From: Azospirillum lipoferum 4B
GTDB lineage: Bacteria; Pseudomonadota; Alphaproteobacteria; Azospirillales; Azospirillaceae
Direction of reading: 5' to 3'
NCBI RefSeq assembly: GCF_000283655.1
Contig: NC_016585.1
Span: forward strand, 589,501-653,500
Length of the DNA stretch: 64,000 nt
The notes below the pieces were generated by a model. It was not told the origin of the DNA and searched no databases. It saw nothing but the letters and a program-made list of their open reading frames with translations. The translations under genes were made by a program, and so were the position numbers. Below are positions 1-64,000 of this stretch, piece by piece; the first letter of the stretch is position 1, and the number at the start of each line of letters is the position of its first letter.

Positions 1-24
1 CAGGGCTTCGAGGATCGTGGTCAT
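1..24 (-). CDS. Start of a gene that runs off the window (partial)
   Basis: Only the first eight codons of a possible minus-strand gene are present, reading MTTILEAL. They resemble the beginning of the TPR-glycosyltransferase further right in this window (MTTLVDAL, start at 15484), so this may be another member of that family, but eight residues cannot prove it. I see no convincing Shine-Dalgarno before the ATG, so the start itself is uncertain. Confidence 0.3.
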
Positions 25-94
25 GGAGTAACGCTTTAGGACGCCGGACGGCATGGCCGCAAGTCCGGGCAGCGATCGTCCCGGATTCCGATAC

Positions 95-117
95 GAATAC
101 TCCTGTATCGAGTATTC
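95..117. promoter_or_regulatory. Perfect 8-bp inverted repeat in the first intergenic region
   Basis: GAATACTC and GAGTATTC form a perfect inverted repeat separated by seven bases. It lies in an AT-richer stretch between the divergent partial gene and the FlaG-like gene. A second, shorter one (GTAAAG/CTTTAC, 159-175) follows. The symmetry fits an operator for a dimeric regulator. No regulator can be named from sequence. Confidence 0.4.
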
Positions 118-234
118 CCCTTTCGCCATGTGGGTTAGATTCGCAAACCCAAACAAGAGTAAAGAAAGCCTTTACGGCGCGGTGGGATTACGGTAATTTA
201 ATGTTAGATTATCACAGATTCGGGTAAGCCGGTC

Positions 235-849
235 ATGAACGTGGCATCCGCCACATCGACGGTCTCGCGGCCGTTCGCTTTCATGACGCCCCGCGGCAGC
301 GATGCCGTCGATGGTGGGGCTGGCACCCGGACTCCGTCCCCCGCCACCCGCGGCGATGGCGGCCATGCGGGGGAGGCGGACCCTCTCGTAAACCGCTTCC
401 CGACCATCGCTTTCAGCTATGACACCGATGCCTCGCGGCTGGTGATGCTGTACCGCGACCCGGCGAACGGAAAGACCGTCTCGCAAATCCCGACCGAAGC
501 GGCCTTGAAGCAATATAAGGAAGCCCAGCAGCAGGAAAAGAACGCGGAACGCGCCTCCCTGCTGAAACTGACGGTCAGCGGCGGCCAGGCCGGTGGCCAA
601 GCTGGCGGTACGCAGGGCGGCGGAACGGAGAGTGGCCGGGCCAACGGCTCCGGTTCCGGCTCCGGTTCCGCGGTTTCCGGATTTGGATATGCGGCCAACT
701 CCGTCGGCAGCAGCAGTTCGATCGGTGGCGCTACCGGTTCGGCGGGCGGTGTCGGCTCTTCCGTCGCGGCGGCGTCTGTGTCACAGTCCGTGACGACCAC
801 CGCGGTTTCCGCCGGCACGTCCGCCGCGCGGGTGAATGTGGTGATCTGA
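235..849 (+). CDS. FlaG-like flagellar protein with Gly/Ser-rich tail
   Basis: 204 residues. Residues about 58-105 (IAFSYDTDASRLVMLYRDPANG then a TVSQIPTEAALK segment) match the FlaG family pattern, in which two short beta strands are followed by an xQIPxEExL helix. FlaG proteins modulate flagellar filament length or export in other bacteria. After that domain, residues about 120-185 are low-complexity Gly/Ser/Ala, probably disordered. The flanking YjfB-like and FlgC-like genes support a motility role. No strong Shine-Dalgarno precedes this ATG, so the exact start is less sure than the reading frame. Family assignment rests on the short motif only. Confidence 0.7.
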   Translation: MNVASATSTVSRPFAFMTPRGSDAVDGGAGTRTPSPATRGDGGHAGEADPLVNRFPTIAFSYDTDASRLVMLYRDPANGKTVSQIPTEAALKQYKEAQQQEKNAERASLLKLTVSGGQAGGQAGGTQGGGTESGRANGSGSGSGSAVSGFGYAANSVGSSSSIGGATGSAGGVGSSVAAASVSQSVTTTAVSAGTSAARVNVVI

Positions 850-875
850 GAGTTTCCTCTGCCAAGGGTTCCGTC

Positions 876-1070
876 ATGGACATCACCTCCTCGACCGCCG
901 GTGCGGCAATGGCCCTTAAGCAGGCGCAGGGGCAGATGGAATTCGGCGTCAAGGCACTGAACCAGAATGCCGAGTTGCAGCAGGCGACGCTCGCAACGCT
1001 CGTCGAGGGCGGATCCGGCGGTGGCAATGTCACGCCGACGCGCGGGCAGAACCTGAACATCACCGTCTGA
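876..1070 (+). CDS. YjfB-like small motility protein
   Basis: 64 residues starting MDITSSTAGAAMALKQAQ. It has the pattern of the YjfB putative motility family: a short MDI start, an Ala/Gln-rich helix, then a second helix ending in a flexible Gly-rich tail. A good ribosome site (AAGGG at 864-868, seven bases before the ATG) supports the start. It lies 26 bases after the FlaG-like gene and is probably co-transcribed. The molecular function of the family is not established; the flagellar setting is the main support. Confidence 0.65.
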   Translation: MDITSSTAGAAMALKQAQGQMEFGVKALNQNAELQQATLATLVEGGSGGGNVTPTRGQNLNITV

Positions 1071-1102
1071 CCGACACGGTCCGAACAGCCGGCTTCCAGC
1101 CC

Positions 1103-1507
1103 TCAGACTTTCGAATCCAGCAGCGACGTCAGCATCTCGTCCTGGGTGCGGACCACGGCGATGTTGGCGCCATAGGCCCGGTTGGCCGCGATCTGATTGA
1201 CACGCTCCTTCGCCAGATCGACGTTGGGCGTCGCGACCATGCCGTCTGCATCGGCGGCGCTGTCGTCCGGCGCATAGTCCTGCAGATAGGCCGGGGTGAT
1301 CGGCGTGAAGCTCGCCCGCGTGCCGGGGTTGGCATCGGTCTGGGCCACGGCCAGCGGTTGGTAAGCCGCACGCCGGTCTCCCGTCGTACCGTCCGCCGCC
1401 GGAATGGCGCCGGTGGAGCGGACGTTGGCGACGTTGGAGGCGGACGCGTCGAGCCGGCGCGTCTGTGCGGTCATGCCGCTGAGCGCGATGCCGATGCTTC
1501 CGACCAT
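1103..1507 (-). CDS. FlgC-like flagellar basal-body rod protein
   Basis: 134 residues, the same length as typical FlgC. The N-terminus (GIALSGMTAQTRRLDASASNVAN) is the rod/hook N-terminal helix motif. The C-terminus (VDLAKERVNQIAANRAYGANIAVVRTQDEMLTSLL) is the rod/hook C-terminal domain, in which a long helix packs against the N-terminal one. I chose the ATG at 1507 because a GGAGG lies ten bases upstream; the open frame extends 16 codons further but would add non-family sequence. No flgB or fliE neighbours it, unlike the usual flgBC-fliE order. The central region is family-atypical, so it could be a FlgC paralogue rather than the main rod protein. Confidence 0.8.
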   Translation of the reverse strand: MVGSIGIALSGMTAQTRRLDASASNVANVRSTGAIPAADGTTGDRRAAYQPLAVAQTDANPGTRASFTPITPAYLQDYAPDDSAADADGMVATPNVDLAKERVNQIAANRAYGANIAVVRTQDEMLTSLLDSKV

Positions 1508-1795
1508 GGCGGGCCATCCTCCGTCCGACGGGTGTCTGAAGCGACAGTACCACATCCGATCTCCAGGAACAGACGGTCAAGACAGGCAAAGCAGCCATTC
1601 GACGGCATGGAATCCGCGCTTCGGCCATCTCCCGGCGCAATCGTCCGCCACTCGCAATCCCCGCTGTATCTTTTCAAATGCTTGCGCCATTATCGGACGA
1701 CAAGGCCGAGGCTCCGGTCTCGATGGAGCCGGTCCAAGAAAATCGGTCCAGCCTCCATGGACCCAGACGTTCGCGAGACGGGAGCCGCCGCCTGC

Positions 1796-2611
1796 ATGCG
1801 CAACACCGCCTTTGTCCTGACCGCCGCCGGACTGACCGACGTCGGGCGCACCCGGTCCCGCAACGAGGACGATTTCCACGTCGATGCGATCGGTGAATTC
1901 GCGATCGTCTGTGACGGGATGGGCGGCCACGCCGGCGGCGACATCGCCAGCCGCAAGGCGGTGGAAGTGATTTCCGGCCTTCTGAAGGATTATGCACCGT
2001 CGGAGCCGATCACAATGGTCGACGGCGACGACATCGACCGGACCCAGACCGATCCTGCGGTGGCGGAGCCGGCGGTCGGCCGCGCACTGTCGGTCGCGCG
2101 GTCGGCCGTGCAGATGGCCAACCGGTCGATCCACGACCTGAACCTCGCCCGCGGATTCGCCCAGGGGCGTGGCATGGGCACGACCGTCGCCGGGATCTGG
2201 CGGGTTCCGGGCACCGCCCAGATGGTGACCTTCCATGCCGGCGACAGCCGCGTCTACCGCCTGCGCGACGGGGCCCTGCGTACACTGACCCGCGACCACA
2301 GCCTGTATCAGATCTGGCTCGACAATGGCGGGCGTGGAACGCCGCCGCAGCGGAACATCATCGTGCGGGCGCTCGGCACCGGCGAGGAGGTGGAACCGGA
2401 GGTGGCCGTCCATTCGCTGTTGCCCGACGACGTCGTCATGATCTGTTCCGACGGCTTGAACGGCATGGTTCCGGACGGCGCCATCGCCCGCATCCTGACG
2501 GAGGAGCGCGACCCGGCTCGCGCCGCCGCCGCCCTGGTCGATGCCGCCAACCGGTCCGGCGGGCAGGACAACGTGACCGTGGTGGTCGGACGCTTCACCG
2601 CCAACGCCTGA
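1796..2611 (+). CDS. PP2C-type serine/threonine protein phosphatase
   Basis: 271 residues. The PPM/PP2C motifs occur in order: a TDVGRTRSRNEDDF start, the metal-binding VCDGMGGHAGG, GMGTTVAGIW, FHAGDSRVYRLRDG, then MICSDGLNGMV and SGGQDNVTVVV near the C-terminus. These hold the acidic metal ligands, so the enzyme should be an active Mn/Mg-dependent cytoplasmic phosphatase. The ATG at 1796 has a GGGAG eleven bases upstream and places the first motif at the usual distance. An in-frame ATG at 1757 would add 13 residues. It converges on the kinase-fold gene at 2647, which suggests a shared signalling role. Confidence 0.9.
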   Translation: MRNTAFVLTAAGLTDVGRTRSRNEDDFHVDAIGEFAIVCDGMGGHAGGDIASRKAVEVISGLLKDYAPSEPITMVDGDDIDRTQTDPAVAEPAVGRALSVARSAVQMANRSIHDLNLARGFAQGRGMGTTVAGIWRVPGTAQMVTFHAGDSRVYRLRDGALRTLTRDHSLYQIWLDNGGRGTPPQRNIIVRALGTGEEVEPEVAVHSLLPDDVVMICSDGLNGMVPDGAIARILTEERDPARAAAALVDAANRSGGQDNVTVVVGRFTANA

Positions 2612-2646
2612 CGCTTGCGGTCAGGTTGGCGCGGTGGGTTGGGCAC

Positions 2647-4308
2647 TCAGGGGCCGGTGGTGATGAAGCGGGCAACGGCCAGCGGAGCCGGTGCGTCGTC
2701 CGGCAAGATCGCCAACGCCTCCAGCAGGGCGGCCAGATAGTCGGCTGCCGGTTCTTGTTCCGGCCGCGGGGTTGGGAAAAGCGGCTCCGCCGTGGCGATG
2801 GTCAGCAGCAGTTCGCTGCCATAGGGCGGGCCGATGGTCCAGTAACGCCCGCCCTCCGCCCGGTCGCCCAGCCGGCGCGCTGCCCCTGCCGCCAGCGCCG
2901 TGCCGCTGTCCGACGGGTTGGGCAGCAGATGGATGACGGTGCCGTCGATGGTGAAGTAATCGACCTGGATCCGCACCGGCTGCGCCGGAGCCCGCATCTC
3001 CAGGATCAGCGGGGCGCCTGCGTGCAGTTGCGGTTCGCTTCCCTCCGTGGTCGCCACTTCTGCGGTTGCCAGAGTGGTCGTCAGCGGTTCCGCCAATCCC
3101 CGGTTTGCGTCCAGCGCCGCGGCGACGCCGGTCAGGGGCGCACAGAACTGCGCATCGGCGGCGGCGAGGTCGATGCCATGCTCCCAGCCGCCCGCCGCCG
3201 CTTCCACCGCCTCGCGCACCGCGGCCTCCGCCCGCTCTCCCGCCGCGGTTCCGGTGACGAGCAGCCGCCCGCCGGTTTCCTCCACCGTCACCAGGGCGCA
3301 AGGAATCGACCGCAACGCTTGCGCCACCGCCGCCACCGGAGGGCGCCGCGGCGCAATCGGCGCTTCGGGCACGGGAGCGGGATCCGGGGGCGGCAACGGC
3401 ACGATGTCCGCGGCGGGTGCAGTCCTCGTGACCGCAGGCGGTGGCGAAGGCACGGGCGAAGACAGGTTCGAAGATTGGGGAGAAGGTTTGGGTGAGGGGG
3501 GAACCGTTGCCGGCCGGCTCATCAGAATCGCGCCGGTCGCCAGCCCCACCGCCAGCAACAGTCCGCCAAGCCACAGCGGCCAGCGGCGCGCGTGTTTCGC
3601 CGTCGCCGCGGAAGCGGGGAGGGGTGTTCCGGTCGGGGCGGCGACCGCCCCCCGAAGTGCCGCGGCATCCGGGAAGGCGGCGGCGCCACGCTCCCGCAGT
3701 CGCTCCAGCAGCGACGCCACCGCCGGCTGGTCGTCATGTCCGGACAGCAGCTGCTCGACCAGCCGACCGGCGGCGACAAGATCGTCGCTGCGGCTGGCCC
3801 GTTCCCCGGTCAGCGCCGTCCGGCCGAACCCGGTGACCATGGCGGCGGCGCCGCTGTGCCGGACGATGTCCGCCCCCAGCGCACCATGGACGACCCCGGC
3901 CCGGTGTGCGGCGTCCAGCGCGCTCAGCACGCGGCCGAGCGTCTCTCGACTGTCGTCCAGGGTCAAGGTGCCATCGGCGATCCGCTCGGCCAGCGTCGGC
4001 CCCTCGATCATCACGGTGGCGACGAAGGCGGTGCCGGCATGCTCACCGGAGGCCAGGACGGCGGGAATGGCGGGATGGGACAGTTGGGCCGTGGCGGCGG
4101 CGGTACGGCGGAACCGCTCCAGCGACGCGGCATCGTCACACAGCCGCGCCAGCGGGATGGTCCACAGCGCCACCGCGCGGCCATTTGCATCGAGTGCGCG
4201 GTGCAGCCGGGCATCGCCGTCCCGGCCGATCAGCTCGCGCAGCCGGAAGCGGCCGAGCCGCGGCTCCGCATCGGCCGTCACTGTCGCCGTCCCTTTGCCG
4301 CGCTGCAT
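2647..4308 (-). CDS. Membrane-anchored kinase-fold protein lacking catalytic residues, with C-terminal DUF4384-like domain
   Basis: 553 residues. Residues 20-225 follow the Hanks-type kinase fold (FRLRELIG glycine loop, an LSHPAIPAVL segment, LDAAHRAGVVHGALGAD, MVTGFGRT). The invariant residues are replaced, however: the VAIK lysine reads W49, HRD reads HGA (141-143), and DFG reads GFG (160-162). It therefore appears to be a pseudokinase. A single membrane helix lies at 243-263, then a Pro-rich linker. The C-terminal ~120 residues contain DYFTIDGTVIHLLPNP, as in DUF4384 domains attached to bacterial kinases, probably outside the cytoplasm. The start at 4308 has GGGAG five bases upstream. It faces the PP2C phosphatase convergently. 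Confidence 0.75.
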   Translation of the reverse strand: MQRGKGTATVTADAEPRLGRFRLRELIGRDGDARLHRALDANGRAVALWTIPLARLCDDAASLERFRRTAAATAQLSHPAIPAVLASGEHAGTAFVATVMIEGPTLAERIADGTLTLDDSRETLGRVLSALDAAHRAGVVHGALGADIVRHSGAAAMVTGFGRTALTGERASRSDDLVAAGRLVEQLLSGHDDQPAVASLLERLRERGAAAFPDAAALRGAVAAPTGTPLPASAATAKHARRWPLWLGGLLLAVGLATGAILMSRPATVPPSPKPSPQSSNLSSPVPSPPPAVTRTAPAADIVPLPPPDPAPVPEAPIAPRRPPVAAVAQALRSIPCALVTVEETGGRLLVTGTAAGERAEAAVREAVEAAAGGWEHGIDLAAADAQFCAPLTGVAAALDANRGLAEPLTTTLATAEVATTEGSEPQLHAGAPLILEMRAPAQPVRIQVDYFTIDGTVIHLLPNPSDSGTALAAGAARRLGDRAEGGRYWTIGPPYGSELLLTIATAEPLFPTPRPEQEPAADYLAALLEALAILPDDAPAPLAVARFITTGP

Positions 4309-4460
4309 TTGCGCTCCCTTCTGCGAAGCGCTGATATAGCCGCAGTGCGGCGGAACGGCCAAGTCTCCAGGCAGCCTGTCGCAAGATCCTGTCCCTCCGG
4401 CCGACCTGTGCGAAAGGGCAAGGCCTGTGACCACGTTCGGCCGGTAACCTTTCGTTAGCC

Positions 4461-6197
4461 ATGGCGGGGGAAGCTTGGGTGGTGAACCGGCAGCGCTGCG
4501 CCGGGATCGCCAACCCCGGCGCGGAGCCTGCTGCCTTGACCAACTCCATCACCCTGTCCCAGTCGTCCGGCCCGAACATCTCCTGGCTGAACGGGGCGGC
4601 GCTGTACCAGATCTATCCGCTCAGCTTCCGCGACCGCGGCGGCGACGGCTGGGGCGACCTCGACGGCGTAATCGAGGGGCTGGACCATGTGGCCTCGCTG
4701 GGGGTGGACGGCGTGTGGATCAGCCCCTTCTACCCGTCGCCGCGGACCGACTTCGGCTATGACGTCGCCGATCACCGGGCGGTCGATCCCCGCATGGGCA
4801 ACCTCGCCGTCTTCGACCGGCTGATCGAGCGCGCCCATGGGCTGGGGCTGAAGGTGCTGGTCGATCTGGTCTGCGGCCACACCTCCGATGCCCACCCCTG
4901 GTTCGTGGACAGCCGGCGGTCGCGCGATGGGGAGATGGCCGACTGGTATGTCTGGGCCGACGCCAAGCCCGACGGCACCGCGCCCAACAATTGGCTGTCG
5001 GTGTTCGGCGGCGCGGCCTGGACCTGGGAACCGCGGCGACGGCAATATTACCTGCACCATTTCCTGTCGAGCCAGCCGGCGCTGAACCTGCACCAGCCCG
5101 CGGTGATGGACGCCCTGTGCGAAACGGCGGAGTTCTGGATGGAGCGCGGCGTCGACGGCTTCCGCATCGATGCCGTCGATTTCTTCGCCCATGACCCGCA
5201 GCTCCGTTCCAACCCCGCCGCCCTGTGGCGCGAGCCGCAACCGCCGCTGAAGCCCTTCGCCCTGCAGCAGCATGTCTACGACATGATGCACCCCGCCATC
5301 GGCGGCATCCTGGCCCGCCTGCGCGAGACGGTGGAACGCTATCCCGGCCGGGTCCTGCTGGGCGAACTGTCGAGCCAGCCCGGCGCCGGCCAGCGCATCG
5401 CGGCCTACTGCTCGCCGCAGGGTCTCCACGCCGCCTACAGCCTGTCGCTGGCCAAACAGCCCTTCAGCGCCAAGGGCTTCGCCCAGGCCCTGGCCGCGGT
5501 GCCGCGGCCGGAGTCGATCTGCTGGAGCCTGTCCAACCACGATGTGGAGCGCGCCGCCAGCCGCTGGTTGCCGGCCGGCGCCGATCCGCAATCCTTCAAC
5601 GCCCTGTTGGCGATGCTGGCGGCGTCGCTGCCCGGCACCGTCTGCCTCTACCAGGGGGAGGAGCTGGGGCTGCCCAATGCGGTGCTCGAACGGCATCAGC
5701 TGCGCGACCCCTTCGGCATCACCTACTGGCCCGATTTCCAGGGGCGCGACGGCAGCCGCACGCCGATGCCCTGGCGCGCCGACGAGCCCAACGCCGCCTT
5801 CACCATCGGCGAGCCCTGGCTGCCGGTGCCGGCCGCCCATCTGGAGCTGGCGGTCGACCGGCAGGAACGGACCGCCGGCAGCCGGCTGGCGGTGTGGCGC
5901 GCCGCGCTCTCCCTGCGCCGCGACCTGGAGGCGCTGCGCACCGGCGCCGTTGCGGCGGTCGAGGAGCATGGCGACGTGCTGTCCTTCGAGCGCGCCGCGG
6001 GGGAGGAGCGTCTGCTCGCCGTCTTCAACATGGCCGACCGCCCGGCCGAATTCGCCCTGCGCGGCCGCGGCGAGCCGGAAGCCCTGCCGGTACCGCGTGC
6101 GCCGGGCGCCCTGCCGCCGGAGCTTACGGCCGACGGCCGGACGCTGGTGATGCCGCCGCTGTCGGTCTTCCTGGGGCGGTTGCGGCCGCCGTCCTGA
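4461..6197 (+). CDS. GH13 alpha-glucosidase-type glycoside hydrolase
   Basis: 578 residues, cytoplasmic (no signal peptide). The (beta/alpha)8 barrel starts near residue 42 (WLNGAALYQIYPLSFRD). GH13 catalytic residues are visible: nucleophile D237 in GFRIDAVD, acid/base E302 in LLGELSSQ, and transition-state stabiliser D361 in LSNHDVER. The fold resembles alpha-glucosidases and oligo-1,6-glucosidases, so hydrolysis of short alpha-glucosides to glucose is likely; the exact linkage cannot be read. An alternative TTG start at 4536 has GGAG nine bases upstream and would remove 25 poorly conserved residues. Links to the trehalose/maltodextrin genes at 35-43 kb are inference. Confidence 0.85.
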   Translation: MAGEAWVVNRQRCAGIANPGAEPAALTNSITLSQSSGPNISWLNGAALYQIYPLSFRDRGGDGWGDLDGVIEGLDHVASLGVDGVWISPFYPSPRTDFGYDVADHRAVDPRMGNLAVFDRLIERAHGLGLKVLVDLVCGHTSDAHPWFVDSRRSRDGEMADWYVWADAKPDGTAPNNWLSVFGGAAWTWEPRRRQYYLHHFLSSQPALNLHQPAVMDALCETAEFWMERGVDGFRIDAVDFFAHDPQLRSNPAALWREPQPPLKPFALQQHVYDMMHPAIGGILARLRETVERYPGRVLLGELSSQPGAGQRIAAYCSPQGLHAAYSLSLAKQPFSAKGFAQALAAVPRPESICWSLSNHDVERAASRWLPAGADPQSFNALLAMLAASLPGTVCLYQGEELGLPNAVLERHQLRDPFGITYWPDFQGRDGSRTPMPWRADEPNAAFTIGEPWLPVPAAHLELAVDRQERTAGSRLAVWRAALSLRRDLEALRTGAVAAVEEHGDVLSFERAAGEERLLAVFNMADRPAEFALRGRGEPEALPVPRAPGALPPELTADGRTLVMPPLSVFLGRLRPPS

Positions 6198-6211
6198 AAC
6201 TGGCGGATAGA

Positions 6212-6243
6212 CTTTCGTGGGGGGCGCGCCGCCCCCTCGAAAG
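6212..6243 (+). terminator. Hairpin after the GH13 gene, possible terminator
   Basis: CTTTCG and GGGGGC pair with GCCCCC and CGAAAG around a five-base loop, with one mismatch, 15 bases after the stop codon. There is no T-run, so termination efficiency is doubtful. Confidence 0.4.
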
Positions 6244-6382
6244 GCAGGCATGCACATTTATGCGATGCAGGGCGCCGCTTCGGATGATTTGTTACCCTCT
6301 CGCCTAAGTCGCTGTAATTCCCTGATTCACCGCGGGTCATGGAAATTGTCAGCGACAGCAATCATCTTGCGGAGTAGCGGGA

Positions 6383-7483
6383 GTGGAAAGAAGAGCGTTT
6401 CTCACCAAGGCAGGCGTCGGTGCCGTTTCGACCGTTGCCGCCTCGACCCTCGCGGCCCCGGCCATCGCGCAGACCCAGCCGACCATCCAGTGGCGCCTGG
6501 CTTCGAGCTTCCCGAAGAGCACCGACATCCTCCTCGGCACGTCCGAGATGATCGCCAAGCGCGTGTCCGAGGCGACCGACGGCAAGTTCCAGATCCGCGT
6601 GCACGCCGCCGGTGAGATCGTGCCCGGCCTGCAGGTGGCGGACGCCGTGCAGAACGGCACCGTCCAGTGCGGCCACACCTGCGGCTATTATTACGTCGGC
6701 AAGGACCCGACCTTCGCCTTCGACACCGCGATTCCCTTCGGCCCGAATGCCCGCCAGCAGAACGCCTGGTACCAGTATGGCGGCGGCCAGGAGGTGATGC
6801 GCGCCTTCTTCGCCAAGCACGGCATCGTGCAGTTCCCGGCCGGCAACACCGGAGCCCAGATGGGCGGCTGGTATCGCAAGGAAATCAAGTCGCTGGCCGA
6901 CTTCAACGGCCTGAAGATCCGCATCGCCGGCATCACCGGCCAGATCATGGCCAAGCTGGGCGCCGCCCCGACCCAGATCGCCGGCAGCGACATCTACCCG
7001 GCGCTGGAAAAGGGCACCATCGACGCCGTCGAGTTCGTCGGTCCCTATGACGACGAGAAGCTGGGCTTCGTCCAGGTCGCCAAATATTACTATTATCCGG
7101 GCTGGTGGGAAGGTGGGCCGCAGGTCTCGCTCTACATCAACCAGAAGGAATGGGAAGCGCTGCCCAAATCCTATCAGGCGATCCTGACCGCCGCCTGCGC
7201 CGAGGCGAACAGCGCGATGACTGCCCGTTACGACGCGGAGAATGCCCGGGCGCTGAAGCGTCTGGTCGCCAAGGGTGCCCTGCTGCGCCCCTATCCGCGT
7301 GACCTGATGGAGGCAGCCCACAAGATCGCCTACGAACTGTACGACGACATCGCCAAGACCAACCCGGATTTCAAGGCGGTCTACGACAGCTGGAAGCCCT
7401 TCCTGGAGGAGGTGCAGCTGTGGTTCCGCGTCGCGGAGCTTCCCTACGACAACTTCATCCAGTCGGCCGGCCGTTCGAAGTGA
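6383..7483 (+). CDS. TRAP transporter substrate-binding protein (DctP family), Tat-exported
   Basis: 366 residues. A twin-arginine signal (RRAFLTKAG, residues 3-11) and an Ala-rich helix end at APAIAQ near residue 29, so it should be exported folded. The mature part is a TRAP periplasmic solute receptor: WRLASSFPKSTDILLG at the start, then SLADFNGLKIRIAG and IYPALEKGTIDAVEFVGPYDD, with the conserved arginine at R in KIRIAG that usually binds a substrate carboxylate. The subfamily resembles receptors for 2-oxoacids or hydroxy acids. Start is GTG with GGAG eight bases upstream. No membrane subunits (DctQ, DctM) are adjacent, so it is an orphan receptor here. Confidence 0.88.
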   Translation: MERRAFLTKAGVGAVSTVAASTLAAPAIAQTQPTIQWRLASSFPKSTDILLGTSEMIAKRVSEATDGKFQIRVHAAGEIVPGLQVADAVQNGTVQCGHTCGYYYVGKDPTFAFDTAIPFGPNARQQNAWYQYGGGQEVMRAFFAKHGIVQFPAGNTGAQMGGWYRKEIKSLADFNGLKIRIAGITGQIMAKLGAAPTQIAGSDIYPALEKGTIDAVEFVGPYDDEKLGFVQVAKYYYYPGWWEGGPQVSLYINQKEWEALPKSYQAILTAACAEANSAMTARYDAENARALKRLVAKGALLRPYPRDLMEAAHKIAYELYDDIAKTNPDFKAVYDSWKPFLEEVQLWFRVAELPYDNFIQSAGRSK

Positions 7484-7508
7484 CGGTTCCGGAGGTCTGA
7501 GGAAACAG

Positions 7509-7533
7509 GGGGCGGCCTGATCGGCCGCCCCTT
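7509..7533. terminator. Strong hairpin between convergent TRAP receptor and flgL genes
   Basis: GGGGCGGCC (7509-7517) pairs perfectly with GGCCGCCCC (7523-7531) around the loop TGATC. It sits between two convergent stop codons, so it can serve both directions. Only a short T-pair follows on the plus strand. Confidence 0.7.
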
Positions 7534-7538
7534 CGCAT

Positions 7539-9587
7539 TCAGGCGAGATAGTTCAGCAGCGACAGCTTCTGTGTCTGGCCGGCGACGGTATAGGTCGCCT
7601 GCTGCACGTTCATCGCACTGCTCAGCCTTGCGGCCACCTCGGTCTGGTCGATGCCCTCGATCGTGGCGAGGCGCTCGGTCAGGGTGGCGACGGACTCGGT
7701 GTGCGAGGTCTTGATGTTTTCCAGCGTGGCGCTGTCGGACGCGACCTTGGCATGGATCGACCGGATCTGGTCGGTGGCCTGGGTCAGCATCTCGCGCGCC
7801 TGGGTGCTGTATTCGGTCCATTTGCCGGGATTGGCCGCCGCGGTGCGGACCATCTGCATCGCCTTCACCAGGGTCTGGAACGCCTTGTCGTCGGCGCTGA
7901 CGCCATAGGCGATGTTCAGGTTGTCGTCGATGGTCACCTGCGACTTGCGGTAGGCCTCCGCGTTCTTGCCCTTGGACAGATATTCGGCGTCGTAGAATGG
8001 CAGATCGGGCGGATCGGCATAGGGAACGTTGATCAGGCTGTCCTGCTCCGGCGGCAGGGTCCCGACCGAGATGGTGTTCTCCAGCGACCCGTTCGTCACC
8101 TTGGCGGAGGTGGAGAACAGCGAGGTGCGGTTGGGATGGTTGGGGTCGGCGTTGGCCGTGCTGGTCAGCGCAATGCCGGGACCGTTGCCCACCGCGTCGA
8201 TGGTCACCGGCGGCGCGGGATTCAGCGTGGCGAACTGCTGACGCAGCCTGTCGGCGACCTGACTGACATCGGTGACGCCGGCGGCGTAATCGGTGTCGCT
8301 GACGGTGTAGCGCACCGTATAGGTCTGGTAGGGCGGCAGGTCGCGCGGCACCGTCGGGTTCTTGGTGTAGTAGTTCTGGTTGTAGGGATCGTCCGGATCG
8401 CCGACCGCGACGGTGAACTCGAAGGTGTCGCCGATGTCGACCGCGGCGCCGTTCAGGGTGAAGCGGTCGATCTGCGGCAGGGTGGCCGTCGGCGCCTGGG
8501 TGGTGGACGGCGTATCGACGCTGTTCTCCACCGTGGCGGAGTTCACGACACGCGCCGACAGGTCGAACTTCTGGCCGGGATCCTGGCCGACCAGCGTGAT
8601 GATGCCGTTGGAGGTCGACACCGTCATCGGCAGCGCCGGATTGGCGGCATTGATCTGCGAGGTCAGGGTCTGGGCGACGAAGGTCAGCGATTTCGGATCG
8701 GCCGCCTGGACCTGATAGCCGAAGGTCTGGCCGCTGACCGTCACCTCGAAATAATCGTCGGCGTTCACCACGGCGCCGTTCAGCGTGATCTTGCTGGTCT
8801 GCTTGGTCGCCAGCAGGTCGGTGACCGGCTCCGTGCCATAGCGCGAACCGGCGAACAGATAGCGGTCGCCGAAGCGCTGGTTCAGCAGCGCCTGGATGTC
8901 GCGCATGGCGCCTTCCGCACGGTCCTTCACCTGATCGGCCTGCGGAAAGGAGACGGCGAAGCTGCTGCTGGCCGACGCCTTCAGCGTGTCGAAGGTGAGG
9001 TTCAGCATGGCGCCCTCGCCCGGGCCGCCGGAGATGTTGAAGTTGTAGCCCTTGCCGTCGTTGGGCGGGGTGGTGCCCAGGTTGATGGCGCGGGTGGTCT
9101 TGCCGCCGAGCCCATCCGTCACCGTCACGTCGAAGGTGCCGTTGCCGCCCTGCTGCGAAGGCACGGCGGTGACCGTGTATTTCGCGCCCACCGTCAGCTT
9201 CGACTTGGCGGGATCGACCGACAGCTTCATCCCCTCGGGATTGGTGTTGATCGGCGAGGCGACGCTGGCCGGGCCGGGCTGGAAGGGAAGGGTCGTGCTG
9301 GAGGTCCAGCTCGATACGATCGATTCCAGCGACGTCAGCACCTTGTCCGTCGCCTGCACGCGCGGCGCCGCGGTGTTGATGCTCTGGATGTAGTTGCTCT
9401 TCGTCGCCATCTCCGCCCGCAGGTCCAGGAGCTTCTGCACCTCCGGCCCATAGGCATTGAGATCGACCGACTTCTTGCCCGTGGTCAGCTGTTCGGACAG
9501 CCGGTTGATGTCGTTCTGGCCGCCGGACAGGTTCCGGACAAGGCTCAGATATTTCGAGTAGCTGCTGACTCCCGTTATCGAGCTCAT
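7539..9587 (-). CDS. flgL: Flagellar hook-filament junction protein FlgL (HAP3), expanded
   Basis: 682 residues, about twice the usual FlgL length. The N-terminus (SSYSKYLSLVRNLSGGQNDINRLSEQLTTGKK) and C-terminus (ATIEGIDQTEVAARLSSAMNVQQATYTVAGQTQKLSLLNYL) are flagellin-type D0/D1 helices. The FlgL hallmark RYLFAGS is at about 242-248. Between the conserved ends lie extra modules, at about 265-345 and 374-480, of the form ITLNGAxVxxxDxFEFTV plus a SQINAANP helix, resembling those in FlgE here. FlgL joins hook to filament together with FlgK. The start overlaps the end of flgK by four bases (ATGA), with GGAGG ten bases before the ATG. Confidence 0.88.
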   Translation of the reverse strand: MSSITGVSSYSKYLSLVRNLSGGQNDINRLSEQLTTGKKSVDLNAYGPEVQKLLDLRAEMATKSNYIQSINTAAPRVQATDKVLTSLESIVSSWTSSTTLPFQPGPASVASPINTNPEGMKLSVDPAKSKLTVGAKYTVTAVPSQQGGNGTFDVTVTDGLGGKTTRAINLGTTPPNDGKGYNFNISGGPGEGAMLNLTFDTLKASASSSFAVSFPQADQVKDRAEGAMRDIQALLNQRFGDRYLFAGSRYGTEPVTDLLATKQTSKITLNGAVVNADDYFEVTVSGQTFGYQVQAADPKSLTFVAQTLTSQINAANPALPMTVSTSNGIITLVGQDPGQKFDLSARVVNSATVENSVDTPSTTQAPTATLPQIDRFTLNGAAVDIGDTFEFTVAVGDPDDPYNQNYYTKNPTVPRDLPPYQTYTVRYTVSDTDYAAGVTDVSQVADRLRQQFATLNPAPPVTIDAVGNGPGIALTSTANADPNHPNRTSLFSTSAKVTNGSLENTISVGTLPPEQDSLINVPYADPPDLPFYDAEYLSKGKNAEAYRKSQVTIDDNLNIAYGVSADDKAFQTLVKAMQMVRTAAANPGKWTEYSTQAREMLTQATDQIRSIHAKVASDSATLENIKTSHTESVATLTERLATIEGIDQTEVAARLSSAMNVQQATYTVAGQTQKLSLLNYLA

Positions 9588-10993
9588 CGGACCACCGCCT
9601 CCAGCGCATCAAACATTGCATTGGCCACTTGCATGACCCGTGCCGAAGCCTGGTAGGAGGTTTGGAGCTGCTGCAGCTGGGCGATTTCCTCGTCGATGTT
9701 GACGCCGGTCTGCGACTGGTAGCGTTCCGACAGCAGCTGCATCGACGCCTTGTTGGACTCGCTGGCGGTGTTGGCGGTCTTGGCCGCGGCCATCCAGGTA
9801 CCGGTGATGGCGCTGCCCATGGCGCTGTAGCTGGTGTCCTTCAACTGCAGGCCGTCGGCGCTGAAATTGCGGCCGGACGCGTTGATGGCCGTGACCATGC
9901 CGTCGATGGCGGCCCGCTTGATCTTCGTGGTGTTGTCCACGAGTTTTTCGTTCACGGCGATGGTGAAACGGTCGCTTCCGGTGAAGAACTGGTTGATCTG
10001 CTCGCCGTCGGCGGCCGGGGAGGACTCGTCGTAGGCGTCGGCAAAGCTGGTCGGTTCCCCCGGCCGGGTCGCGCCGGTGAAGGCCTTGGCATATTCGTCC
10101 AGCTGGGAGCGCAGCTTGCGGATGACTTCCGCCGCCGGGTCGCCGCTGGCCGGCGTCGGCGGTTCGGTGGTCGAGCCGTCCTTGCGCATCTGGATCAGCG
10201 AACCCAGCTTGCCGGTGCTCAGGTGGTTGTTGATCGAGGTGACTTGATTGCCGACCTGTAGGTTGATGTTGCCGCCGTCATAGGTAAGATTTGCCGGCTG
10301 GGAATCGACCAGCGCCAGACCCGACGGGGTGAAGATCGCCAGACGGCCGTCCGGACGCTCCACGGTGCGGATGCCCATATATGCGCTCAACTCGCGCACC
10401 AGCCCGTCGCGCTTGTCGGCGACGGCGTTGGCGGCGGACCCCTGGCCCAGCAGCGACACCATGTCGTTGTTGATCGAGTTGATCTGCTTCAGCAGGCCAT
10501 TGACCGTGTCGACCGACTTGGTGATGTCGGTCGACATGTCGCGGTCGAGCTGCTCCACGCCCTCCGACACACGGCGGATCTCGCGCGAGAAATTGTCGGC
10601 GGCCTGGACCAGCTGGTATTGCGCGGTCTCGTCCTCCGGCGAGGTGGCGAGCGTCTTCACCGCCGCCTGGAACTTGCTGGCATAGTCGTTCAGCAGCGGC
10701 GTGCCGTTCGTCGTCCGCATCAGGTCGCCCAGCTTCTGCATGTAGGTCGCCGTCGCCTGCGATCCGCCGTCGCGCGCGGTCAGGTCCATCACCTGGGCCA
10801 TCAGCGCCTTGTCGACTTCCCGGCGATAGGTCGTGCTGATGACCTGACCGCTGGCGTCCACCGACTGCTGCGCGGTGTGGCGCGTGCGGGTCGGATCGTT
10901 GGCCTGCGCGATGTTGTCCGAAACCAGCTTGACGTTGGTCTGGACGGTGCGCAGCCCGGCCGTGGCGCTGTTCAAGGCTGCGAAGAGGGACAT
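9584..10993 (-). CDS. flgK: Flagellar hook-associated protein FlgK (HAP1)
   Basis: 469 residues. The N-terminus (SLFAALNSATAGLRTVQTNVKLVSDNIAQANDPTRTRHT) is the hook/HAP N-terminal helix. The middle has DKRDGLVRELSAYMGI, typical of FlgK. The C-terminus (GVNIDEEIAQLQQLQTSYQASARVMQVANAMFDALEAVV) is the standard HAP1 C-terminal helix. It is secreted by the flagellar type III system and caps the hook before filament growth, so no cleavable signal is expected. It forms a two-gene unit with flgL (4-base overlap), 128 bases after flgE. AAAGG lies about nine bases before its ATG. Confidence 0.92.
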   Translation of the reverse strand: MSLFAALNSATAGLRTVQTNVKLVSDNIAQANDPTRTRHTAQQSVDASGQVISTTYRREVDKALMAQVMDLTARDGGSQATATYMQKLGDLMRTTNGTPLLNDYASKFQAAVKTLATSPEDETAQYQLVQAADNFSREIRRVSEGVEQLDRDMSTDITKSVDTVNGLLKQINSINNDMVSLLGQGSAANAVADKRDGLVRELSAYMGIRTVERPDGRLAIFTPSGLALVDSQPANLTYDGGNINLQVGNQVTSINNHLSTGKLGSLIQMRKDGSTTEPPTPASGDPAAEVIRKLRSQLDEYAKAFTGATRPGEPTSFADAYDESSPAADGEQINQFFTGSDRFTIAVNEKLVDNTTKIKRAAIDGMVTAINASGRNFSADGLQLKDTSYSAMGSAITGTWMAAAKTANTASESNKASMQLLSERYQSQTGVNIDEEIAQLQQLQTSYQASARVMQVANAMFDALEAVVR

Positions 10994-11121
10994 GGCAGGG
11001 GACCTTTCGCGGATCGGGAGGATCGGGGCGGTGCCGGGATGGCCGCCGCCCCCCTCAGGCGATCAGGGAAACGGGCGATGGAACGCAGGCGTTCAGGAGG
11101 TCAGGAGGTCAGGGCCGCGGC

Positions 11122-13764
11122 TTAGCGCTTCAGCCCCAGCACTTCCTGCAGCATTTCGTCGGAGGTGGTGACGATCTTCGCGTTGGCGGAATAGCTGCGC
11201 TGGGTGACGATCATCTTGGTGAACTCGTCGGCGATGTCGACGTTGGAGCTTTCCACGCTGTTCGCCACCACCGCACCGGCGCCGTTCGTCTCCGGATCGT
11301 TGAAGTTCGGCTTGCCGGCGTCCTCGCTCTCCAGGAAGACGCCGCCGGACTCGCGCTGCAGGGCGTTCGGGTTGTTGAAGGTGATGATCGGCACCCTTGC
11401 GATCATCTTCGAGCGTCCGTTGTCGTAGTTGACCATGACGGCGCCGTTGTCGCCGAACACGACGTCCTTGAACTGCCCGCGCGGTGCGCCGTTCTGGATC
11501 AGGCGGCTGACATTGATCTCCTCGCCGGCATACTGGGTCAGACCGCCCGGCTTCTGGTACTTGCCGAGGTTCAGCGAGATCTGCTGCGGGCCGAAGCCGT
11601 AATCGACGGTGAAGGTGACGTTGGCGTCGGAGCCGGCCGACTGGTTGGCGGCGCTGACCGCGGTGCCGGTGCCGACCAGGGCGGTGGAGATGTTGGTCAG
11701 CGTTCCGACCGTCTCCGGCGTCTTGCCGAAGGTCAGGCCGATATGGGCCGGCGTCTGGCCGGCGACCGCGCTCTGTTCCAGGGTGAACTGGGCGGGAGCG
11801 GCGTCGGTCACGCTGACGGTGGCGGCGGCGTCGCCCGTCGCCAGAACCGTGCCGGTCCCGTTGACAGTGGCGGTTCCGCCGTCGGCAACGATCTCAGTCG
11901 CGAAATAGTTCAGGAGCTTGGCCGGAGTGTCATAGAGCCCGTAGTTGGCGTTGGTGATCGTCAGGCTGTAAGGCTGACCGTTCACCGTCATGCTGTAGGT
12001 GTCGCCGATATCGACCGTCGAACCGCCGAAAGTGATGTTGCCGGCGCCGTCATTGGTCAACGTGTTGGTGCCGGTCGGGCTGGCCGCGGTCTTGGCGGTG
12101 ACGGTGATGACGCCGCCCTGGGCGGTGGCGGTCACCGGCAGCGAGGTGTTGGCGTTGATCTTGTTCGCCAGCGCCGCGGTGATGTCCTCCATCGTCATTT
12201 CTTCGCCGGTGGTGCTGTAGGTCACCGCCGTGCCGTTGATGCTCAGCGTGTACTGCGTGCCGATGTCGCCCGGCGTGCCGGTCAGCGTCACCGTGCGGCT
12301 CTGGCGCACGCCGGCCACGCTGGCGACCGACGGCAGCGAGCTCAGCGTGTTCACCGCGCTTGCGGAATTGGTGACCGCCGCGGAGCTGGTGACGTTGGTG
12401 TTCGCCGTGTTGGACTGAATCGACAGGATGTTGCCGGCGGACGAGGCGGTGACGGTCGTCCCGAGCTGCTGGTTGATCTTGCCGGCCAGCTGGGACACGA
12501 CGTCGCTCACCGTCGAATAGCTCTGATAGGTCGCGGCGGTCACCGTGTAGCTGATCGGCGTGCCGTTCACGGTGATGGTGAAGGAGTCGCCGATCTCGAC
12601 CTGGGTCTGCGGGAACTGGAACTTGTCGATCTCGCCGGCGCTGGCCGTCGCCGCGGTCGAGGTCTGGGCGACGATGGTGTTGGTGGTGTTGGTGCCGGAC
12701 GACACCTCCGTGTTCAGCTTGAACGGCGTTCCGGCCTCGCGGGCGGTAACGCGGATCGTCTGGCCGGAAGAGGTGGCGAGCACCGACGCCGCCGGGGAGG
12801 CGGAGTTGATCTGGTTGGCCAGCGCGCCGGCCAGCCCCGAATAGGTGCGGATCGAGCCGATGTTGTCGGCGGTGATCTTCAGGCTGTAGTTGGTGCCGTT
12901 GACCTTGACCGTATAGACGTCGCCGATGCGCAGGTTGTCCTGCCCATTGGTGTTGTTGCCGGAGATGGTGACGACGTTCACCTGCGCCACCGCCGTCTGG
13001 CCGGCGATGTTCTGGCCGAAGGTCACGGTGGCCGGATTGCCGCTGAAGGTGCCGTCGACCGGCTTGGTGTTGGAACCCGGCGCGTCCAGAACCATGCGCC
13101 AGCTGCTGTCCGCCTGCTGCCGCCACTTGAAATTGATGGTGCGCGGGTTGCCCTGGCTGTCGAAGATCGGAATGCTGCTGTCGGGGATCGGTTTGCCGGG
13201 CGTCGGGGTGGCCGGCAGGTTGGCCTCCAGGTCGATGGTGCTGGTGGCCACCGGCTTGTCGATCAGCGAGCTGACCTGGACCGGCGCCACCTGATCCTTC
13301 TTCAGCACACCCGTGACCGGATCGACCAGCCAGCCGTTCAACGCATAGCCGGAGCTGTTCACGAGGTAGCGGCTCTTGTCCAGTTCGAAGTCACCGGCGC
13401 GGGTGTAATAGACGGAGGACGCGTTGACCGCGCCCGTCTGGGTCTGAACCAGCGTGTTGGTGCTGTTCTGGAGGTTGATCTTCGAAACGCTGAAGAAGCC
13501 CTGGCCCTGGATGGCGACGTTGGTCGGGCTTTGCACCTGCTTCAGGCTGCCCTGGATGTTGTTCATGAAGACCGGCTGCGCCGTGACCCCGCCCGGCTCG
13601 TGCAGGCGCTGGCTGGACTGCAGGACCATCGTCTCGAACGCCGAATCGACGCGCTTGTAGCCGATGGTCGAGCTGTTCGCGATGTTGTCCGAGATATGTC
13701 CGAGCGCCTTCGACTGGGCATTCAGGCCGAGAACGGCGGTTGTCATCGAACCGAAGATGCTCAT
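11122..13764 (-). CDS. flgE: Flagellar hook protein FlgE, unusually long (880 residues)
   Basis: 880 residues, roughly twice the size of enterobacterial FlgE. The N-terminal rod/hook helix (MTTAVLGLNAQSKALGHISDNIANSSTIGYKR) and the C-terminal domain (ESSNVDIADEFTKMIVTQRSYSANAKIVTTSDEMLQEVL) are canonical. NVAIQGQGFF and YTRAGDFELD are FlgE-type segments. The outer domain contains four related modules that start with an IGDxYxxxVNG turn at residues about 280, 391, 501 and 586. Such insertions would decorate the hook surface. GGAG lies nine bases before the ATG, and a sigma-54-type promoter lies 49-64 bases upstream, as in other alphaproteobacterial hook operons. Confidence 0.93.
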   Translation of the reverse strand: MSIFGSMTTAVLGLNAQSKALGHISDNIANSSTIGYKRVDSAFETMVLQSSQRLHEPGGVTAQPVFMNNIQGSLKQVQSPTNVAIQGQGFFSVSKINLQNSTNTLVQTQTGAVNASSVYYTRAGDFELDKSRYLVNSSGYALNGWLVDPVTGVLKKDQVAPVQVSSLIDKPVATSTIDLEANLPATPTPGKPIPDSSIPIFDSQGNPRTINFKWRQQADSSWRMVLDAPGSNTKPVDGTFSGNPATVTFGQNIAGQTAVAQVNVVTISGNNTNGQDNLRIGDVYTVKVNGTNYSLKITADNIGSIRTYSGLAGALANQINSASPAASVLATSSGQTIRVTAREAGTPFKLNTEVSSGTNTTNTIVAQTSTAATASAGEIDKFQFPQTQVEIGDSFTITVNGTPISYTVTAATYQSYSTVSDVVSQLAGKINQQLGTTVTASSAGNILSIQSNTANTNVTSSAAVTNSASAVNTLSSLPSVASVAGVRQSRTVTLTGTPGDIGTQYTLSINGTAVTYSTTGEEMTMEDITAALANKINANTSLPVTATAQGGVITVTAKTAASPTGTNTLTNDGAGNITFGGSTVDIGDTYSMTVNGQPYSLTITNANYGLYDTPAKLLNYFATEIVADGGTATVNGTGTVLATGDAAATVSVTDAAPAQFTLEQSAVAGQTPAHIGLTFGKTPETVGTLTNISTALVGTGTAVSAANQSAGSDANVTFTVDYGFGPQQISLNLGKYQKPGGLTQYAGEEINVSRLIQNGAPRGQFKDVVFGDNGAVMVNYDNGRSKMIARVPIITFNNPNALQRESGGVFLESEDAGKPNFNDPETNGAGAVVANSVESSNVDIADEFTKMIVTQRSYSANAKIVTTSDEMLQEVLGLKR
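11785..12948 (-). repeat. Four degenerate tandem modules inside flgE
   Basis: Residues about 273-660 of the hook protein carry four copies of a module: IGD[VST][YF]xxxVNGxxYS-like turn, a 20-25 residue helix containing LAxxIN, then a T/V-rich strand pair. Unit spacing between the IGD turns is about 111, 110 and 85 residues. Copies have diverged strongly at protein level, so this is an old domain expansion and not a recent tandem duplication. Confidence 0.6.
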
Positions 13765-13812
13765 GGCCGGGGTCTCCGAAAGAATAGGGCAAAGGTCTTC
13801 TGCGCCCTATCT

Positions 13813-13828
13813 AGCAAACGGAGTGCCA
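13813..13828 (-). promoter_or_regulatory. Sigma-54-type promoter of flgE
   Basis: On the minus strand the sequence is TGGCACTCCGTTTGCT, against the sigma-54 consensus TGGCACGNNNNTTGCW: the -24 GG and -12 GC have exact spacing and only one conserved position differs. The predicted start point is around 13801, leaving a leader of about 37 bases before the flgE ATG. Sigma-54 control of hook genes is established in several alphaproteobacteria. Confidence 0.75.
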
Positions 13829-13993
13829 ACTGCGATGGGGCCGGCAACCCATTGAAATCTCGTCATTCGAGGCGCGAGCGGTACGGCAGCGCCCGAATTT
13901 GCCGGGAGGTGGGAAAGTTTCGCCTAGTACCGGCGGGGGCGGGCGGGCAGAAAGCTCCCGCCGAAGTGGCCGCCCGCCGGCAGCGTCGGGTCC

Positions 13994-15484
13994 TTATCGC
14001 CCCGCCGCCCTGGCGGCGCGCAGGGCCTGCGCCTTCAACACGGCGGCGGCGGTGCCGACCACCGTGCCCCAGTCGCCGGGCCGCGGCTGGCGGTACAGCC
14101 GCAGCGACGGATACCAGGGGCTGTCGGCCCGGTCGAGCAGCCAGCGCCAGTCCGGAACATGGGGAAGCAGCAGCCAGGACGGCACGCCCATCGCCCCGGC
14201 CAAATGGACCATGGCGGTGTCGACCGTGATCAGCAGGTCGATGTTGGCGAGGATGGCGGCGGTGTCGGCGAAGTCGCGGACCCGCTCCACCACGTCCCGC
14301 ACCCCCTCGCCGGGCAGACGGTGCAGATCGGCGCGGGCGTCGCCGGTCTGCAGGCTGACGAAGCGCACTCCCGGAACTGCGAGCAGCGGGCGCAGGGCGG
14401 CGACCGGGATCGAGCGGTTGCGGTCGTTGCGGTGGCGCGGATTGCCGGCCCAGACCAGCCCGACCCGCAGGCCCGCCGCCCCGCTCCCATCGCCGTCTCC
14501 GTCCTGCTCCGCCAACCGGTCGCGCCAGCGGGAAATGTCGGCGGGATCCGGGGCGAGATAGGGAACGGTCGCGGGGATGTTGGACAGATCGGTGCCGAAG
14601 GCGCGGGGCAGGCTCATCAGCGGGCAGTGGAGGTCGTGCGGCGGCGGCTCCTCCCCGCGCACCAGGACCTGAACCGACTGGCCGAAGGCCCGGTTGAGCA
14701 GGCGGTAGAGCAGCAAATGCGTCTCCAGGACCACCCGCCCGCCACTGCCTGCCGCGATCTGCGCCACCAGCGGGGCATAGCGGACGAACTGCATGGCATC
14801 GCCGAACCCCTGGTCCATGTGCAGGAGAATGGTGGAGGCGCCCATCGGCCGGCCGTCCCAGGGGGGAGTGTCGAAGCGGTGCCAGCGGTGCTCGAACCCT
14901 TCCCAGCCGGCGCGCAGATCTCCACGCACCAGCCGTCCCACCGCACGGGCGAGATGGGCGTCGGACCGGGCGGGGTTGTTCGCCAGCACGGCATCGAAAC
15001 AGGCTTCCGCCTCGTCGAAGCGGCGGAGGTCTCGCAGCACGGTTCCGAGGTTGAGCATTGTCTCGACATTGCCCGGCCGCAGCCGGGCCGCACGGTCCAG
15101 CCAGCGCCGGGACTCCGCATAGTGGGCCAGCGCGTGCAGCGACGCGCCCTGCGCCTCCAGCGCATCGCCATTGGCCGGGTCGAGCGCCAGGGCACGCCGC
15201 AGCACCGGTTCCGCCCGTTCGGGCAATTCGGCCGCGCGCAGGGCGGCGCCGAGGTGGCCCCAGGGAGAGGCCGCCGCAGGACGGATGCGGATGGCCCGGC
15301 CGATCGACCGGATGGCGGTGGCGATGTCGCCGGTCTGCGCCCGCAGCACGCCGGAGAGGTGCAGCGCGTCGGGTTGCGCCGGCTCCGCCGCAAGGACGCG
15401 GGCGTAGCCATCGGCCGCCGCATCGGCATGACCGGCCATGTGGTGGTTGACGGCGGCGTTGAGAGCGTCCACGAGTGTCGTCAT
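13994..15484 (-). CDS. TPR-repeat glycosyltransferase-like protein (FlmG-like)
   Basis: 496 residues. Residues about 1-215 are tetratricopeptide repeats (for example DALHLSGVLRAQTGDIATAIRSIGRAI and NVETMLNLGTVLRDLRRFDEAEACFDAVLANNP). Residues about 230-490 form a GT-B-like C-terminal domain with ILLHMDQGFGDAMQFVRY, LRVGLVWAGNPRHRNDRNRS, and an ANIDLLITVDTAMVHLAGAMGVPSWLLLP segment, as in heptosyltransferase-like and O-GlcNAc-transferase-like folds. Caulobacter FlmG, a TPR-glycosyltransferase, glycosylates flagellins; the flagellar context makes a similar role plausible but unproven. The start at 15484 is chosen because the frame upstream of it is antisense to the DUF1491 gene. Confidence 0.8.
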   Translation of the reverse strand: MTTLVDALNAAVNHHMAGHADAAADGYARVLAAEPAQPDALHLSGVLRAQTGDIATAIRSIGRAIRIRPAAASPWGHLGAALRAAELPERAEPVLRRALALDPANGDALEAQGASLHALAHYAESRRWLDRAARLRPGNVETMLNLGTVLRDLRRFDEAEACFDAVLANNPARSDAHLARAVGRLVRGDLRAGWEGFEHRWHRFDTPPWDGRPMGASTILLHMDQGFGDAMQFVRYAPLVAQIAAGSGGRVVLETHLLLYRLLNRAFGQSVQVLVRGEEPPPHDLHCPLMSLPRAFGTDLSNIPATVPYLAPDPADISRWRDRLAEQDGDGDGSGAAGLRVGLVWAGNPRHRNDRNRSIPVAALRPLLAVPGVRFVSLQTGDARADLHRLPGEGVRDVVERVRDFADTAAILANIDLLITVDTAMVHLAGAMGVPSWLLLPHVPDWRWLLDRADSPWYPSLRLYRQPRPGDWGTVVGTAAAVLKAQALRAARAAGR

Positions 15485-15578
15485 GCCTTCTTCTCTACAC
15501 CGGCAGGCCGGGCAGGGCGAGGGGCGACGTGACTGCCAAGCTGGGGCCGCAGCCTCAAAACAGGAGCCGCACACGGGA

Positions 15579-15917
15579 ATGGACGACCTTCTTCCGACGC
15601 ATCTCTGGGTTTCGGCCCATATCCGCGCCGCCGATGCCCAGGGGGTGGCGATGACCGTGGTCCGCAAGGGCGACCCCAGCCGCGGAACGGTGATCCTGAA
15701 GCTGAACCGGCTCGACCGCAGCTTCACGGTGCTGGTCCAGACCCGCGAGGGCGATGGCGACCGCCTGTTCTGGGCGCGCGGCACCGGTCCCGATCCGGTG
15801 CCGGAGGCCGATGCCGACGCCTACATCGCCCGCCAGACCCGCTACGACCCCGACGTCTGGGTGGTCGAGGTCGAGGACCGCCAGGGCCGCCATTGGTTCG
15901 AGGGGCCGGTGCGCTGA
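15579..15917 (+). CDS. DUF1491 family protein
   Basis: 112 residues, no signal or membrane segment. The sequence (LPTHLWVSAHIRAADAQGVAMTVVRKGDPSRG through RYDPDVWVVEVEDRQGRHWF) matches the small DUF1491 family found across alphaproteobacteria, whose function is unknown. CAGGAG lies about twelve bases before the ATG. It is divergent from the TPR-glycosyltransferase gene (94 bases between starts) and convergent with the histidine kinase gene. Confidence 0.8.
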   Translation: MDDLLPTHLWVSAHIRAADAQGVAMTVVRKGDPSRGTVILKLNRLDRSFTVLVQTREGDGDRLFWARGTGPDPVPEADADAYIARQTRYDPDVWVVEVEDRQGRHWFEGPVR

Positions 15918-15943
15918 CCGTTCGTCAGGGTGGTGGGCCGGCC

Positions 15944-18469
15944 TCAGGCGGCGTCGATGACTCGGGGGAAATGCAAGGTGAAGCGGGTGCCCTGGCCGGG
16001 ATGGCTCTCCACCCCGATGGTGCCGTGCAGGCGGCCGGTCACCAGATTGTAGACGATGTGCAATCCAAGCCCACTGCCGCCGCTGCCGCGGCGGGTGGTG
16101 AAGAAGGGATCGAAGATCTTCGGCAGAACCTCCGCCGCGATGCCGTTGCCGTCGTCGGCCACCGACAGTTCCACCATGTCGCCTGCGCAAGGCCGGGCGG
16201 ATATCGCGATGCGGCCCGGCTGTTCCGGGTCCAGCGCGTGGATCAGCGCATTCATGATCAGGTTGGTCAGGATCTGCGACAATGCCCCCGGATAGCCGTC
16301 CAGTTCCAGGTCGGCCGGGCAGTCGACGGCAATGGTCAGCGCCGCCCGCGTCTTGTAGGTCGGATGCAGGCTGCGCAGAAGCTCATCGATATAATCCCTC
16401 AGCAGGAAGGCGCGGCGTTCGTCGCTGGACTGGTCGACGGCGACCAGCTTGAAGCTCTGCACCAGATTGGCGGCGCGGGTGCTGTTGGACAGGATCAGGT
16501 TCGCCATCTCCACGCCGTCGCTGAGGAAGCGCTGGAAGTCCGACTTCTTCAGCGCGCCGGCGGCATGGCGTTGCGACAGCTCCTCGATCAGCGCCTGCAG
16601 CTGGGAGGCGCCGGTGATGGTGATGCCGATGGGGGTGTTCACCTCATGCGCCACGCCGGCGACCAGTTGGCCCAGCGAGGCCATCTTTTCCGCCTGGATC
16701 AGGCTGGCCTGGGTCGCCTTCAGCTCGCACAGCGCGCGTTCGGCGGCGTCGCGCGACTGGCGCAGCGCATTCTCCGCCTCCACCTCGCGGGTGACGTCGA
16801 CCACCACCGCCTGGATCGCCGGACCGTCCATCCAGTCGACCCGCCGGCCGGTCAGCTCCACCCACAGGCTGCCACCGTCGGGACGGCAGGCGCGGATGCG
16901 GCGGCGCGGCGTGGACCCGCCGTCCAGCAGCCGGTCGTAATTGTCGATCAGCCCGTTGCGTTCGTCCACCGGCACCAGCGACAGCAGGGACGGCAGGGCC
17001 ATCACCTCGGCCACCGTCAGCCCGAGCATGGCGGCGAAGCTGTCGTTGGCATAGAGCGGGTGGAAATCGCGATGGATGATGATGCCCTGGATCGATCCCT
17101 CGACCAGATCGCGGAACCGCCGCTCGTTTTCGGCCAGCGCCCGCTGGCGCCGGTCGATCTCGTCGATGAAAAAGCGGATGGAGCCGCCGATGTCGGTGAT
17201 CTCGTCGTCGCCATCCACCGGAACCGGGACCGGCATCGGCACGGGACCCTTCGTCCCCGGGCCGGCCGGCGCCGCTCCGTCGCTGCGCTGCCGGCCGGCA
17301 TCCTCCTGGCTCGCCGATAGCCGGGCCAGAACCGCCCGGTTCATCGCCACCAACCGCGAGGACAGGAAATGCCGGAAGATGAAATAGACGCAGATCGCCA
17401 GGATGATCGAGGCACCGGCCAGCATCATCACCGTGCGCGACCGCTCGGCGATCAGTTCGGCCAAGGCGTCGGTTCGTTGGGCCGACTGGTCGCGGATCGA
17501 ATCGTAAAGCGTGCGGGTGGACCGTTCGACCGTCTCCACCAGCACGCGGGCCTGACCGGTCAGGGCCTGGGCGCGGTTGCGCGCCTGCAGCCGGTCGATG
17601 GCGCTGTGGAACAGCCCGCCCGGCGCGACCAGCAGCGAAAACAGCTCCTCCTGCACGGTCGACATCATCTGTCCGGTGGTGTCGGGCGCATCGGCGGACA
17701 GGCGCGCCAGATCCGCCAGCGTGCGTTCGGCCGCCCGCGCCTCGCCCTTCAGGCGGCTGAGATGGTCCAGCTGCGTGGCGCCCGCCGCCCGCGCCATCAG
17801 CGCACCGATGCGGACAGCCCAGGCGCCGGTGTCGGGCATGCTCTCGATCGAGGCGGCAAGCCGGCTCAACCCCCGCGCCGCTTCGGCCTGACGGTCGCCA
17901 TAGTCGATCTGGCGCGTGACCTCGGCGTTCAGGTCGGCAACGGTGGCGGCCAGAATCAGCAGGGTGGAGCGGGTCTGCTCCAGCAGGCGGACATTGCCGT
18001 CGCGCTCGCCGTCCTCATTGCCGCTCTCCTTCATCAGCCCGCGCATGCGGGCGACGAGGAGCTGCATGGAGTCCAGCTCCGTCACCAACCCGTCATAGAT
18101 GGAGCGGCGCTGCGGGGTCGAGGTGGCGGCGGCGAGCTGCGGCAGCTGCGCCACCAGCTTCTGCAGGGACCCGTGCAGATCGGCGCTGGCGATGACCTCC
18201 GGCAGGGTGGTGGTCGACAGCGCCGTCACCTCCGCCCGAAACAGGCGGAAGGACGACATCGACACGACGCCGATCAGCACCACCAGCAGGGCCATCACCG
18301 ACAGCCCCAGCGTGATGCGCACGGCGATGCCGAAGCGGCGCGGCCGGTTCGGCGGCGGGAACTGCGGCGACGGCCGCGCCCCCGGCAAGGTTCCCGGCTG
18401 GGGCCCGGGTCGGGTCAATGCGCCGGACCGTGGCGGGCTCTCGGCGATCGAGGAGGCCATGCCGTCCAT
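15944..18469 (-). CDS. Membrane PAS-domain sensor histidine kinase
   Basis: 841 residues. A Pro-rich cytoplasmic start is followed by membrane helix 1 (47-70), a roughly 270-residue mostly helical periplasmic region (72-344), membrane helix 2 (345-366), a linker, a PAS domain (450-563), the phospho-acceptor helix with H608 in GVAHEVNTP, and the ATPase domain (NLIMNALIHA, DDGNGI, GLGLHIVYNLV). The large helical periplasmic region is reminiscent of TorS-type sensors that read a periplasmic partner protein. The start codon shares one base with the stop of the upstream pseudo-nucleotidase gene (TGATG), so the two are translationally coupled. No response regulator is adjacent. Confidence 0.88.
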   Translation of the reverse strand: MDGMASSIAESPPRSGALTRPGPQPGTLPGARPSPQFPPPNRPRRFGIAVRITLGLSVMALLVVLIGVVSMSSFRLFRAEVTALSTTTLPEVIASADLHGSLQKLVAQLPQLAAATSTPQRRSIYDGLVTELDSMQLLVARMRGLMKESGNEDGERDGNVRLLEQTRSTLLILAATVADLNAEVTRQIDYGDRQAEAARGLSRLAASIESMPDTGAWAVRIGALMARAAGATQLDHLSRLKGEARAAERTLADLARLSADAPDTTGQMMSTVQEELFSLLVAPGGLFHSAIDRLQARNRAQALTGQARVLVETVERSTRTLYDSIRDQSAQRTDALAELIAERSRTVMMLAGASIILAICVYFIFRHFLSSRLVAMNRAVLARLSASQEDAGRQRSDGAAPAGPGTKGPVPMPVPVPVDGDDEITDIGGSIRFFIDEIDRRQRALAENERRFRDLVEGSIQGIIIHRDFHPLYANDSFAAMLGLTVAEVMALPSLLSLVPVDERNGLIDNYDRLLDGGSTPRRRIRACRPDGGSLWVELTGRRVDWMDGPAIQAVVVDVTREVEAENALRQSRDAAERALCELKATQASLIQAEKMASLGQLVAGVAHEVNTPIGITITGASQLQALIEELSQRHAAGALKKSDFQRFLSDGVEMANLILSNSTRAANLVQSFKLVAVDQSSDERRAFLLRDYIDELLRSLHPTYKTRAALTIAVDCPADLELDGYPGALSQILTNLIMNALIHALDPEQPGRIAISARPCAGDMVELSVADDGNGIAAEVLPKIFDPFFTTRRGSGGSGLGLHIVYNLVTGRLHGTIGVESHPGQGTRFTLHFPRVIDAA

Positions 18470-20091
18470 CACCGCCTCACCGTCATCCGGCCATCCAGCC
18501 GCGGAACGAACTCCCCGTCGCGGGTGATCTGGCCGATCAGCTGGGTGGAGACGAAGTCCGTGTTGCGGTCCTCCACCAGCCGCGGCGCCCCGGCCAGCAT
18601 GCCATAGCCGTCGCCGCCGGCCGCGAGGAAGCTGCTGGTCGCCAGCCGGTAGTGGGTGGAGAGGCCGACCGGCTTGCCGCCGACCGACAGGCTCCGCAGC
18701 CGCTGGCCTGGCGGGCGGCTCAGGTCGATCTCGGCGCGGGCATTGGACAGGTGCGGAAAGCGGCCCTGCAACTGCTCCACCGCCGACACGCCGCTTTCCA
18801 CCGCATCCCACAGCTGCTGCCCGGTGACGTCCAGCACCACGCCGACATCGTGATAGGGAAGCTCGGCATAGATGTCGCGGCGGGTCAGCAGGGCGCCGGC
18901 CGGATAAAGCCGGTCGCCCCTGATGCCGCCACCATTGATCAGCGCCACATCGACGTCCAGCGCCGCGCGCAGCATGTCGACGACGGCGTTGGCGAAGGCA
19001 TTCTCGCCGGTGCGCACCGCTTCCTTGCGGGTGTCCATCGGCCCGGTGAGACGTCCCACCTCCATCCTCAGCATGGTGTCCAGCCGTGCCGCATAGGCCT
19101 TGGCCTGGATGTCGGTGGCGGCGTCGGGCGCGACGGCGGCGGTGTCGATCAGCCGGGGGGAGGGGGCCCAGGTCACCCGCATCCTTCCGTCCGCCTGCAG
19201 CGTCCGCTCCACCGTCAGGTCGAGCGCCAGCAGCCATCCTGCCTGCGGACCGACGGTGGCCGACAGGAACCGGCCGTCATAGTCGACGGCGAAGGGGCGG
19301 TTGCGGTCCTGGTACAGCACGATGTCGGCCGGGCGGGCAGCCAGGATGCTGCGGTGGGTGTCGCCGGCATAGCCGGTCATCGCCACCACCAGATCCACGC
19401 CCTCCTTCCGCAGCGCCGCGGCCTTGGCGGCCAGTGCGGCGACGGGATCGCGGAATTCCGTGCGCTGGGTCCGCGTGGTCTCCCGCGTCAGAACCGGGGT
19501 TGCGGCCAGCACGCCGATGCGCAGCGGACCGGCGGTCAGCACCACCGCCTCCTCCAGCCCGTCGGGCGTGCGGCCCGTCGAGCGGTCGACGCTGTTGGTG
19601 GTGACGATGGGGAAGCCGGCCTCGAAGGCGCGAGCGCTCAGCTGGTCGTCGCCATGGTGGAATTCGCGGTTCAGCGCGGCCATCGCATCGATGGTCATGC
19701 CGTTCAGCAGGTCGATGATGTGCGCGCCCTGGTCGTAGAAGGCCAGCACCGACGGCGCCAGCGTCTGGCCGCCATGCAGGGCCAGCACAAGCTGATGGCT
19801 GTTGCGTTCCTGCCGGATCGCACCGGCCAGACGGGCCATGCCACCGCGGCCGGCGGTCGCCTCCAGGTCGGTGGTGCCCTGGGCGTACAGGATGGTCAGC
19901 TTGACCGGGGCGCTTGCTGCGGCCGGCGGTGTCGCCGCGGGATCAGCCCGCTGGGCATGCGACGGGGCGGCGTCGAACGCAAGCCACAGGGCAAGACCCA
20001 GCGCGAGCGGGAGGATCAGGGATGACAATGTCCTGCCGGGCCGGGACCGCATCCCGCCGGCAGTGCCGCTTCCAATACCGATGTTGTCCAT
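18469..20091 (-). CDS. Exported 5'-nucleotidase-like protein with degenerate metallophosphatase domain
   Basis: 540 residues with an N-terminal export signal (hydrophobic 22-40, cleavage near SHAQ, 47). The two-domain UshA/CpdB-type architecture is present. In the N-terminal half, however, the metal ligands are missing: DxH reads AQGTTD (70-75), the GD motif reads HGGQT (106-110), GNHE reads LNREF (140-144), and the usual GHTH reads YQDRN. The C-terminal nucleotide-binding half keeps NGGGIRGD and SSFLAAGGDGYG. I infer a periplasmic ligand-binding protein, not an enzyme. It is first in an operon with the histidine kinase (TGATG overlap) and may present a ligand to it. An in-frame ATG at 20052 is an alternative start. 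Confidence 0.8.
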   Translation of the reverse strand: MDNIGIGSGTAGGMRSRPGRTLSSLILPLALGLALWLAFDAAPSHAQRADPAATPPAAASAPVKLTILYAQGTTDLEATAGRGGMARLAGAIRQERNSHQLVLALHGGQTLAPSVLAFYDQGAHIIDLLNGMTIDAMAALNREFHHGDDQLSARAFEAGFPIVTTNSVDRSTGRTPDGLEEAVVLTAGPLRIGVLAATPVLTRETTRTQRTEFRDPVAALAAKAAALRKEGVDLVVAMTGYAGDTHRSILAARPADIVLYQDRNRPFAVDYDGRFLSATVGPQAGWLLALDLTVERTLQADGRMRVTWAPSPRLIDTAAVAPDAATDIQAKAYAARLDTMLRMEVGRLTGPMDTRKEAVRTGENAFANAVVDMLRAALDVDVALINGGGIRGDRLYPAGALLTRRDIYAELPYHDVGVVLDVTGQQLWDAVESGVSAVEQLQGRFPHLSNARAEIDLSRPPGQRLRSLSVGGKPVGLSTHYRLATSSFLAAGGDGYGMLAGAPRLVEDRNTDFVSTQLIGQITRDGEFVPRLDGRMTVRR

Positions 20092-20174
20092 AGCCCGGCG
20101 TCACCATTGGCCCCCCGTGCCGGATTATGCGCAATTCGGTGCCGCTGTAGAAGCAAAGCCGCGTTACGGGACTG

Positions 20175-21008
20175 TCATATTGATGACGCGCGGGAAGGAA
20201 GTGTCCGTCTTATCCATTCGTACAGGCCGAGAATCCGTAGAATGCCAATCAACCTCATGCGCAACGGCGCCGGGACTGCGGCAAAACGTGGCGCCAGCCC
20301 GGCGCGCTGCGTCTTGGCGAGGGTCGCCCGGCGCGCATAGGCGACGCGGTGCAGGGTGACGCGCCCGGTATCGCTGTCGAAACAGGCGAAGCAGGCGCGT
20401 TGGTCCGTCCCGCGCGGCTCCCCCACCGTGCCGGGGTTCAGCAGATAGACCGCATCGGCCCGCAGCGTCGCGCCACCGTCCAGCGGAATCGGCCGCACCG
20501 AACCGTCCCGCCACTCCCACAGCCCGGCGCGGTGCGTATGGCCGAAGGCGCAGACCCGCGCTCCGGATGAGTGGCCGGCGAGCGCCTGAAGGCTCAGGGC
20601 GCGCTTGGCGTCGTCATCCAGCCGCACCAGTTCCTTGCCCTCGTCCGGGTGCAGGGCACCATGCACGGCGACCAGCGCGTCATCGACCACGGCGGTCAGC
20701 GGCAGGCCGGACAGGAAGGCGCGGCTCTCCTCGTCCAGCCGCCGCCGGGTCCAGTCGACGGCGCGCGCCGCCGGACCGCTGAACCCCTCGGTCCCGATGA
20801 CGCCGGTCACCGCCCGGTCATGGTTGCCGGCGATACAGACCGCCCCCGCCTGCCGCAGCAGGGCGATGCAGGCGGCGGCATCGGTGTTGTAGCCGACGAT
20901 GTCGCCCAGGCAGACGATGCGCTCCACCCCCTCCGCCCCTATGGCGTCGAGCGTCGCCTGCAGGGCTTCCAGATTGGCGTGGATGTCGGAGATCAGGGCG
21001 ATCTTCAT
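20175..21008 (-). CDS. YfcE-type metallophosphoesterase
   Basis: 277 residues. All motifs of the calcineurin-like phosphoesterase fold are intact: SDIHAN, CLGDIVGYN, AGNHDRAV, VHGALH and FGHTHRAGLW, which supply two metal sites. A LLNPGTVGEPRG segment follows, as in YfcE-like phosphodiesterases. A basic C-terminal tail follows from about residue 225. The start MKIALISDIHAN at 21008 places the first motif at the N-terminus as usual. It is last in a three-gene operon (25 bases after the ATP-grasp gene). Substrate is unknown; the neighbours suggest a phosphorylated intermediate of cell-surface or small-molecule synthesis (inference). Confidence 0.85.
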   Translation of the reverse strand: MKIALISDIHANLEALQATLDAIGAEGVERIVCLGDIVGYNTDAAACIALLRQAGAVCIAGNHDRAVTGVIGTEGFSGPAARAVDWTRRRLDEESRAFLSGLPLTAVVDDALVAVHGALHPDEGKELVRLDDDAKRALSLQALAGHSSGARVCAFGHTHRAGLWEWRDGSVRPIPLDGGATLRADAVYLLNPGTVGEPRGTDQRACFACFDSDTGRVTLHRVAYARRATLAKTQRAGLAPRFAAVPAPLRMRLIGILRILGLYEWIRRTLPSRASSI

Positions 21009-21033
21009 GGCCGTGAAATCTTTCGAGTTGCGG

Positions 21034-22221
21034 TCACGGCTTGGCCAAGCGGGGCGGGCGGGCGCCGCCGGGGAAGCGGGCGAGCAGCCGGTCCAGCTTC
21101 GGCCGCAGGAATGGCATCGGGTCGTCGGGGGTGATCGCCTTCGCCTCGCACCGCGCGACCCAGGCAAGCCAGCGCGCCGTCGGAATGCCGCTGTCGCGCG
21201 CCGCCAGCCGGTCCTTGCTGATGTGGCACCAGCAGGCGCCGGGCCGCGCCTTGGCCGGGGCAGGGCGGGGGCGGCCGGTCAGGTCGGCATGGACGATGGC
21301 CGGCAGGTTCACCCCGGCGACGGCGCCCAGATGGTGCCACAGGTTGAAGCGCGGGTTGATCTCCAGCAGGTGCAGGCGGCCGTCGGGATCGCGCTTGAAA
21401 TCGAACTTGGCGACGCCTGTAAGACCGATGCGGGCGGCGATCTCGCGCCCCAACGCCGCGACATCGGCCCCCTCGCCGTCGATGTCGGTGATGGTCAGCG
21501 CGGTGCTGTGGCCGTAATCGACCGGGTAGGTCCTGATCTTGCGTCCGGTGAACTCGCCCGCCACGGTGCCGGCGTCGTCGATATAGACATGGTGGCTTTC
21601 GATCCGCGTCTCCGGTCCGGGGATCAGTTCCTGCGCCAGCAGGTCGATGCCGACCGGGATCAGCCGCGGCCAGAGCGCGCGCAGTTCCTCCGGCCCCTCC
21701 AGCCGGATCGCCTTGCCCAGCCCTTCGATCTCGTCCCAGGGCGGACGGCGGGTCAGCGGCTTGACGATGACGGGGTAGCGCAGGTCCAGCTCGGGCGCTT
21801 CGCTGCCCGGCAGCGGGCGCAGCCGCCGGGTGCGCGGAACCGGCAGTTTCAGCCGTTCCGCCAAGGACTGGAAGCGGCCCTTGTCGACCAGCGTCTCCAC
21901 CAGATCGCCGTCGGCGAGCGCGAAGCGGAAGACCGCGGCCAGCCGGTCGCGATGCCGCGACACCATCAGCAGCTGGGCATCCTCCTCCATATAGAGCACC
22001 GGCTTGTCGGGCTGGGCGGCGCCGAAACGCAGCAGCCGATCCACGAGCGCGTCGTCACAGCCGCCCTCCCATGGGATCGGCCGTTCGGTGAAGCGGGAAT
22101 GGGCGGTGGCGCCGCCGGACGGCCCGACCACGGCGCAGCGGACACCCGCCAGCCCCAGCGGGCGCACCAGATCCATGTCGCCCAACACGCAGGCCAGCGT
22201 GCCCGTCTTCCTCTTGGTCAT
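21034..22221 (-). CDS. ATP-grasp ligase of unknown substrate
   Basis: 395 residues, soluble. An N-terminal Rossmann-like part (ACVLGDMDLVRPLGLAGVRCAVVG) is followed by the ATP-grasp core: YPVIVKPLTRR (ATP lysine), LAQELIPGPETRI, and GVAKFDFKRDPDGRLHLLEINPRFNLWHHL, with Glu/Asn metal ligands in LEINPR. This is the layout of carboxylate-amine (or carboxylate-thiol) ligases, in which ATP activates a carboxylate as an acyl phosphate. It lies 16 bases after the GNAT gene and 25 before the phosphoesterase gene, all on one strand. No substrate can be inferred from the sequence. Confidence 0.8.
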   Translation of the reverse strand: MTKRKTGTLACVLGDMDLVRPLGLAGVRCAVVGPSGGATAHSRFTERPIPWEGGCDDALVDRLLRFGAAQPDKPVLYMEEDAQLLMVSRHRDRLAAVFRFALADGDLVETLVDKGRFQSLAERLKLPVPRTRRLRPLPGSEAPELDLRYPVIVKPLTRRPPWDEIEGLGKAIRLEGPEELRALWPRLIPVGIDLLAQELIPGPETRIESHHVYIDDAGTVAGEFTGRKIRTYPVDYGHSTALTITDIDGEGADVAALGREIAARIGLTGVAKFDFKRDPDGRLHLLEINPRFNLWHHLGAVAGVNLPAIVHADLTGRPRPAPAKARPGACWCHISKDRLAARDSGIPTARWLAWVARCEAKAITPDDPMPFLRPKLDRLLARFPGGARPPRLAKP

Positions 22222-22237
22222 GCGCGCGCCTCCCCCC

Positions 22238-23482
22238 TCAGATGCCCTTGGCCGGCGCGGTCCAACTGCGCAGCGACCGTTTCACCGCATCGGCCATCAG
22301 CCCGCGCGCGCGCCGGCAATGCGCCTCCACCCGCCGGCTCACCCGGTCGGGGCCGAGCGTCAGCCAGTTCATCGGCTGTTCGGCATTGGACAGCAACGGC
22401 TTGTGCCCGGCCGGGGTCGACATGAAGTCGTAGCAGTCCTCGCCGCGGGCCAGCGCGTCCTCGATGCCCAGCACATGGCTGAGCAAACCCGGCTTCAGCC
22501 GGTTGTCCGCCTCGAAGGCGAAGCCGCCCTGGTAATTCAGCACCCTGTTGCGGTGGACGAAGTTGTAGAGATAGCCGAGGGGCTGGCCGCCGGCGCTGAT
22601 CCGGCACAGGCGCACGGCACCGCCCGGCACCCCTTGCGCGATCAGCTGTTCGTGAAAGGGGCGGAAGGCCGGGTTGGCGAAGGCACCGGCCTGCCCGCGG
22701 GCCTGCCAGCTGGCCTGATGCAGCACCTCCAGCGCCGCGAAATCCTCAAGCGCCTCTTCGACGGTTTTGGCGACGCGGTAATCCAGCGCGCCGCGGCCAC
22801 GGTAGAGCCGTTCGCTGCGGTTGACCGCCGCCCGCGTGTTGCGGCCAAGCCCGGCGCGGAAATCGCCGCCCGCTGCCCTGACCGGCGCCATATCCACCCA
22901 TTGCGCGGAATCGGCGATGCGCAGCTGCAGAGAGTGGCCCGTCCGTGCAGCAACGCGCCGGGCGGCACGCTCCGCCGCCGGGGTCAGGCCGCCCAGCACC
23001 AATTCGTCGTTGGCGGACAGCCGGTCGCCCAGCCAGTGCAGGGCGGCATCCGTCACCTCGTCGGCAAAGCGGCGGTCGGCGAGGATGCCGTTGTATTCCA
23101 TGAACAGCCGGTCATAGCCGCGGTCGCCCGTTTCGTGGAGCATCCAGCACCGGCTGGGCAGCAGGCCGAGACGCCGCCGCCTGCGGGGGCAGAGCACGGC
23201 CAGCCCGACCGGTTCACCCCCTCGCCGGACGAGCAGCAGCCGCGCCTCGATTCCCGCCGGCAGCTGCGCCAGCCAAGGACAGATCCAGGACCAGGACAGG
23301 AAGAAGGAGGAGTCGGCGCGCGCCTCCAGATCCGCCCAGACCTGCGCCAGCTTGGGCAGGGGAGGCAGCGGATGCAGGGCGATGTCGATGGTGGCGGATG
23401 GAGGGTAGGTGGATTGGATAGCCGTGCCGGTCGCCGTATCGCTGGCGATGCCGTCGGAGTCGGTGCGGGGCCAGATGCTCAT
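22238..23482 (-). CDS. GNAT/FemAB-like acyltransferase (CelD/BcsL family)
   Basis: 414 residues, soluble. The sequence has the double-GNAT arrangement of the CelD/BcsL group (Acetyltransf_6): FFLSWSWICPWLAQLP near the start and PVGLAVLCPRRRRR, then an RNTRAAVNRSERLY segment and QPLGYLYNFVHRNRVLNYQGGFA before LSHVLGIEDALARGEDCYDFMS. Such proteins occur in exopolysaccharide and cell-surface clusters and transfer acyl or aminoacyl groups. It is the promoter-proximal gene of the GNAT / ATP-grasp / phosphoesterase operon. The donor and acceptor are unknown. Confidence 0.78.
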   Translation of the reverse strand: MSIWPRTDSDGIASDTATGTAIQSTYPPSATIDIALHPLPPLPKLAQVWADLEARADSSFFLSWSWICPWLAQLPAGIEARLLLVRRGGEPVGLAVLCPRRRRRLGLLPSRCWMLHETGDRGYDRLFMEYNGILADRRFADEVTDAALHWLGDRLSANDELVLGGLTPAAERAARRVAARTGHSLQLRIADSAQWVDMAPVRAAGGDFRAGLGRNTRAAVNRSERLYRGRGALDYRVAKTVEEALEDFAALEVLHQASWQARGQAGAFANPAFRPFHEQLIAQGVPGGAVRLCRISAGGQPLGYLYNFVHRNRVLNYQGGFAFEADNRLKPGLLSHVLGIEDALARGEDCYDFMSTPAGHKPLLSNAEQPMNWLTLGPDRVSRRVEAHCRRARGLMADAVKRSLRSWTAPAKGI

Positions 23483-23783
23483 CGGCGCGGCGTCTCCGGA
23501 AGATATTCCCTACCGAAAACAACACGCTCGTCCTGCAAACGGTCCTGTCTACACCGGGGGCACCCGAAATCTTGTGCGGCGCGAAAGGATGCCACAAAAG
23601 ATTGCACACCTATACGGAAACGCCGACCCGGCGGATGGAACCGGGCCGGCGGTGGGGTGCAGGGCAATTGCATTTGAAGTTCGTTCGCACGCGAAGCCCC
23701 TCTCCCCTTGCGGGAGAGGGGCTTCCGGCAACACAACGCCGTCACTCGAATTCCCAAATGCGATAGCACTGCGGTCGGGTGGA
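23483..23783. other. Intergenic region between GNAT operon and GST gene
   Basis: About 300 bases without a supportable gene. It should contain the promoter of the GNAT operon (minus strand), though I see no clear consensus boxes. Its right part holds the long hairpin at 23693-23725. Confidence 0.5.
23693..23725. repeat. Long GC-rich palindrome (hairpin) downstream of GST gene
   Basis: GAAGCCCCTCTCCC and GGGAGAGGGGCTTC form a perfect 14-bp stem with the five-base loop CTTGC. It lies 58 bases beyond the GST stop codon and could end that transcript. The CCCCTCTCCC-type composition is like the other intergenic palindromes in this window, suggesting a dispersed repeat family. Confidence 0.65.
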
Positions 23784-24491
23784 TCAGCGCTTGACTGTGT
23801 CGGCGGACTGGCCGAACAGGATCTTCTTGCTCTCGTCGTTCACGGTGGGCGTGCCGCTGGGGTTGACGGCCTGCCCCTTTTCATAGGCGCGCACCACCGC
23901 CGGCCGTTCCTTGATCGCGTTGAACCAGCGCTTCAGGTTGGGGAAGCTGTCCAGATCCTGCTGCTGGCGCTGGTGCGGAACGATCCAGGGATAGCTGGCC
24001 ATGTCGGCGATGGACAGCTCCGATCCGCCCAGGAACTCGTTGTCGGCCAGACGCTTGTCCATCACGCCATAGAGGCGCCCGGTCTCCTTGACGTAGCGCT
24101 CCATGGCGTAGGGGATGCGTTCCGGCGCGTATTGGACGAAATGGTGGTTCTGGCCGGCCATCGGGCCGAGGCCGCCGACCTGCCAGAACAGCCATTCCAG
24201 CACCGTCTTGCGGCCGCGCAGGTCGGTGGGCAGGAACTTGCCGGTCTTCTCGGCCAGATAGACCAGGATGGCGCCGGATTCGAAGACGGTGACCGGTTCG
24301 CCGCCATCGGCCGGGGCGTTGTCGATGATTGCCGGCATGCGGTTGTTGGGCGAAAAGGCCAGGAATTCCGGCTTGAACTGGTCGCCCTTGGAGATGTTCA
24401 CCGGCTCGAACCGGTAATCCAGCCCGGCTTCTTCCAGAAAGATCGTGATCTTGTGGCCGTTCGGCGTCGGCCAGAAATAAAGGTCGATCAT
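23784..24491 (-). CDS. Glutathione S-transferase, Nu-class (YghU/YfcG-like)
   Basis: 235 residues. The thioredoxin-fold N-domain starts MIDLYFWPTPNGHKITIFLEEAGL. The TPN(x)HK motif is the Thr/Asn signature of Nu-class GSTs such as YfcG, which act as glutathione-dependent disulfide reductases instead of conjugating enzymes. FESGAILVYLAEKTGK is the glutathione gamma-glutamyl site, and ELSIADMASYPWI is the helical C-domain capping motif. It is cytoplasmic. It is divergent from the acyl-CoA dehydrogenase operon, sharing a 249-base region with a palindromic operator, so both may respond to the same regulator. Confidence 0.88.
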   Translation of the reverse strand: MIDLYFWPTPNGHKITIFLEEAGLDYRFEPVNISKGDQFKPEFLAFSPNNRMPAIIDNAPADGGEPVTVFESGAILVYLAEKTGKFLPTDLRGRKTVLEWLFWQVGGLGPMAGQNHHFVQYAPERIPYAMERYVKETGRLYGVMDKRLADNEFLGGSELSIADMASYPWIVPHQRQQQDLDSFPNLKRWFNAIKERPAVVRAYEKGQAVNPSGTPTVNDESKKILFGQSADTVKR

Positions 24492-24589
24492 CCCAAACCC
24501 TCCAGTGATTTTCGGGAAAGGTTAAACGCTTCGCACCGGCTGGCAAGCCCGCTCCGACGCGGAGCAGCCCTTCGCCGCCCAGCCGTCTT

Positions 24590-24614
24590 ATTTCGTATAG
24601 CGAAATGCAATTTC
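24590..24614. promoter_or_regulatory. IclR-type palindromic operator
   Basis: ATTTCG-TATAG-CGAAAT is an inverted repeat closely resembling operators of IclR-family regulators (TTCCGTATAGCGGAA-like in aromatic-acid pathways). It overlaps a second one, GAAAT-GCA-ATTTC (24602-24614). The pair lies directly before a -35-like TTGACA, between the GST gene and the acyl-CoA dehydrogenase operon. No iclR gene is inside the window. Confidence 0.6.
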
Positions 24615-24620
24615 ATTTTG

Positions 24621-24626
24621 TTGACA
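24621..24626 (+). promoter_or_regulatory. -35-like TTGACA of the catabolic operon
   Basis: A perfect TTGACA hexamer lies 115 bases before the acyl-CoA dehydrogenase ATG and seven bases after the palindrome pair. The -10 position (around 24644) is poor, as expected for a promoter that needs activation. The transcription start is not determined. Confidence 0.4.
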
Positions 24627-24740
24627 GCCCCTGCCGCATCTGTCAGCTTGGCAAACGAACAGACGAGGCGGCGCGCCCCCCTTAATGCCCCTCAACCCTT
24701 GGTTTCCCTTGAAATCATTCTCCCCGGACGGAGAGCACGC

Positions 24741-25892
24741 ATGGCCTTGGACAAGGACGTTTTGGATCAACTGCTGGACACGCTGGGGCGCTTCGTCCGC
24801 GAAAAGCTGGTCCCGCTGGAACATAAAGTGGCGGAGGACGACGCCATCCCGGCCGAGGTGATCGCCGCGATGCGCGAGATGGGCCTGTTCGGCCTGTCGA
24901 TCCCGGAGGAGTATGGCGGGCTCGGCCTGTCGATGGCGGACGAGGTGCAGGTCGCCTTCCAGCTGGGCCAGACCTCGCCGGCCTTCCGCTCGCTGATCGG
25001 CACCAACAACGGCATCGGCTCCCAGGGCATCGTCATCGACGGGACGGAGGAGCAGAAGCAAAACTACCTGCCGCGTCTGGCCGCCGGCGAGATCGTCGGC
25101 GCCTTCGCCCTGACCGAGCCGGAATCGGGATCGGATGCCGGCTCGCTCCGCACCACGGCGCGGCGCGACGGCGACCATTTCATCCTGAACGGCACCAAGC
25201 GCTACATCACCAACGCGCCGCAGGCCGGCCTCTTCACCGTCTTCGCCCGCACCGACCTGGACAGCCGCGACGCCCGCGGCGTGTCGGCCTTCCTGGTGGA
25301 GGCAGGGACGCCCGGCCTGTCGCTCGGCCCCATCGACAAGAAGATGGGCCAGAAGGGCGCCCACACCTGCGACGTGATCTTCGAGGACTGCCGCGTTCCG
25401 GCCAGCGCCATCCTGGGCGGGCGGGAAGGGCAGGGCTTCAAGACGGCGATGAAGGTGCTGGACCGTGGCCGCCTGCACATCGGCGCGGTCTGCGTCGGTC
25501 TGGCGGAGCGGCTGATCCGCGACAGCCTGTCCTACGCGATGGAGCGCAAGCAATTCGGCCAGCCGCTCGCCGAATTCCAGCTGATCCAGGCGATGCTGGC
25601 CGACAGCCGGGCGGAGGCCTATGCCGCCCGCTGCATGGTGCTGGAAACCGCGCGCCGCCGCGACGCCGGGCAGAACGTCAACACCGACGCCGCCTGCTGC
25701 AAGCTGTTCGCGACGGAGATGGTGGGGCGCGTCGCCGACCGGGCGGTGCAGATCCATGGCGGTGCCGGCTACATCGCCGATTACGGGATCGAGCGCTTCT
25801 ACCGCGACGTCCGCTTGTTCCGCATCTATGAGGGCACCACCCAGATCCAGCAGCTGGTCATCGCCCGCAACATGATCCGGGAGGCCGCATGA
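24741..25892 (+). CDS. Acyl-CoA dehydrogenase
   Basis: 383 residues, the normal length. FAD/acyl-CoA signatures are present: AFALTEPESGSDAGSLRTTA with NGTKRYITNAP, QFGQPLAEFQLIQAMLAD, QIHGGAGYIADYGIERFYRDVR and FRIYEGTTQIQQLVIARNMI. The YEGT glutamate is the usual catalytic base. It oxidises an acyl-CoA to the 2-enoyl-CoA, passing electrons to ETF. GGAGAG lies about six bases before the ATG. It is first in the nine-gene operon and overlaps the CoA ligase gene by four bases, so its substrate is probably the CoA ester made by that ligase. Confidence 0.92.
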   Translation: MALDKDVLDQLLDTLGRFVREKLVPLEHKVAEDDAIPAEVIAAMREMGLFGLSIPEEYGGLGLSMADEVQVAFQLGQTSPAFRSLIGTNNGIGSQGIVIDGTEEQKQNYLPRLAAGEIVGAFALTEPESGSDAGSLRTTARRDGDHFILNGTKRYITNAPQAGLFTVFARTDLDSRDARGVSAFLVEAGTPGLSLGPIDKKMGQKGAHTCDVIFEDCRVPASAILGGREGQGFKTAMKVLDRGRLHIGAVCVGLAERLIRDSLSYAMERKQFGQPLAEFQLIQAMLADSRAEAYAARCMVLETARRRDAGQNVNTDAACCKLFATEMVGRVADRAVQIHGGAGYIADYGIERFYRDVRLFRIYEGTTQIQQLVIARNMIREAA

Positions 25893-27457
25893 CCGCAGGC
25901 CGGCCGGTTCCCGATTTCGCTCGCATGGTGGCGGCTCTGCCGTCGCGCATCAGCCACGCCGCACTCGCCTGGGCGGAGCGGACGCCGGACGCCCCCGCCC
26001 TGTTCGACGGGGAGCAGGAGTGGAGCTATCGCCGGCTCAAGGAGGCGGTCGGGCGCGCCGCCGGCCATCTCGACCGGCTGGGGGTGCGCGGCGGCGACCG
26101 GGTGATGATCGTCTGCGAGAACGGCCTCGCCGCCGTCACCCTGATCCTGGCGGCGAGCGAGCGCGATGCCTGGCCGGTCATCGTCAACGCCCGCCTGTCG
26201 GACCGCGAGATCGACAGCATCCGCGACCATTGCCGGCCGCGCCGGATCTTCTATACCGATACGGTATCCCCCGATGCCGCCGCCCATGCCGCCCGCCATG
26301 GTGCCGAACCGCTGGGCGATGCGGAATTGCCGGCGATGGCGGTCGGCCCGCTGCTGGACGCCGATCCGGAGCCGGTCCATGCCGGCAACCAGCGGCAGGA
26401 CGGCGCGCTGATCTACACCTCCGGCACCACCGGCAAGCCGAAGGGCGTGATGCTGTCGCACCGCGGCCTGCTGTTCGTCGCCTCGGTGTCGGGCTGGATG
26501 CGCGGGCTGGGGCCCAGCGACCGCACCTATGGCGTGCTGCCGGTCAGCCATGTCTTCGGGCTGGCGTCCACCTGCCTCGGCACGCTCTATGCCGGCGGCT
26601 GCCTGCACACGGTCCCCCGCTTCGCCCCCGCTGCCGTCTGGCAGGCCTTGGAACAGGATGGGGTGACCGTGTTCCAGGGTGTTCCAGCCATGTACGCCAA
26701 ACTGGTGGAGCATGCCACCGTCACCGGCCGGACGCCGGATGCCCCGGCCCTGCGCTACCTGTCCTCCGGCGGCTCGGTGCTGGACCTCGACCTCAAGCTG
26801 GCGGTGGAGCGGGTCTTCGGCCTGCCGCTGCACAACGGCTACGGCCTGACCGAATGCTCGCCGACGGTGACGCAGACCCGGCTGGATGCGCCGCGCGGCG
26901 ACACCTCCATCGGCCCGGCCCTGCCTCTGGTGGAGATGCGCTTCGTCGACCACGCCACCGGCCGCGACGTTGCCGATGGCGAGCCGGGAGAGTTGTGGGT
27001 CCGCGCCCCCAACGTGATGCTCGGCTATTACCGCGAACCGGCGCTGACCGCCCAGGTGATTACCGACGACGGCTGGCTGAAGACCGGCGATGTCGCCCGG
27101 CTGGAGCCGGACGGCTGCGTCACGGTGGTCGGCCGCATCCGCGAGATCGTCATCCGCTCCGGCTTCAACGTCTATCCGGAGGAGGTGGAGGGCGTGCTGA
27201 CCAGCCACCCGGCGGTGACGCTGGCCGCCGTGGTCGGCCATGCCGTCGCCGGCAACGAGGAGGTGGTGGCCTTCGTCCAGTTCGTCCCCGGCCGCAAGGC
27301 CAGCGAGGACGAGCTGAAAGCCTGGGCCGCCGAACGGCTGGCCCCCTACAAGCGCCCGTCGCGCATCGTCGCCATGGACGCCCTGCCGGCCAGCCCGACC
27401 GGCAAGCTGCTGAAAAACGGACTCAGGGCCTTGGCCGCCGAGGTGATGGCCGCCTGA
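25889..27457 (+). CDS. Acyl-CoA synthetase (AMP-forming CoA ligase)
   Basis: 522 residues. The ANL superfamily motifs are in order: ALIYTSGTTGKPKGVMLSH (P-loop, residues ~170-190), NGYGLTECSPTV, GWLKTGDVARLEPDG, GRIREIVIRSGFNVYPEEVE, and the catalytic lysine segment SPTGKLLKNGLR near the end. It activates a carboxylic acid with ATP and CoA. Overlap of four bases with the upstream acyl-CoA dehydrogenase (ATGA) and the downstream ABC importer suggest that the imported acid is activated and then oxidised. Chain or ring nature of the substrate cannot be decided here. Confidence 0.9.
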   Translation: MTAGRPVPDFARMVAALPSRISHAALAWAERTPDAPALFDGEQEWSYRRLKEAVGRAAGHLDRLGVRGGDRVMIVCENGLAAVTLILAASERDAWPVIVNARLSDREIDSIRDHCRPRRIFYTDTVSPDAAAHAARHGAEPLGDAELPAMAVGPLLDADPEPVHAGNQRQDGALIYTSGTTGKPKGVMLSHRGLLFVASVSGWMRGLGPSDRTYGVLPVSHVFGLASTCLGTLYAGGCLHTVPRFAPAAVWQALEQDGVTVFQGVPAMYAKLVEHATVTGRTPDAPALRYLSSGGSVLDLDLKLAVERVFGLPLHNGYGLTECSPTVTQTRLDAPRGDTSIGPALPLVEMRFVDHATGRDVADGEPGELWVRAPNVMLGYYREPALTAQVITDDGWLKTGDVARLEPDGCVTVVGRIREIVIRSGFNVYPEEVEGVLTSHPAVTLAAVVGHAVAGNEEVVAFVQFVPGRKASEDELKAWAAERLAPYKRPSRIVAMDALPASPTGKLLKNGLRALAAEVMAA

Positions 27458-27494
27458 CATCAACGAACAAAATCCTGTGGGAGGATAAAAGACC

Positions 27495-28673
27495 ATGAAG
27501 CGGACACTTGCCCATCTCGTCACAGTCTCGGCCCTGGCCCTCTCCGTGGCGCTCGGCGCCGGGGCGGCGCAGGCCAAGGAATTCCTGCTCGGCTCCGAAC
27601 TGCCGCTGACCGGCAGCCTCGCCCGCGTCGGCCAGGGCATGCATGAAGGCATCTCCGTCGCCGTCGAGATGGCGAACAAGAGCTATGCCGGCAAGCACAG
27701 CTTCAAGGTCCAGACCATCGACGACGAGACCTCCCCCGCCAAGGCGGTGGCCGCGGTGGAGAAGCTGGTCGGCGACGGGGTGGTGGCGATCACCGGCGGC
27801 TACGGCTCCAACATCATCGGTCCGGCATCGGAAGCGGCGCAGAAGGCCGGGCTGGTCTACATCACCTCGGGCGGCGTGTCGCCGGAACTGACCCAGCGCG
27901 GCTATCCCACCTTCTTCCGCATCAACAACACCGACGGCTATGCGCTGGCCATGATCGGCCTGCTGCAGGATATGGGCGCCAAGAAGGTCTCCATCGTCTA
28001 CCTGAACAAGGACGCCACCAGCAGCCTCGCCAAACAGGTCAACACGGCGCTGACTGCCAAGGGCGTGACCGTCGGCATGCACGAGTTCGACGCATCCACC
28101 AGCGACTTCAAGCCGCTGATGAACAAGGTGAAGCTGCAGGACCGGCCCGATACCATCGCCATGGTCGGTTACGAGAACGACTATGTCGGGATCCTGCGGG
28201 CATCCAAGGTGCTGAAGCCGCAGGTCAAGGCGGTGGTCGGCGTCTGGTCGCTCGCCACCGCGCAGATGGCCAAGGAATTCCCCGACCTGATGGAGAATGT
28301 CTACGGCACCTCCATGCTGCCCTACCCGGTGGAATTCACCCAGCCGGAGGCGGTGGAGTTCGCCGCGACCTACAAGAAACTGTTCAACAAGGACCCCGAC
28401 TATCTGGGCCAATTCGGCTATGTCCAGACCCGCCTGCTGATCGACGCCGTGGTCCGCGCCGACGAGGCCGGGACGCTGGGCAAGGGCGGCCTGCCGGACG
28501 AGCTGCGCAAGACCGACGCCAACACCCTGATCGGCCGCGTCACCTTCGACAAGAACGGCGACAACCTGAACTTCACCCACCGCATGGGCCAGCACCAGGG
28601 CGGCAAGGTGGTCCTGGTCTGGCCGCAGGACGCCGCCAACGGCAAGATGAACTTCCCGGCGGTGCCGTGGTGA
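27495..28673 (+). CDS. livK: ABC importer substrate-binding protein, branched-chain amino acid/aromatic acid type
   Basis: 392 residues with a Sec signal peptide (hydrophobic 8-24, cleavage at AQA/K near 27). It is a type I periplasmic binding protein of the LivK/HAAT class: FLLGSELPLTGSLARVGQGMHEGI, VAITGGYGSNIIGPASEAAQKAGLVYITSG, and FRINNTDGYALAMIGLLQDMGAKKV. Family members bind branched-chain amino acids, amides or aromatic acids. Here the surrounding CoA-ligase and beta-oxidation genes favour a carboxylic acid. GGGAGG lies ten bases before the ATG. The symbol denotes family only. Confidence 0.85.
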   Translation: MKRTLAHLVTVSALALSVALGAGAAQAKEFLLGSELPLTGSLARVGQGMHEGISVAVEMANKSYAGKHSFKVQTIDDETSPAKAVAAVEKLVGDGVVAITGGYGSNIIGPASEAAQKAGLVYITSGGVSPELTQRGYPTFFRINNTDGYALAMIGLLQDMGAKKVSIVYLNKDATSSLAKQVNTALTAKGVTVGMHEFDASTSDFKPLMNKVKLQDRPDTIAMVGYENDYVGILRASKVLKPQVKAVVGVWSLATAQMAKEFPDLMENVYGTSMLPYPVEFTQPEAVEFAATYKKLFNKDPDYLGQFGYVQTRLLIDAVVRADEAGTLGKGGLPDELRKTDANTLIGRVTFDKNGDNLNFTHRMGQHQGGKVVLVWPQDAANGKMNFPAVPW

Positions 28674-28700
28674 GTGGGTGGGAAGAAGTCGGCTTCGACT

Positions 28701-28825
28701 GCCCCCTCCCCATCCCTCCCCCGCCTTCGGCGGTGGAGGGGGTAGGACGCTTGCCGGCGTGACTTAATCGTCGAAGCGTCGGCAGTCCCCTCTCCCGCGA
28801 AGCGGGGGAGGGTTAGGGAGGGGGC
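28701..28825. repeat. Long imperfect inverted-repeat element between livK and livH
   Basis: The left arm (28701-28724, starting GCCCCCTCCC) and right arm (28802-28825, ending GAGGGGGC) are inverted copies of 24 bases with two mismatches. Smaller hairpins (CCGCC-TTCG-GGCGG and CCCGC-GAA-GCGGG) lie inside. A sister element is at 52084-52161. It could reduce expression downstream of livK, giving more binding protein than membrane subunits, as intercistronic palindromes do elsewhere (inference). Confidence 0.7.
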
Positions 28826-28862
28826 AGAGCACTGTCCCGCCACCCCCAACAGGGCGCAATCC

Positions 28863-29741
28863 ATGCTTGAACTGACGCTCCAGGCACTGTTCTCCGGCCT
28901 GCTCGCCGGCGGCTATTACGCGACCGTGGCGGTCGGGTTGGCGCTGGTGTTCGGGACCATGCGGGTCATCAACCTCGCCCATGGCGAGCTGGTGCTGCTG
29001 GCCGCCTATGTCGCCTACGCCGCTGAATCCAACTATGGCGTCTCTCCGGTGCTGGCGATCCCGGTGGCGCTGGTGATCGTCGCGGCGGCATCGGCTCTCG
29101 TCTATGCCCTGCTCAGCCGCATCGACCAGGACCGCGAGATCAATTCCCTCATCCTGACCTTCGGGCTGGGGATCATCCTGACCAACACCATCCTGTCGAT
29201 CTGGGCGGCCGATATCCGGTCGAGCTCCGATCCGTGGTTCCAGGATTCCATGGTGATCGCCGACACGCTGTTCGCGATGAATGCGGAGGTCGCGGCCTTC
29301 GTCGGCGGGCTGGTTCTGATGGCGGGCGTCTGGTGGTGGCTGAACCATTCCTGGCAGGGGCGGGCGGTGCGGGCGCTGTCGTCGAACCGGGCGGCGGCGA
29401 CGCTGATGGGCGTCAACCCGCGCAAGATCGAGATCCTGTCTTTCATGATCGCGGCCCTGCTCGCCACCTTCGCCGGCTTCGCCATCTACACCGGCAAGAC
29501 CGTCTTCCCGGCATTGGGCCATGTGCTGACGGTCAAGGCCTTCATCATCACCGTGCTGGCCGGGATGGGCTCGATCCCCGGCGTGCTGATCGGCGCCGTC
29601 ATGATCGGCGTCATCGAATCGCTGACGGTCACCTATCTGTCGGCCTCGCTGCAGGAGTTGGCGGGAATGATCCTGTTCCTGGTCGTGCTGTTCGTCTCGC
29701 CTTCGGGCCTGTTCGGCGGGGGGAGGGCGCTGGCGCGATGA
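28863..29741 (+). CDS. livH: ABC importer permease LivH
   Basis: 292 residues, about eight membrane helices. Family signatures include LLAGGYYATVAVGLALVFGTMRVINLAHGE at the start and KTVFPALGHVLTVKAFIITVLAGMGSIPGVLIGA near the coupling helix. It forms the inner-membrane channel with LivM. It follows the palindromic element and overlaps livM by four bases (ATGA at 29738). Confidence 0.92.
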   Translation: MLELTLQALFSGLLAGGYYATVAVGLALVFGTMRVINLAHGELVLLAAYVAYAAESNYGVSPVLAIPVALVIVAAASALVYALLSRIDQDREINSLILTFGLGIILTNTILSIWAADIRSSSDPWFQDSMVIADTLFAMNAEVAAFVGGLVLMAGVWWWLNHSWQGRAVRALSSNRAAATLMGVNPRKIEILSFMIAALLATFAGFAIYTGKTVFPALGHVLTVKAFIITVLAGMGSIPGVLIGAVMIGVIESLTVTYLSASLQELAGMILFLVVLFVSPSGLFGGGRALAR

Positions 29742-30695
29742 GCAAACCCCTGATGAACCGTCTGTTTCTGATCGCAGCCCTCGCCGTCGCCTATGTCGGC
29801 GTGCCTCTGGCTTTCGGCGGCAACGCCTATGTGCTGGGGCTGATCGTGGCGGCGCTGACCATCGCCGGGGTGGCGGTGGCCTGGGCGCTGCTGGGCAATC
29901 TCGGCGGCATGGTCAGCTTCGGCCACGCAGCCTTCTTCGGGGTGGGCTCCTACACCTCGGCCGTGCTGGCGATGAAGCTGGGGGTGCCGGTGTTCGCCGC
30001 CATGCTGCTGGGCGGGGTGGGGGCGGCTGTGTCGTCCGTCGCCATGCTGCCGGCGCTGCGGCTGCGCGGCCCCTATTTCGCCCTCGCCATCCTCGCCTAT
30101 GCCCACATCTTCCAGATTCTGGCGACGGAGATGACCCCCATCACCGGCGGGGCCGGCGGTCTGCTGTCGATCCCGCGCTTTCCCACCGTGCTGGGCTTCG
30201 ATTTCGGCGACAAGACTGGCGGCTACCTGATCGTGCTGACCATCGTGGTGCTGGCGGCGCTCGCCTATGACGCCATCCGGCGCAGCACCTGGGGCCTGGC
30301 CCTGAAGGCGATGCACGACACCGAGGTGGCGACCCGCGTGGTCGGCGTGCCCAGCACGCATCTGAAGGCGGCGATGCTGGTGCTGTCGGCCTTCATCACC
30401 GGGGTGGTCGGCGCCTTCAACGCCCATTTCATCAGCTTCCTCGATCCCGACTATGCCTTCTCCAGCGGCTGGACCGTGCTGCCCATCGCCGCGGCGATCT
30501 TCGGCGGCTACCGCACGGTGTGGGGGCCGGTGGTGGGGGCGTTGGCGATCTATCTGGTCGACCAGCTGCTGTTCAAGCCGATCCTGCCGCACGGCCACCA
30601 GATGATCCTGGGCGTGCTGCTCTGCGCCATGATCCTGTTCAGCCCCGGCGGACTGATGCCGGCGCTCAGCCGCCGCCCGGCGAAGGAGAACCGCC

Positions 30696-30709
<14 letters not shown>
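29738..30709 (+). CDS. livM: ABC importer permease LivM
   Basis: 323 residues, multiple membrane helices. VAWALLGNLGGMVSFGHAAFFGVGSYTSAVLA and RLRGPYFALAILAYAHIFQ are LivM signatures. A conserved coupling region is seen at DTEVATRVVGVPSTHLKAAMLVLSAFITGVVGAFNAHF. It pairs with LivH. The ATG at 29738 overlaps the livH stop; a longer upstream frame is rejected as it reads inside livH. Its 3' end overlaps livG by 14 bases. Confidence 0.92.
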
Positions 30710-31417
<708 letters not shown>

Positions 31418-31421
<4 letters not shown>

Positions 31422-32140
31422 CCAACGCGCTCGATATCCTGACGCTTCGGGCCGGCTATGGTGCGATCAATGTGCTGTGGGACGTCTCGCTGTCGGTGGA
31501 GACCGGCAAGACCACGGTGATCGTCGGCCCGAACGGCGCCGGCAAGACCACGCTGCTGCGCGCCATCATGGGGCTGGTGCCCGCCACCTCGGGCGACATC
31601 CGCGTTGATGGGCAGAGCCGCAAGGCGATGAAGACCTGGGACCGGGTGGCCGACGGGGTGGTGATGATCCCCGAAGGCCGGATGATCTTCCCCGACATGA
31701 CGGTGGAGGACAACCTGATGATGGGTGCCTTCCCGCCCGGCTGCCGCAGGGAGTGGAAGCGCAACAAGGCGATGGTCATGGACATGTTCCCCCGGCTGGC
31801 GGAACGGCGCGGCCAGATCGCCGGCACCCTGTCGGGCGGCGAGGCGCAGATGCTCGCCATCGGCCGCGGCCTGATGGAGCAGCCGCGCGTCTGTCTGATC
31901 GACGAGCCGTCGCTGGGCCTCGCCCCCGTCGTGGTCGACGAGATCTTCCGCATCCTGGCCCGCCTGCGGGCGGAAGGGCTGACCATCCTGCTGGTGGAGC
32001 AGAACACCAGCCGCGCCCTGAAGATCGCCGACCATGTCTATCTGATGCAGTCCGGCAAGGTCGTGCTGTCCGAACGCGGCGACCGGGTGGATCTGGAGCG
32101 CCTGCACGCGCTTTACTTCGCGCACGAAACAGCCGCGTGA
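31418..32140 (+). CDS. livF: ABC importer ATP-binding protein LivF
   Basis: 240 residues. Walker A is GPNGAGKTT, the signature is LSGGEAQMLAIGRGL, Walker B is VCLIDEPSLGL, and VEQNTSRAL is the LivF-type H-loop region. It energises import together with LivG. ATG overlaps the livG stop (ATGA), and its own stop shares one base with the next start (TGATG), so the cassette is tightly coupled. Confidence 0.92.
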
Positions 32141-32583
32141 TGGGACAGGGCATGGACGATCTGCTGAACGGGGAGCCGGAATCGGGGTTCCAGCGCCTGC
32201 TGGGCTACGCCTTGAGTCGCTGGGAGGAGGGGGAGGCGGAGCTGACGATGGCCATCGACGAGCGCCACCTGAACCGGGCCGGGGTGGTGCATGGCGGGGT
32301 TCTGGCGACGCTTTTGGACACGGTTTCCGGATTCTCGGCAACATACTGTCCCTTTCCCGGCCGGGTGCGGCGGGTGGTGACGCTGTCGCTGTCCACGAGC
32401 TTCCTGGGGCAGGCGCGCACCGGTACGCTGGTCGCCACCGGCCGGCTGCGCGGCGGCGGGCGCAAGATCGTCGGCGTGGCGGCGGAGATCCGCCACGGCG
32501 ACACCGGCGCCCTGATCGCCACGTCGGAAGGCATGTTCAAATACCGGCCGGGCAGCGAGAACCGGGAGGGAACCGAGATATGA
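32140..32583 (+). CDS. PaaI-like hotdog-fold thioesterase
   Basis: 147 residues. The hotdog-fold motif HLNRAGVVHGGVLATLLDTVSGFSA (residues ~44-68) is that of PaaI/YdiI-type acyl-CoA thioesterases, with an acid residue on the central helix after HGG. It would hydrolyse stalled or dead-end CoA thioesters and recycle CoA. Translation is coupled to livF (TGATG); an in-frame ATG at 32152 is possible. It overlaps the following hydratase gene by four bases. Confidence 0.85.
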   Translation: MGQGMDDLLNGEPESGFQRLLGYALSRWEEGEAELTMAIDERHLNRAGVVHGGVLATLLDTVSGFSATYCPFPGRVRRVVTLSLSTSFLGQARTGTLVATGRLRGGGRKIVGVAAEIRHGDTGALIATSEGMFKYRPGSENREGTEI

Positions 32584-33362
32584 GCGGACAACTGACCGTC
32601 GCGCGCCAGGGCCGCGTGATGGTGCTGACCATGGACGACGCGGCCACCAAGAACGCGCTCGGGCCGGAGATGATGGCCGCCGCCCGCGATGCGCTGGTCC
32701 AGGCGGCGGAGGATCCGGGGGTGGGCGCCATCGTCCTGACCGGGGCCAACGGCAGCTTCTGTTCCGGCGGCAACCTGGGCCGGCTGCTCGGCAATGCCAA
32801 GGCCGACCCGGAGGTGACCCGCGGCAGCCTGGAGCACTTCCATGGCTGGACCCGCGCCATGCGCGCCTGCCCCAAGCCGGTGATCGCCGCGGTGGAGGGG
32901 GCCGCCGCCGGGGCTGGATTCTCGGTAGCGCTCGGTTGCGACCTGATCGTCGCGGCGGAGGATGCGGTGTTCACCCTGGCCTATGTGAAGGTCGGGCTGA
33001 ACCCGGACGGCGGCGCGTCGGCCTTTCTCGCCCGCGCCGCGACGCCGCAGCTGGCGGCCGAGATCATGTTCGAGGGCGGCAGGATCGGCGCGGCGCGGCT
33101 GGCCCAGCTCGCCATCGTCAACCGGGTGGTGGCGCCCGGCACCGCTCTCGCCGAGGCGATGGCCTGGGCGGAGCGGTTGGCCGAGGGACCGACGCTGGCC
33201 ATCGGCCGGGCGAAGCGGCTGATCGAGAGCGGCTTCGGAGCGCCCGACGACCAGCTCGACCGCGAGGCCGCCTTCTTCGTCGAGGCGCTCCATGGGGCGG
33301 AGGCGGCGGAGGGCATCACCGCCTTCTTCGAGAAGCGGGCGCCCAATTACCCCCGCGGCTGA
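32580..33362 (+). CDS. Enoyl-CoA hydratase/isomerase family protein (PaaG-like)
   Basis: 260 residues, crotonase fold. GANGSFCSGGNLGRL and EGAAAGAGFSVALGCDLIVAAEDAVFTLAYVKVGLNPDGGASAFL supply the oxyanion hole. At the usual second glutamate of hydratases the sequence reads GLNPDGG, as in PaaG-type isomerases with an Asp, so double-bond or ring isomerisation is possible instead of simple hydration. It is last in the nine-gene operon. No 3-hydroxyacyl-CoA dehydrogenase or thiolase is included, so later steps must be encoded elsewhere. Confidence 0.85.
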   Translation: MSGQLTVARQGRVMVLTMDDAATKNALGPEMMAAARDALVQAAEDPGVGAIVLTGANGSFCSGGNLGRLLGNAKADPEVTRGSLEHFHGWTRAMRACPKPVIAAVEGAAAGAGFSVALGCDLIVAAEDAVFTLAYVKVGLNPDGGASAFLARAATPQLAAEIMFEGGRIGAARLAQLAIVNRVVAPGTALAEAMAWAERLAEGPTLAIGRAKRLIESGFGAPDDQLDREAAFFVEALHGAEAAEGITAFFEKRAPNYPRG

Positions 33363-33388
33363 GCCGTTCCTCAGGCCGGCGGCGCTAC

Positions 33389-33607
33389 TCAGGCCAGCAA
33401 CGACAGGGTAGGGTCGGGCGGGGTGGGGGCCGCATTTTCCAGGGAGCGGGCGACGTCGGACGGCGCGCCCGGCACCCGCAGCGGCTCCGCCCGCCCGGTG
33501 AAATGCAGCTCCGTCCCGCCATCGGCCGTCGCCCGCAGAAAGGCGACGGCGATGGGGTTCACCAGAACGGTTTCCCCCGATATCTCTTTCAGTTCGACAA
33601 ATGCCAT
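33389..33607 (-). CDS. Small conserved-looking protein of unknown function
   Basis: 72 residues, no signal or membrane segment. The pattern VELKEISGETVLVNPIAVAFL plus GGTELHFTGRAEPLRV suggests a small beta-rich domain, faintly like FlbD-type proteins (xNPxxVxFxxxxxGGTxLxF), followed by a Pro-rich tail. The similarity is too weak to assign. It converges on the enoyl-CoA hydratase gene, 26 bases away. The upstream region is shared with the response-regulator gene on the other strand. Confidence 0.5.
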   Translation of the reverse strand: MAFVELKEISGETVLVNPIAVAFLRATADGGTELHFTGRAEPLRVPGAPSDVARSLENAAPTPPDPTLSLLA

Positions 33608-33727
33608 GGCTTCCTTCCTCTCACGCGTACGGGTAGAACAGGCGGCGATGGTGTATGTTTCCCAGCCGGACGTTCAGTGAGGCTACCGGATCGGAAGGGG
33701 GTACCCCTTAGACCTCTTGAACGGGAC

Positions 33728-33752
33728 GGAACCGCGACAAACATGGGCGGTT
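33728..33752 (+). promoter_or_regulatory. EcfG-type (general stress response) promoter candidate
   Basis: GGAAC, 17 bases, then GTT: the alphaproteobacterial general-stress sigma factor consensus is GGAAC-N16/17-GTT. It lies 84 bases before the response-regulator start. The motif is short, so a chance match is possible. Confidence 0.5.
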
Positions 33753-33759
33753 CAGTGGA

Positions 33760-33809
33760 TCGAAGCCGAACAGGCTTCGAATACCGGACGGGGCGGGCTA
33801 TAAGCCCGC
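33760..33809 (+). promoter_or_regulatory. Two stem-loops in the leader of the response-regulator gene
   Basis: TCGAAGCC-GAACA-GGCTTCGA (33760-33780) and GCGGGCT-ATA-AGCCCGC (33793-33809) are perfect inverted repeats between the EcfG-like promoter and the Shine-Dalgarno. They may be operators or RNA structures that affect translation. Confidence 0.45.
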
Positions 33810-33835
33810 TCAGTAAATCAAGGGAGCATGCCGTC

Positions 33836-34282
33836 TTGAAGTTGCTTGTCGTCGAGGACGATCCGCTGATCGGTCCGGCCGTCAAGGCCGTTCTGGAGAA
33901 TGCGGGCTACACCGTGGTCGGACCGTTGCGCGATGCCGCCAAGGCCGCGCGGGTCGGTGCCCGCGAATGTCCCGACCTGGCGCTGGTCGACGTCAATCTC
34001 GCGGGTGGGGAGAACGGCCTCGTGCTGGCGCGGCGGCTGTGGCAGGACAACGGCATTCCATCGCTGCTGATGACCGGTTTCGATCACCATGCGGCGGAAG
34101 CCCGCAGCTTCGCCATGGGCCTGCTGCGCAAGCCGGTGATGCCGGACGCGCTGGTCCAGGCCATCGGCGCCGCCGGGGAAATCCTGGGCGGGTTGCGCCC
34201 GTCCTCCAAGCCGGACGCGCTGGAGATCTTCCACGGCTCCGCCGCCTTTGCCTCCGGGCTTCCCAAAATGCGCTCGGCCTGA
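33836..34282 (+). CDS. Single-domain response regulator (receiver only), TTG start
   Basis: 148 residues. A receiver domain fills residues 1-~115: LLVVEDDPL (acidic pocket), LALVDVNLAGGENG with the phospho-acceptor Asp, LLMTGFD and the conserved Lys in LRKP. No output domain follows, only about 30 extra residues, so it probably acts by protein contact or as a phosphate sink. The best start is TTG at 33836, nine bases after AGGGAG; an ATG at 33828 opens only a three-codon frame that ends across the TTG. An EcfG-like promoter upstream hints at a stress-response link. Confidence 0.82.
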   Translation: MKLLVVEDDPLIGPAVKAVLENAGYTVVGPLRDAAKAARVGARECPDLALVDVNLAGGENGLVLARRLWQDNGIPSLLMTGFDHHAAEARSFAMGLLRKPVMPDALVQAIGAAGEILGGLRPSSKPDALEIFHGSAAFASGLPKMRSA

Positions 34283-34310
34283 CCGGCACACGGACCGCCA
34301 ATTTCACCAG

Positions 34311-34341
34311 AAAACGCCCGCCCTTCCAGCGGGCGTTTTTT
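34311..34341 (+). terminator. Rho-independent terminator after the response regulator
   Basis: AAAACGCCCGC pairs with GCGGGCGTTTT (11 bp) around CCTTCCA and ends in a run of T. Confidence 0.9.
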
Positions 34342-34479
34342 ATGTTCGGCGCCAGATCGGCGCGATCATTCGGCTCCATCGCTGTTGGTGGCATGGAATA
34401 CGGAATTCGATGTTCCCCAAACCATGGCTGCCCGGCCGCCCGACCGGCGTCGACGGGCAGCACAGCGAAAGGAATCGTC

Positions 34480-34905
34480 ATGAAGAGCCTGATGATCGGT
34501 GCCGCCACTGCCCTGGCCCTGATGGCCGCCCCGGCCTTCGCCGCCGACAGCGGTTCGATTTCCGGCAGCCCGGCCGCCAACAGCGCCGGTTCGACCACCA
34601 ACTCCAACCAGACCAACCCGCCCTGCACAGACAACAACCAACTGGGCTGCGGCAGCATGGGCGGCGTGGACAGCAACAGCTCCGGCACCAGCGGCTCCAG
34701 CGGGTCGACGACGGGCAGCGGTTCGATGGACAGCGGTTCGATGACCGGCTCCGGCTCCTCCAGCTCGACCAACGGCACGGGCGGCAACAGCATGGGCAAC
34801 AGCGGCTCGATGGGCACCGGCTCCGACGGTCCGGTCGGCACGCAGCAGCCGTCCGGTTCGATGGGTGGGTCTTCGTCATCGGGTACCGGCAGCACGACCC
34901 GCTGA
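34480..34905 (+). CDS. Small exported Ser/Gly/Asn-rich protein
   Basis: 141 residues. A clear Sec signal peptide (MKSLMIGAATALALMAAPAFA) is cleaved after residue 21. The mature part is almost entirely Ser, Gly, Thr, Asn and Met with repeated GSMxSGS units and two cysteines (~49 and 57), so it should be disordered in the periplasm or outside the cell. AAAGGA lies six bases before the ATG, and its own strong terminator follows. I do not recognise a family. A role in the envelope or matrix is only a guess. Confidence 0.75.
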   Translation: MKSLMIGAATALALMAAPAFAADSGSISGSPAANSAGSTTNSNQTNPPCTDNNQLGCGSMGGVDSNSSGTSGSSGSTTGSGSMDSGSMTGSGSSSSTNGTGGNSMGNSGSMGTGSDGPVGTQQPSGSMGGSSSSGTGSTTR

Positions 34906-34926
34906 TAAGTACCGCCTGACAGACAG

Positions 34927-34962
34927 GAAGGGCGCGCGATCACTCGCGCGCCCTTCTGTTTT
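34927..34962 (+). terminator. Rho-independent terminator after the exported Ser/Gly-rich protein
   Basis: GAAGGGCGCGCGA pairs with TCGCGCGCCCTTC (13 bp) around a four-base loop, followed by TGTTTT. Confidence 0.9.
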
Positions 34963-34995
34963 GCCCCGGATGTAGAGGATGGAGAATTCCTTCGC

Positions 34996-35082
34996 CCGTC
35001 ATTCCCGCGAAGGCGGGAATCCATCCGTTTCATTCGCTTGATTGCGGAGTTTCCTGGATTCCCGCCTTCGCGGGAATGACGG
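34996..35082. repeat. Perfect 28-bp inverted repeat with 31-bp spacer
   Basis: The left arm (34996-35023) begins CCGTCATTCCCGCG and the right arm (35055-35082) is its exact reverse complement. Each arm also contains the smaller palindrome ATTCCCGC-GAAG-GCGGGAAT. ATTCCCGCgaagGCGGGAAT elements are common dispersed intergenic repeats in proteobacteria. Here a pair in opposite orientation could form a long hairpin at the end of treY. Confidence 0.8.
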
Positions 35083-35109
35083 CCGAGGTGAGTACCCGAA
35101 AGGGAGGAT

Positions 35110-37890
35110 TCACCCCTCGCGCGACAGCAACGCCACCGGCAGGTCGGCGAACAGCGTCGCGATGGAAACCGCGTCGCCGCCCTCAACCTCCGCACCGGTC
35201 AGGCGATTGCGCCAGCGGGCGCCGCGCGGCAGCGGGATGGCGGTGTTGCCCCAGTCGGGGCTTTCGCCCAACTGACCGACCAGCCTGGGCACCGCCACCA
35301 CCACCGTGTCGTCGCCGGCGCGGCGGGCATAGGCGACCACATGGTCGGCCCGGTCGCCGGTGGCGTCCAGCGGCAGATACTCGCCGGCGCTGAAGACCTC
35401 CGGCTTCTCCGCCCGCACCGCCAGGGCCTGCCGGGTCACCGCCAGCTTCACCGCGCCGTCGGTCCAGCGCTCCAACAGGCCGGCGACGACGCCGCGCTCC
35501 ACCACGCCCTCGACCTCGTCCAGCAGCTTGCGGCGGGCGTCATAATCCACCGGCAGCCGGTTGTCCGGATCGACAAGGCTGAGATTCCACAGCTCGCAGC
35601 CCTGATAGATATCGGGCACGCCGGGGCTGGTCAGCTTCAGCAGGGTTTGGGACAGCCCATTGACCATACCGATCCGCGCCAGCGCCGCCTGGAAGGGCAG
35701 GAATGCCTCCAGGAAGGCGTTCCGGCGGGTCACGTCCAGCGCGTCGTGGATGAAGCTGATGACCGCTCCCTCATAGGCCTCGTTGGGTGCCGCCCAGGTC
35801 GAATGCAGCTTGGCCTCGCGCATCGACTTGGTCATGGCGCCGACGATGCGCTCCGCGAAGGCGGTCATCGCCGACTGTTCGATCTGCTCGACCGAGGCAC
35901 CGGTCAGCTCCGCCGGCCATGCGCCCAGCAGCAGCTGGTAGAACAGGTACTCGTCATTGCGGTCGGGCGGGGCGGTGCCCTCCACGTCGCCGCGGCGGGC
36001 ACGCAGCAGGCGGCTCCAGGTCTGGACCTGCCGCTCCCACTCCTCCGGCATCTCCGACAGGGCGTAGAGGCGGGCGCGGGTGTCCTCGCCACGCTTGGTG
36101 TCGTGGGTGGTGCTGGCCAGCATGTTGCCCGGCCAGTTGCGGGCGCGGTCCTGGTTGGCGCGGTGGAAGGCGGATACGCTGACGCCGAAATGGTCGGGAT
36201 GGCCTCCGACCTCGTTCAGCGCCGCCAACCGGTTGTAGCGGTAGAAGGCGGTGTCCTCCAGCCCCTTGGCCATCACGGGGCCGCTATACTGCTGGAACCG
36301 CATGGCGAAGCGGGTGACCTGCCGGTGGCTGTAGCCGCTCTTGGGTGCGGCCACCAGATCGGTGGTCAGCAGCCGCTGCAGGAAATCATAGACCGAGCCG
36401 TCCGGCCCCTGTTCCGCCCGCCGCGCCTGCGAGATCGCCCAGTCGATGTCGCGGCGGTCGAGATCGCTCGGCACGCCGCCGTCGACATAGGTGCGGTAAA
36501 CGGGGAAGCGGGCGATGGTCTCCTTCAACGCCTGATGCAGGATGTTGGCGGTGAAGTCGGCGGTGGCGGGGTTGGAACGGGCGATGCGCGCCGCCTTGCG
36601 CGACAGCACGTTCAACTCGCTCGCCATCTCGCTTTCCATGATACGGATCTTGCACTGCCGCACCACCTCCTCGAAATCGTCGCGCCGGCCGATAAAGTCG
36701 GCATAGAGGCGGGTAAAGGCCTCCTCCGCCTTGGGATCGACAAACAGGCCGCCCATCAGGTTGGCATATTCGTAGCCGGTGGTGCCGTCTATCGGCCAAT
36801 CCTCGCGCAGCCGCTCATGCCGGGCGAGGATCTTCTCCACCACCAGATAGAAGGGCTTGGAGGCGGCAGCGACCAGCCGCTCGCAATAGCCCCTGGGGTC
36901 GATCAGCCCGTCGATGTGGTCGATGCGGATGCCGTCGAGCGTGCCGTCCTCCACCATCCCCAGCACCATGCGGTGGGCGACGTCGAACAGCTCCGGCTCG
37001 TCCATGCGCAGGCCGGCCAACTCGTTGATGTTGAAGAAGCGGCGGTAGTTGATGTCGTCGGCCGCCACCTTGAAATAGGCGACGCGCCAGTTCTGGCCGG
37101 CGATCAGCGCGTGCAGATGGCCCCAGCTGTCGATCTCCCCCTGATAGCCGCGGAAGACGGACAGCCGCTGGTTGATCGCGTCGGCCACGTCCGGCCGGGT
37201 CGCGACCAGTGTCGCCAGTTCCGCCTTCTGAACGCCGGCCCGTGCGATCTGATGGGGCCGGGCATAGGCGAGATGGGCGAAGGCATCGCCGATCCGCTCC
37301 AGATCCGGGTGGTCGGTGCCGAGGATGGTGCCGTAATCCTGCGGCCGCACCGGCAGCTTGTGGCTGCCATAGGCCCACACCGCGAAGCTGCCGGTCTCAC
37401 TGTCGAAGCGCAGCTCCAGCCCGCCTGACACCAGCACCGCGCCATACTGGTCGCCCAGGAAGGGTACAAGAAGCTTGCCCTGGAGATAGCGGTAATCGGA
37501 TTCCCATTCGATGTCGAAATACCCGGCATACGGGCTTTCCGGCCCCCACTCCAGCACGTTCAACCACCATTCGTTGTCGGACCCGCCGACACCCATGTGG
37601 TTGGGCACGAAGTCCAGGATCTGGCCGAGCTTGTTGCGCTTCAGCGCTTCCACCAGAGCGCGGAAGTCGTTCTGGTCGCCGACCTCCGGGTTCAGCTCGT
37701 TGTGGTTGACGATGTCATAGCCGTGGGTGCTGCCCGGCCGCGCCTTCATGTAGGGGGAGGCGTAAAGATGGCTGACACCCAGCCGGGCGATATAGTCGGC
37801 GATGGCGGTGGTCCGGCCGAAGCCGAATTCGCCATTCAGTTGGACCCGGTACGTCGCACGAGGGATCGGCTTGCCGGCGGCGGGGGCCAT
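35110..37890 (-). CDS. treY: Maltooligosyltrehalose synthase TreY
   Basis: 926 residues, cytoplasmic, GH13. ATYRVQLNGEFGFGRTTAIADYIARLGVSHLYASPY at the N-terminus, ILDFVPNHMGVGG, GIRIDHIDGLIDPRGYC (nucleophile Asp) and VVEKILARHERL (acid/base Glu) identify TreY. It isomerises the reducing-end glucose of maltodextrin to an alpha,alpha-1,1 linkage. TreZ, fused in the neighbouring gene, then releases trehalose. The start at 37890 is preferred because GAGGAG lies about nine bases upstream; an ATG at 37923 is only a few bases after the previous stop. It is co-directional with the fusion gene and very probably in one operon. Confidence 0.93.
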   Translation of the reverse strand: MAPAAGKPIPRATYRVQLNGEFGFGRTTAIADYIARLGVSHLYASPYMKARPGSTHGYDIVNHNELNPEVGDQNDFRALVEALKRNKLGQILDFVPNHMGVGGSDNEWWLNVLEWGPESPYAGYFDIEWESDYRYLQGKLLVPFLGDQYGAVLVSGGLELRFDSETGSFAVWAYGSHKLPVRPQDYGTILGTDHPDLERIGDAFAHLAYARPHQIARAGVQKAELATLVATRPDVADAINQRLSVFRGYQGEIDSWGHLHALIAGQNWRVAYFKVAADDINYRRFFNINELAGLRMDEPELFDVAHRMVLGMVEDGTLDGIRIDHIDGLIDPRGYCERLVAAASKPFYLVVEKILARHERLREDWPIDGTTGYEYANLMGGLFVDPKAEEAFTRLYADFIGRRDDFEEVVRQCKIRIMESEMASELNVLSRKAARIARSNPATADFTANILHQALKETIARFPVYRTYVDGGVPSDLDRRDIDWAISQARRAEQGPDGSVYDFLQRLLTTDLVAAPKSGYSHRQVTRFAMRFQQYSGPVMAKGLEDTAFYRYNRLAALNEVGGHPDHFGVSVSAFHRANQDRARNWPGNMLASTTHDTKRGEDTRARLYALSEMPEEWERQVQTWSRLLRARRGDVEGTAPPDRNDEYLFYQLLLGAWPAELTGASVEQIEQSAMTAFAERIVGAMTKSMREAKLHSTWAAPNEAYEGAVISFIHDALDVTRRNAFLEAFLPFQAALARIGMVNGLSQTLLKLTSPGVPDIYQGCELWNLSLVDPDNRLPVDYDARRKLLDEVEGVVERGVVAGLLERWTDGAVKLAVTRQALAVRAEKPEVFSAGEYLPLDATGDRADHVVAYARRAGDDTVVVAVPRLVGQLGESPDWGNTAIPLPRGARWRNRLTGAEVEGGDAVSIATLFADLPVALLSREG

Positions 37891-37927
37891 GGGTGTGTGC
37901 TCCTCGATCTGGGAAAGGGGCATGGGA

Positions 37928-43534
<5,607 letters not shown>

Positions 43535-43667
43535 GAGGGCTCCTCCCCTGTTGAGCGCTGGGTGGCACGTCGCTCAAACAGAATGGAGGGGCAGCACCGG
43601 GGGACGGAGTTCCCGCACCCGTGAAGCCGCTTCCACGAACGACCGCGCCCTTCTCCCGAAAGAGTGG

Positions 43668-43976
43668 TCAGACAGTCCGCGGGTGGTGCGGCAGATGGGC
43701 GAGGCGGCCGATCCGCTCGGCCACTTGCAGGGCCTCGACGACATCGTCGAGCCGCCCGTCGCGCATCAGGTTGTGCGCGTGGGTGTTGAGCGCGGCGACG
43801 ACGGCCCGTTCATCGGACACCCCGCGGGCCGGTTGCCCATCCGGATCGAGCACGGTGGCGCCCAGCGCCGCCATGGCCTCCGCGGTCAGGTTCACGGCCT
43901 CGGACAAGGCCTCTTCGTCGTCATCCGCAGCGGTCAGGATCGGTTCCAGAAGCTCCGCAAGGAGACGGGGGGTCAT
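43668..43976 (-). CDS. Small acidic helical protein of unknown function
   Basis: 102 residues, mainly helical (PRLLAELLEPILTAADDDEEALSEAVNLTAEAMAALGATVLDPDGQ, then NTHAHNLMRDGRLDDVVEALQVAERIGRLAHL). No known domain recognised. GAGGA eight bases before the ATG at 43976 fixes this start within a longer open frame. It lies upstream of and co-directional with the trehalose fusion gene, 133 bases away. Whether they share a transcript is not shown. Confidence 0.6.
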   Translation of the reverse strand: MTPRLLAELLEPILTAADDDEEALSEAVNLTAEAMAALGATVLDPDGQPARGVSDERAVVAALNTHAHNLMRDGRLDDVVEALQVAERIGRLAHLPHHPRTV

Positions 43977-44335
43977 GGTGCTAATCCTCGGTGACATTCT
44001 CAGGCCGTCCCCTTCGACGTCGATGCTGCACGGTCTTTCGATACAACAGCCGGAACGGAGGAAAGGTCCGTCCGGCCGTGTTGCCCGCGAGCCCGATTCC
44101 CGGACCATGGAAAGAACTGCAGGACAGGAGACGCCACATGGGAAGCGAGTGCACGACCGGCAAGCGGAATGGAATGTCAACTGGACGGATGGGGGAGGTA
44201 CGAAGCGGCGATTCACCGCGGGCACATGACAGGTTGTAGAGCTTTTCCGGAAAGTCCGGAATAATACGATCGCACTCGCACAGCGCAGCAGATCGCGCGA
44301 GGAGAGTCGGCCGACAATCCAGGATTACGACGCCA
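43977..44335. other. Intergenic region without a supportable gene
   Basis: 359 bases of mixed composition. The right end holds a palindrome at 44245-44261. Short open frames exist (for example a 33-codon ATG frame behind a GGAG near 44138), but none shows family features or codon bias strong enough to call. Confidence 0.5.
44245..44261. promoter_or_regulatory. Perfect 7-bp palindrome next to a -10-like TAATAC
   Basis: TTCCGGA-AAG-TCCGGAA is a perfect inverted repeat, directly followed by TAATAC (44262-44267). It lies between the divergent small-protein genes at 43668 and 44336 and may be an operator over a promoter for the latter. Confidence 0.4.
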
Positions 44336-44686
44336 ATGGCCCTTCCGAACAGAGCATCCGACAAGGACGACCGGCAGTCGATCATACGGGACGGCGAGCG
44401 CACGCCCGTTGACGGAAGCGGTGGCGGGGGCCATCCTCTTGGTATGGACGAACTCACCCGACGCGTCGACCGTCTGGAAACCATCCTGGATCAGATGGCG
44501 CCGACGCTTGCACGGATCGACGAGCGGCTGAAATCCTTGGCGACCAAGGAAGATGTCGCCAAAGTGGGAGAGCGTGTCGCCAAGGTTGAGGGCGCTGTCG
44601 AGAAGCTCCCGACCACGCTTCATCTGCTGGGCTTCATCGTCAGCGTGCTTGCGCTCGCGGGTATCGCAAAATTCCTGCATCTCTGA
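44336..44686 (+). CDS. Small coiled-coil protein with C-terminal membrane helix
   Basis: 116 residues. A charged start is followed by heptad-like coiled coil (DELTRRVDRLETILDQMAPTLARIDERLKSLATKEDVAKVGERVAKVEGAVEKLP, residues ~38-93) and a single hydrophobic C-terminal helix (LHLLGFIVSVLALAGIAKFL). Such tail-anchored coiled-coil proteins are common in proteobacteria and phages and have no assigned role. An in-frame ATG at 44444 begins exactly at the coiled coil and is an alternative start. It converges on dctD. Confidence 0.6.
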   Translation: MALPNRASDKDDRQSIIRDGERTPVDGSGGGGHPLGMDELTRRVDRLETILDQMAPTLARIDERLKSLATKEDVAKVGERVAKVEGAVEKLPTTLHLLGFIVSVLALAGIAKFLHL

Positions 44687-44711
44687 CAGAATCCCCACCC
44701 AGCGCAGCGCT

Positions 44712-46097
44712 TCACTCGATGAAATCCTCCCGGCTCAGGCCGTAGCGCTTCAGCTTGTCGTAGAAGGTCTTGCGCGGGATGTTCAGCGCCTCGATGGCCG
44801 CCTTGACGCTGCCGCGCTGCCGGGCCAGTTCCGATTGAATCAGGCCTTTTTCGAACAGATCCACCTGTTCGGCCAGCGACAGCGTGGACGGTGCGGCCGC
44901 CGCCACAGGCGCCACCTCCTCCAGCCCCAGCACGAAGCGGTCGGCGGCATTGCGCAATTCGCGGACGTTGCCCGGCCAGTCCTGGCCCATCAACCGCTGC
45001 AACTGCTCGCGGGTCGGCACGCGCGGCTCGCGGTTGTAGCGTGTGGCGGCCTGGACGACGAAATGCTGGAACAGCAATGGGATGTCGTCGCGCCGTTCCC
45101 GCAGCGGCGGGATGGTCAGCACCACCACGTTCAGCCGGTAATAGAGGTCGGCACGGAAGGTCCCGGCATCCGCCGCCTGCCGCAGATCCGCCTTGGTGGC
45201 GGCGACCACCCGCAGGTCGACCGGCACCTGCTCGTTCGATCCCAGCGGCTCGACCACCCGTTCCTGGATCACCCGCAGCAGCTTGACCTGCAGCGACAGC
45301 GGCATGCTTTCGATCTCGTCCAGGAACAGGGTGCCGCCGCTGGCATGCTCGATCCGGCCGACGCGGCGCTTGGCGGCGCCGGTGAAGGCGCCGGCCTCGT
45401 GCCCGAACAGCTCGCTTTCGAAGATCGATTCCGGCATGGCGCCGCAGTTCAGCGCGACGAAGGGGCTCTTGCGTCGTCCGCTCGCCTCGTGAAGCGCACG
45501 GGCCACCATCTCCTTGCCGGTGCCGGTCTCGCCGAACACCAGAACATCGGCATCGGTGTCGGCGACCGCGGCGATGGTGGTGCGCAGCCGCTCGATGCCG
45601 GGGGTGCGGCCGACGATGGTCCCGGCGGGATCGGCGCCGCCGGCGATCTGCGCCCGCAGCCGGCGGTTCTCCATCACCAGCCGGCGCTTTTCCACCGCGC
45701 GGCGGGCGATCTCGGTCAGGCGGTCGGACGGGAAGGGTTTCTCCAGGAAATCATAGGCGCCGTTGCGCATCGCCTCGACCGCCATCGGCACATCGCCATG
45801 ACCGGTGATCAGGATGACCGGCAGATCGGGATCGATCTCCCGCACCCGCGCCAGCAACGCCAGCCCGTCCATCTGCGGCATCCGCACATCGGTGACGAGG
45901 CAGCCCGGCCAGTCGCGGCCGAGATGACGCAAGGCCCGCTCCGCCCCGTCGCAGGCCGTCACCTCGAACCCGGCCAGCTCCAACGCCTGCTGTCCGGCCA
46001 GCCTCACCGCGCGCTCGTCGTCGACGAACAGGACGCTGCCGGCATTGTCCGGGGCGGCGTTGTCCGGGGCGGTGTTTTCCGAAAGGGTTCCGGTCAT
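44712..46097 (-). CDS. dctD: Sigma-54-dependent response regulator DctD
   Basis: 461 residues. The receiver domain (20-135) has D70 in LVTDVRMPQMDG. The AAA+ domain has Walker A FGETGTGKE and the sigma-54 contact loop EAGAFTGAAKRRVGRIEHA. A Fis-type helix-turn-helix ends the protein (GSVKAAIEALNIPRKTFYDKLKRYGL). When phosphorylated by DctB it should activate sigma-54 RNA polymerase at dctA, whose promoter and paired palindromes lie in this window. The gene overlaps dctB by four bases, in the usual dctBD order. Confidence 0.93.
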   Translation of the reverse strand: MTGTLSENTAPDNAAPDNAGSVLFVDDERAVRLAGQQALELAGFEVTACDGAERALRHLGRDWPGCLVTDVRMPQMDGLALLARVREIDPDLPVILITGHGDVPMAVEAMRNGAYDFLEKPFPSDRLTEIARRAVEKRRLVMENRRLRAQIAGGADPAGTIVGRTPGIERLRTTIAAVADTDADVLVFGETGTGKEMVARALHEASGRRKSPFVALNCGAMPESIFESELFGHEAGAFTGAAKRRVGRIEHASGGTLFLDEIESMPLSLQVKLLRVIQERVVEPLGSNEQVPVDLRVVAATKADLRQAADAGTFRADLYYRLNVVVLTIPPLRERRDDIPLLFQHFVVQAATRYNREPRVPTREQLQRLMGQDWPGNVRELRNAADRFVLGLEEVAPVAAAAPSTLSLAEQVDLFEKGLIQSELARQRGSVKAAIEALNIPRKTFYDKLKRYGLSREDFIE

Positions 46098-47938
46098 GCA
46101 GGTGTTTCCGTGGTCTTGAGCCTCAGGGTGAAGACGGCTCCCTGTCCGGGCTTGCCGTTGCGGTTGGCGGCGGTCAGGCTGCCGCCGAAATCCTCGACGA
46201 TGCCGTGGCTGATCGACAGGCCGAGCCCCAGCCCCTCGCCGGCCTCCTTGGTGGTGAAGAAGGGGACGAACAGCCGCGGCAAATCCGCCTCGGCGATGCC
46301 GCTGCCGGTGTCGGCGACGCTCAGCAGCGCTTCCCCCTCCGCCGTGACCAGCCCGATGCGCAGGCGGCGCACGGGACAGCCGCGCATGGCGTCGGCCGCG
46401 TTGCCGATCAGGTTGACCAGCACCTGTTGCAGCCGCACATCCTCGCCCACCACCCGCACCGGCCGGTCGGGCAGATCGACCTCGACCGTGATGTCCTCCC
46501 GCCGCAGCTTGGATTCCAGAAGCGCCAGGGCCTGCCCGACCGCGGCATGGACCGACACCGGACCCAGCGTGCCGGAGGCGCGGCGGGCGAAGCCCTTCAA
46601 CTGGCGGGTGATGGCCGCCATGCGGTCGGTCAGCTCCGCGATCTCCGCCAGATTGCCGCGCACCGCGTCCATCCGCCCGCGCTCCAGCAGGACCACCGCA
46701 TTGTCGGCGAAGCTGCGCATGGCGGCCAGCGGCTGGTTGATCTCATGCGCGATGCCCGCCGACATCTGGCCCAGCGCCGCCAGCTTCGCCGCCTGGGTCA
46801 ATTCGTTCTCCGCCGCGCGCAGATCGGCGGTGGCGGCGGCGACCCGGCGTTCCAGTTCCGCCCGCGATTCCTCCTGCAGGGCGATGCGCTCCACCAGCGC
46901 GACCCGGCGCAGGGCCACGGCATAGGCGGTGAGCGCGGCCATCGCCACCACCGCGGCGGCGAGCAGCCCGGCGACCCAGGCGCGGGCTGTCACCGGATCC
47001 AGGCTGGTCAGGCTGTGCAGGGTCCAATCGCCGCCGGGCATCGCCACCGACGACAGCAGATAGTGGCGAAGCCCGCCCTTCTCCTCCAGTGCGATGCGGT
47101 CGGACGCACCGCCGAAGATCCAGGGCAGCACGTCCAGCCCCTCGCTGGTGCCCTGCGGGACGATGGGCAGGCTGATCGGCAGCCGGCGGGGCAGGGCGCG
47201 ATAGCGCCAGGACGGCGTGTTGGTGATGAAGACCACCCCGTCGCGGTCGGTCACCAGCAGCTTCTCCTGCCCCGGCGCCCAGGCCCGTTCCAACCGGTCG
47301 AAGCCCAGCTTCAGCACCACCGCGCCCACTGTGCGGTTTTCCGCCACCACCCGGTTGGCGGTGTAATAGCCCGGCACCAGCGAGGTGGTGCCCCGCGCGA
47401 AATGGTGCCCCTCCCCCTGGTCGATGGCCATGCGGAAATAGGGCCGATAGGAGAAATTCTCGCCCACGAAACTGGCGGCGTCGTTCCAGTTGCTGGCCGC
47501 CACCGTCGTGCCCCTGGCGTCCATCACATAGAGCGCCAGCGCGTCCAGCGCCCGCGCGATGTCCTCCAGCTTGCGGTTCAGCCGGTCCATCGCCGCCGGC
47601 GACGGATGGGCCAGCAGGGCGCGGACCTCCGCATCCTGGGCCAGGGCCAGGGGCACGGCGGCATGCCGCTCCAGCTCCGCCCGCAGATTGGCGTTGTAGA
47701 GCGCCAGCTGCGCCCGCGCGCTGTCCCGCAGTTCGCCTTGAGCGTGCGACGACGCCCAGCCGGCCGCCAGCGCCGCCGCGACCGGAACGCCCAGCAGAAG
47801 CGCCGCCATCAGCAGCCGGCGCGGCCGCTCCAGCGCACGGGCCACCATCTGCGCCGCGCGGGACGGCGGGGCAGGTGCCGGTGGCGCGGCGGAATGGACG
47901 GTCGAATCTGTCGCGGGGTCGGTCGGGTGGCTAAGCAA
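46094..47938 (-). CDS. dctB: C4-dicarboxylate sensor histidine kinase DctB
   Basis: 614 residues. Membrane helix 1 is at ~42-62. A periplasmic double-Cache-type sensor domain (with NWNDAASFVGENFSYRPYFRMAIDQGEGHHFARGTTSLVPGYYTANRV, typical of DctB) precedes membrane helix 2. A coiled linker leads to HisKA (QMSAGIAHEINQPLAAMRSFADN) and the ATPase domain (NLIGNAADAM, DTGSGIAEADL, GLGLSISHGIV). It senses succinate, malate or fumarate outside and phosphorylates DctD. It is divergent from dctA. Confidence 0.93.
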   Translation of the reverse strand: MLSHPTDPATDSTVHSAAPPAPAPPSRAAQMVARALERPRRLLMAALLLGVPVAAALAAGWASSHAQGELRDSARAQLALYNANLRAELERHAAVPLALAQDAEVRALLAHPSPAAMDRLNRKLEDIARALDALALYVMDARGTTVAASNWNDAASFVGENFSYRPYFRMAIDQGEGHHFARGTTSLVPGYYTANRVVAENRTVGAVVLKLGFDRLERAWAPGQEKLLVTDRDGVVFITNTPSWRYRALPRRLPISLPIVPQGTSEGLDVLPWIFGGASDRIALEEKGGLRHYLLSSVAMPGGDWTLHSLTSLDPVTARAWVAGLLAAAVVAMAALTAYAVALRRVALVERIALQEESRAELERRVAAATADLRAAENELTQAAKLAALGQMSAGIAHEINQPLAAMRSFADNAVVLLERGRMDAVRGNLAEIAELTDRMAAITRQLKGFARRASGTLGPVSVHAAVGQALALLESKLRREDITVEVDLPDRPVRVVGEDVRLQQVLVNLIGNAADAMRGCPVRRLRIGLVTAEGEALLSVADTGSGIAEADLPRLFVPFFTTKEAGEGLGLGLSISHGIVEDFGGSLTAANRNGKPGQGAVFTLRLKTTETPA

Positions 47939-47990
47939 CGGCGTCTTTCGTCATGCTGCGCCGCAACAAAGATGCCGCAGCGCTGTGAAG

Positions 47991-48008
47991 TGTGCGGATT
48001 TTCGCACA
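47991..48008. promoter_or_regulatory. DctD-binding palindrome 1 (distal)
   Basis: TGTGCG-GATTTT-CGCACA is a perfect inverted repeat centred about 110 bases before the predicted dctA transcription start, where sigma-54 activators usually bind. DctD is the obvious candidate protein. Confidence 0.65.
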
Positions 48009-48025
48009 TCAGGAAGCCCCCTGTC

Positions 48026-48041
48026 GTGCGGATTCTCGCCC
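48026..48041. promoter_or_regulatory. DctD-binding palindrome 2 (proximal, imperfect)
   Basis: GTGCG-GATTCT-CGCCC repeats the left half and spacer of site 1 with a weaker right half. Centre-to-centre distance from site 1 is about 34 bases, close to three helical turns, so two DctD dimers would lie on one face of the DNA. Confidence 0.6.
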
Positions 48042-48083
48042 TCCGTCATTCGCCAAATGCTTGATGTTGCTGGAATCAGCAAT

Positions 48084-48099
48084 TGGCCCACCGCTTGCT
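48084..48099 (+). promoter_or_regulatory. Sigma-54 promoter of dctA
   Basis: TGGCCCACCGCTTGCT has the -24 GG and -12 GC at exact sigma-54 spacing (TGGCACGNNNNTTGCW). The predicted start point is near 48110, giving a leader of about 98 bases. DctD-dependent sigma-54 control of dctA is established in rhizobia. Confidence 0.78.
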
Positions 48100-48207
48100 T
48101 TCACTGGCAATCAGTTGGGGGCCGCCCGCCCAGCCGGCGCCAATGCCGGACGAAAGAACGGGCGCCCCGCCAGGAACGCCACCCAAGAACGCCTTGAGGA
48201 GAGCAGC

Positions 48208-49524
48208 ATGAGCGCAGACGCCATCGACGCGCGCCGGGATGGGGCGAAGAAGCCCTTCTACACCAACCTGACCTTCCAGGTTCTGAGCGCCATCACCATC
48301 GGCATCCTGCTGGGCCATTTCTATCCGTCCGTCGCGGTGCAGATGAAACCGCTGGGCGACCTGTTCATCAAGATGGTCAAGATGGTGATCGGCCCCATCG
48401 TCTTCCTGACGGTGGTGACCGGCATCTCCTCGATCGGCAACCTGAAGAAGGTCGGCAAGGTCGGCGGCAAGGCGCTGCTGTATTTCGAGGTTGTGACCAC
48501 CTTCGCGCTCGGCATCGGCCTGCTGGTCGTCAATCTCGTGCGTCCGGGCGCCGGCATGAACATCCATCCCGGCCAGCTGCAGGCCGACTCGGTGCAGAAA
48601 TACGCCACCACCGCCAAGGAACACGGCTTCATCGACTTCGTCGTCGGCATCGTGCCGGACAACGTCGTCGGCGCCTTCGTCCAGGGCGACATGCTGCAGA
48701 TCCTGTTCTTCGCCGTGGTGTTCGGCGTCGCGCTGTCGGCCATGGGCCAGAAGGGCAAGGTGGTCGAGGACATCTTCGACAAGATCGGCCATGCCCTGTT
48801 CGGCGTGATCGGCATCCTGATGCGCGTCGCCCCGGTCGGCGCCTTCGGCGCCATGTCCTTCACCATCGGCAAGTACGGCATCTCCTCGCTGACCGCTCTC
48901 GGCCAGCTGATGGCGTCGGTCTACATCACGATGGCGATCTTCGTCTTCGTCGTGCTGGGCGGCATCGCCAAGGCCTATGGCTTCAGCATCTGGAGCTTCA
49001 TCCGCTACATCCGCCAGGAACTGCTGATCGTGCTCGGCACCTCCTCCTCGGAGTCCGTGCTGCCGCGCATGATGGAGAAGATGCAGAAGTTCGGCTGCTC
49101 CAAGCATGTCGTCGGCCTCGTCATCCCCACCGGCTACTCCTTCAACCTCGACGGCACCTCCATCTACCTGTCGATGGCCGCGATCTTCATCGCCCAGGCC
49201 TTCAACGTCGACCTGACGATCTGGCAGCAGCTCTACATCCTGGTCATCCTGATGCTGACCTCCAAGGGTGCGGCGGCGGTGACCGGCGGCGGCTTCGTGA
49301 CGCTGGCCGCCACCCTGTCGGCCACCGGCGTGCTGCCGATCGAAGGCCTGGCCCTGCTGCTGGGCGTCGACCGCTTCATGTCGGAAGCCCGCGCCCTGAC
49401 CAACCTGATCGGCAACGGCGTCGCCACCGTCGTCGTCGCCAAGATGGAAGGCGAGTTCGACGAGAGCAAGGCGGTCACAGAGTACCAGCAGCACTTCAAG
49501 GAGCCGGCGCTGGCCCGCATCTGA
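48208..49524 (+). CDS. dctA: C4-dicarboxylate:cation symporter DctA
   Basis: 438 residues, DAACS family, about eight membrane helices plus re-entrant hairpins. Signatures: [13 protein letters not shown], the serine-rich hairpin [37 protein letters not shown] and [22 protein letters not shown]. It imports succinate, fumarate and malate with cations across the inner membrane. GAGGAG lies about six bases before the ATG at 48208. Sigma-54 promoter and tandem DctD sites lie upstream, and dctBD is divergent, so the regulatory circuit is complete in this window. Confidence 0.95.
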
Positions 49525-49618
49525 CGACAGGCAAATGACAGGAAAGCAGGACCGGCCGCCGGATTTGGAAAATCCAAAGATGATCCATCCGGCCCGTCCG
49601 CGGATCCTGTAAGCTAAG

Positions 49619-49650
49619 GGGGACGGTTCGATTTGGTTCGAATCGTCCCC
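49619..49650 (+). terminator. Hairpin after dctA
   Basis: GGGGACGGTTCGA pairs with TCGAATCGTCCCC (one mismatch) around a six-base loop, about 95 bases past the dctA stop. No T-run follows, so it may be a terminator, a processing site or part of the maeB leader. Confidence 0.5.
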
Positions 49651-49764
49651 TGTCCGTTTGCCGGGGATGGTTGGCGCAACAGTCCGAATGGGCTATAACC
49701 GCCAATCAGGTGAAGTGAACGCAAAGAATTAACTGAAATCTTGTTAACCGGAGGAAGAGACCCG

Positions 49765-52074
<2,310 letters not shown>

Positions 52075-52083
52075 GACGGGGTT

Positions 52084-52161
52084 GCCCCCTCCCTAGCCCT
52101 CCGCCGCTCTGCCACTCAACTCCCTCTCCCACCGCAGGTGGGGGAGGGTTGGGGAGGGGGC
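52084..52161. repeat. GC-rich palindromic element after maeB
   Basis: The left arm (52084-52102, GCCCCCTCCCTAGCCCTCC) is matched by an inverted right arm (52143-52161, one or two mismatches). The arms closely resemble those of the element at 28701-28825, while the internal sequence differs and is shorter. It may act as a maeB terminator. Confidence 0.7.
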
Positions 52162-52239
52162 AAGCGCAGCGCCATATCCCTTCCACCGCACCCAATTCGT
52201 GCTATCCCTTACCCGTGGCCAACGAAACCGGCACGGGGT

Positions 52240-54243
52240 ATGAGCAACAAGCGCAAATCCGGCAATTCTGCCGCTGCCACCGCCGCTGCGCTGGTGGGAC
52301 AAGCCGTGCCGCTGCATCAGGCAGGCCGCTTGGCCGACGCCGAAGCTCTCTATCGCCAAGCAATCGCCGCCCAGCCGCGCCATCCCGACGCGCTCCATCT
52401 GTTGGGCATGATCGCCTGCCAGACCGGCCGTCTCAAAGAGGCCGCCGACCTGATCGGACAGGCGGTGGCGGCCAAGCGCGACGTTCCCGATTACCACGCC
52501 AACCTCGCCTATTCCCTCCAGGCGCTCGGCCGCTCCGCCGAGGCGGAACGCGCTGCCCGCAACGCCCTGCGCTTGCGCAACCCGTTTCCCGAAGCCGCCA
52601 ACACGCTCGGCAATGCCCTGAACGCCCAGGGAAAGGCGGAGGAGGCGGCCACCGCCTACCGTGCGGCCCTGCGCGCCCGTCCCGATTATGCGGAGGCTGA
52701 GGGCAACCTCGGCTCCGTTCTGCGCAGCCTGGGCCGCTCGGCGGAGGCGGAACCGTTGCTGCGCCACGCGCTGGCAACCAACCCGACGCTGACCGAGGCG
52801 CGCGCCGCTCTGGGGCTCGCTCTGCTCGACCTCGGCCGTGCCGAGGAGGGGGAGGCGGCGTTGCGCGCCGTATTGGCCCGCCGGCCCGATCACGCCCCCG
52901 CGGCGTTGGCGCTGGCCGGCTCCCTCCAGCGGCACAGTGAGAATGCCGAGCCCGCCTACCGGCGCTATCTGGCGCTGGAACCGGCGGATGCCGAGGCCTG
53001 GAACGCCTTCGGTCTCGCCCTGCAGAGCACCGACCGCATCGATGCCGCGGCGGAGGCCTTCGCCCGCGCGCTGCGGCTGGACCCGACAATGGCGGAGGCG
53101 ATGACCAACCTCGGCACCGTCCGCCGCCTGCAGGGCCGGACGGGGGAGTCCGCCGATCTGCAGCGCAGTGCGCTGGGCCTGCGCTCCGGCTATGCCGCCG
53201 CCCACACCAATCTGGCACTCGCGCTTCAGGATTTGGGCGACGAGGATGGGGCGGAGCAGGAGTTCACCCGCGCACTCGACGCCGATCCGGCGCAGGCGCT
53301 CGCCCGCTTCAACCGCGCCATCCTGCGCCTGCGCCAGGGACGGCTGGCCGAGGGGTGGGAGGATTATGCCGCCCGCTTCGACTCCGGCAGGCTGCGGCCC
53401 AAGCGGCCGTTGGACATCCCGGAATGGGAGGGCGACGATCTCGCCGGCCGCCGCCTTCTGCTGTGGGCGGAGCAGGGTCTGGGCGACGAGCTCATGTTCG
53501 GCGCCCTGCTGCCGCAGGCCATCGCCCGCTATCCCGACCTGATCGTCGAATGCGAACCACGGCTGATCTCGCTGTTCCAGCGCTCCTTTCCCGGCACCAC
53601 CATCCGAGCCCCGACGCGCCGGCCGACCGATGCCGACTGCCATCTGCCCTTCGGTTCGCTGCCGCGGCTGATGTGGAGGACGGCGCCCGTCCCGACGCCT
53701 CCCGCCGGTTGGCTGAAGCCGGATCCGGAGCGGGTGGCGGCATGGCGGCAGCGTCTGGATGCACTCGGCCCCGGTCTGGCGGTCGGCATCGCCTGGACCA
53801 GCAAGCGCATCACCACCGAACGCCGTCAGTCCTACACGGAGCTGGAAGACTGGCTTCCTTTGCTGCGCCTTCCCGGCCTGCACCCGATCAGCCTGCAATA
53901 TGACGGGCGCGAGGAGGAGATTGCGGCGGTCGAGGACCGCTTCGGCCTGCGCATCCACCGCTGGCCCGACCTGGACCAGATCGGCGACCTTGAGAACACG
54001 GCGGCCCTGATGGCGAATTTGGATCTGGCGGTCACCGTCGCGTCTTCCGCGGGAGAGATGGCGGCGGCGCTCGGCGTGCCGGTCTGGCGGCTCGGCCGGC
54101 GGGACTGGACTCAACTGGGCACCGCGGTGCGTCCGTGGTTCCCGACCATGCGCTGCATCCACCCCCAGGGCGGCACCGGCATCGCCGAAGCCATTCCCCA
54201 GGCAGCGCAACTGGTTGCCAGACTTTCCGCAGGTGCTCTGTGA
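52240..54243 (+). CDS. TPR-repeat glycosyltransferase-like protein
   Basis: 667 residues. Residues ~15-375 are about ten tetratricopeptide repeats (first: HQAGRLADAEALYRQAIAAQPRHPDALHLLG). Residues ~395-660 are the GT-B-like C-domain shared with two other proteins here: IPEWEGDDLAGRRLLLWAEQGLGDELMFGALLP, LAVGIAWTSKRITTERRQSYTELEDW and LDLAVTVASSAGEMAAALGVPVWRLG. This architecture fits FlmG-type flagellin glycosyltransferases or other O-glycosylating enzymes. The next gene starts inside its stop codon (GTGA), and pseG lies downstream. The acceptor protein is not known. Confidence 0.8.
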   Translation: MSNKRKSGNSAAATAAALVGQAVPLHQAGRLADAEALYRQAIAAQPRHPDALHLLGMIACQTGRLKEAADLIGQAVAAKRDVPDYHANLAYSLQALGRSAEAERAARNALRLRNPFPEAANTLGNALNAQGKAEEAATAYRAALRARPDYAEAEGNLGSVLRSLGRSAEAEPLLRHALATNPTLTEARAALGLALLDLGRAEEGEAALRAVLARRPDHAPAALALAGSLQRHSENAEPAYRRYLALEPADAEAWNAFGLALQSTDRIDAAAEAFARALRLDPTMAEAMTNLGTVRRLQGRTGESADLQRSALGLRSGYAAAHTNLALALQDLGDEDGAEQEFTRALDADPAQALARFNRAILRLRQGRLAEGWEDYAARFDSGRLRPKRPLDIPEWEGDDLAGRRLLLWAEQGLGDELMFGALLPQAIARYPDLIVECEPRLISLFQRSFPGTTIRAPTRRPTDADCHLPFGSLPRLMWRTAPVPTPPAGWLKPDPERVAAWRQRLDALGPGLAVGIAWTSKRITTERRQSYTELEDWLPLLRLPGLHPISLQYDGREEEIAAVEDRFGLRIHRWPDLDQIGDLENTAALMANLDLAVTVASSAGEMAAALGVPVWRLGRRDWTQLGTAVRPWFPTMRCIHPQGGTGIAEAIPQAAQLVARLSAGAL

Positions 54244-57200
54244 GCGTCATCGACCGGTTCACCGAAGCGCTTCGTCACCATCAGGCGGGCGCCCTGGCAG
54301 ATGCCGAACCGCTGTATCGGCAGGTTCTCGATGCGGATCCGCTTCATGCGGATGCCCTGCATCTGCTCGGCGTCCTCCACCACCAGCTCAATAAAAATGA
54401 ACAAGCCATTGCCCTGATTGATAAAGCTGTCGGGCTTGCTCCGCAGGTCGCAGACTACCACGCCAACCGCGGCATCGTCCTGCAACGGCTGGGCCGGCTG
54501 GTCGAGGCGGAGGCGGCACAGCGACGGGCGTTGGAGCGCGACCCCGGCCATGTCGGCGCTCATTTCAATCTTGGACTGGTGCTGGCGGCACAGGACCGCT
54601 TGGCGGAGGCGTCTTTCCAGTATGCGGAGGCCGCCCGCCTGTCACCCGGCCTGGCCGATGCCCACCTGAACCTTGGCGCCGCCCTGCAGGGGCTTGGCCG
54701 GGCGGAAGAGGCGCTCGAAGCCCACGCGAAGGCGGCGGAGTTGCTGCCCGGCGATCCACGCCCCTGGACCAACCGCGCGGTCAGCCTGCGTCATCTCGGA
54801 CGGATGGCGGAAGCGGCCGACGCGTTGCGCATGGCGGCAGCACTGGGCGGCAGCGCCAACGACCCCGCAACATTGTCGGCCCTGGCCGCTGCGCTCCACG
54901 CCGCAGGACGGATGGAGGAAGCCGCCGAGCGCTACGCCGACACGCTGCGAATCGATCCACGAAATGCGTTCTGCCTCAATGGCCTGGGCCTCTGTCTTAA
55001 GGTTCTTGGGCAACTGGAGGATGCGGCCACCTGCTTCGATGCGGCGACCGCCATCGAGCCTAACCATGCGGAAGCTCTGGACAATCACGGCAGCATCCGC
55101 ACCGCCCAAGGCCGATATGCGGAGGCCGAGGCACTGCACCGGCAGGCGCTCGGCCACCGCCCGGATTTCGCCGGAGCGTGGAACAATCTGGGCAATGCCC
55201 GCCACGCCGCGGGCCGGACGGGAGACGCGTGGCGGGCATGGCATGCCGCCCTTGCGCTCGACCCCGCCCTAGCCGAGACCCACACCAATCTCGGCAACGC
55301 CCTGCGCAACGCCGAGCGCTTCGCCGAGGCCGAACGGTCACAGCGCCGGGCCATCCTCCTCGCTCCGCTGGAGGCGCGGGCCCGCAACAATCTGGGCCAT
55401 TTGCGCCAGGGCCGGCACGACCATGCCGGGGCGGCGGTCTACTATCGCAGCGCGCTGGCGCTGGATCCCGCCTATGGCGAGGCCTGGAGCAATCTGGGGC
55501 TGGCACGCCAGCGGCTTGGCGATACCACCGGGGCGGAGCGCTGCTACGACCGCGCCTTGTGCCTGCGCCCGGACCTTTCCCTCTCCCACTTCAACAAGGG
55601 CCTGCTGCGGCTGGAGGCCGGTGACCTCGACCGCGGCTGGCCCGGCTATGCCTGGCGCTTCGGCTCGGGGCAGATCGGGCAGGGACGCCAGCCCCGTGCC
55701 CAGCCCTGGCGCGGGGAGGATCTGACCGGCCGCCGCCTGATGATCTGGGGGGAGCAGGGTGTGGGCGACACCATCCTCTTCTCCGCCCTCTGCTCCGAGT
55801 TGGCCGGCCGCGCCGTCTCCACCATCCTGGAGGTCGACCGCCGGCTGGTGCCACTGTTCGCGCGGTCCTTCCCGACCCTCAGGGTGAGAGCGGAGGTGTT
55901 GGATGGGCAGGGGCGCGAGGCGATGGCGATCCCGGATTACGACCGCCATGTGCCGATAGGCTCCCTGCCGCGGGTCCTGCGCCGCCGGCTGGCCGATTTC
56001 CCGCCGCGCCCATCCTGGCTGGTCCCCGATTCAGCCCTGGCCGAACGATGGCGCGCACGGCTGGCGGCGCTCGGACCCGGCCTGCGGGTGGGCATCGGCT
56101 GGCGCAGCCAGATGATGACGTCCGAGCGCAGCACCGCCTATCTGCCGCTCGACGCCTGGGCGCCGCTGTTCGCGCTGCCCGGCATCCAGTGGGTGGTGCT
56201 GCAATATGGCGAGGTGGAGGACGAGGTCCGGCAGGCCGAGCAGCGCTTCGGCATCCGCCTGCACCGCTGGGACGATTTGGACCGCAAGGACGATTTCGAC
56301 GGCGTGGCTGCACTGATCGCCGGGCTGGATCTCGTCATCTCACCGGCGATGTCGGTGGGCGAACTTGCCGGTGCGCTCGGCGCGCCGGTCTGGCGCTTCG
56401 GCGGCCGCGATTGGACGCAGCTGGGGGCGGGGGTGCGTCCCTGGTATCCATCGATGCGCCTGTTCCAACCCCGGCCCGGCGAACCGCTGTCGGCAACGCT
56501 GGAGGATATGGCCCGCTGCCTGAAAAGTCCGGCTCCCAAAGCCGACCCTCCTTCAGGAGCTGGTTCAGGAAACTCCAGCAAAGCATTATCGGAGAAAGCA
56601 GTTTCCCTGCATCGACAGGGTCGGTTGGTTGAGGCCGCCGCCCTCCACCGCAAGGCGGTTGCCGCCGACCCGCTGCGTCCGCCGGGCTGGACCAATGGCG
56701 GCCTTACCCTGCTGGGATTGGGTCAAGCGCAGTCCGCCATCCACTGGCATCGGCGGGCACTTGCGCTGCACCCGGCCTTCACGGAGGCAATGGGAAATCT
56801 CGGCGTCGCCCTCCAGGCCGGCGGCGCGGCGGTGGATGCCGCGACCCTGCACCGCCGTGCCGTCCGGCTGCGTCCACAGATTGCCGAAAGCTGGGGCAAC
56901 CTCGCCGCCGCCCTGCTCGCCGACCGGCGCTATGGCGAGGTGGAGGCGGCCTGCAGCCGTGCCGCGGCGCTCTCGCCGGCCCTCGCCGGGGTGCTCACCA
57001 CGGCCGCCGCCGCGCTGAAGGGGCAGGGACGCTTCGCCGCCGCCGCCCGCCACAGCCGCAGGGCGCTGCGCATCCTCCCGGTGTCGGCCAAGGGCTGGTC
57101 GAATTTGGGGATGGCCCTGGCCGGGCTCGGACGGTGGAGCGAGTCCCTGCACGCCCACCGCCGCGCCGCGGCTCTCGCCCCCGCTCTGCCGGACATCCTG

Positions 57201-58256
57201 CTCAACCATGGCCATACGGCGCTGATGCGGGGCGAGCGCAGGCTCGCCCGCGCCTGCGCCGAACGGACCCTGAGACTCGCGCCCGGCCGGGGGGAGGCGC
57301 GCATGAACCGCGCCCTGCTGCGGCTTGCCGAAGGCGACATCGTCGGCGGTTGGGAGGATTACGCCCACCGCTTTGCCGCCGGCGACGCCGTGCCTCGCCG
57401 CTTCGGCATCCCCGAATGGCAGGGAGAGGATCTGGCGGGCCGCAGCATCCTGGTGTGGGGTGAACAGGGGCTGGGCGACGAAATCCTGTTCGGAACCGTG
57501 CTGCCCGATCTGGTCCGCCGGGCCGGGCGGGTGATCGTCGAGTGCGACCCGCGCCTGACCGGCCTGTTCGCCCGTGCCCTGCCGGGGGCCGAGGTGCGGG
57601 CGCCGACGCCGGATCATCGGATCGGCCTGCAGGACGCCGATGTCCACGCCCCGATGGGCACGGTCGCCGCCCGGCTGCGGCCCGGCCTGCGGCACTTCCC
57701 GGCAACCTCCCCATTCCTGACGCCCGACCCGACATCGACCGCTGCGTGGCGTGCGCGGCTGGCCGCCCTTGGTCCTGGCCTGAGGGTGGGCGTCTGCTGG
57801 CGCAGCAGCCGCATGACGGCGGACCGCGCCGCCGCCTACAGCCGCATCGCCCAGTGGGGACCGCTCCTCACCGTGCCCGGCATCGCCTTCGTCAGCCTTC
57901 AGTATGACGAGCATGCGGCGGAGCGGGCGGAAGCCCTGCGGCTTTTCGGCACGACCCTGCATCACTGGCCCGACCTCGACCAGCGCAACGACCTGGAGGG
58001 GGTTGCGGCGCTGATGACCGCCCTCGACCTCGTCGTCACCGCGCCCACCGCCGTGGGGGAACTCGCCGCCGCGCTGGGCGTTCCGGTCTGGCGGATCGGC
58101 GTGGGGGCCGATGACTGGTCGTCCCTGGGAACGGCGGTCAGGCCGTGGTTTCCGTCCATGGCGCCGGTCGGCGATCCCGCCGGCCATGACGCCACTCTAT
58201 CCATGGTGGCATGGCGCCTTCGCCGACTGGCCGATGCCCATGGCGCCGCGACCTGA
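54240..58256 (+). CDS. Double-unit TPR-glycosyltransferase-like protein (internal duplication)
   Basis: 1338 residues, GTG start overlapping the previous stop by four bases. Unit 1 (1-~760): about twelve TPRs, then a GT-B-like domain with WRGEDLTGRRLMIWGEQGVGDTILFSAL near residue 490. A Pro/Gly/Ser-rich linker (~762-783) follows. Unit 2 (~784-1338): about seven TPRs and a second GT-like domain with WQGEDLAGRSILVWGEQGLGDEILFGTVLP near 1060. Each unit also has LGPGLRVGxxWRSxxMTxxR and LDLVxxxxxxVGELAxALGxPVWR. The two units are homologous to each other and to the preceding protein, so tandem duplication and fusion is the simplest history. Confidence 0.82.
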   Translation: MSVIDRFTEALRHHQAGALADAEPLYRQVLDADPLHADALHLLGVLHHQLNKNEQAIALIDKAVGLAPQVADYHANRGIVLQRLGRLVEAEAAQRRALERDPGHVGAHFNLGLVLAAQDRLAEASFQYAEAARLSPGLADAHLNLGAALQGLGRAEEALEAHAKAAELLPGDPRPWTNRAVSLRHLGRMAEAADALRMAAALGGSANDPATLSALAAALHAAGRMEEAAERYADTLRIDPRNAFCLNGLGLCLKVLGQLEDAATCFDAATAIEPNHAEALDNHGSIRTAQGRYAEAEALHRQALGHRPDFAGAWNNLGNARHAAGRTGDAWRAWHAALALDPALAETHTNLGNALRNAERFAEAERSQRRAILLAPLEARARNNLGHLRQGRHDHAGAAVYYRSALALDPAYGEAWSNLGLARQRLGDTTGAERCYDRALCLRPDLSLSHFNKGLLRLEAGDLDRGWPGYAWRFGSGQIGQGRQPRAQPWRGEDLTGRRLMIWGEQGVGDTILFSALCSELAGRAVSTILEVDRRLVPLFARSFPTLRVRAEVLDGQGREAMAIPDYDRHVPIGSLPRVLRRRLADFPPRPSWLVPDSALAERWRARLAALGPGLRVGIGWRSQMMTSERSTAYLPLDAWAPLFALPGIQWVVLQYGEVEDEVRQAEQRFGIRLHRWDDLDRKDDFDGVAALIAGLDLVISPAMSVGELAGALGAPVWRFGGRDWTQLGAGVRPWYPSMRLFQPRPGEPLSATLEDMARCLKSPAPKADPPSGAGSGNSSKALSEKAVSLHRQGRLVEAAALHRKAVAADPLRPPGWTNGGLTLLGLGQAQSAIHWHRRALALHPAFTEAMGNLGVALQAGGAAVDAATLHRRAVRLRPQIAESWGNLAAALLADRRYGEVEAACSRAAALSPALAGVLTTAAAALKGQGRFAAAARHSRRALRILPVSAKGWSNLGMALAGLGRWSESLHAHRRAAALAPALPDILLNHGHTALMRGERRLARACAERTLRLAPGRGEARMNRALLRLAEGDIVGGWEDYAHRFAAGDAVPRRFGIPEWQGEDLAGRSILVWGEQGLGDEILFGTVLPDLVRRAGRVIVECDPRLTGLFARALPGAEVRAPTPDHRIGLQDADVHAPMGTVAARLRPGLRHFPATSPFLTPDPTSTAAWRARLAALGPGLRVGVCWRSSRMTADRAAAYSRIAQWGPLLTVPGIAFVSLQYDEHAAERAEALRLFGTTLHHWPDLDQRNDLEGVAALMTALDLVVTAPTAVGELAAALGVPVWRIGVGADDWSSLGTAVRPWFPSMAPVGDPAGHDATLSMVAWRLRRLADAHGAAT

Positions 58257-58425
58257 CCATCCGAGAGGACGCGTCGGCGCGATTCCGCATTGCGATTCCC
58301 GTTCGCGCCCTTTATCGACTATGGCCGCCGGGTCCCGCGCAGGGTGGATGACCGGGCGCCCGCGCCGTCGTAAGCTGCATCGTCGGCAGGCCGGCATCAG
58401 CGGGGCTTGAGGGAAAGGACGGTCG

Positions 58426-59151
58426 GTGCGGTCTGAGGACGCTCTTGCCAACATAGACGTCGCGGTGCTCGCCGGCGGGCTGGGCACGCGCATCCGGGGC
58501 GTTCTGGGCGATACGCCGAAGGTTCTGGCCCCCATCGCGGGCCGCGCCTTCCTCGGCCATCTGCTCGATTATTTGTCTACATACGGATCGCGCCGCGTGG
58601 TGCTGTGCCTCGGCCATCTGGCCGACCGGGTGACCGCCTGGCTCGCCCGCGGCGACTCGGCCGGCACCATCGACGTGGTCTGCCAGATCGAGCCGCGGCC
58701 GCTGGGCACCGCCGGGGCGCTGGGTTATGTCCGCAAGGAACTGCGCAGCAGCACCATCCTGGTGGTGAACGGCGATACCTTCCTGGATGCCGATCTGCGC
58801 GCCTTCGTCGCCTCGCACCGCCTGTCGGGGGCGGAGGCGTCGGTCCTGTGCGTGACGGTGGAGGATGCCTCCCGCTTCGTGCGGGTGGAGATCGGGCCGG
58901 ACAGCCGTATCCGCAGCTTCCCGGCGAAGGCCGCGGGGGCCGGCACCATCAATGCCGGGGTCTACCTGTTCTCCGCCGCCTTCCTCGACCGCTTCATCGC
59001 GGCGGGGGCGGTCTCGCTGGAACGCGACGTGCTGGAGAAGCTGCCGCCCGGCACGCTGAACGCCCATGTCGCCAAGGCCCGCTTCCTCGACATCGGCACG
59101 CCGGAAAGCCTCGCCACCGCCGCCAGCGTCATCGCCGGCCGGGAAACCTGA
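58426..59151 (+). CDS. Sugar-1-phosphate nucleotidyltransferase (HddC-like)
   Basis: 241 residues. The nucleotidyltransferase signature AVLAGGLGTRIRGVLGDTPKVLAPI, a PLGTAGAL segment, the metal-binding VVNGDTFLD and TINAGVYLFSAAFLD are present. It is closest in pattern to D-glycero-D-manno-heptose-1-phosphate guanylyltransferase and short NDP-sugar pyrophosphorylases, making an activated sugar from NTP and sugar-1-phosphate. Start is GTG after a GGAAAGGA stretch. Position between TPR-glycosyltransferases and pseG supports a role in making their donor sugar. Nucleotide and sugar specificity are not decided. Confidence 0.8.
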   Translation: MRSEDALANIDVAVLAGGLGTRIRGVLGDTPKVLAPIAGRAFLGHLLDYLSTYGSRRVVLCLGHLADRVTAWLARGDSAGTIDVVCQIEPRPLGTAGALGYVRKELRSSTILVVNGDTFLDADLRAFVASHRLSGAEASVLCVTVEDASRFVRVEIGPDSRIRSFPAKAAGAGTINAGVYLFSAAFLDRFIAAGAVSLERDVLEKLPPGTLNAHVAKARFLDIGTPESLATAASVIAGRET

Positions 59152-59297
59152 GGCCGGGAAGCCCGACAGCCGCTGTTTCCCCCTGCTTGCTGCGCGGTCT
59201 GTCGCTGGACAGGCGCAAAGTGCCGGGCCAAGATGCTGGCGACTCGACACCACGCGCCGCGGATGACCTGCCGCGCCGACTCTTCCGGACCAGTGCC

Positions 59298-60401
59298 ATG
59301 GCCGTCATCCTCATCCGAGCCGACGCTTCGCCCACCATCGGCACCGGCCATGTCATGCGTTGCCTCGCCGTTGCCGAGGCTCTGCGCGACCAGGGCCACG
59401 AGACGCTGTTCGCCGCCGTGGAATCCACCCCGGCCATCGACCGCCGCCTGTCGGCGGACGGCTTCCGCCATGTCTCCATCGCCGGCCCGGTGGGGGAGGC
59501 GGCGGATTTGGCCGCCACCCGCTCTCTGCTGCGGCGGGAGCATGGCAGCGCCGTGATGCTGGACGGCTACCGTTTCGGCGAGGCCTATCGCGCCGGATTG
59601 CAGGCGGCGGGCGCGCGGGTGCTGGCCTGGGACGACCTGGGCGACGGCACCCCGCTGCATGCCGACCTCGTCGTCAATGCCGCGCCGCAGGCGTCGGCGC
59701 TGCCCTATGAGGCGATGGCGCCGGGTGCACTTCTGCTGCTCGGACCCGGCTATGCCCCGCTGCGGCGGGAGGTGCGTCTGGCCGCCCGCGAACCGCTGCG
59801 GAGCATCGCCGAACGGCCCGTCCTGCTGGTGACCTTCGGTGGCTCCGACCCGCTGGGGCTGACCGGTCCGGTGGTGGAGGCGTTGGCCGCGGCCCGGCCG
59901 GACGGCTGCCGGATCGTCGCGGTCGTCGGCGGCAGCAACCCGCGCGCGACGGAGCTGGCGGCACTCGCCGACCGTCTCGGCCCCGACGTGGTGGTGGAGA
60001 TCGATTGCCCACGCATGGGCGCGCTGATGGCCGACAGCGGGCTCGCCGTTTCGGCCGGCGGCGGCACCATGGGGGAACTGGCCGCATTGGCGGTGCCGAC
60101 CCTGCTGGTGGTCACCGCCGACAATCAGGCGATGGCAAGCGGCGATGCCGCGGACCTCGGCTGGAGCGAGGCGGTGGATGCCCGCGGCGGCGATCCGGCC
60201 AGCGCGGGGAGGATCATTGCCGAGCGGGCGCTCGCTCTATGGGCCGACGGCACGCGGCGGCAACGGATGCAGGATGCCGCCGCTGCGCTGCCGCTGGACG
60301 GGGAAGGGGCGGTGCGCATCGCCCATGCCCTGACCGGACCGGCGCCCTCGCTCTCATCCCCGGCCGGCAGCGCCGTCCGGCGGCGGGCGGCGCTGGCCTG
60401 A
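59298..60401 (+). CDS. pseG: PseG-like UDP-sugar hydrolase (pseudaminic acid pathway)
   Basis: 367 residues. The N-terminus ILIRADASPTIGTGHVMRCLAVAEALRDQGHE is the PseG signature. A GT-B-like second domain has LLVTFGGSDPLGLT and ADSGLAVSAGGGTMGELAALAVPTLLVV. PseG removes UDP from the 2,4-diacetamido-trideoxy-altrose intermediate, step four of CMP-pseudaminic acid synthesis, a common flagellin glycan. The other pse genes are not inside the window. The operon with glycosyltransferase and nucleotidyltransferase genes supports a glycosylation island. The last ~20 residues are Ala/Arg-rich and atypical. Confidence 0.82.
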   Translation: MAVILIRADASPTIGTGHVMRCLAVAEALRDQGHETLFAAVESTPAIDRRLSADGFRHVSIAGPVGEAADLAATRSLLRREHGSAVMLDGYRFGEAYRAGLQAAGARVLAWDDLGDGTPLHADLVVNAAPQASALPYEAMAPGALLLLGPGYAPLRREVRLAAREPLRSIAERPVLLVTFGGSDPLGLTGPVVEALAAARPDGCRIVAVVGGSNPRATELAALADRLGPDVVVEIDCPRMGALMADSGLAVSAGGGTMGELAALAVPTLLVVTADNQAMASGDAADLGWSEAVDARGGDPASAGRIIAERALALWADGTRRQRMQDAAAALPLDGEGAVRIAHALTGPAPSLSSPAGSAVRRRAALA

Positions 60402-60419
60402 GCCTTCCCCCTCACGCCG

Positions 60420-60929
60420 TCAGCTGACCACGCGCCAAGTGCCGTCACCCTGTTGACAGGCGGTGCCGAAGCCCTGCTGGGTACGGCCCTGGACGACGAT
60501 TGTGGTCTGATACTCGCGGCAGAGCTGGCCCTGCGGCCCGGTGCCCTCGCGCACCGGCGTGTAGCTGCCGTAATTGCCGGTATCCGGATTGTTCCAGCGC
60601 ACGGTGCTGCCGGTCGGCGCGCTGTAGGCATTGACCGCCGCCTGCTGGGCATAGGTCTGGTCGGCGCGGTCGAGCGAGGCGCCCGCAGCACTGCCCAGCG
60701 CCGCACCCAGCAGCGTGCCGACACCGACCGCCACCAGCTTGCCGCTGCCGCCGCCGAAGCGCGAGCCGGCCAGACCGCCGACCACGCCGCCCAGCACGGT
60801 GCCGGCCGTCTGCTTGTTGGCGCTGACGCCGCCATAGGAGTCGCCGTAGCCGGGCTGGGCACAGCCGGCAAGCGGGGCCGCGAGCAGGCTGGCGGACAGC
60901 GCGGCGGCGAGGAAGGGGCTGGCTTTCAT
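60420..60929 (-). CDS. Glycine-zipper lipoprotein (17-kDa surface antigen type)
   Basis: 169 residues. A lipoprotein signal ends in the lipobox LAGC with C23. The glycine-zipper segment (TVLGGVVGGLAGSRFGGGSGKLVAVGVGTLLGAALGSAAGASLDRAD) and the C-terminal CREYQTTIVVQGRTQQGFGTACQQGDGTWRVV segment match the Rickettsia 17-kDa surface antigen family. It should be a lipid-anchored outer-membrane protein. It converges on pseG (18 bases between stops) and diverges from the acyl-CoA synthetase gene. Confidence 0.88.
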   Translation of the reverse strand: MKASPFLAAALSASLLAAPLAGCAQPGYGDSYGGVSANKQTAGTVLGGVVGGLAGSRFGGGSGKLVAVGVGTLLGAALGSAAGASLDRADQTYAQQAAVNAYSAPTGSTVRWNNPDTGNYGSYTPVREGTGPQGQLCREYQTTIVVQGRTQQGFGTACQQGDGTWRVVS

Positions 60930-61109
60930 GGTGGCTCTCGTCCTGTTGGGTCCTGTTCGGATCGGCACGAAACCGTTCGTTCCTGACGCCATCAACATGG
61001 CTGACCCGCATCTTATTCCCGGCGCGTGACGCGGTGCCTCGCTTGCCCCTATGATCGGGCCAACGATTCCGCAAAGGAATCGACGACAAACCCTTGGGAG
61101 GGAACGAAC

Positions 61110-62726
61110 ATGCTGCCCAACGCGGACAGCTATGACGGGGTGTCCCGCGCCTTCGCCTGGCGCGTCCCCGACCGCTACAACATCGGAGTCGACGTCTGCG
61201 ACCGCTGGGCGGAGTCCGAGCCGGACCGCATCGCCCTGATCAACAAGCGGCGCGACGGCGGGGTGGAGGAATACCGCTTCGCCGACATCCGCGCCCTGTC
61301 CAACCGCTTCGCCAATGCGCTCGCCGCCCAGGGCATCGGCCGCGGCGACCGGGTCGGCATCCTGCTGCCCCAGGCACCGGAAACCGCAATCAGCCATGTC
61401 GCCGTCTACAAGCTGGGCGGCATCGCGGTGCCGCTGTTCTCGCTGTTCGGGGTGGAGGCGCTGGAGTACCGGCTGGCCAATTGCGGCGCCCGCGCCGTGG
61501 TCACCGATGCAGCCGGCGCCGCGAAGATCGCCCAGATCCGCGACCGCCTGCCGGAGTTGCGCGCCGTCTTCCGCATCGACGGGTCGGGGGCCAACTGCCT
61601 CGACTGGCATGCGCTGTGCGACGCGGCGTCGGACGACTTCGCCCCGGCCGACACCGGTCCCGACGATCCGGCCCTGATCATCTACACCTCCGGCACCACC
61701 GGCCAGCCAAAGGGGGCGCTGCATGCGCACCGGGTGCTGCTGGGCCATCTGCCGGGCGTGGAGATGTCGCACGACCTGTTCCCGCAGCCGGGCGACCGCA
61801 TCTGGACGCCGGCGGACTGGGCGTGGATCGGCGGGCTGCTCGACGTGCTGCTGCCGGCCTGGCACCACGGGGTGACGGTCGTCTCCCACCGGTTCGAGAA
61901 GTTCGATGCGGAGGCCGCCTTCGCCCTGCTGGCCGAGTTCCGGGTGCGCAACGCCTTCCTGCCGCCGACGGCGCTGAAGATGATGCGGTCGGTAACGGCG
62001 CCGCGGGCACGCCACGCCATCGCCATGCGCTCCGTCGCCAGCGGCGGCGAGACCTTGGGCGCCGGGATGCTCGACTGGGGACGGGAGACTTTCGGCGTCA
62101 CCATCAACGAGTTCTACGGCCAGACCGAATGCAACATGATCGTCTCCTCGGCAGCCACGCTGATGGCGCCGAAGCCGGGCATCATGGGCCGACCGGTTCC
62201 CGGCCATGACGTGGCGGTGATCGACGGGGAGGGCAACCGCCTGCCGCCGGAACGGATCGGGCTGATCGCGGTGCGCCGGCCGGACCCGGTGATGTTCCTC
62301 GGCTACTGGAACAACCCGGGCGCCACCGCGGCGAAATTTATCGGCGACTGGCTGGTCACCGGCGACCAGGGGGAACTGGACGAGGACGGCTACATCCGCT
62401 TCGTCGGGCGCGATGACGATGTCATCACCTCGGCCGGCTACCGCATCGGTCCCGGCGAGATCGAGGATTGCCTGATCGGCCATCCCGCCGTCCGCATGGC
62501 GGCGGTGGTCGGCGTGCCCGACCCGCTGCGCACCGAGATCGTCAAGGCCTTCATCGTGCTGCAGGAGGGGGTAACGGCAGACGACGCGCTGGTCGCCGCG
62601 ATCCAGGACCATGTGAAGACGCGGTTGGCCGCCCACGAATATCCGCGCGCAATCGAATTTCTCGAAAGCCTGCCCATGACCACCACCGGCAAGATCATTC
62701 GCCGGGAGTTGAGGAATCGTCCCTAA
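61110..62726 (+). CDS. Acetyl/acyl-CoA synthetase (AMP-forming)
   Basis: 538 residues. ANL motifs: LIIYTSGTTGQPKGALHAHRVLLGHL, NEFYGQTECNMIVSS, WLVTGDQGELDEDGYIRFVGRDDDVITSAGYRIGPGEIEDCL, and the catalytic lysine in MTTTGKIIRREL. TPADWAWIGGL and the GQTECN motif are typical of short/medium-chain acyl-CoA synthetases related to Acs. It activates acetate or another short acid. GGGAGG just before the ATG at 61110 fixes the start. It is 4 bases ahead of the TauE-type permease gene, so these two are probably one transcript. Confidence 0.88.
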   Translation: MLPNADSYDGVSRAFAWRVPDRYNIGVDVCDRWAESEPDRIALINKRRDGGVEEYRFADIRALSNRFANALAAQGIGRGDRVGILLPQAPETAISHVAVYKLGGIAVPLFSLFGVEALEYRLANCGARAVVTDAAGAAKIAQIRDRLPELRAVFRIDGSGANCLDWHALCDAASDDFAPADTGPDDPALIIYTSGTTGQPKGALHAHRVLLGHLPGVEMSHDLFPQPGDRIWTPADWAWIGGLLDVLLPAWHHGVTVVSHRFEKFDAEAAFALLAEFRVRNAFLPPTALKMMRSVTAPRARHAIAMRSVASGGETLGAGMLDWGRETFGVTINEFYGQTECNMIVSSAATLMAPKPGIMGRPVPGHDVAVIDGEGNRLPPERIGLIAVRRPDPVMFLGYWNNPGATAAKFIGDWLVTGDQGELDEDGYIRFVGRDDDVITSAGYRIGPGEIEDCLIGHPAVRMAAVVGVPDPLRTEIVKAFIVLQEGVTADDALVAAIQDHVKTRLAAHEYPRAIEFLESLPMTTTGKIIRRELRNRP

Positions 62727-62730
62727 TATC

Positions 62731-63468
62731 ATGACAGAATTGATTTTATTGGTCGCGGCCTTCCTGGCCGGAGCGATGAACGCCGTTGCTGGCGGGGGCA
62801 GTTTCCTGACCCTGCCGGCCCTGATCTATGCCGGGGTGCCGCCGGTCGCCGCCAACGCCACCGGCACGGTCGCCCTGCTTCCCGGCTATGCCAGCGGAGT
62901 CTACGGCTACCGGCAGGATCTGGCGCCGGTCGGCAACCTCAGCCTGCCGCTGCTGTCGGTGGTCAGCCTCGTCGGCGGGCTGGCCGGGGCGGGCCTGCTG
63001 CTGGTGACCCCGGATTCGGTGTTCCGCGGCATCGTCCCGTGGCTGCTGCTGCTTGCCACCGGGCTGTTCGCCTTCGGCACCGTGCTGGCGCAACGGCTGC
63101 GCAGCCTCGGCCTGCACGGCAACGGCGCGATGATGGGCACCTTGTTCGCGGTGTCGGTCTATGGCGGCTATTTCAACGGCGGGCTCGGCATCCTGCTGCT
63201 GGCGCAGCTGAGCCTGTTCGGGATGACCGACCTCAACGCCATGAACGGGCTGAAGAACCTGTTCTCCGCCGTCCTGACCGCCATCGCCGTGGTGGCCTAT
63301 GCGGCCGGCGGGGCGGTGGAATGGCCGAAAGCGCTGCTGATGACGGTAGCGGCGGTGGCCGGCGGCTATGTCGGCGCGCGGGTGGGCCGGAAGATCCCCA
63401 AGCCGGTGCTGCGCGCGGGCATCATCGCCGTCGGGCTGGTCATGAGCGCGGTGTTCTTCGTGAAATGA
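62731..63468 (+). CDS. TauE/SafE family membrane permease
   Basis: 245 residues, about eight membrane helices. The family start (ELILLVAAFLAGAMNAVAGGGSFLTLPALIYAGVPPVAANATGTVALLPGYASG) and the duplicated NGGLGILLLAQLSLFGMTDLNAMNGLKNL segment mark the TauE/SafE (DUF81) group, which exports sulfite, sulfoacetate or other small organic anions. Adjacent CoA synthetase and ABC genes suggest a small carboxylate instead, but the substrate is not determinable. Confidence 0.85.
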   Translation: MTELILLVAAFLAGAMNAVAGGGSFLTLPALIYAGVPPVAANATGTVALLPGYASGVYGYRQDLAPVGNLSLPLLSVVSLVGGLAGAGLLLVTPDSVFRGIVPWLLLLATGLFAFGTVLAQRLRSLGLHGNGAMMGTLFAVSVYGGYFNGGLGILLLAQLSLFGMTDLNAMNGLKNLFSAVLTAIAVVAYAAGGAVEWPKALLMTVAAVAGGYVGARVGRKIPKPVLRAGIIAVGLVMSAVFFVK

Positions 63469-63533
63469 TCGCGCTATAGAGGGCGCCACCCGCCCTTCAC
63501 GCCCCTGCCCCCGCTGCGACCGGATCCGTTGCC

Positions 63534-64000
63534 ATGCTGACCGTTTCCGACCTCGACCTGTACTATGGTGACGCCCAGGCGCTCGACGGCGTCACTCTGC
63601 AGGTTGCGGCGGGGGCGACCACAGCCATCGTCGGCGCCAACGGGGCGGGCAAGACCTCGCTGATCCGTGCCATCGCCGGAATCCTGAAGCCGGCGCGCGG
63701 CAGCATCCGCTTCAAGGACCGCGAGATCGCCGGCCTGCCCAGCCATGTCGTCTGCGACCTCGGCATCGGGCAGGTGGCGGAAGGCCGACAGATTTTCCCC
63801 AGCCTCAGCGTGCGGGAGAATCTGGAGATGGGCGCCGTCATCCCGCGAGCGCGCGCCACCGCCCGCCAGACTTACGACCGCGTGCTCGACCTGTTCCCCC
63901 GCCTGCGCGAGCGGCTGGACCAAGCCGCCGGCACCCTGTCCGGCGGCGAGCAGCAGATGCTGGCCATTGGCCGCTGCCTGATGGGCAAACCCGACCTGAT
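63534..64000 (+). CDS. livF: LivF-type ABC importer ATPase (partial, cut by window end)
   Basis: The first 155 residues are present. Walker A is GANGAGKTS, and the signature LSGGEQQMLAIGRCLMGKPDL is at the very end; Walker B and the H-loop lie beyond the window. VAEGRQIFPSLSVRENLEMGA is LivF-typical. It starts at ATG 63534, 65 bases after the TauE-type gene, and is likely the beginning of a second branched-chain-type ABC importer operon. The symbol indicates family only. Confidence 0.88.
   Translation, partial: MLTVSDLDLYYGDAQALDGVTLQVAAGATTAIVGANGAGKTSLIRAIAGILKPARGSIRFKDREIAGLPSHVVCDLGIGQVAEGRQIFPSLSVRENLEMGAVIPRARATARQTYDRVLDLFPRLRERLDQAAGTLSGGEQQMLAIGRCLMGKPDL

Follow-up and report, generated by a model that had tools for sequence, protein, structure and literature searches.

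The window analysed here, a stretch of 64,000 nucleotides from Azospirillum lipoferum 4B, carries on its minus strand a gene for a pseudo-5'-nucleotidase of 540 amino acids (NUC; 18469..20091) followed by a gene for a membrane histidine kinase of 841 amino acids (HK; 15944..18469). The initial annotation of this DNA had placed a UshA-like exported protein beside a kinase, and both genes were indeed found at these positions. Judged from its sequence, NUC is a two-domain 5'-nucleotidase homologue that has lost its metal site and is predicted to be exported. A signal-peptide-like stretch covers residues 21–46 (19954..20031, minus strand), consisting of a hydrophobic segment at the hydropathy peak (residues 21–39) and, by inspection, a cleavage-like site at S44-H45-A46/Q47. 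The degenerate metallophosphatase half, aligned with UshA and its relatives, spans residues 63–315 (19147..19905, minus strand), and the nucleotide-binding half spans residues 340–540 (18472..19074, minus strand); the motifs AQGTTD (position 70), HGGQ (106), NREF (141), YQDR (260), NGGGIR (386) and FLAAGGDGY (488) are distributed over the two. In a Pfam search, NUC matched 5_nucleotid_C (PF02872) with an E value of 6.2e-33, passing the cut-off, and gave no match to Metallophos (PF00149) at E ≤ 0.1; the latter family was matched in the metal-competent relatives L015, L017 and L018. The phosphatase half is still recognizable, as a snake-venom 5'-nucleotidase aligns to NUC residues 82–537.

The positions D41, H43, D84, N116, H117, H217, H252 and Q254 of UshA, which we take to be the dimetal ligands and the catalytic His and whose letters were checked in the UshA sequence, align in NUC with G, T, Q, N, R, G, D and R, respectively. 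Every metal-binding motif had been described as replaced; this holds for seven of the eight positions, but not for Asn141, the equivalent of UshA Asn116 and the sole position retained. A tabulation of the metal ligands had also been proposed, and in the resulting table of 116 sequences 59 proteins keep 0–2 of the eight positions (the dead proteins) and 57 keep 6–8 (the competent proteins), with none between. Among the dead proteins, which fall into A, B and C types, the catalytic His position is occupied by Arg in 57 and by Leu in two (L106 and L148), and the residues at the metal positions have diverged into several distinct sets; the A type retains Asn141, and the two C-type proteins retain the equivalent of UshA Asp84. 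The alignment shows that the predicted NUC protein has lost its metal and catalytic site.

The second half presents a different picture, in agreement with the initial annotation, which had described it as retained: besides the PF02872 match, the equivalents of UshA R379, R410, F429 (as Tyr), F498 and D504, presumably the substrate-pocket contacts, are present in NUC, and these positions (with Phe or Tyr at 429 and 498) are conserved in 59 of the 59 dead proteins. Beside the stacking aromatic residue, Asn is replaced by Asp in the A type (Asp415) and the B type and remains Asn in the C type, which suggests that base specificity may be altered in the A and B types, as part of our guess on the ligand. 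Purifying selection acts on both halves of NUC, as shown by omega values of 0.17–0.55 for the metallophosphatase half and 0.12–0.38 for the C-terminal half, each over seven comparisons.

A domain search and hydropathy, with the H-box located by eye, give the order TM1, helical periplasmic sensor, TM2, PAS, H-box with His608 and HATPase for HK, and the domain search found neither REC nor Hpt in this kinase. The hydrophobic segments are residues 52–70 and 347–365, and the 276 residues between them (residues 71–346; 17432..18259, minus strand) are predicted to lie outside, matching the periplasmic domain of about 270 residues described initially. The two genes meet in a TGATG stop–start overlap (18467..18471, minus strand), the junction reading CGG TGA TGG with one base in common, again as described. 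TGATG or TAATG was found at this junction in 12 of 17 rows (the window and 16 loci), including one (L012) in which the frame opened by that ATG ends eight codons on; a short gap separates the two genes in the remaining five. The window matches A. ramasamyi at 91% over 95% of 10 kb. In the RefSeq annotation of A. ramasamyi the kinase starts at the second ATG, three codons later, and NUC starts 21 codons later than the longest open reading frame; the starts given here for NUC and HK are therefore likely, not certain. The same annotation labels the first gene only '5'-nucleotidase C-terminal domain-containing protein' and the second only 'ATP-binding protein', which leaves the system invisible to it.

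Across 82 genomes of the order, each of the 58 NUC matches scoring more than 400 bits is found immediately upstream of a match to the paired sensor on the same strand, and the 57 that were read are all metal-dead, with 0–2 of the eight positions. Conversely, 58 of the 59 sensor matches of at least 150 bits are paired with NUC; the remaining one begins 51 bases from the end of its contig. A kinase or sensor reading frame adjoins 58 of 58 dead loci and none of 56 competent rows; the latter represent 51 distinct places, because five loci (L066, L067, L069, L070 and L074) were fetched a second time as L108–L112, and include two places with only 199 and 226 bases downstream to inspect. Conserved adjacency, which the initial annotation had named beforehand as its refutation test, was thus universal among the loci examined (58/58 dead loci against 0/51 competent places). 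There were 41 order-level NUC matches of 310–375 bits, of which 19 were fetched; the remainder had, by coordinates only, no sensor match of at least 150 bits beside them. At class level, 28 of the 47 matches from genomes other than G001 and G016 were read, and the class and phylum searches scored only 4–6 first-look candidates per genome, so weak members may be missed there. L016 and L094 have identical NUC and sensor sequences, and a frame-broken copy in A. thermophilum (G045 C5) is included in the pairing count (distance 807) and left out of the ligand table. Most of the paired cases come from one genus. The recurrence in 58 of 58 matches above 400 bits indicates that the arrangement is not due to chance, and the pairing of a dead NUC with a kinase is systematic in the copies examined.

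In trees sampling the ligand table, 27 of the 59 dead rows form one clade (100/100) against 31 of the 57 competent rows, and the same clade was recovered (100/100) against 28 competent rows with the metal motifs masked. The sensor tree of 27 rows gave the same A, B and C groups with support of 99–100. Within this sample of sequences, the trees show that the dead proteins make up a single clade and that the paired sensor domains have a common ancestor. The kinase back ends differ: the A type is without REC, the B type has HisKA-HATPase-REC-Hpt and the C type has PAS-PAS-HisKA-HATPase-REC-Hpt. Of seven other neighbours from the window, none was found at the three further loci searched (one B, two C), where the pair alone was present; neighbours and kinase back ends vary among the lineages, and receptor and sensor are constant. 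The upstream metallophosphoesterase gene (20175–21017) was rejected as a member of the unit, being found in the fetched stretches of 12 of 19 loci (L001–L011 and L013) and not found at the B locus, the C loci, L012, L014, L019 or L185. FlgE- and FlgK-like genes come after the pair in the window; the flagellar role that they brought to mind was likewise rejected, neither gene being found at the tested B and C loci. The scan of window genes recognized no response regulator next to the pair.

Profile comparisons indicate that the sensor domain of HK is related to that of TorS through intermediates, although direct tests fail. The paired-sensor profile matches six kinases (6e-18 to 2.4e-27), five of which pass the cut-off of PF21689 (TorS_sensor_domain). 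The window sensor itself gave no match to PF21689 at E ≤ 10; the B type (E value 0.024) and one C type (0.074) matched below the cut-off, and the second C type and one divergent A-type sensor gave nothing at E ≤ 1. When the paired-sensor alignment was compared with E. coli TorS by hhalign, the probability was 2.7% over 46 columns; BLASTP of the window kinase against TorS aligned the kinase half only, and a PDB sequence search with the sensor returned nothing relevant.

Since in Azospirillum, a genus of soil bacteria, a dead NUC stands beside a sensor kinase in every copy examined, NUC is probably the external receptor of the kinase, and it can be regarded with reasonable confidence as a catalytically dead, exported protein that serves the neighbouring kinase, of TorS type, as co-receptor. 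NUC would dock on the helical periplasmic domain of HK, a ligand in its C-terminal half would close or rotate its two domains as in working UshA, and this movement might alter the docking and pass a piston-like TM2 signal to the kinase. The ligand may be a nucleotide, a nucleoside or a nucleotide sugar, which is a guess; judged by sequence, NUC might also bind a protein instead of a small molecule. Passages of the literature describe a piston movement in TorS signalling (PMC8534201) and hinge rotation in UshA (PMC8071527). The initial annotation had seen in the dead enzyme the ligand receptor of the kinase; the lost metal site, the retained nucleotide-contact residues and the pairing, universal among the examined loci, support this in part, whereas the complex and the signalling are what we infer. 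More tentatively, the pseudo-5'-nucleotidase could serve a TorS-type kinase as its dedicated receptor for extracellular nucleotides, nucleosides or nucleotide sugars: an enzyme turned into a sensor by losing its metal site and keeping its hinge, in a unit that was then joined to different kinase back ends.

It is rather unlikely that NUC is instead a ligand-independent subunit that clamps, activates or inhibits the kinase, with a merely structural pocket. Excerpts of the literature describe accessory proteins acting on kinases (QseG–QseE and DbfQ), apo-TorC binds and inhibits TorS according to a passage of PMC8534201, and the phosphatase half of NUC is nearly as constrained as the C-terminal half; the conservation of five pocket positions in all 59 dead proteins while the metal positions drifted argues against such a role. 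It is distinctly improbable that NUC is still enzymatic, with another metal set or bond, and that the kinase reads its product or the active enzyme, since the catalytic His is absent from all 59 dead proteins and at most two of the eight positions remain, although the purifying selection on the phosphatase half, the Asn141 of the A type and the Asp84 equivalent of the two C-type proteins would fit residual activity. Least probable of all is that NUC and HK are merely co-transcribed and functionally independent, NUC for example scavenging nucleotides for uptake: by themselves, adjacent position and translational coupling are proof of co-expression only, and most cases lie within one genus, but the pair is retained across the A, B and C lineages amid different neighbours and, among strong matches, neither member was found alone, one contig end excepted.

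If NUC is the nucleotide receptor of the kinase, plant-associated Azospirillum would possess a two-component pathway for nucleotides, with roots or lysing cells as their source. TorS is known to have a ligand-bearing partner, TorT, which is a binding protein. Were the obligate partner of such a sensor a dead hydrolase, this would show that enzymes can become two-component receptors and would point to a bacterial system for sensing outside nucleotides. The clean split between dead, paired proteins and competent, solitary proteins provides a ready genomic test set for the origins of pseudoenzyme receptors.

Among the matches listed in the open-licence PMC literature, none describes a nucleotidase-fold protein as the partner of a histidine kinase. 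NUC resembles UshA and CD73-type 5'-nucleotidases in its two-domain homology and its retained C-terminal pocket residues, and differs from them in lacking the metal centre and the catalytic His and in being paired with a kinase. In GltB/GtrS and QseG/QseE, as excerpts of the literature have it, a periplasmic or outer-membrane accessory protein likewise controls a kinase; to our knowledge, these accessory proteins are not nucleotidase homologues. LuxP, to which the pair had also been likened, has the fold of a sugar-binding protein. In LuxP/LuxQ, which senses AI-2, a separate periplasmic protein conveys the ligand to the kinase, but a passage of PMC8534201 describes the LuxQ sensor as a double PDC, not helical as here. 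At E ≤ 10 the window sensor matched no PDC/Cache family and just 4HB_MCP_1 (0.22) and DUF4381 (0.99); LuxQ belongs to a different sensor class, so the likeness holds as a functional parallel only. The analogy drawn with TorT/TorS of Escherichia coli, which senses TMAO, goes beyond analogy on the kinase side, through the intermediates and despite the failed direct tests, and falls short on the partner side, where a dead nucleotidase replaces a TorT-like binding protein and BLASTP gave no similarity between NUC and TorT (E value 0.16). The window HK also has a PAS domain and lacks REC and Hpt, and TMAO is not implied as the ligand. In both systems the gene for an exported partner adjoins that of a kinase whose periplasmic domain is all-helical, the B- and C-type kinases have the same HisKA-HATPase-REC-Hpt order as TorS, and the B-type kinase aligns with TorS over 646 residues at 30%, with most of the sensor lying outside the aligned region.

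The exported 5'-nucleotidase homologue of the window, NUC (540 amino acids, export predicted, 20091..18469, minus strand), is directly followed by the open reading frame of a membrane histidine kinase, HK (841 amino acids, 18469..15944, minus strand). The stop codon of NUC overlaps the start codon of HK in TGATG, as the initial annotation had noted, and its estimate of about 270 residues for the periplasmic domain agrees with the 276 residues counted between the transmembrane segments of HK (52–70 and 347–365). HK also contains a PAS domain, an H-box (AHEVNTP) at residue 607 and N-, G1- and G2-like motifs, these motifs being named by eye. The DNA of A. ramasamyi matches the window at 91% over 95% of 10 kb, which places the window in Azospirillum.

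The pairing is conserved. Among 82 genomes of the order Azospirillales, NUC gave 58 matches above 400 bits in 43 genomes, and downstream of all 58 there is, on the same strand, a match to the sensor (the periplasmic domain of HK), with 48–807 bases between the profile matches, the 807-base spacing belonging to a frame-broken copy. A separate search of the order with the sensor-domain alignment gave 59 matches of at least 150 bits; 58 are paired with NUC and the remaining one starts 51 bases from a contig start. All of the NUC copies that were read (57 of 58) are metal-dead. An adjoining same-strand kinase or sensor open reading frame was found at 58 of 58 dead loci (the 57 read copies and L016), whereas none was found in 56 rows of competent relatives, which keep most catalytic positions and come from 51 separate places (at two of these, little sequence follows downstream). 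The adjacency expected in the initial annotation holds at all the dead loci examined.

Pfam 5_nucleotid_C was found in NUC (6.2e-33), and the metallophosphatase Pfam model gave no match at E ≤ 0.1. NUC nevertheless retains both enzyme halves, since snake-venom 5'-nucleotidase can be aligned by phmmer to residues 82–537. Eight positions of E. coli UshA that we take to be metal-binding or catalytic (D41, H43, D84, N116, H117, H217, H252 and Q254, the letters being verified in the UshA sequence) were read off the NUC–UshA alignment. In NUC these positions read G, T, Q, N, R, G, D and R, with Arg in place of the catalytic His; complete replacement of the metal motifs had been claimed, and this holds for seven positions but not for the Asn (UshA N116). 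Among 116 scored sequences, 59 keep 0–2 of the eight positions and 57 (competent rows including UshA, five rows being duplicates of others) keep 6–8, with no intermediates. The dead proteins fall into A, B and C types, the window pair being of A type; their residues at the first five positions are G/S/T, T/S, Q, N and R (Leu in L148) in A, T, A, A, K and R in B, and R, T, D, P, R and R, G, D, A, L in the two C types. On paper, NUC would be catalytically dead.

The nucleotide-binding half is preserved, as had been proposed: each of the 59 dead proteins retains equivalents of UshA R379, R410, F429 (F or Y), F498 (F or Y) and D504. The position of UshA Asn431, next to the stacking aromatic, is Asp in all A and B types and Asn in competent relatives as well as in both C types; L176, misaligned there, is the exception. 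In the window, Asp415 (18847–18849, minus strand) replaces the Asn of competent relatives beside the base-stacking aromatic. The exchange in the A and B types may be a specificity switch.

In the tree, 27 dead representatives separate from 31 competent ones with branch support of 100/100; with the metal motifs masked, the same 27 separate from 28, again at 100/100. A single origin of dead NUC is the simplest interpretation. The A, B and C grouping recurs in a tree built from 27 paired sensors (support 99–100). A and B matches co-occur in fourteen genomes, and G045 has a B match with a broken A copy. In A. thermophilum the A-type NUC (L014:5917-7455, L182) is spread across several frames and the sensor beside it is likewise broken, which may reflect either a pseudogene or sequencing errors; the B-type copy (L103) has an open frame. 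Omega, estimated in seven comparisons against the window, was 0.17–0.55 for the phosphatase half, 0.12–0.38 for the C-terminal half and 0.58–1.74 for the signal and linker. Both halves are under purifying selection, so simple decay does not describe the phosphatase half.

Seven other window neighbours were absent from the stretches examined at L016 (B type), L183 and L184 (C type) and L185 (divergent A type), where NUC and the sensor are both present. No REC domain was found in the A-type kinases scanned; the back end is HisKA-HATPase-REC-Hpt in B-type kinases and two PAS domains followed by HisKA-HATPase-REC-Hpt in C-type kinases. The conserved unit is the receptor with the sensor domain; the kinase back end varies. 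On the strand of NUC and 83 bases upstream of it lies a calcineurin-like metallophosphoesterase gene (20175-21017, minus strand), which was detected at 12 of 19 related loci, each of them of A type. FlgE-like and FlgK genes lie downstream of the pair (9584-13764, minus strand); FlgE also adjoins other A-type pairs, including A. brasilense L019, but none of the tested B and C loci has it. Behind the B-type kinase, L016:9349-10545 encodes a second REC-HisKA-HATPase protein, the kinase half of which is 41% identical to that of HK over 295 residues. A tyrosinase-like gene, L003:12269-13930, stands between HK and DUF1491; its leader looks Tat-like by eye, and the spacing at L006, L008 and L011 points to an insert in these as well.

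In the class sample (385 genomes), 47 relatives were found outside the order's two genomes; all 28 that were read are competent, with no paired-type sensor in the flanking sequence examined, and strong sensor matches occurred only in G016 and G054, both members of the order. In the phylum sample (398 genomes), the starting genome gave the sole strong sensor match. Within the genomes sampled, the system looks restricted to the order. A weak paired-sensor match in the phylum sample (81 and 66 bits; G736 C1, 1235128-1236015; L178, L180, L181) sits in a 1191-residue open frame.

UshA is described, in passages of PMC8071527, as having a C-domain substrate site with two aromatic residues, an N-domain dimetal centre and hinge rotation. 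NUC would most likely dock onto the helical periplasmic domain of HK and report the occupancy of its C-terminal pocket to a TorS-like piston, possibly conveyed by a UshA-like hinge motion. The dead site, the retained pocket residues, the gene pairing, the common ancestry of the paired sensors and the selection are established by the data, and we infer the complex, the ligand class, the direction of control and the regulator. Rival readings are that NUC is a ligand-free clamp on HK or that it retains residual enzyme activity. Mere co-transcription is the least likely explanation, because the pair persists among differing neighbours.

TorS is described, in passages of PMC8534201, as having two stacked four-helix bundles, with piston signalling and with TorT and TMAO as ligands; TorC binds too. 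The Pfam TorS model gave no match to the window sensor, weak matches to the B type (E 0.024) and one C type (0.074), and, at E ≤ 1, missed both the other C type and a divergent A type; hhalign against E. coli TorS gave 2.7% over 46 columns, and BLASTP similarity of HK to TorS was confined to the kinase half. Six other kinases match the paired-sensor profile at 6e-18 to 2.4e-27 (the best shuffled sequence shown from 400 shuffles had E 3.5, a control that does not account for amphipathic helices), and hhalign of this set with the paired sensors gave 99.6% over 300 columns. Of the six, five exceed the cut-off for Pfam TorS_sensor_domain; E. coli TorS is in turn matched by their profile at 1.5e-6 (residues 3–185), and some of these kinases also match the general helical model 4HB_MCP_1. 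Since the direct tests fail or are weak and the intermediates match, the link to TorS is transitive, and it is strongest for the N-terminal half. Two of the six, L135:1884-6625 and L137:3202-8105, for which neighbours were scanned, are divergently adjoined by an SBP_bac_3 binding-protein gene and may be further receptor–kinase pairs.

The matches listed from the openly licensed literature include no histidine kinase partnered by a protein of nucleotidase fold, and a word search of the main text of a paper on the distribution of ushA-like genes (PMC10454023) returned neither 'inactive' nor 'histidine kinase'. Exported co-receptors for kinases are already known. The proposed analogy to TorT/TorS does not extend to the partner, NUC having no similarity to TorT; for the sensor, it is supported through the intermediates but not by the direct TorS tests.
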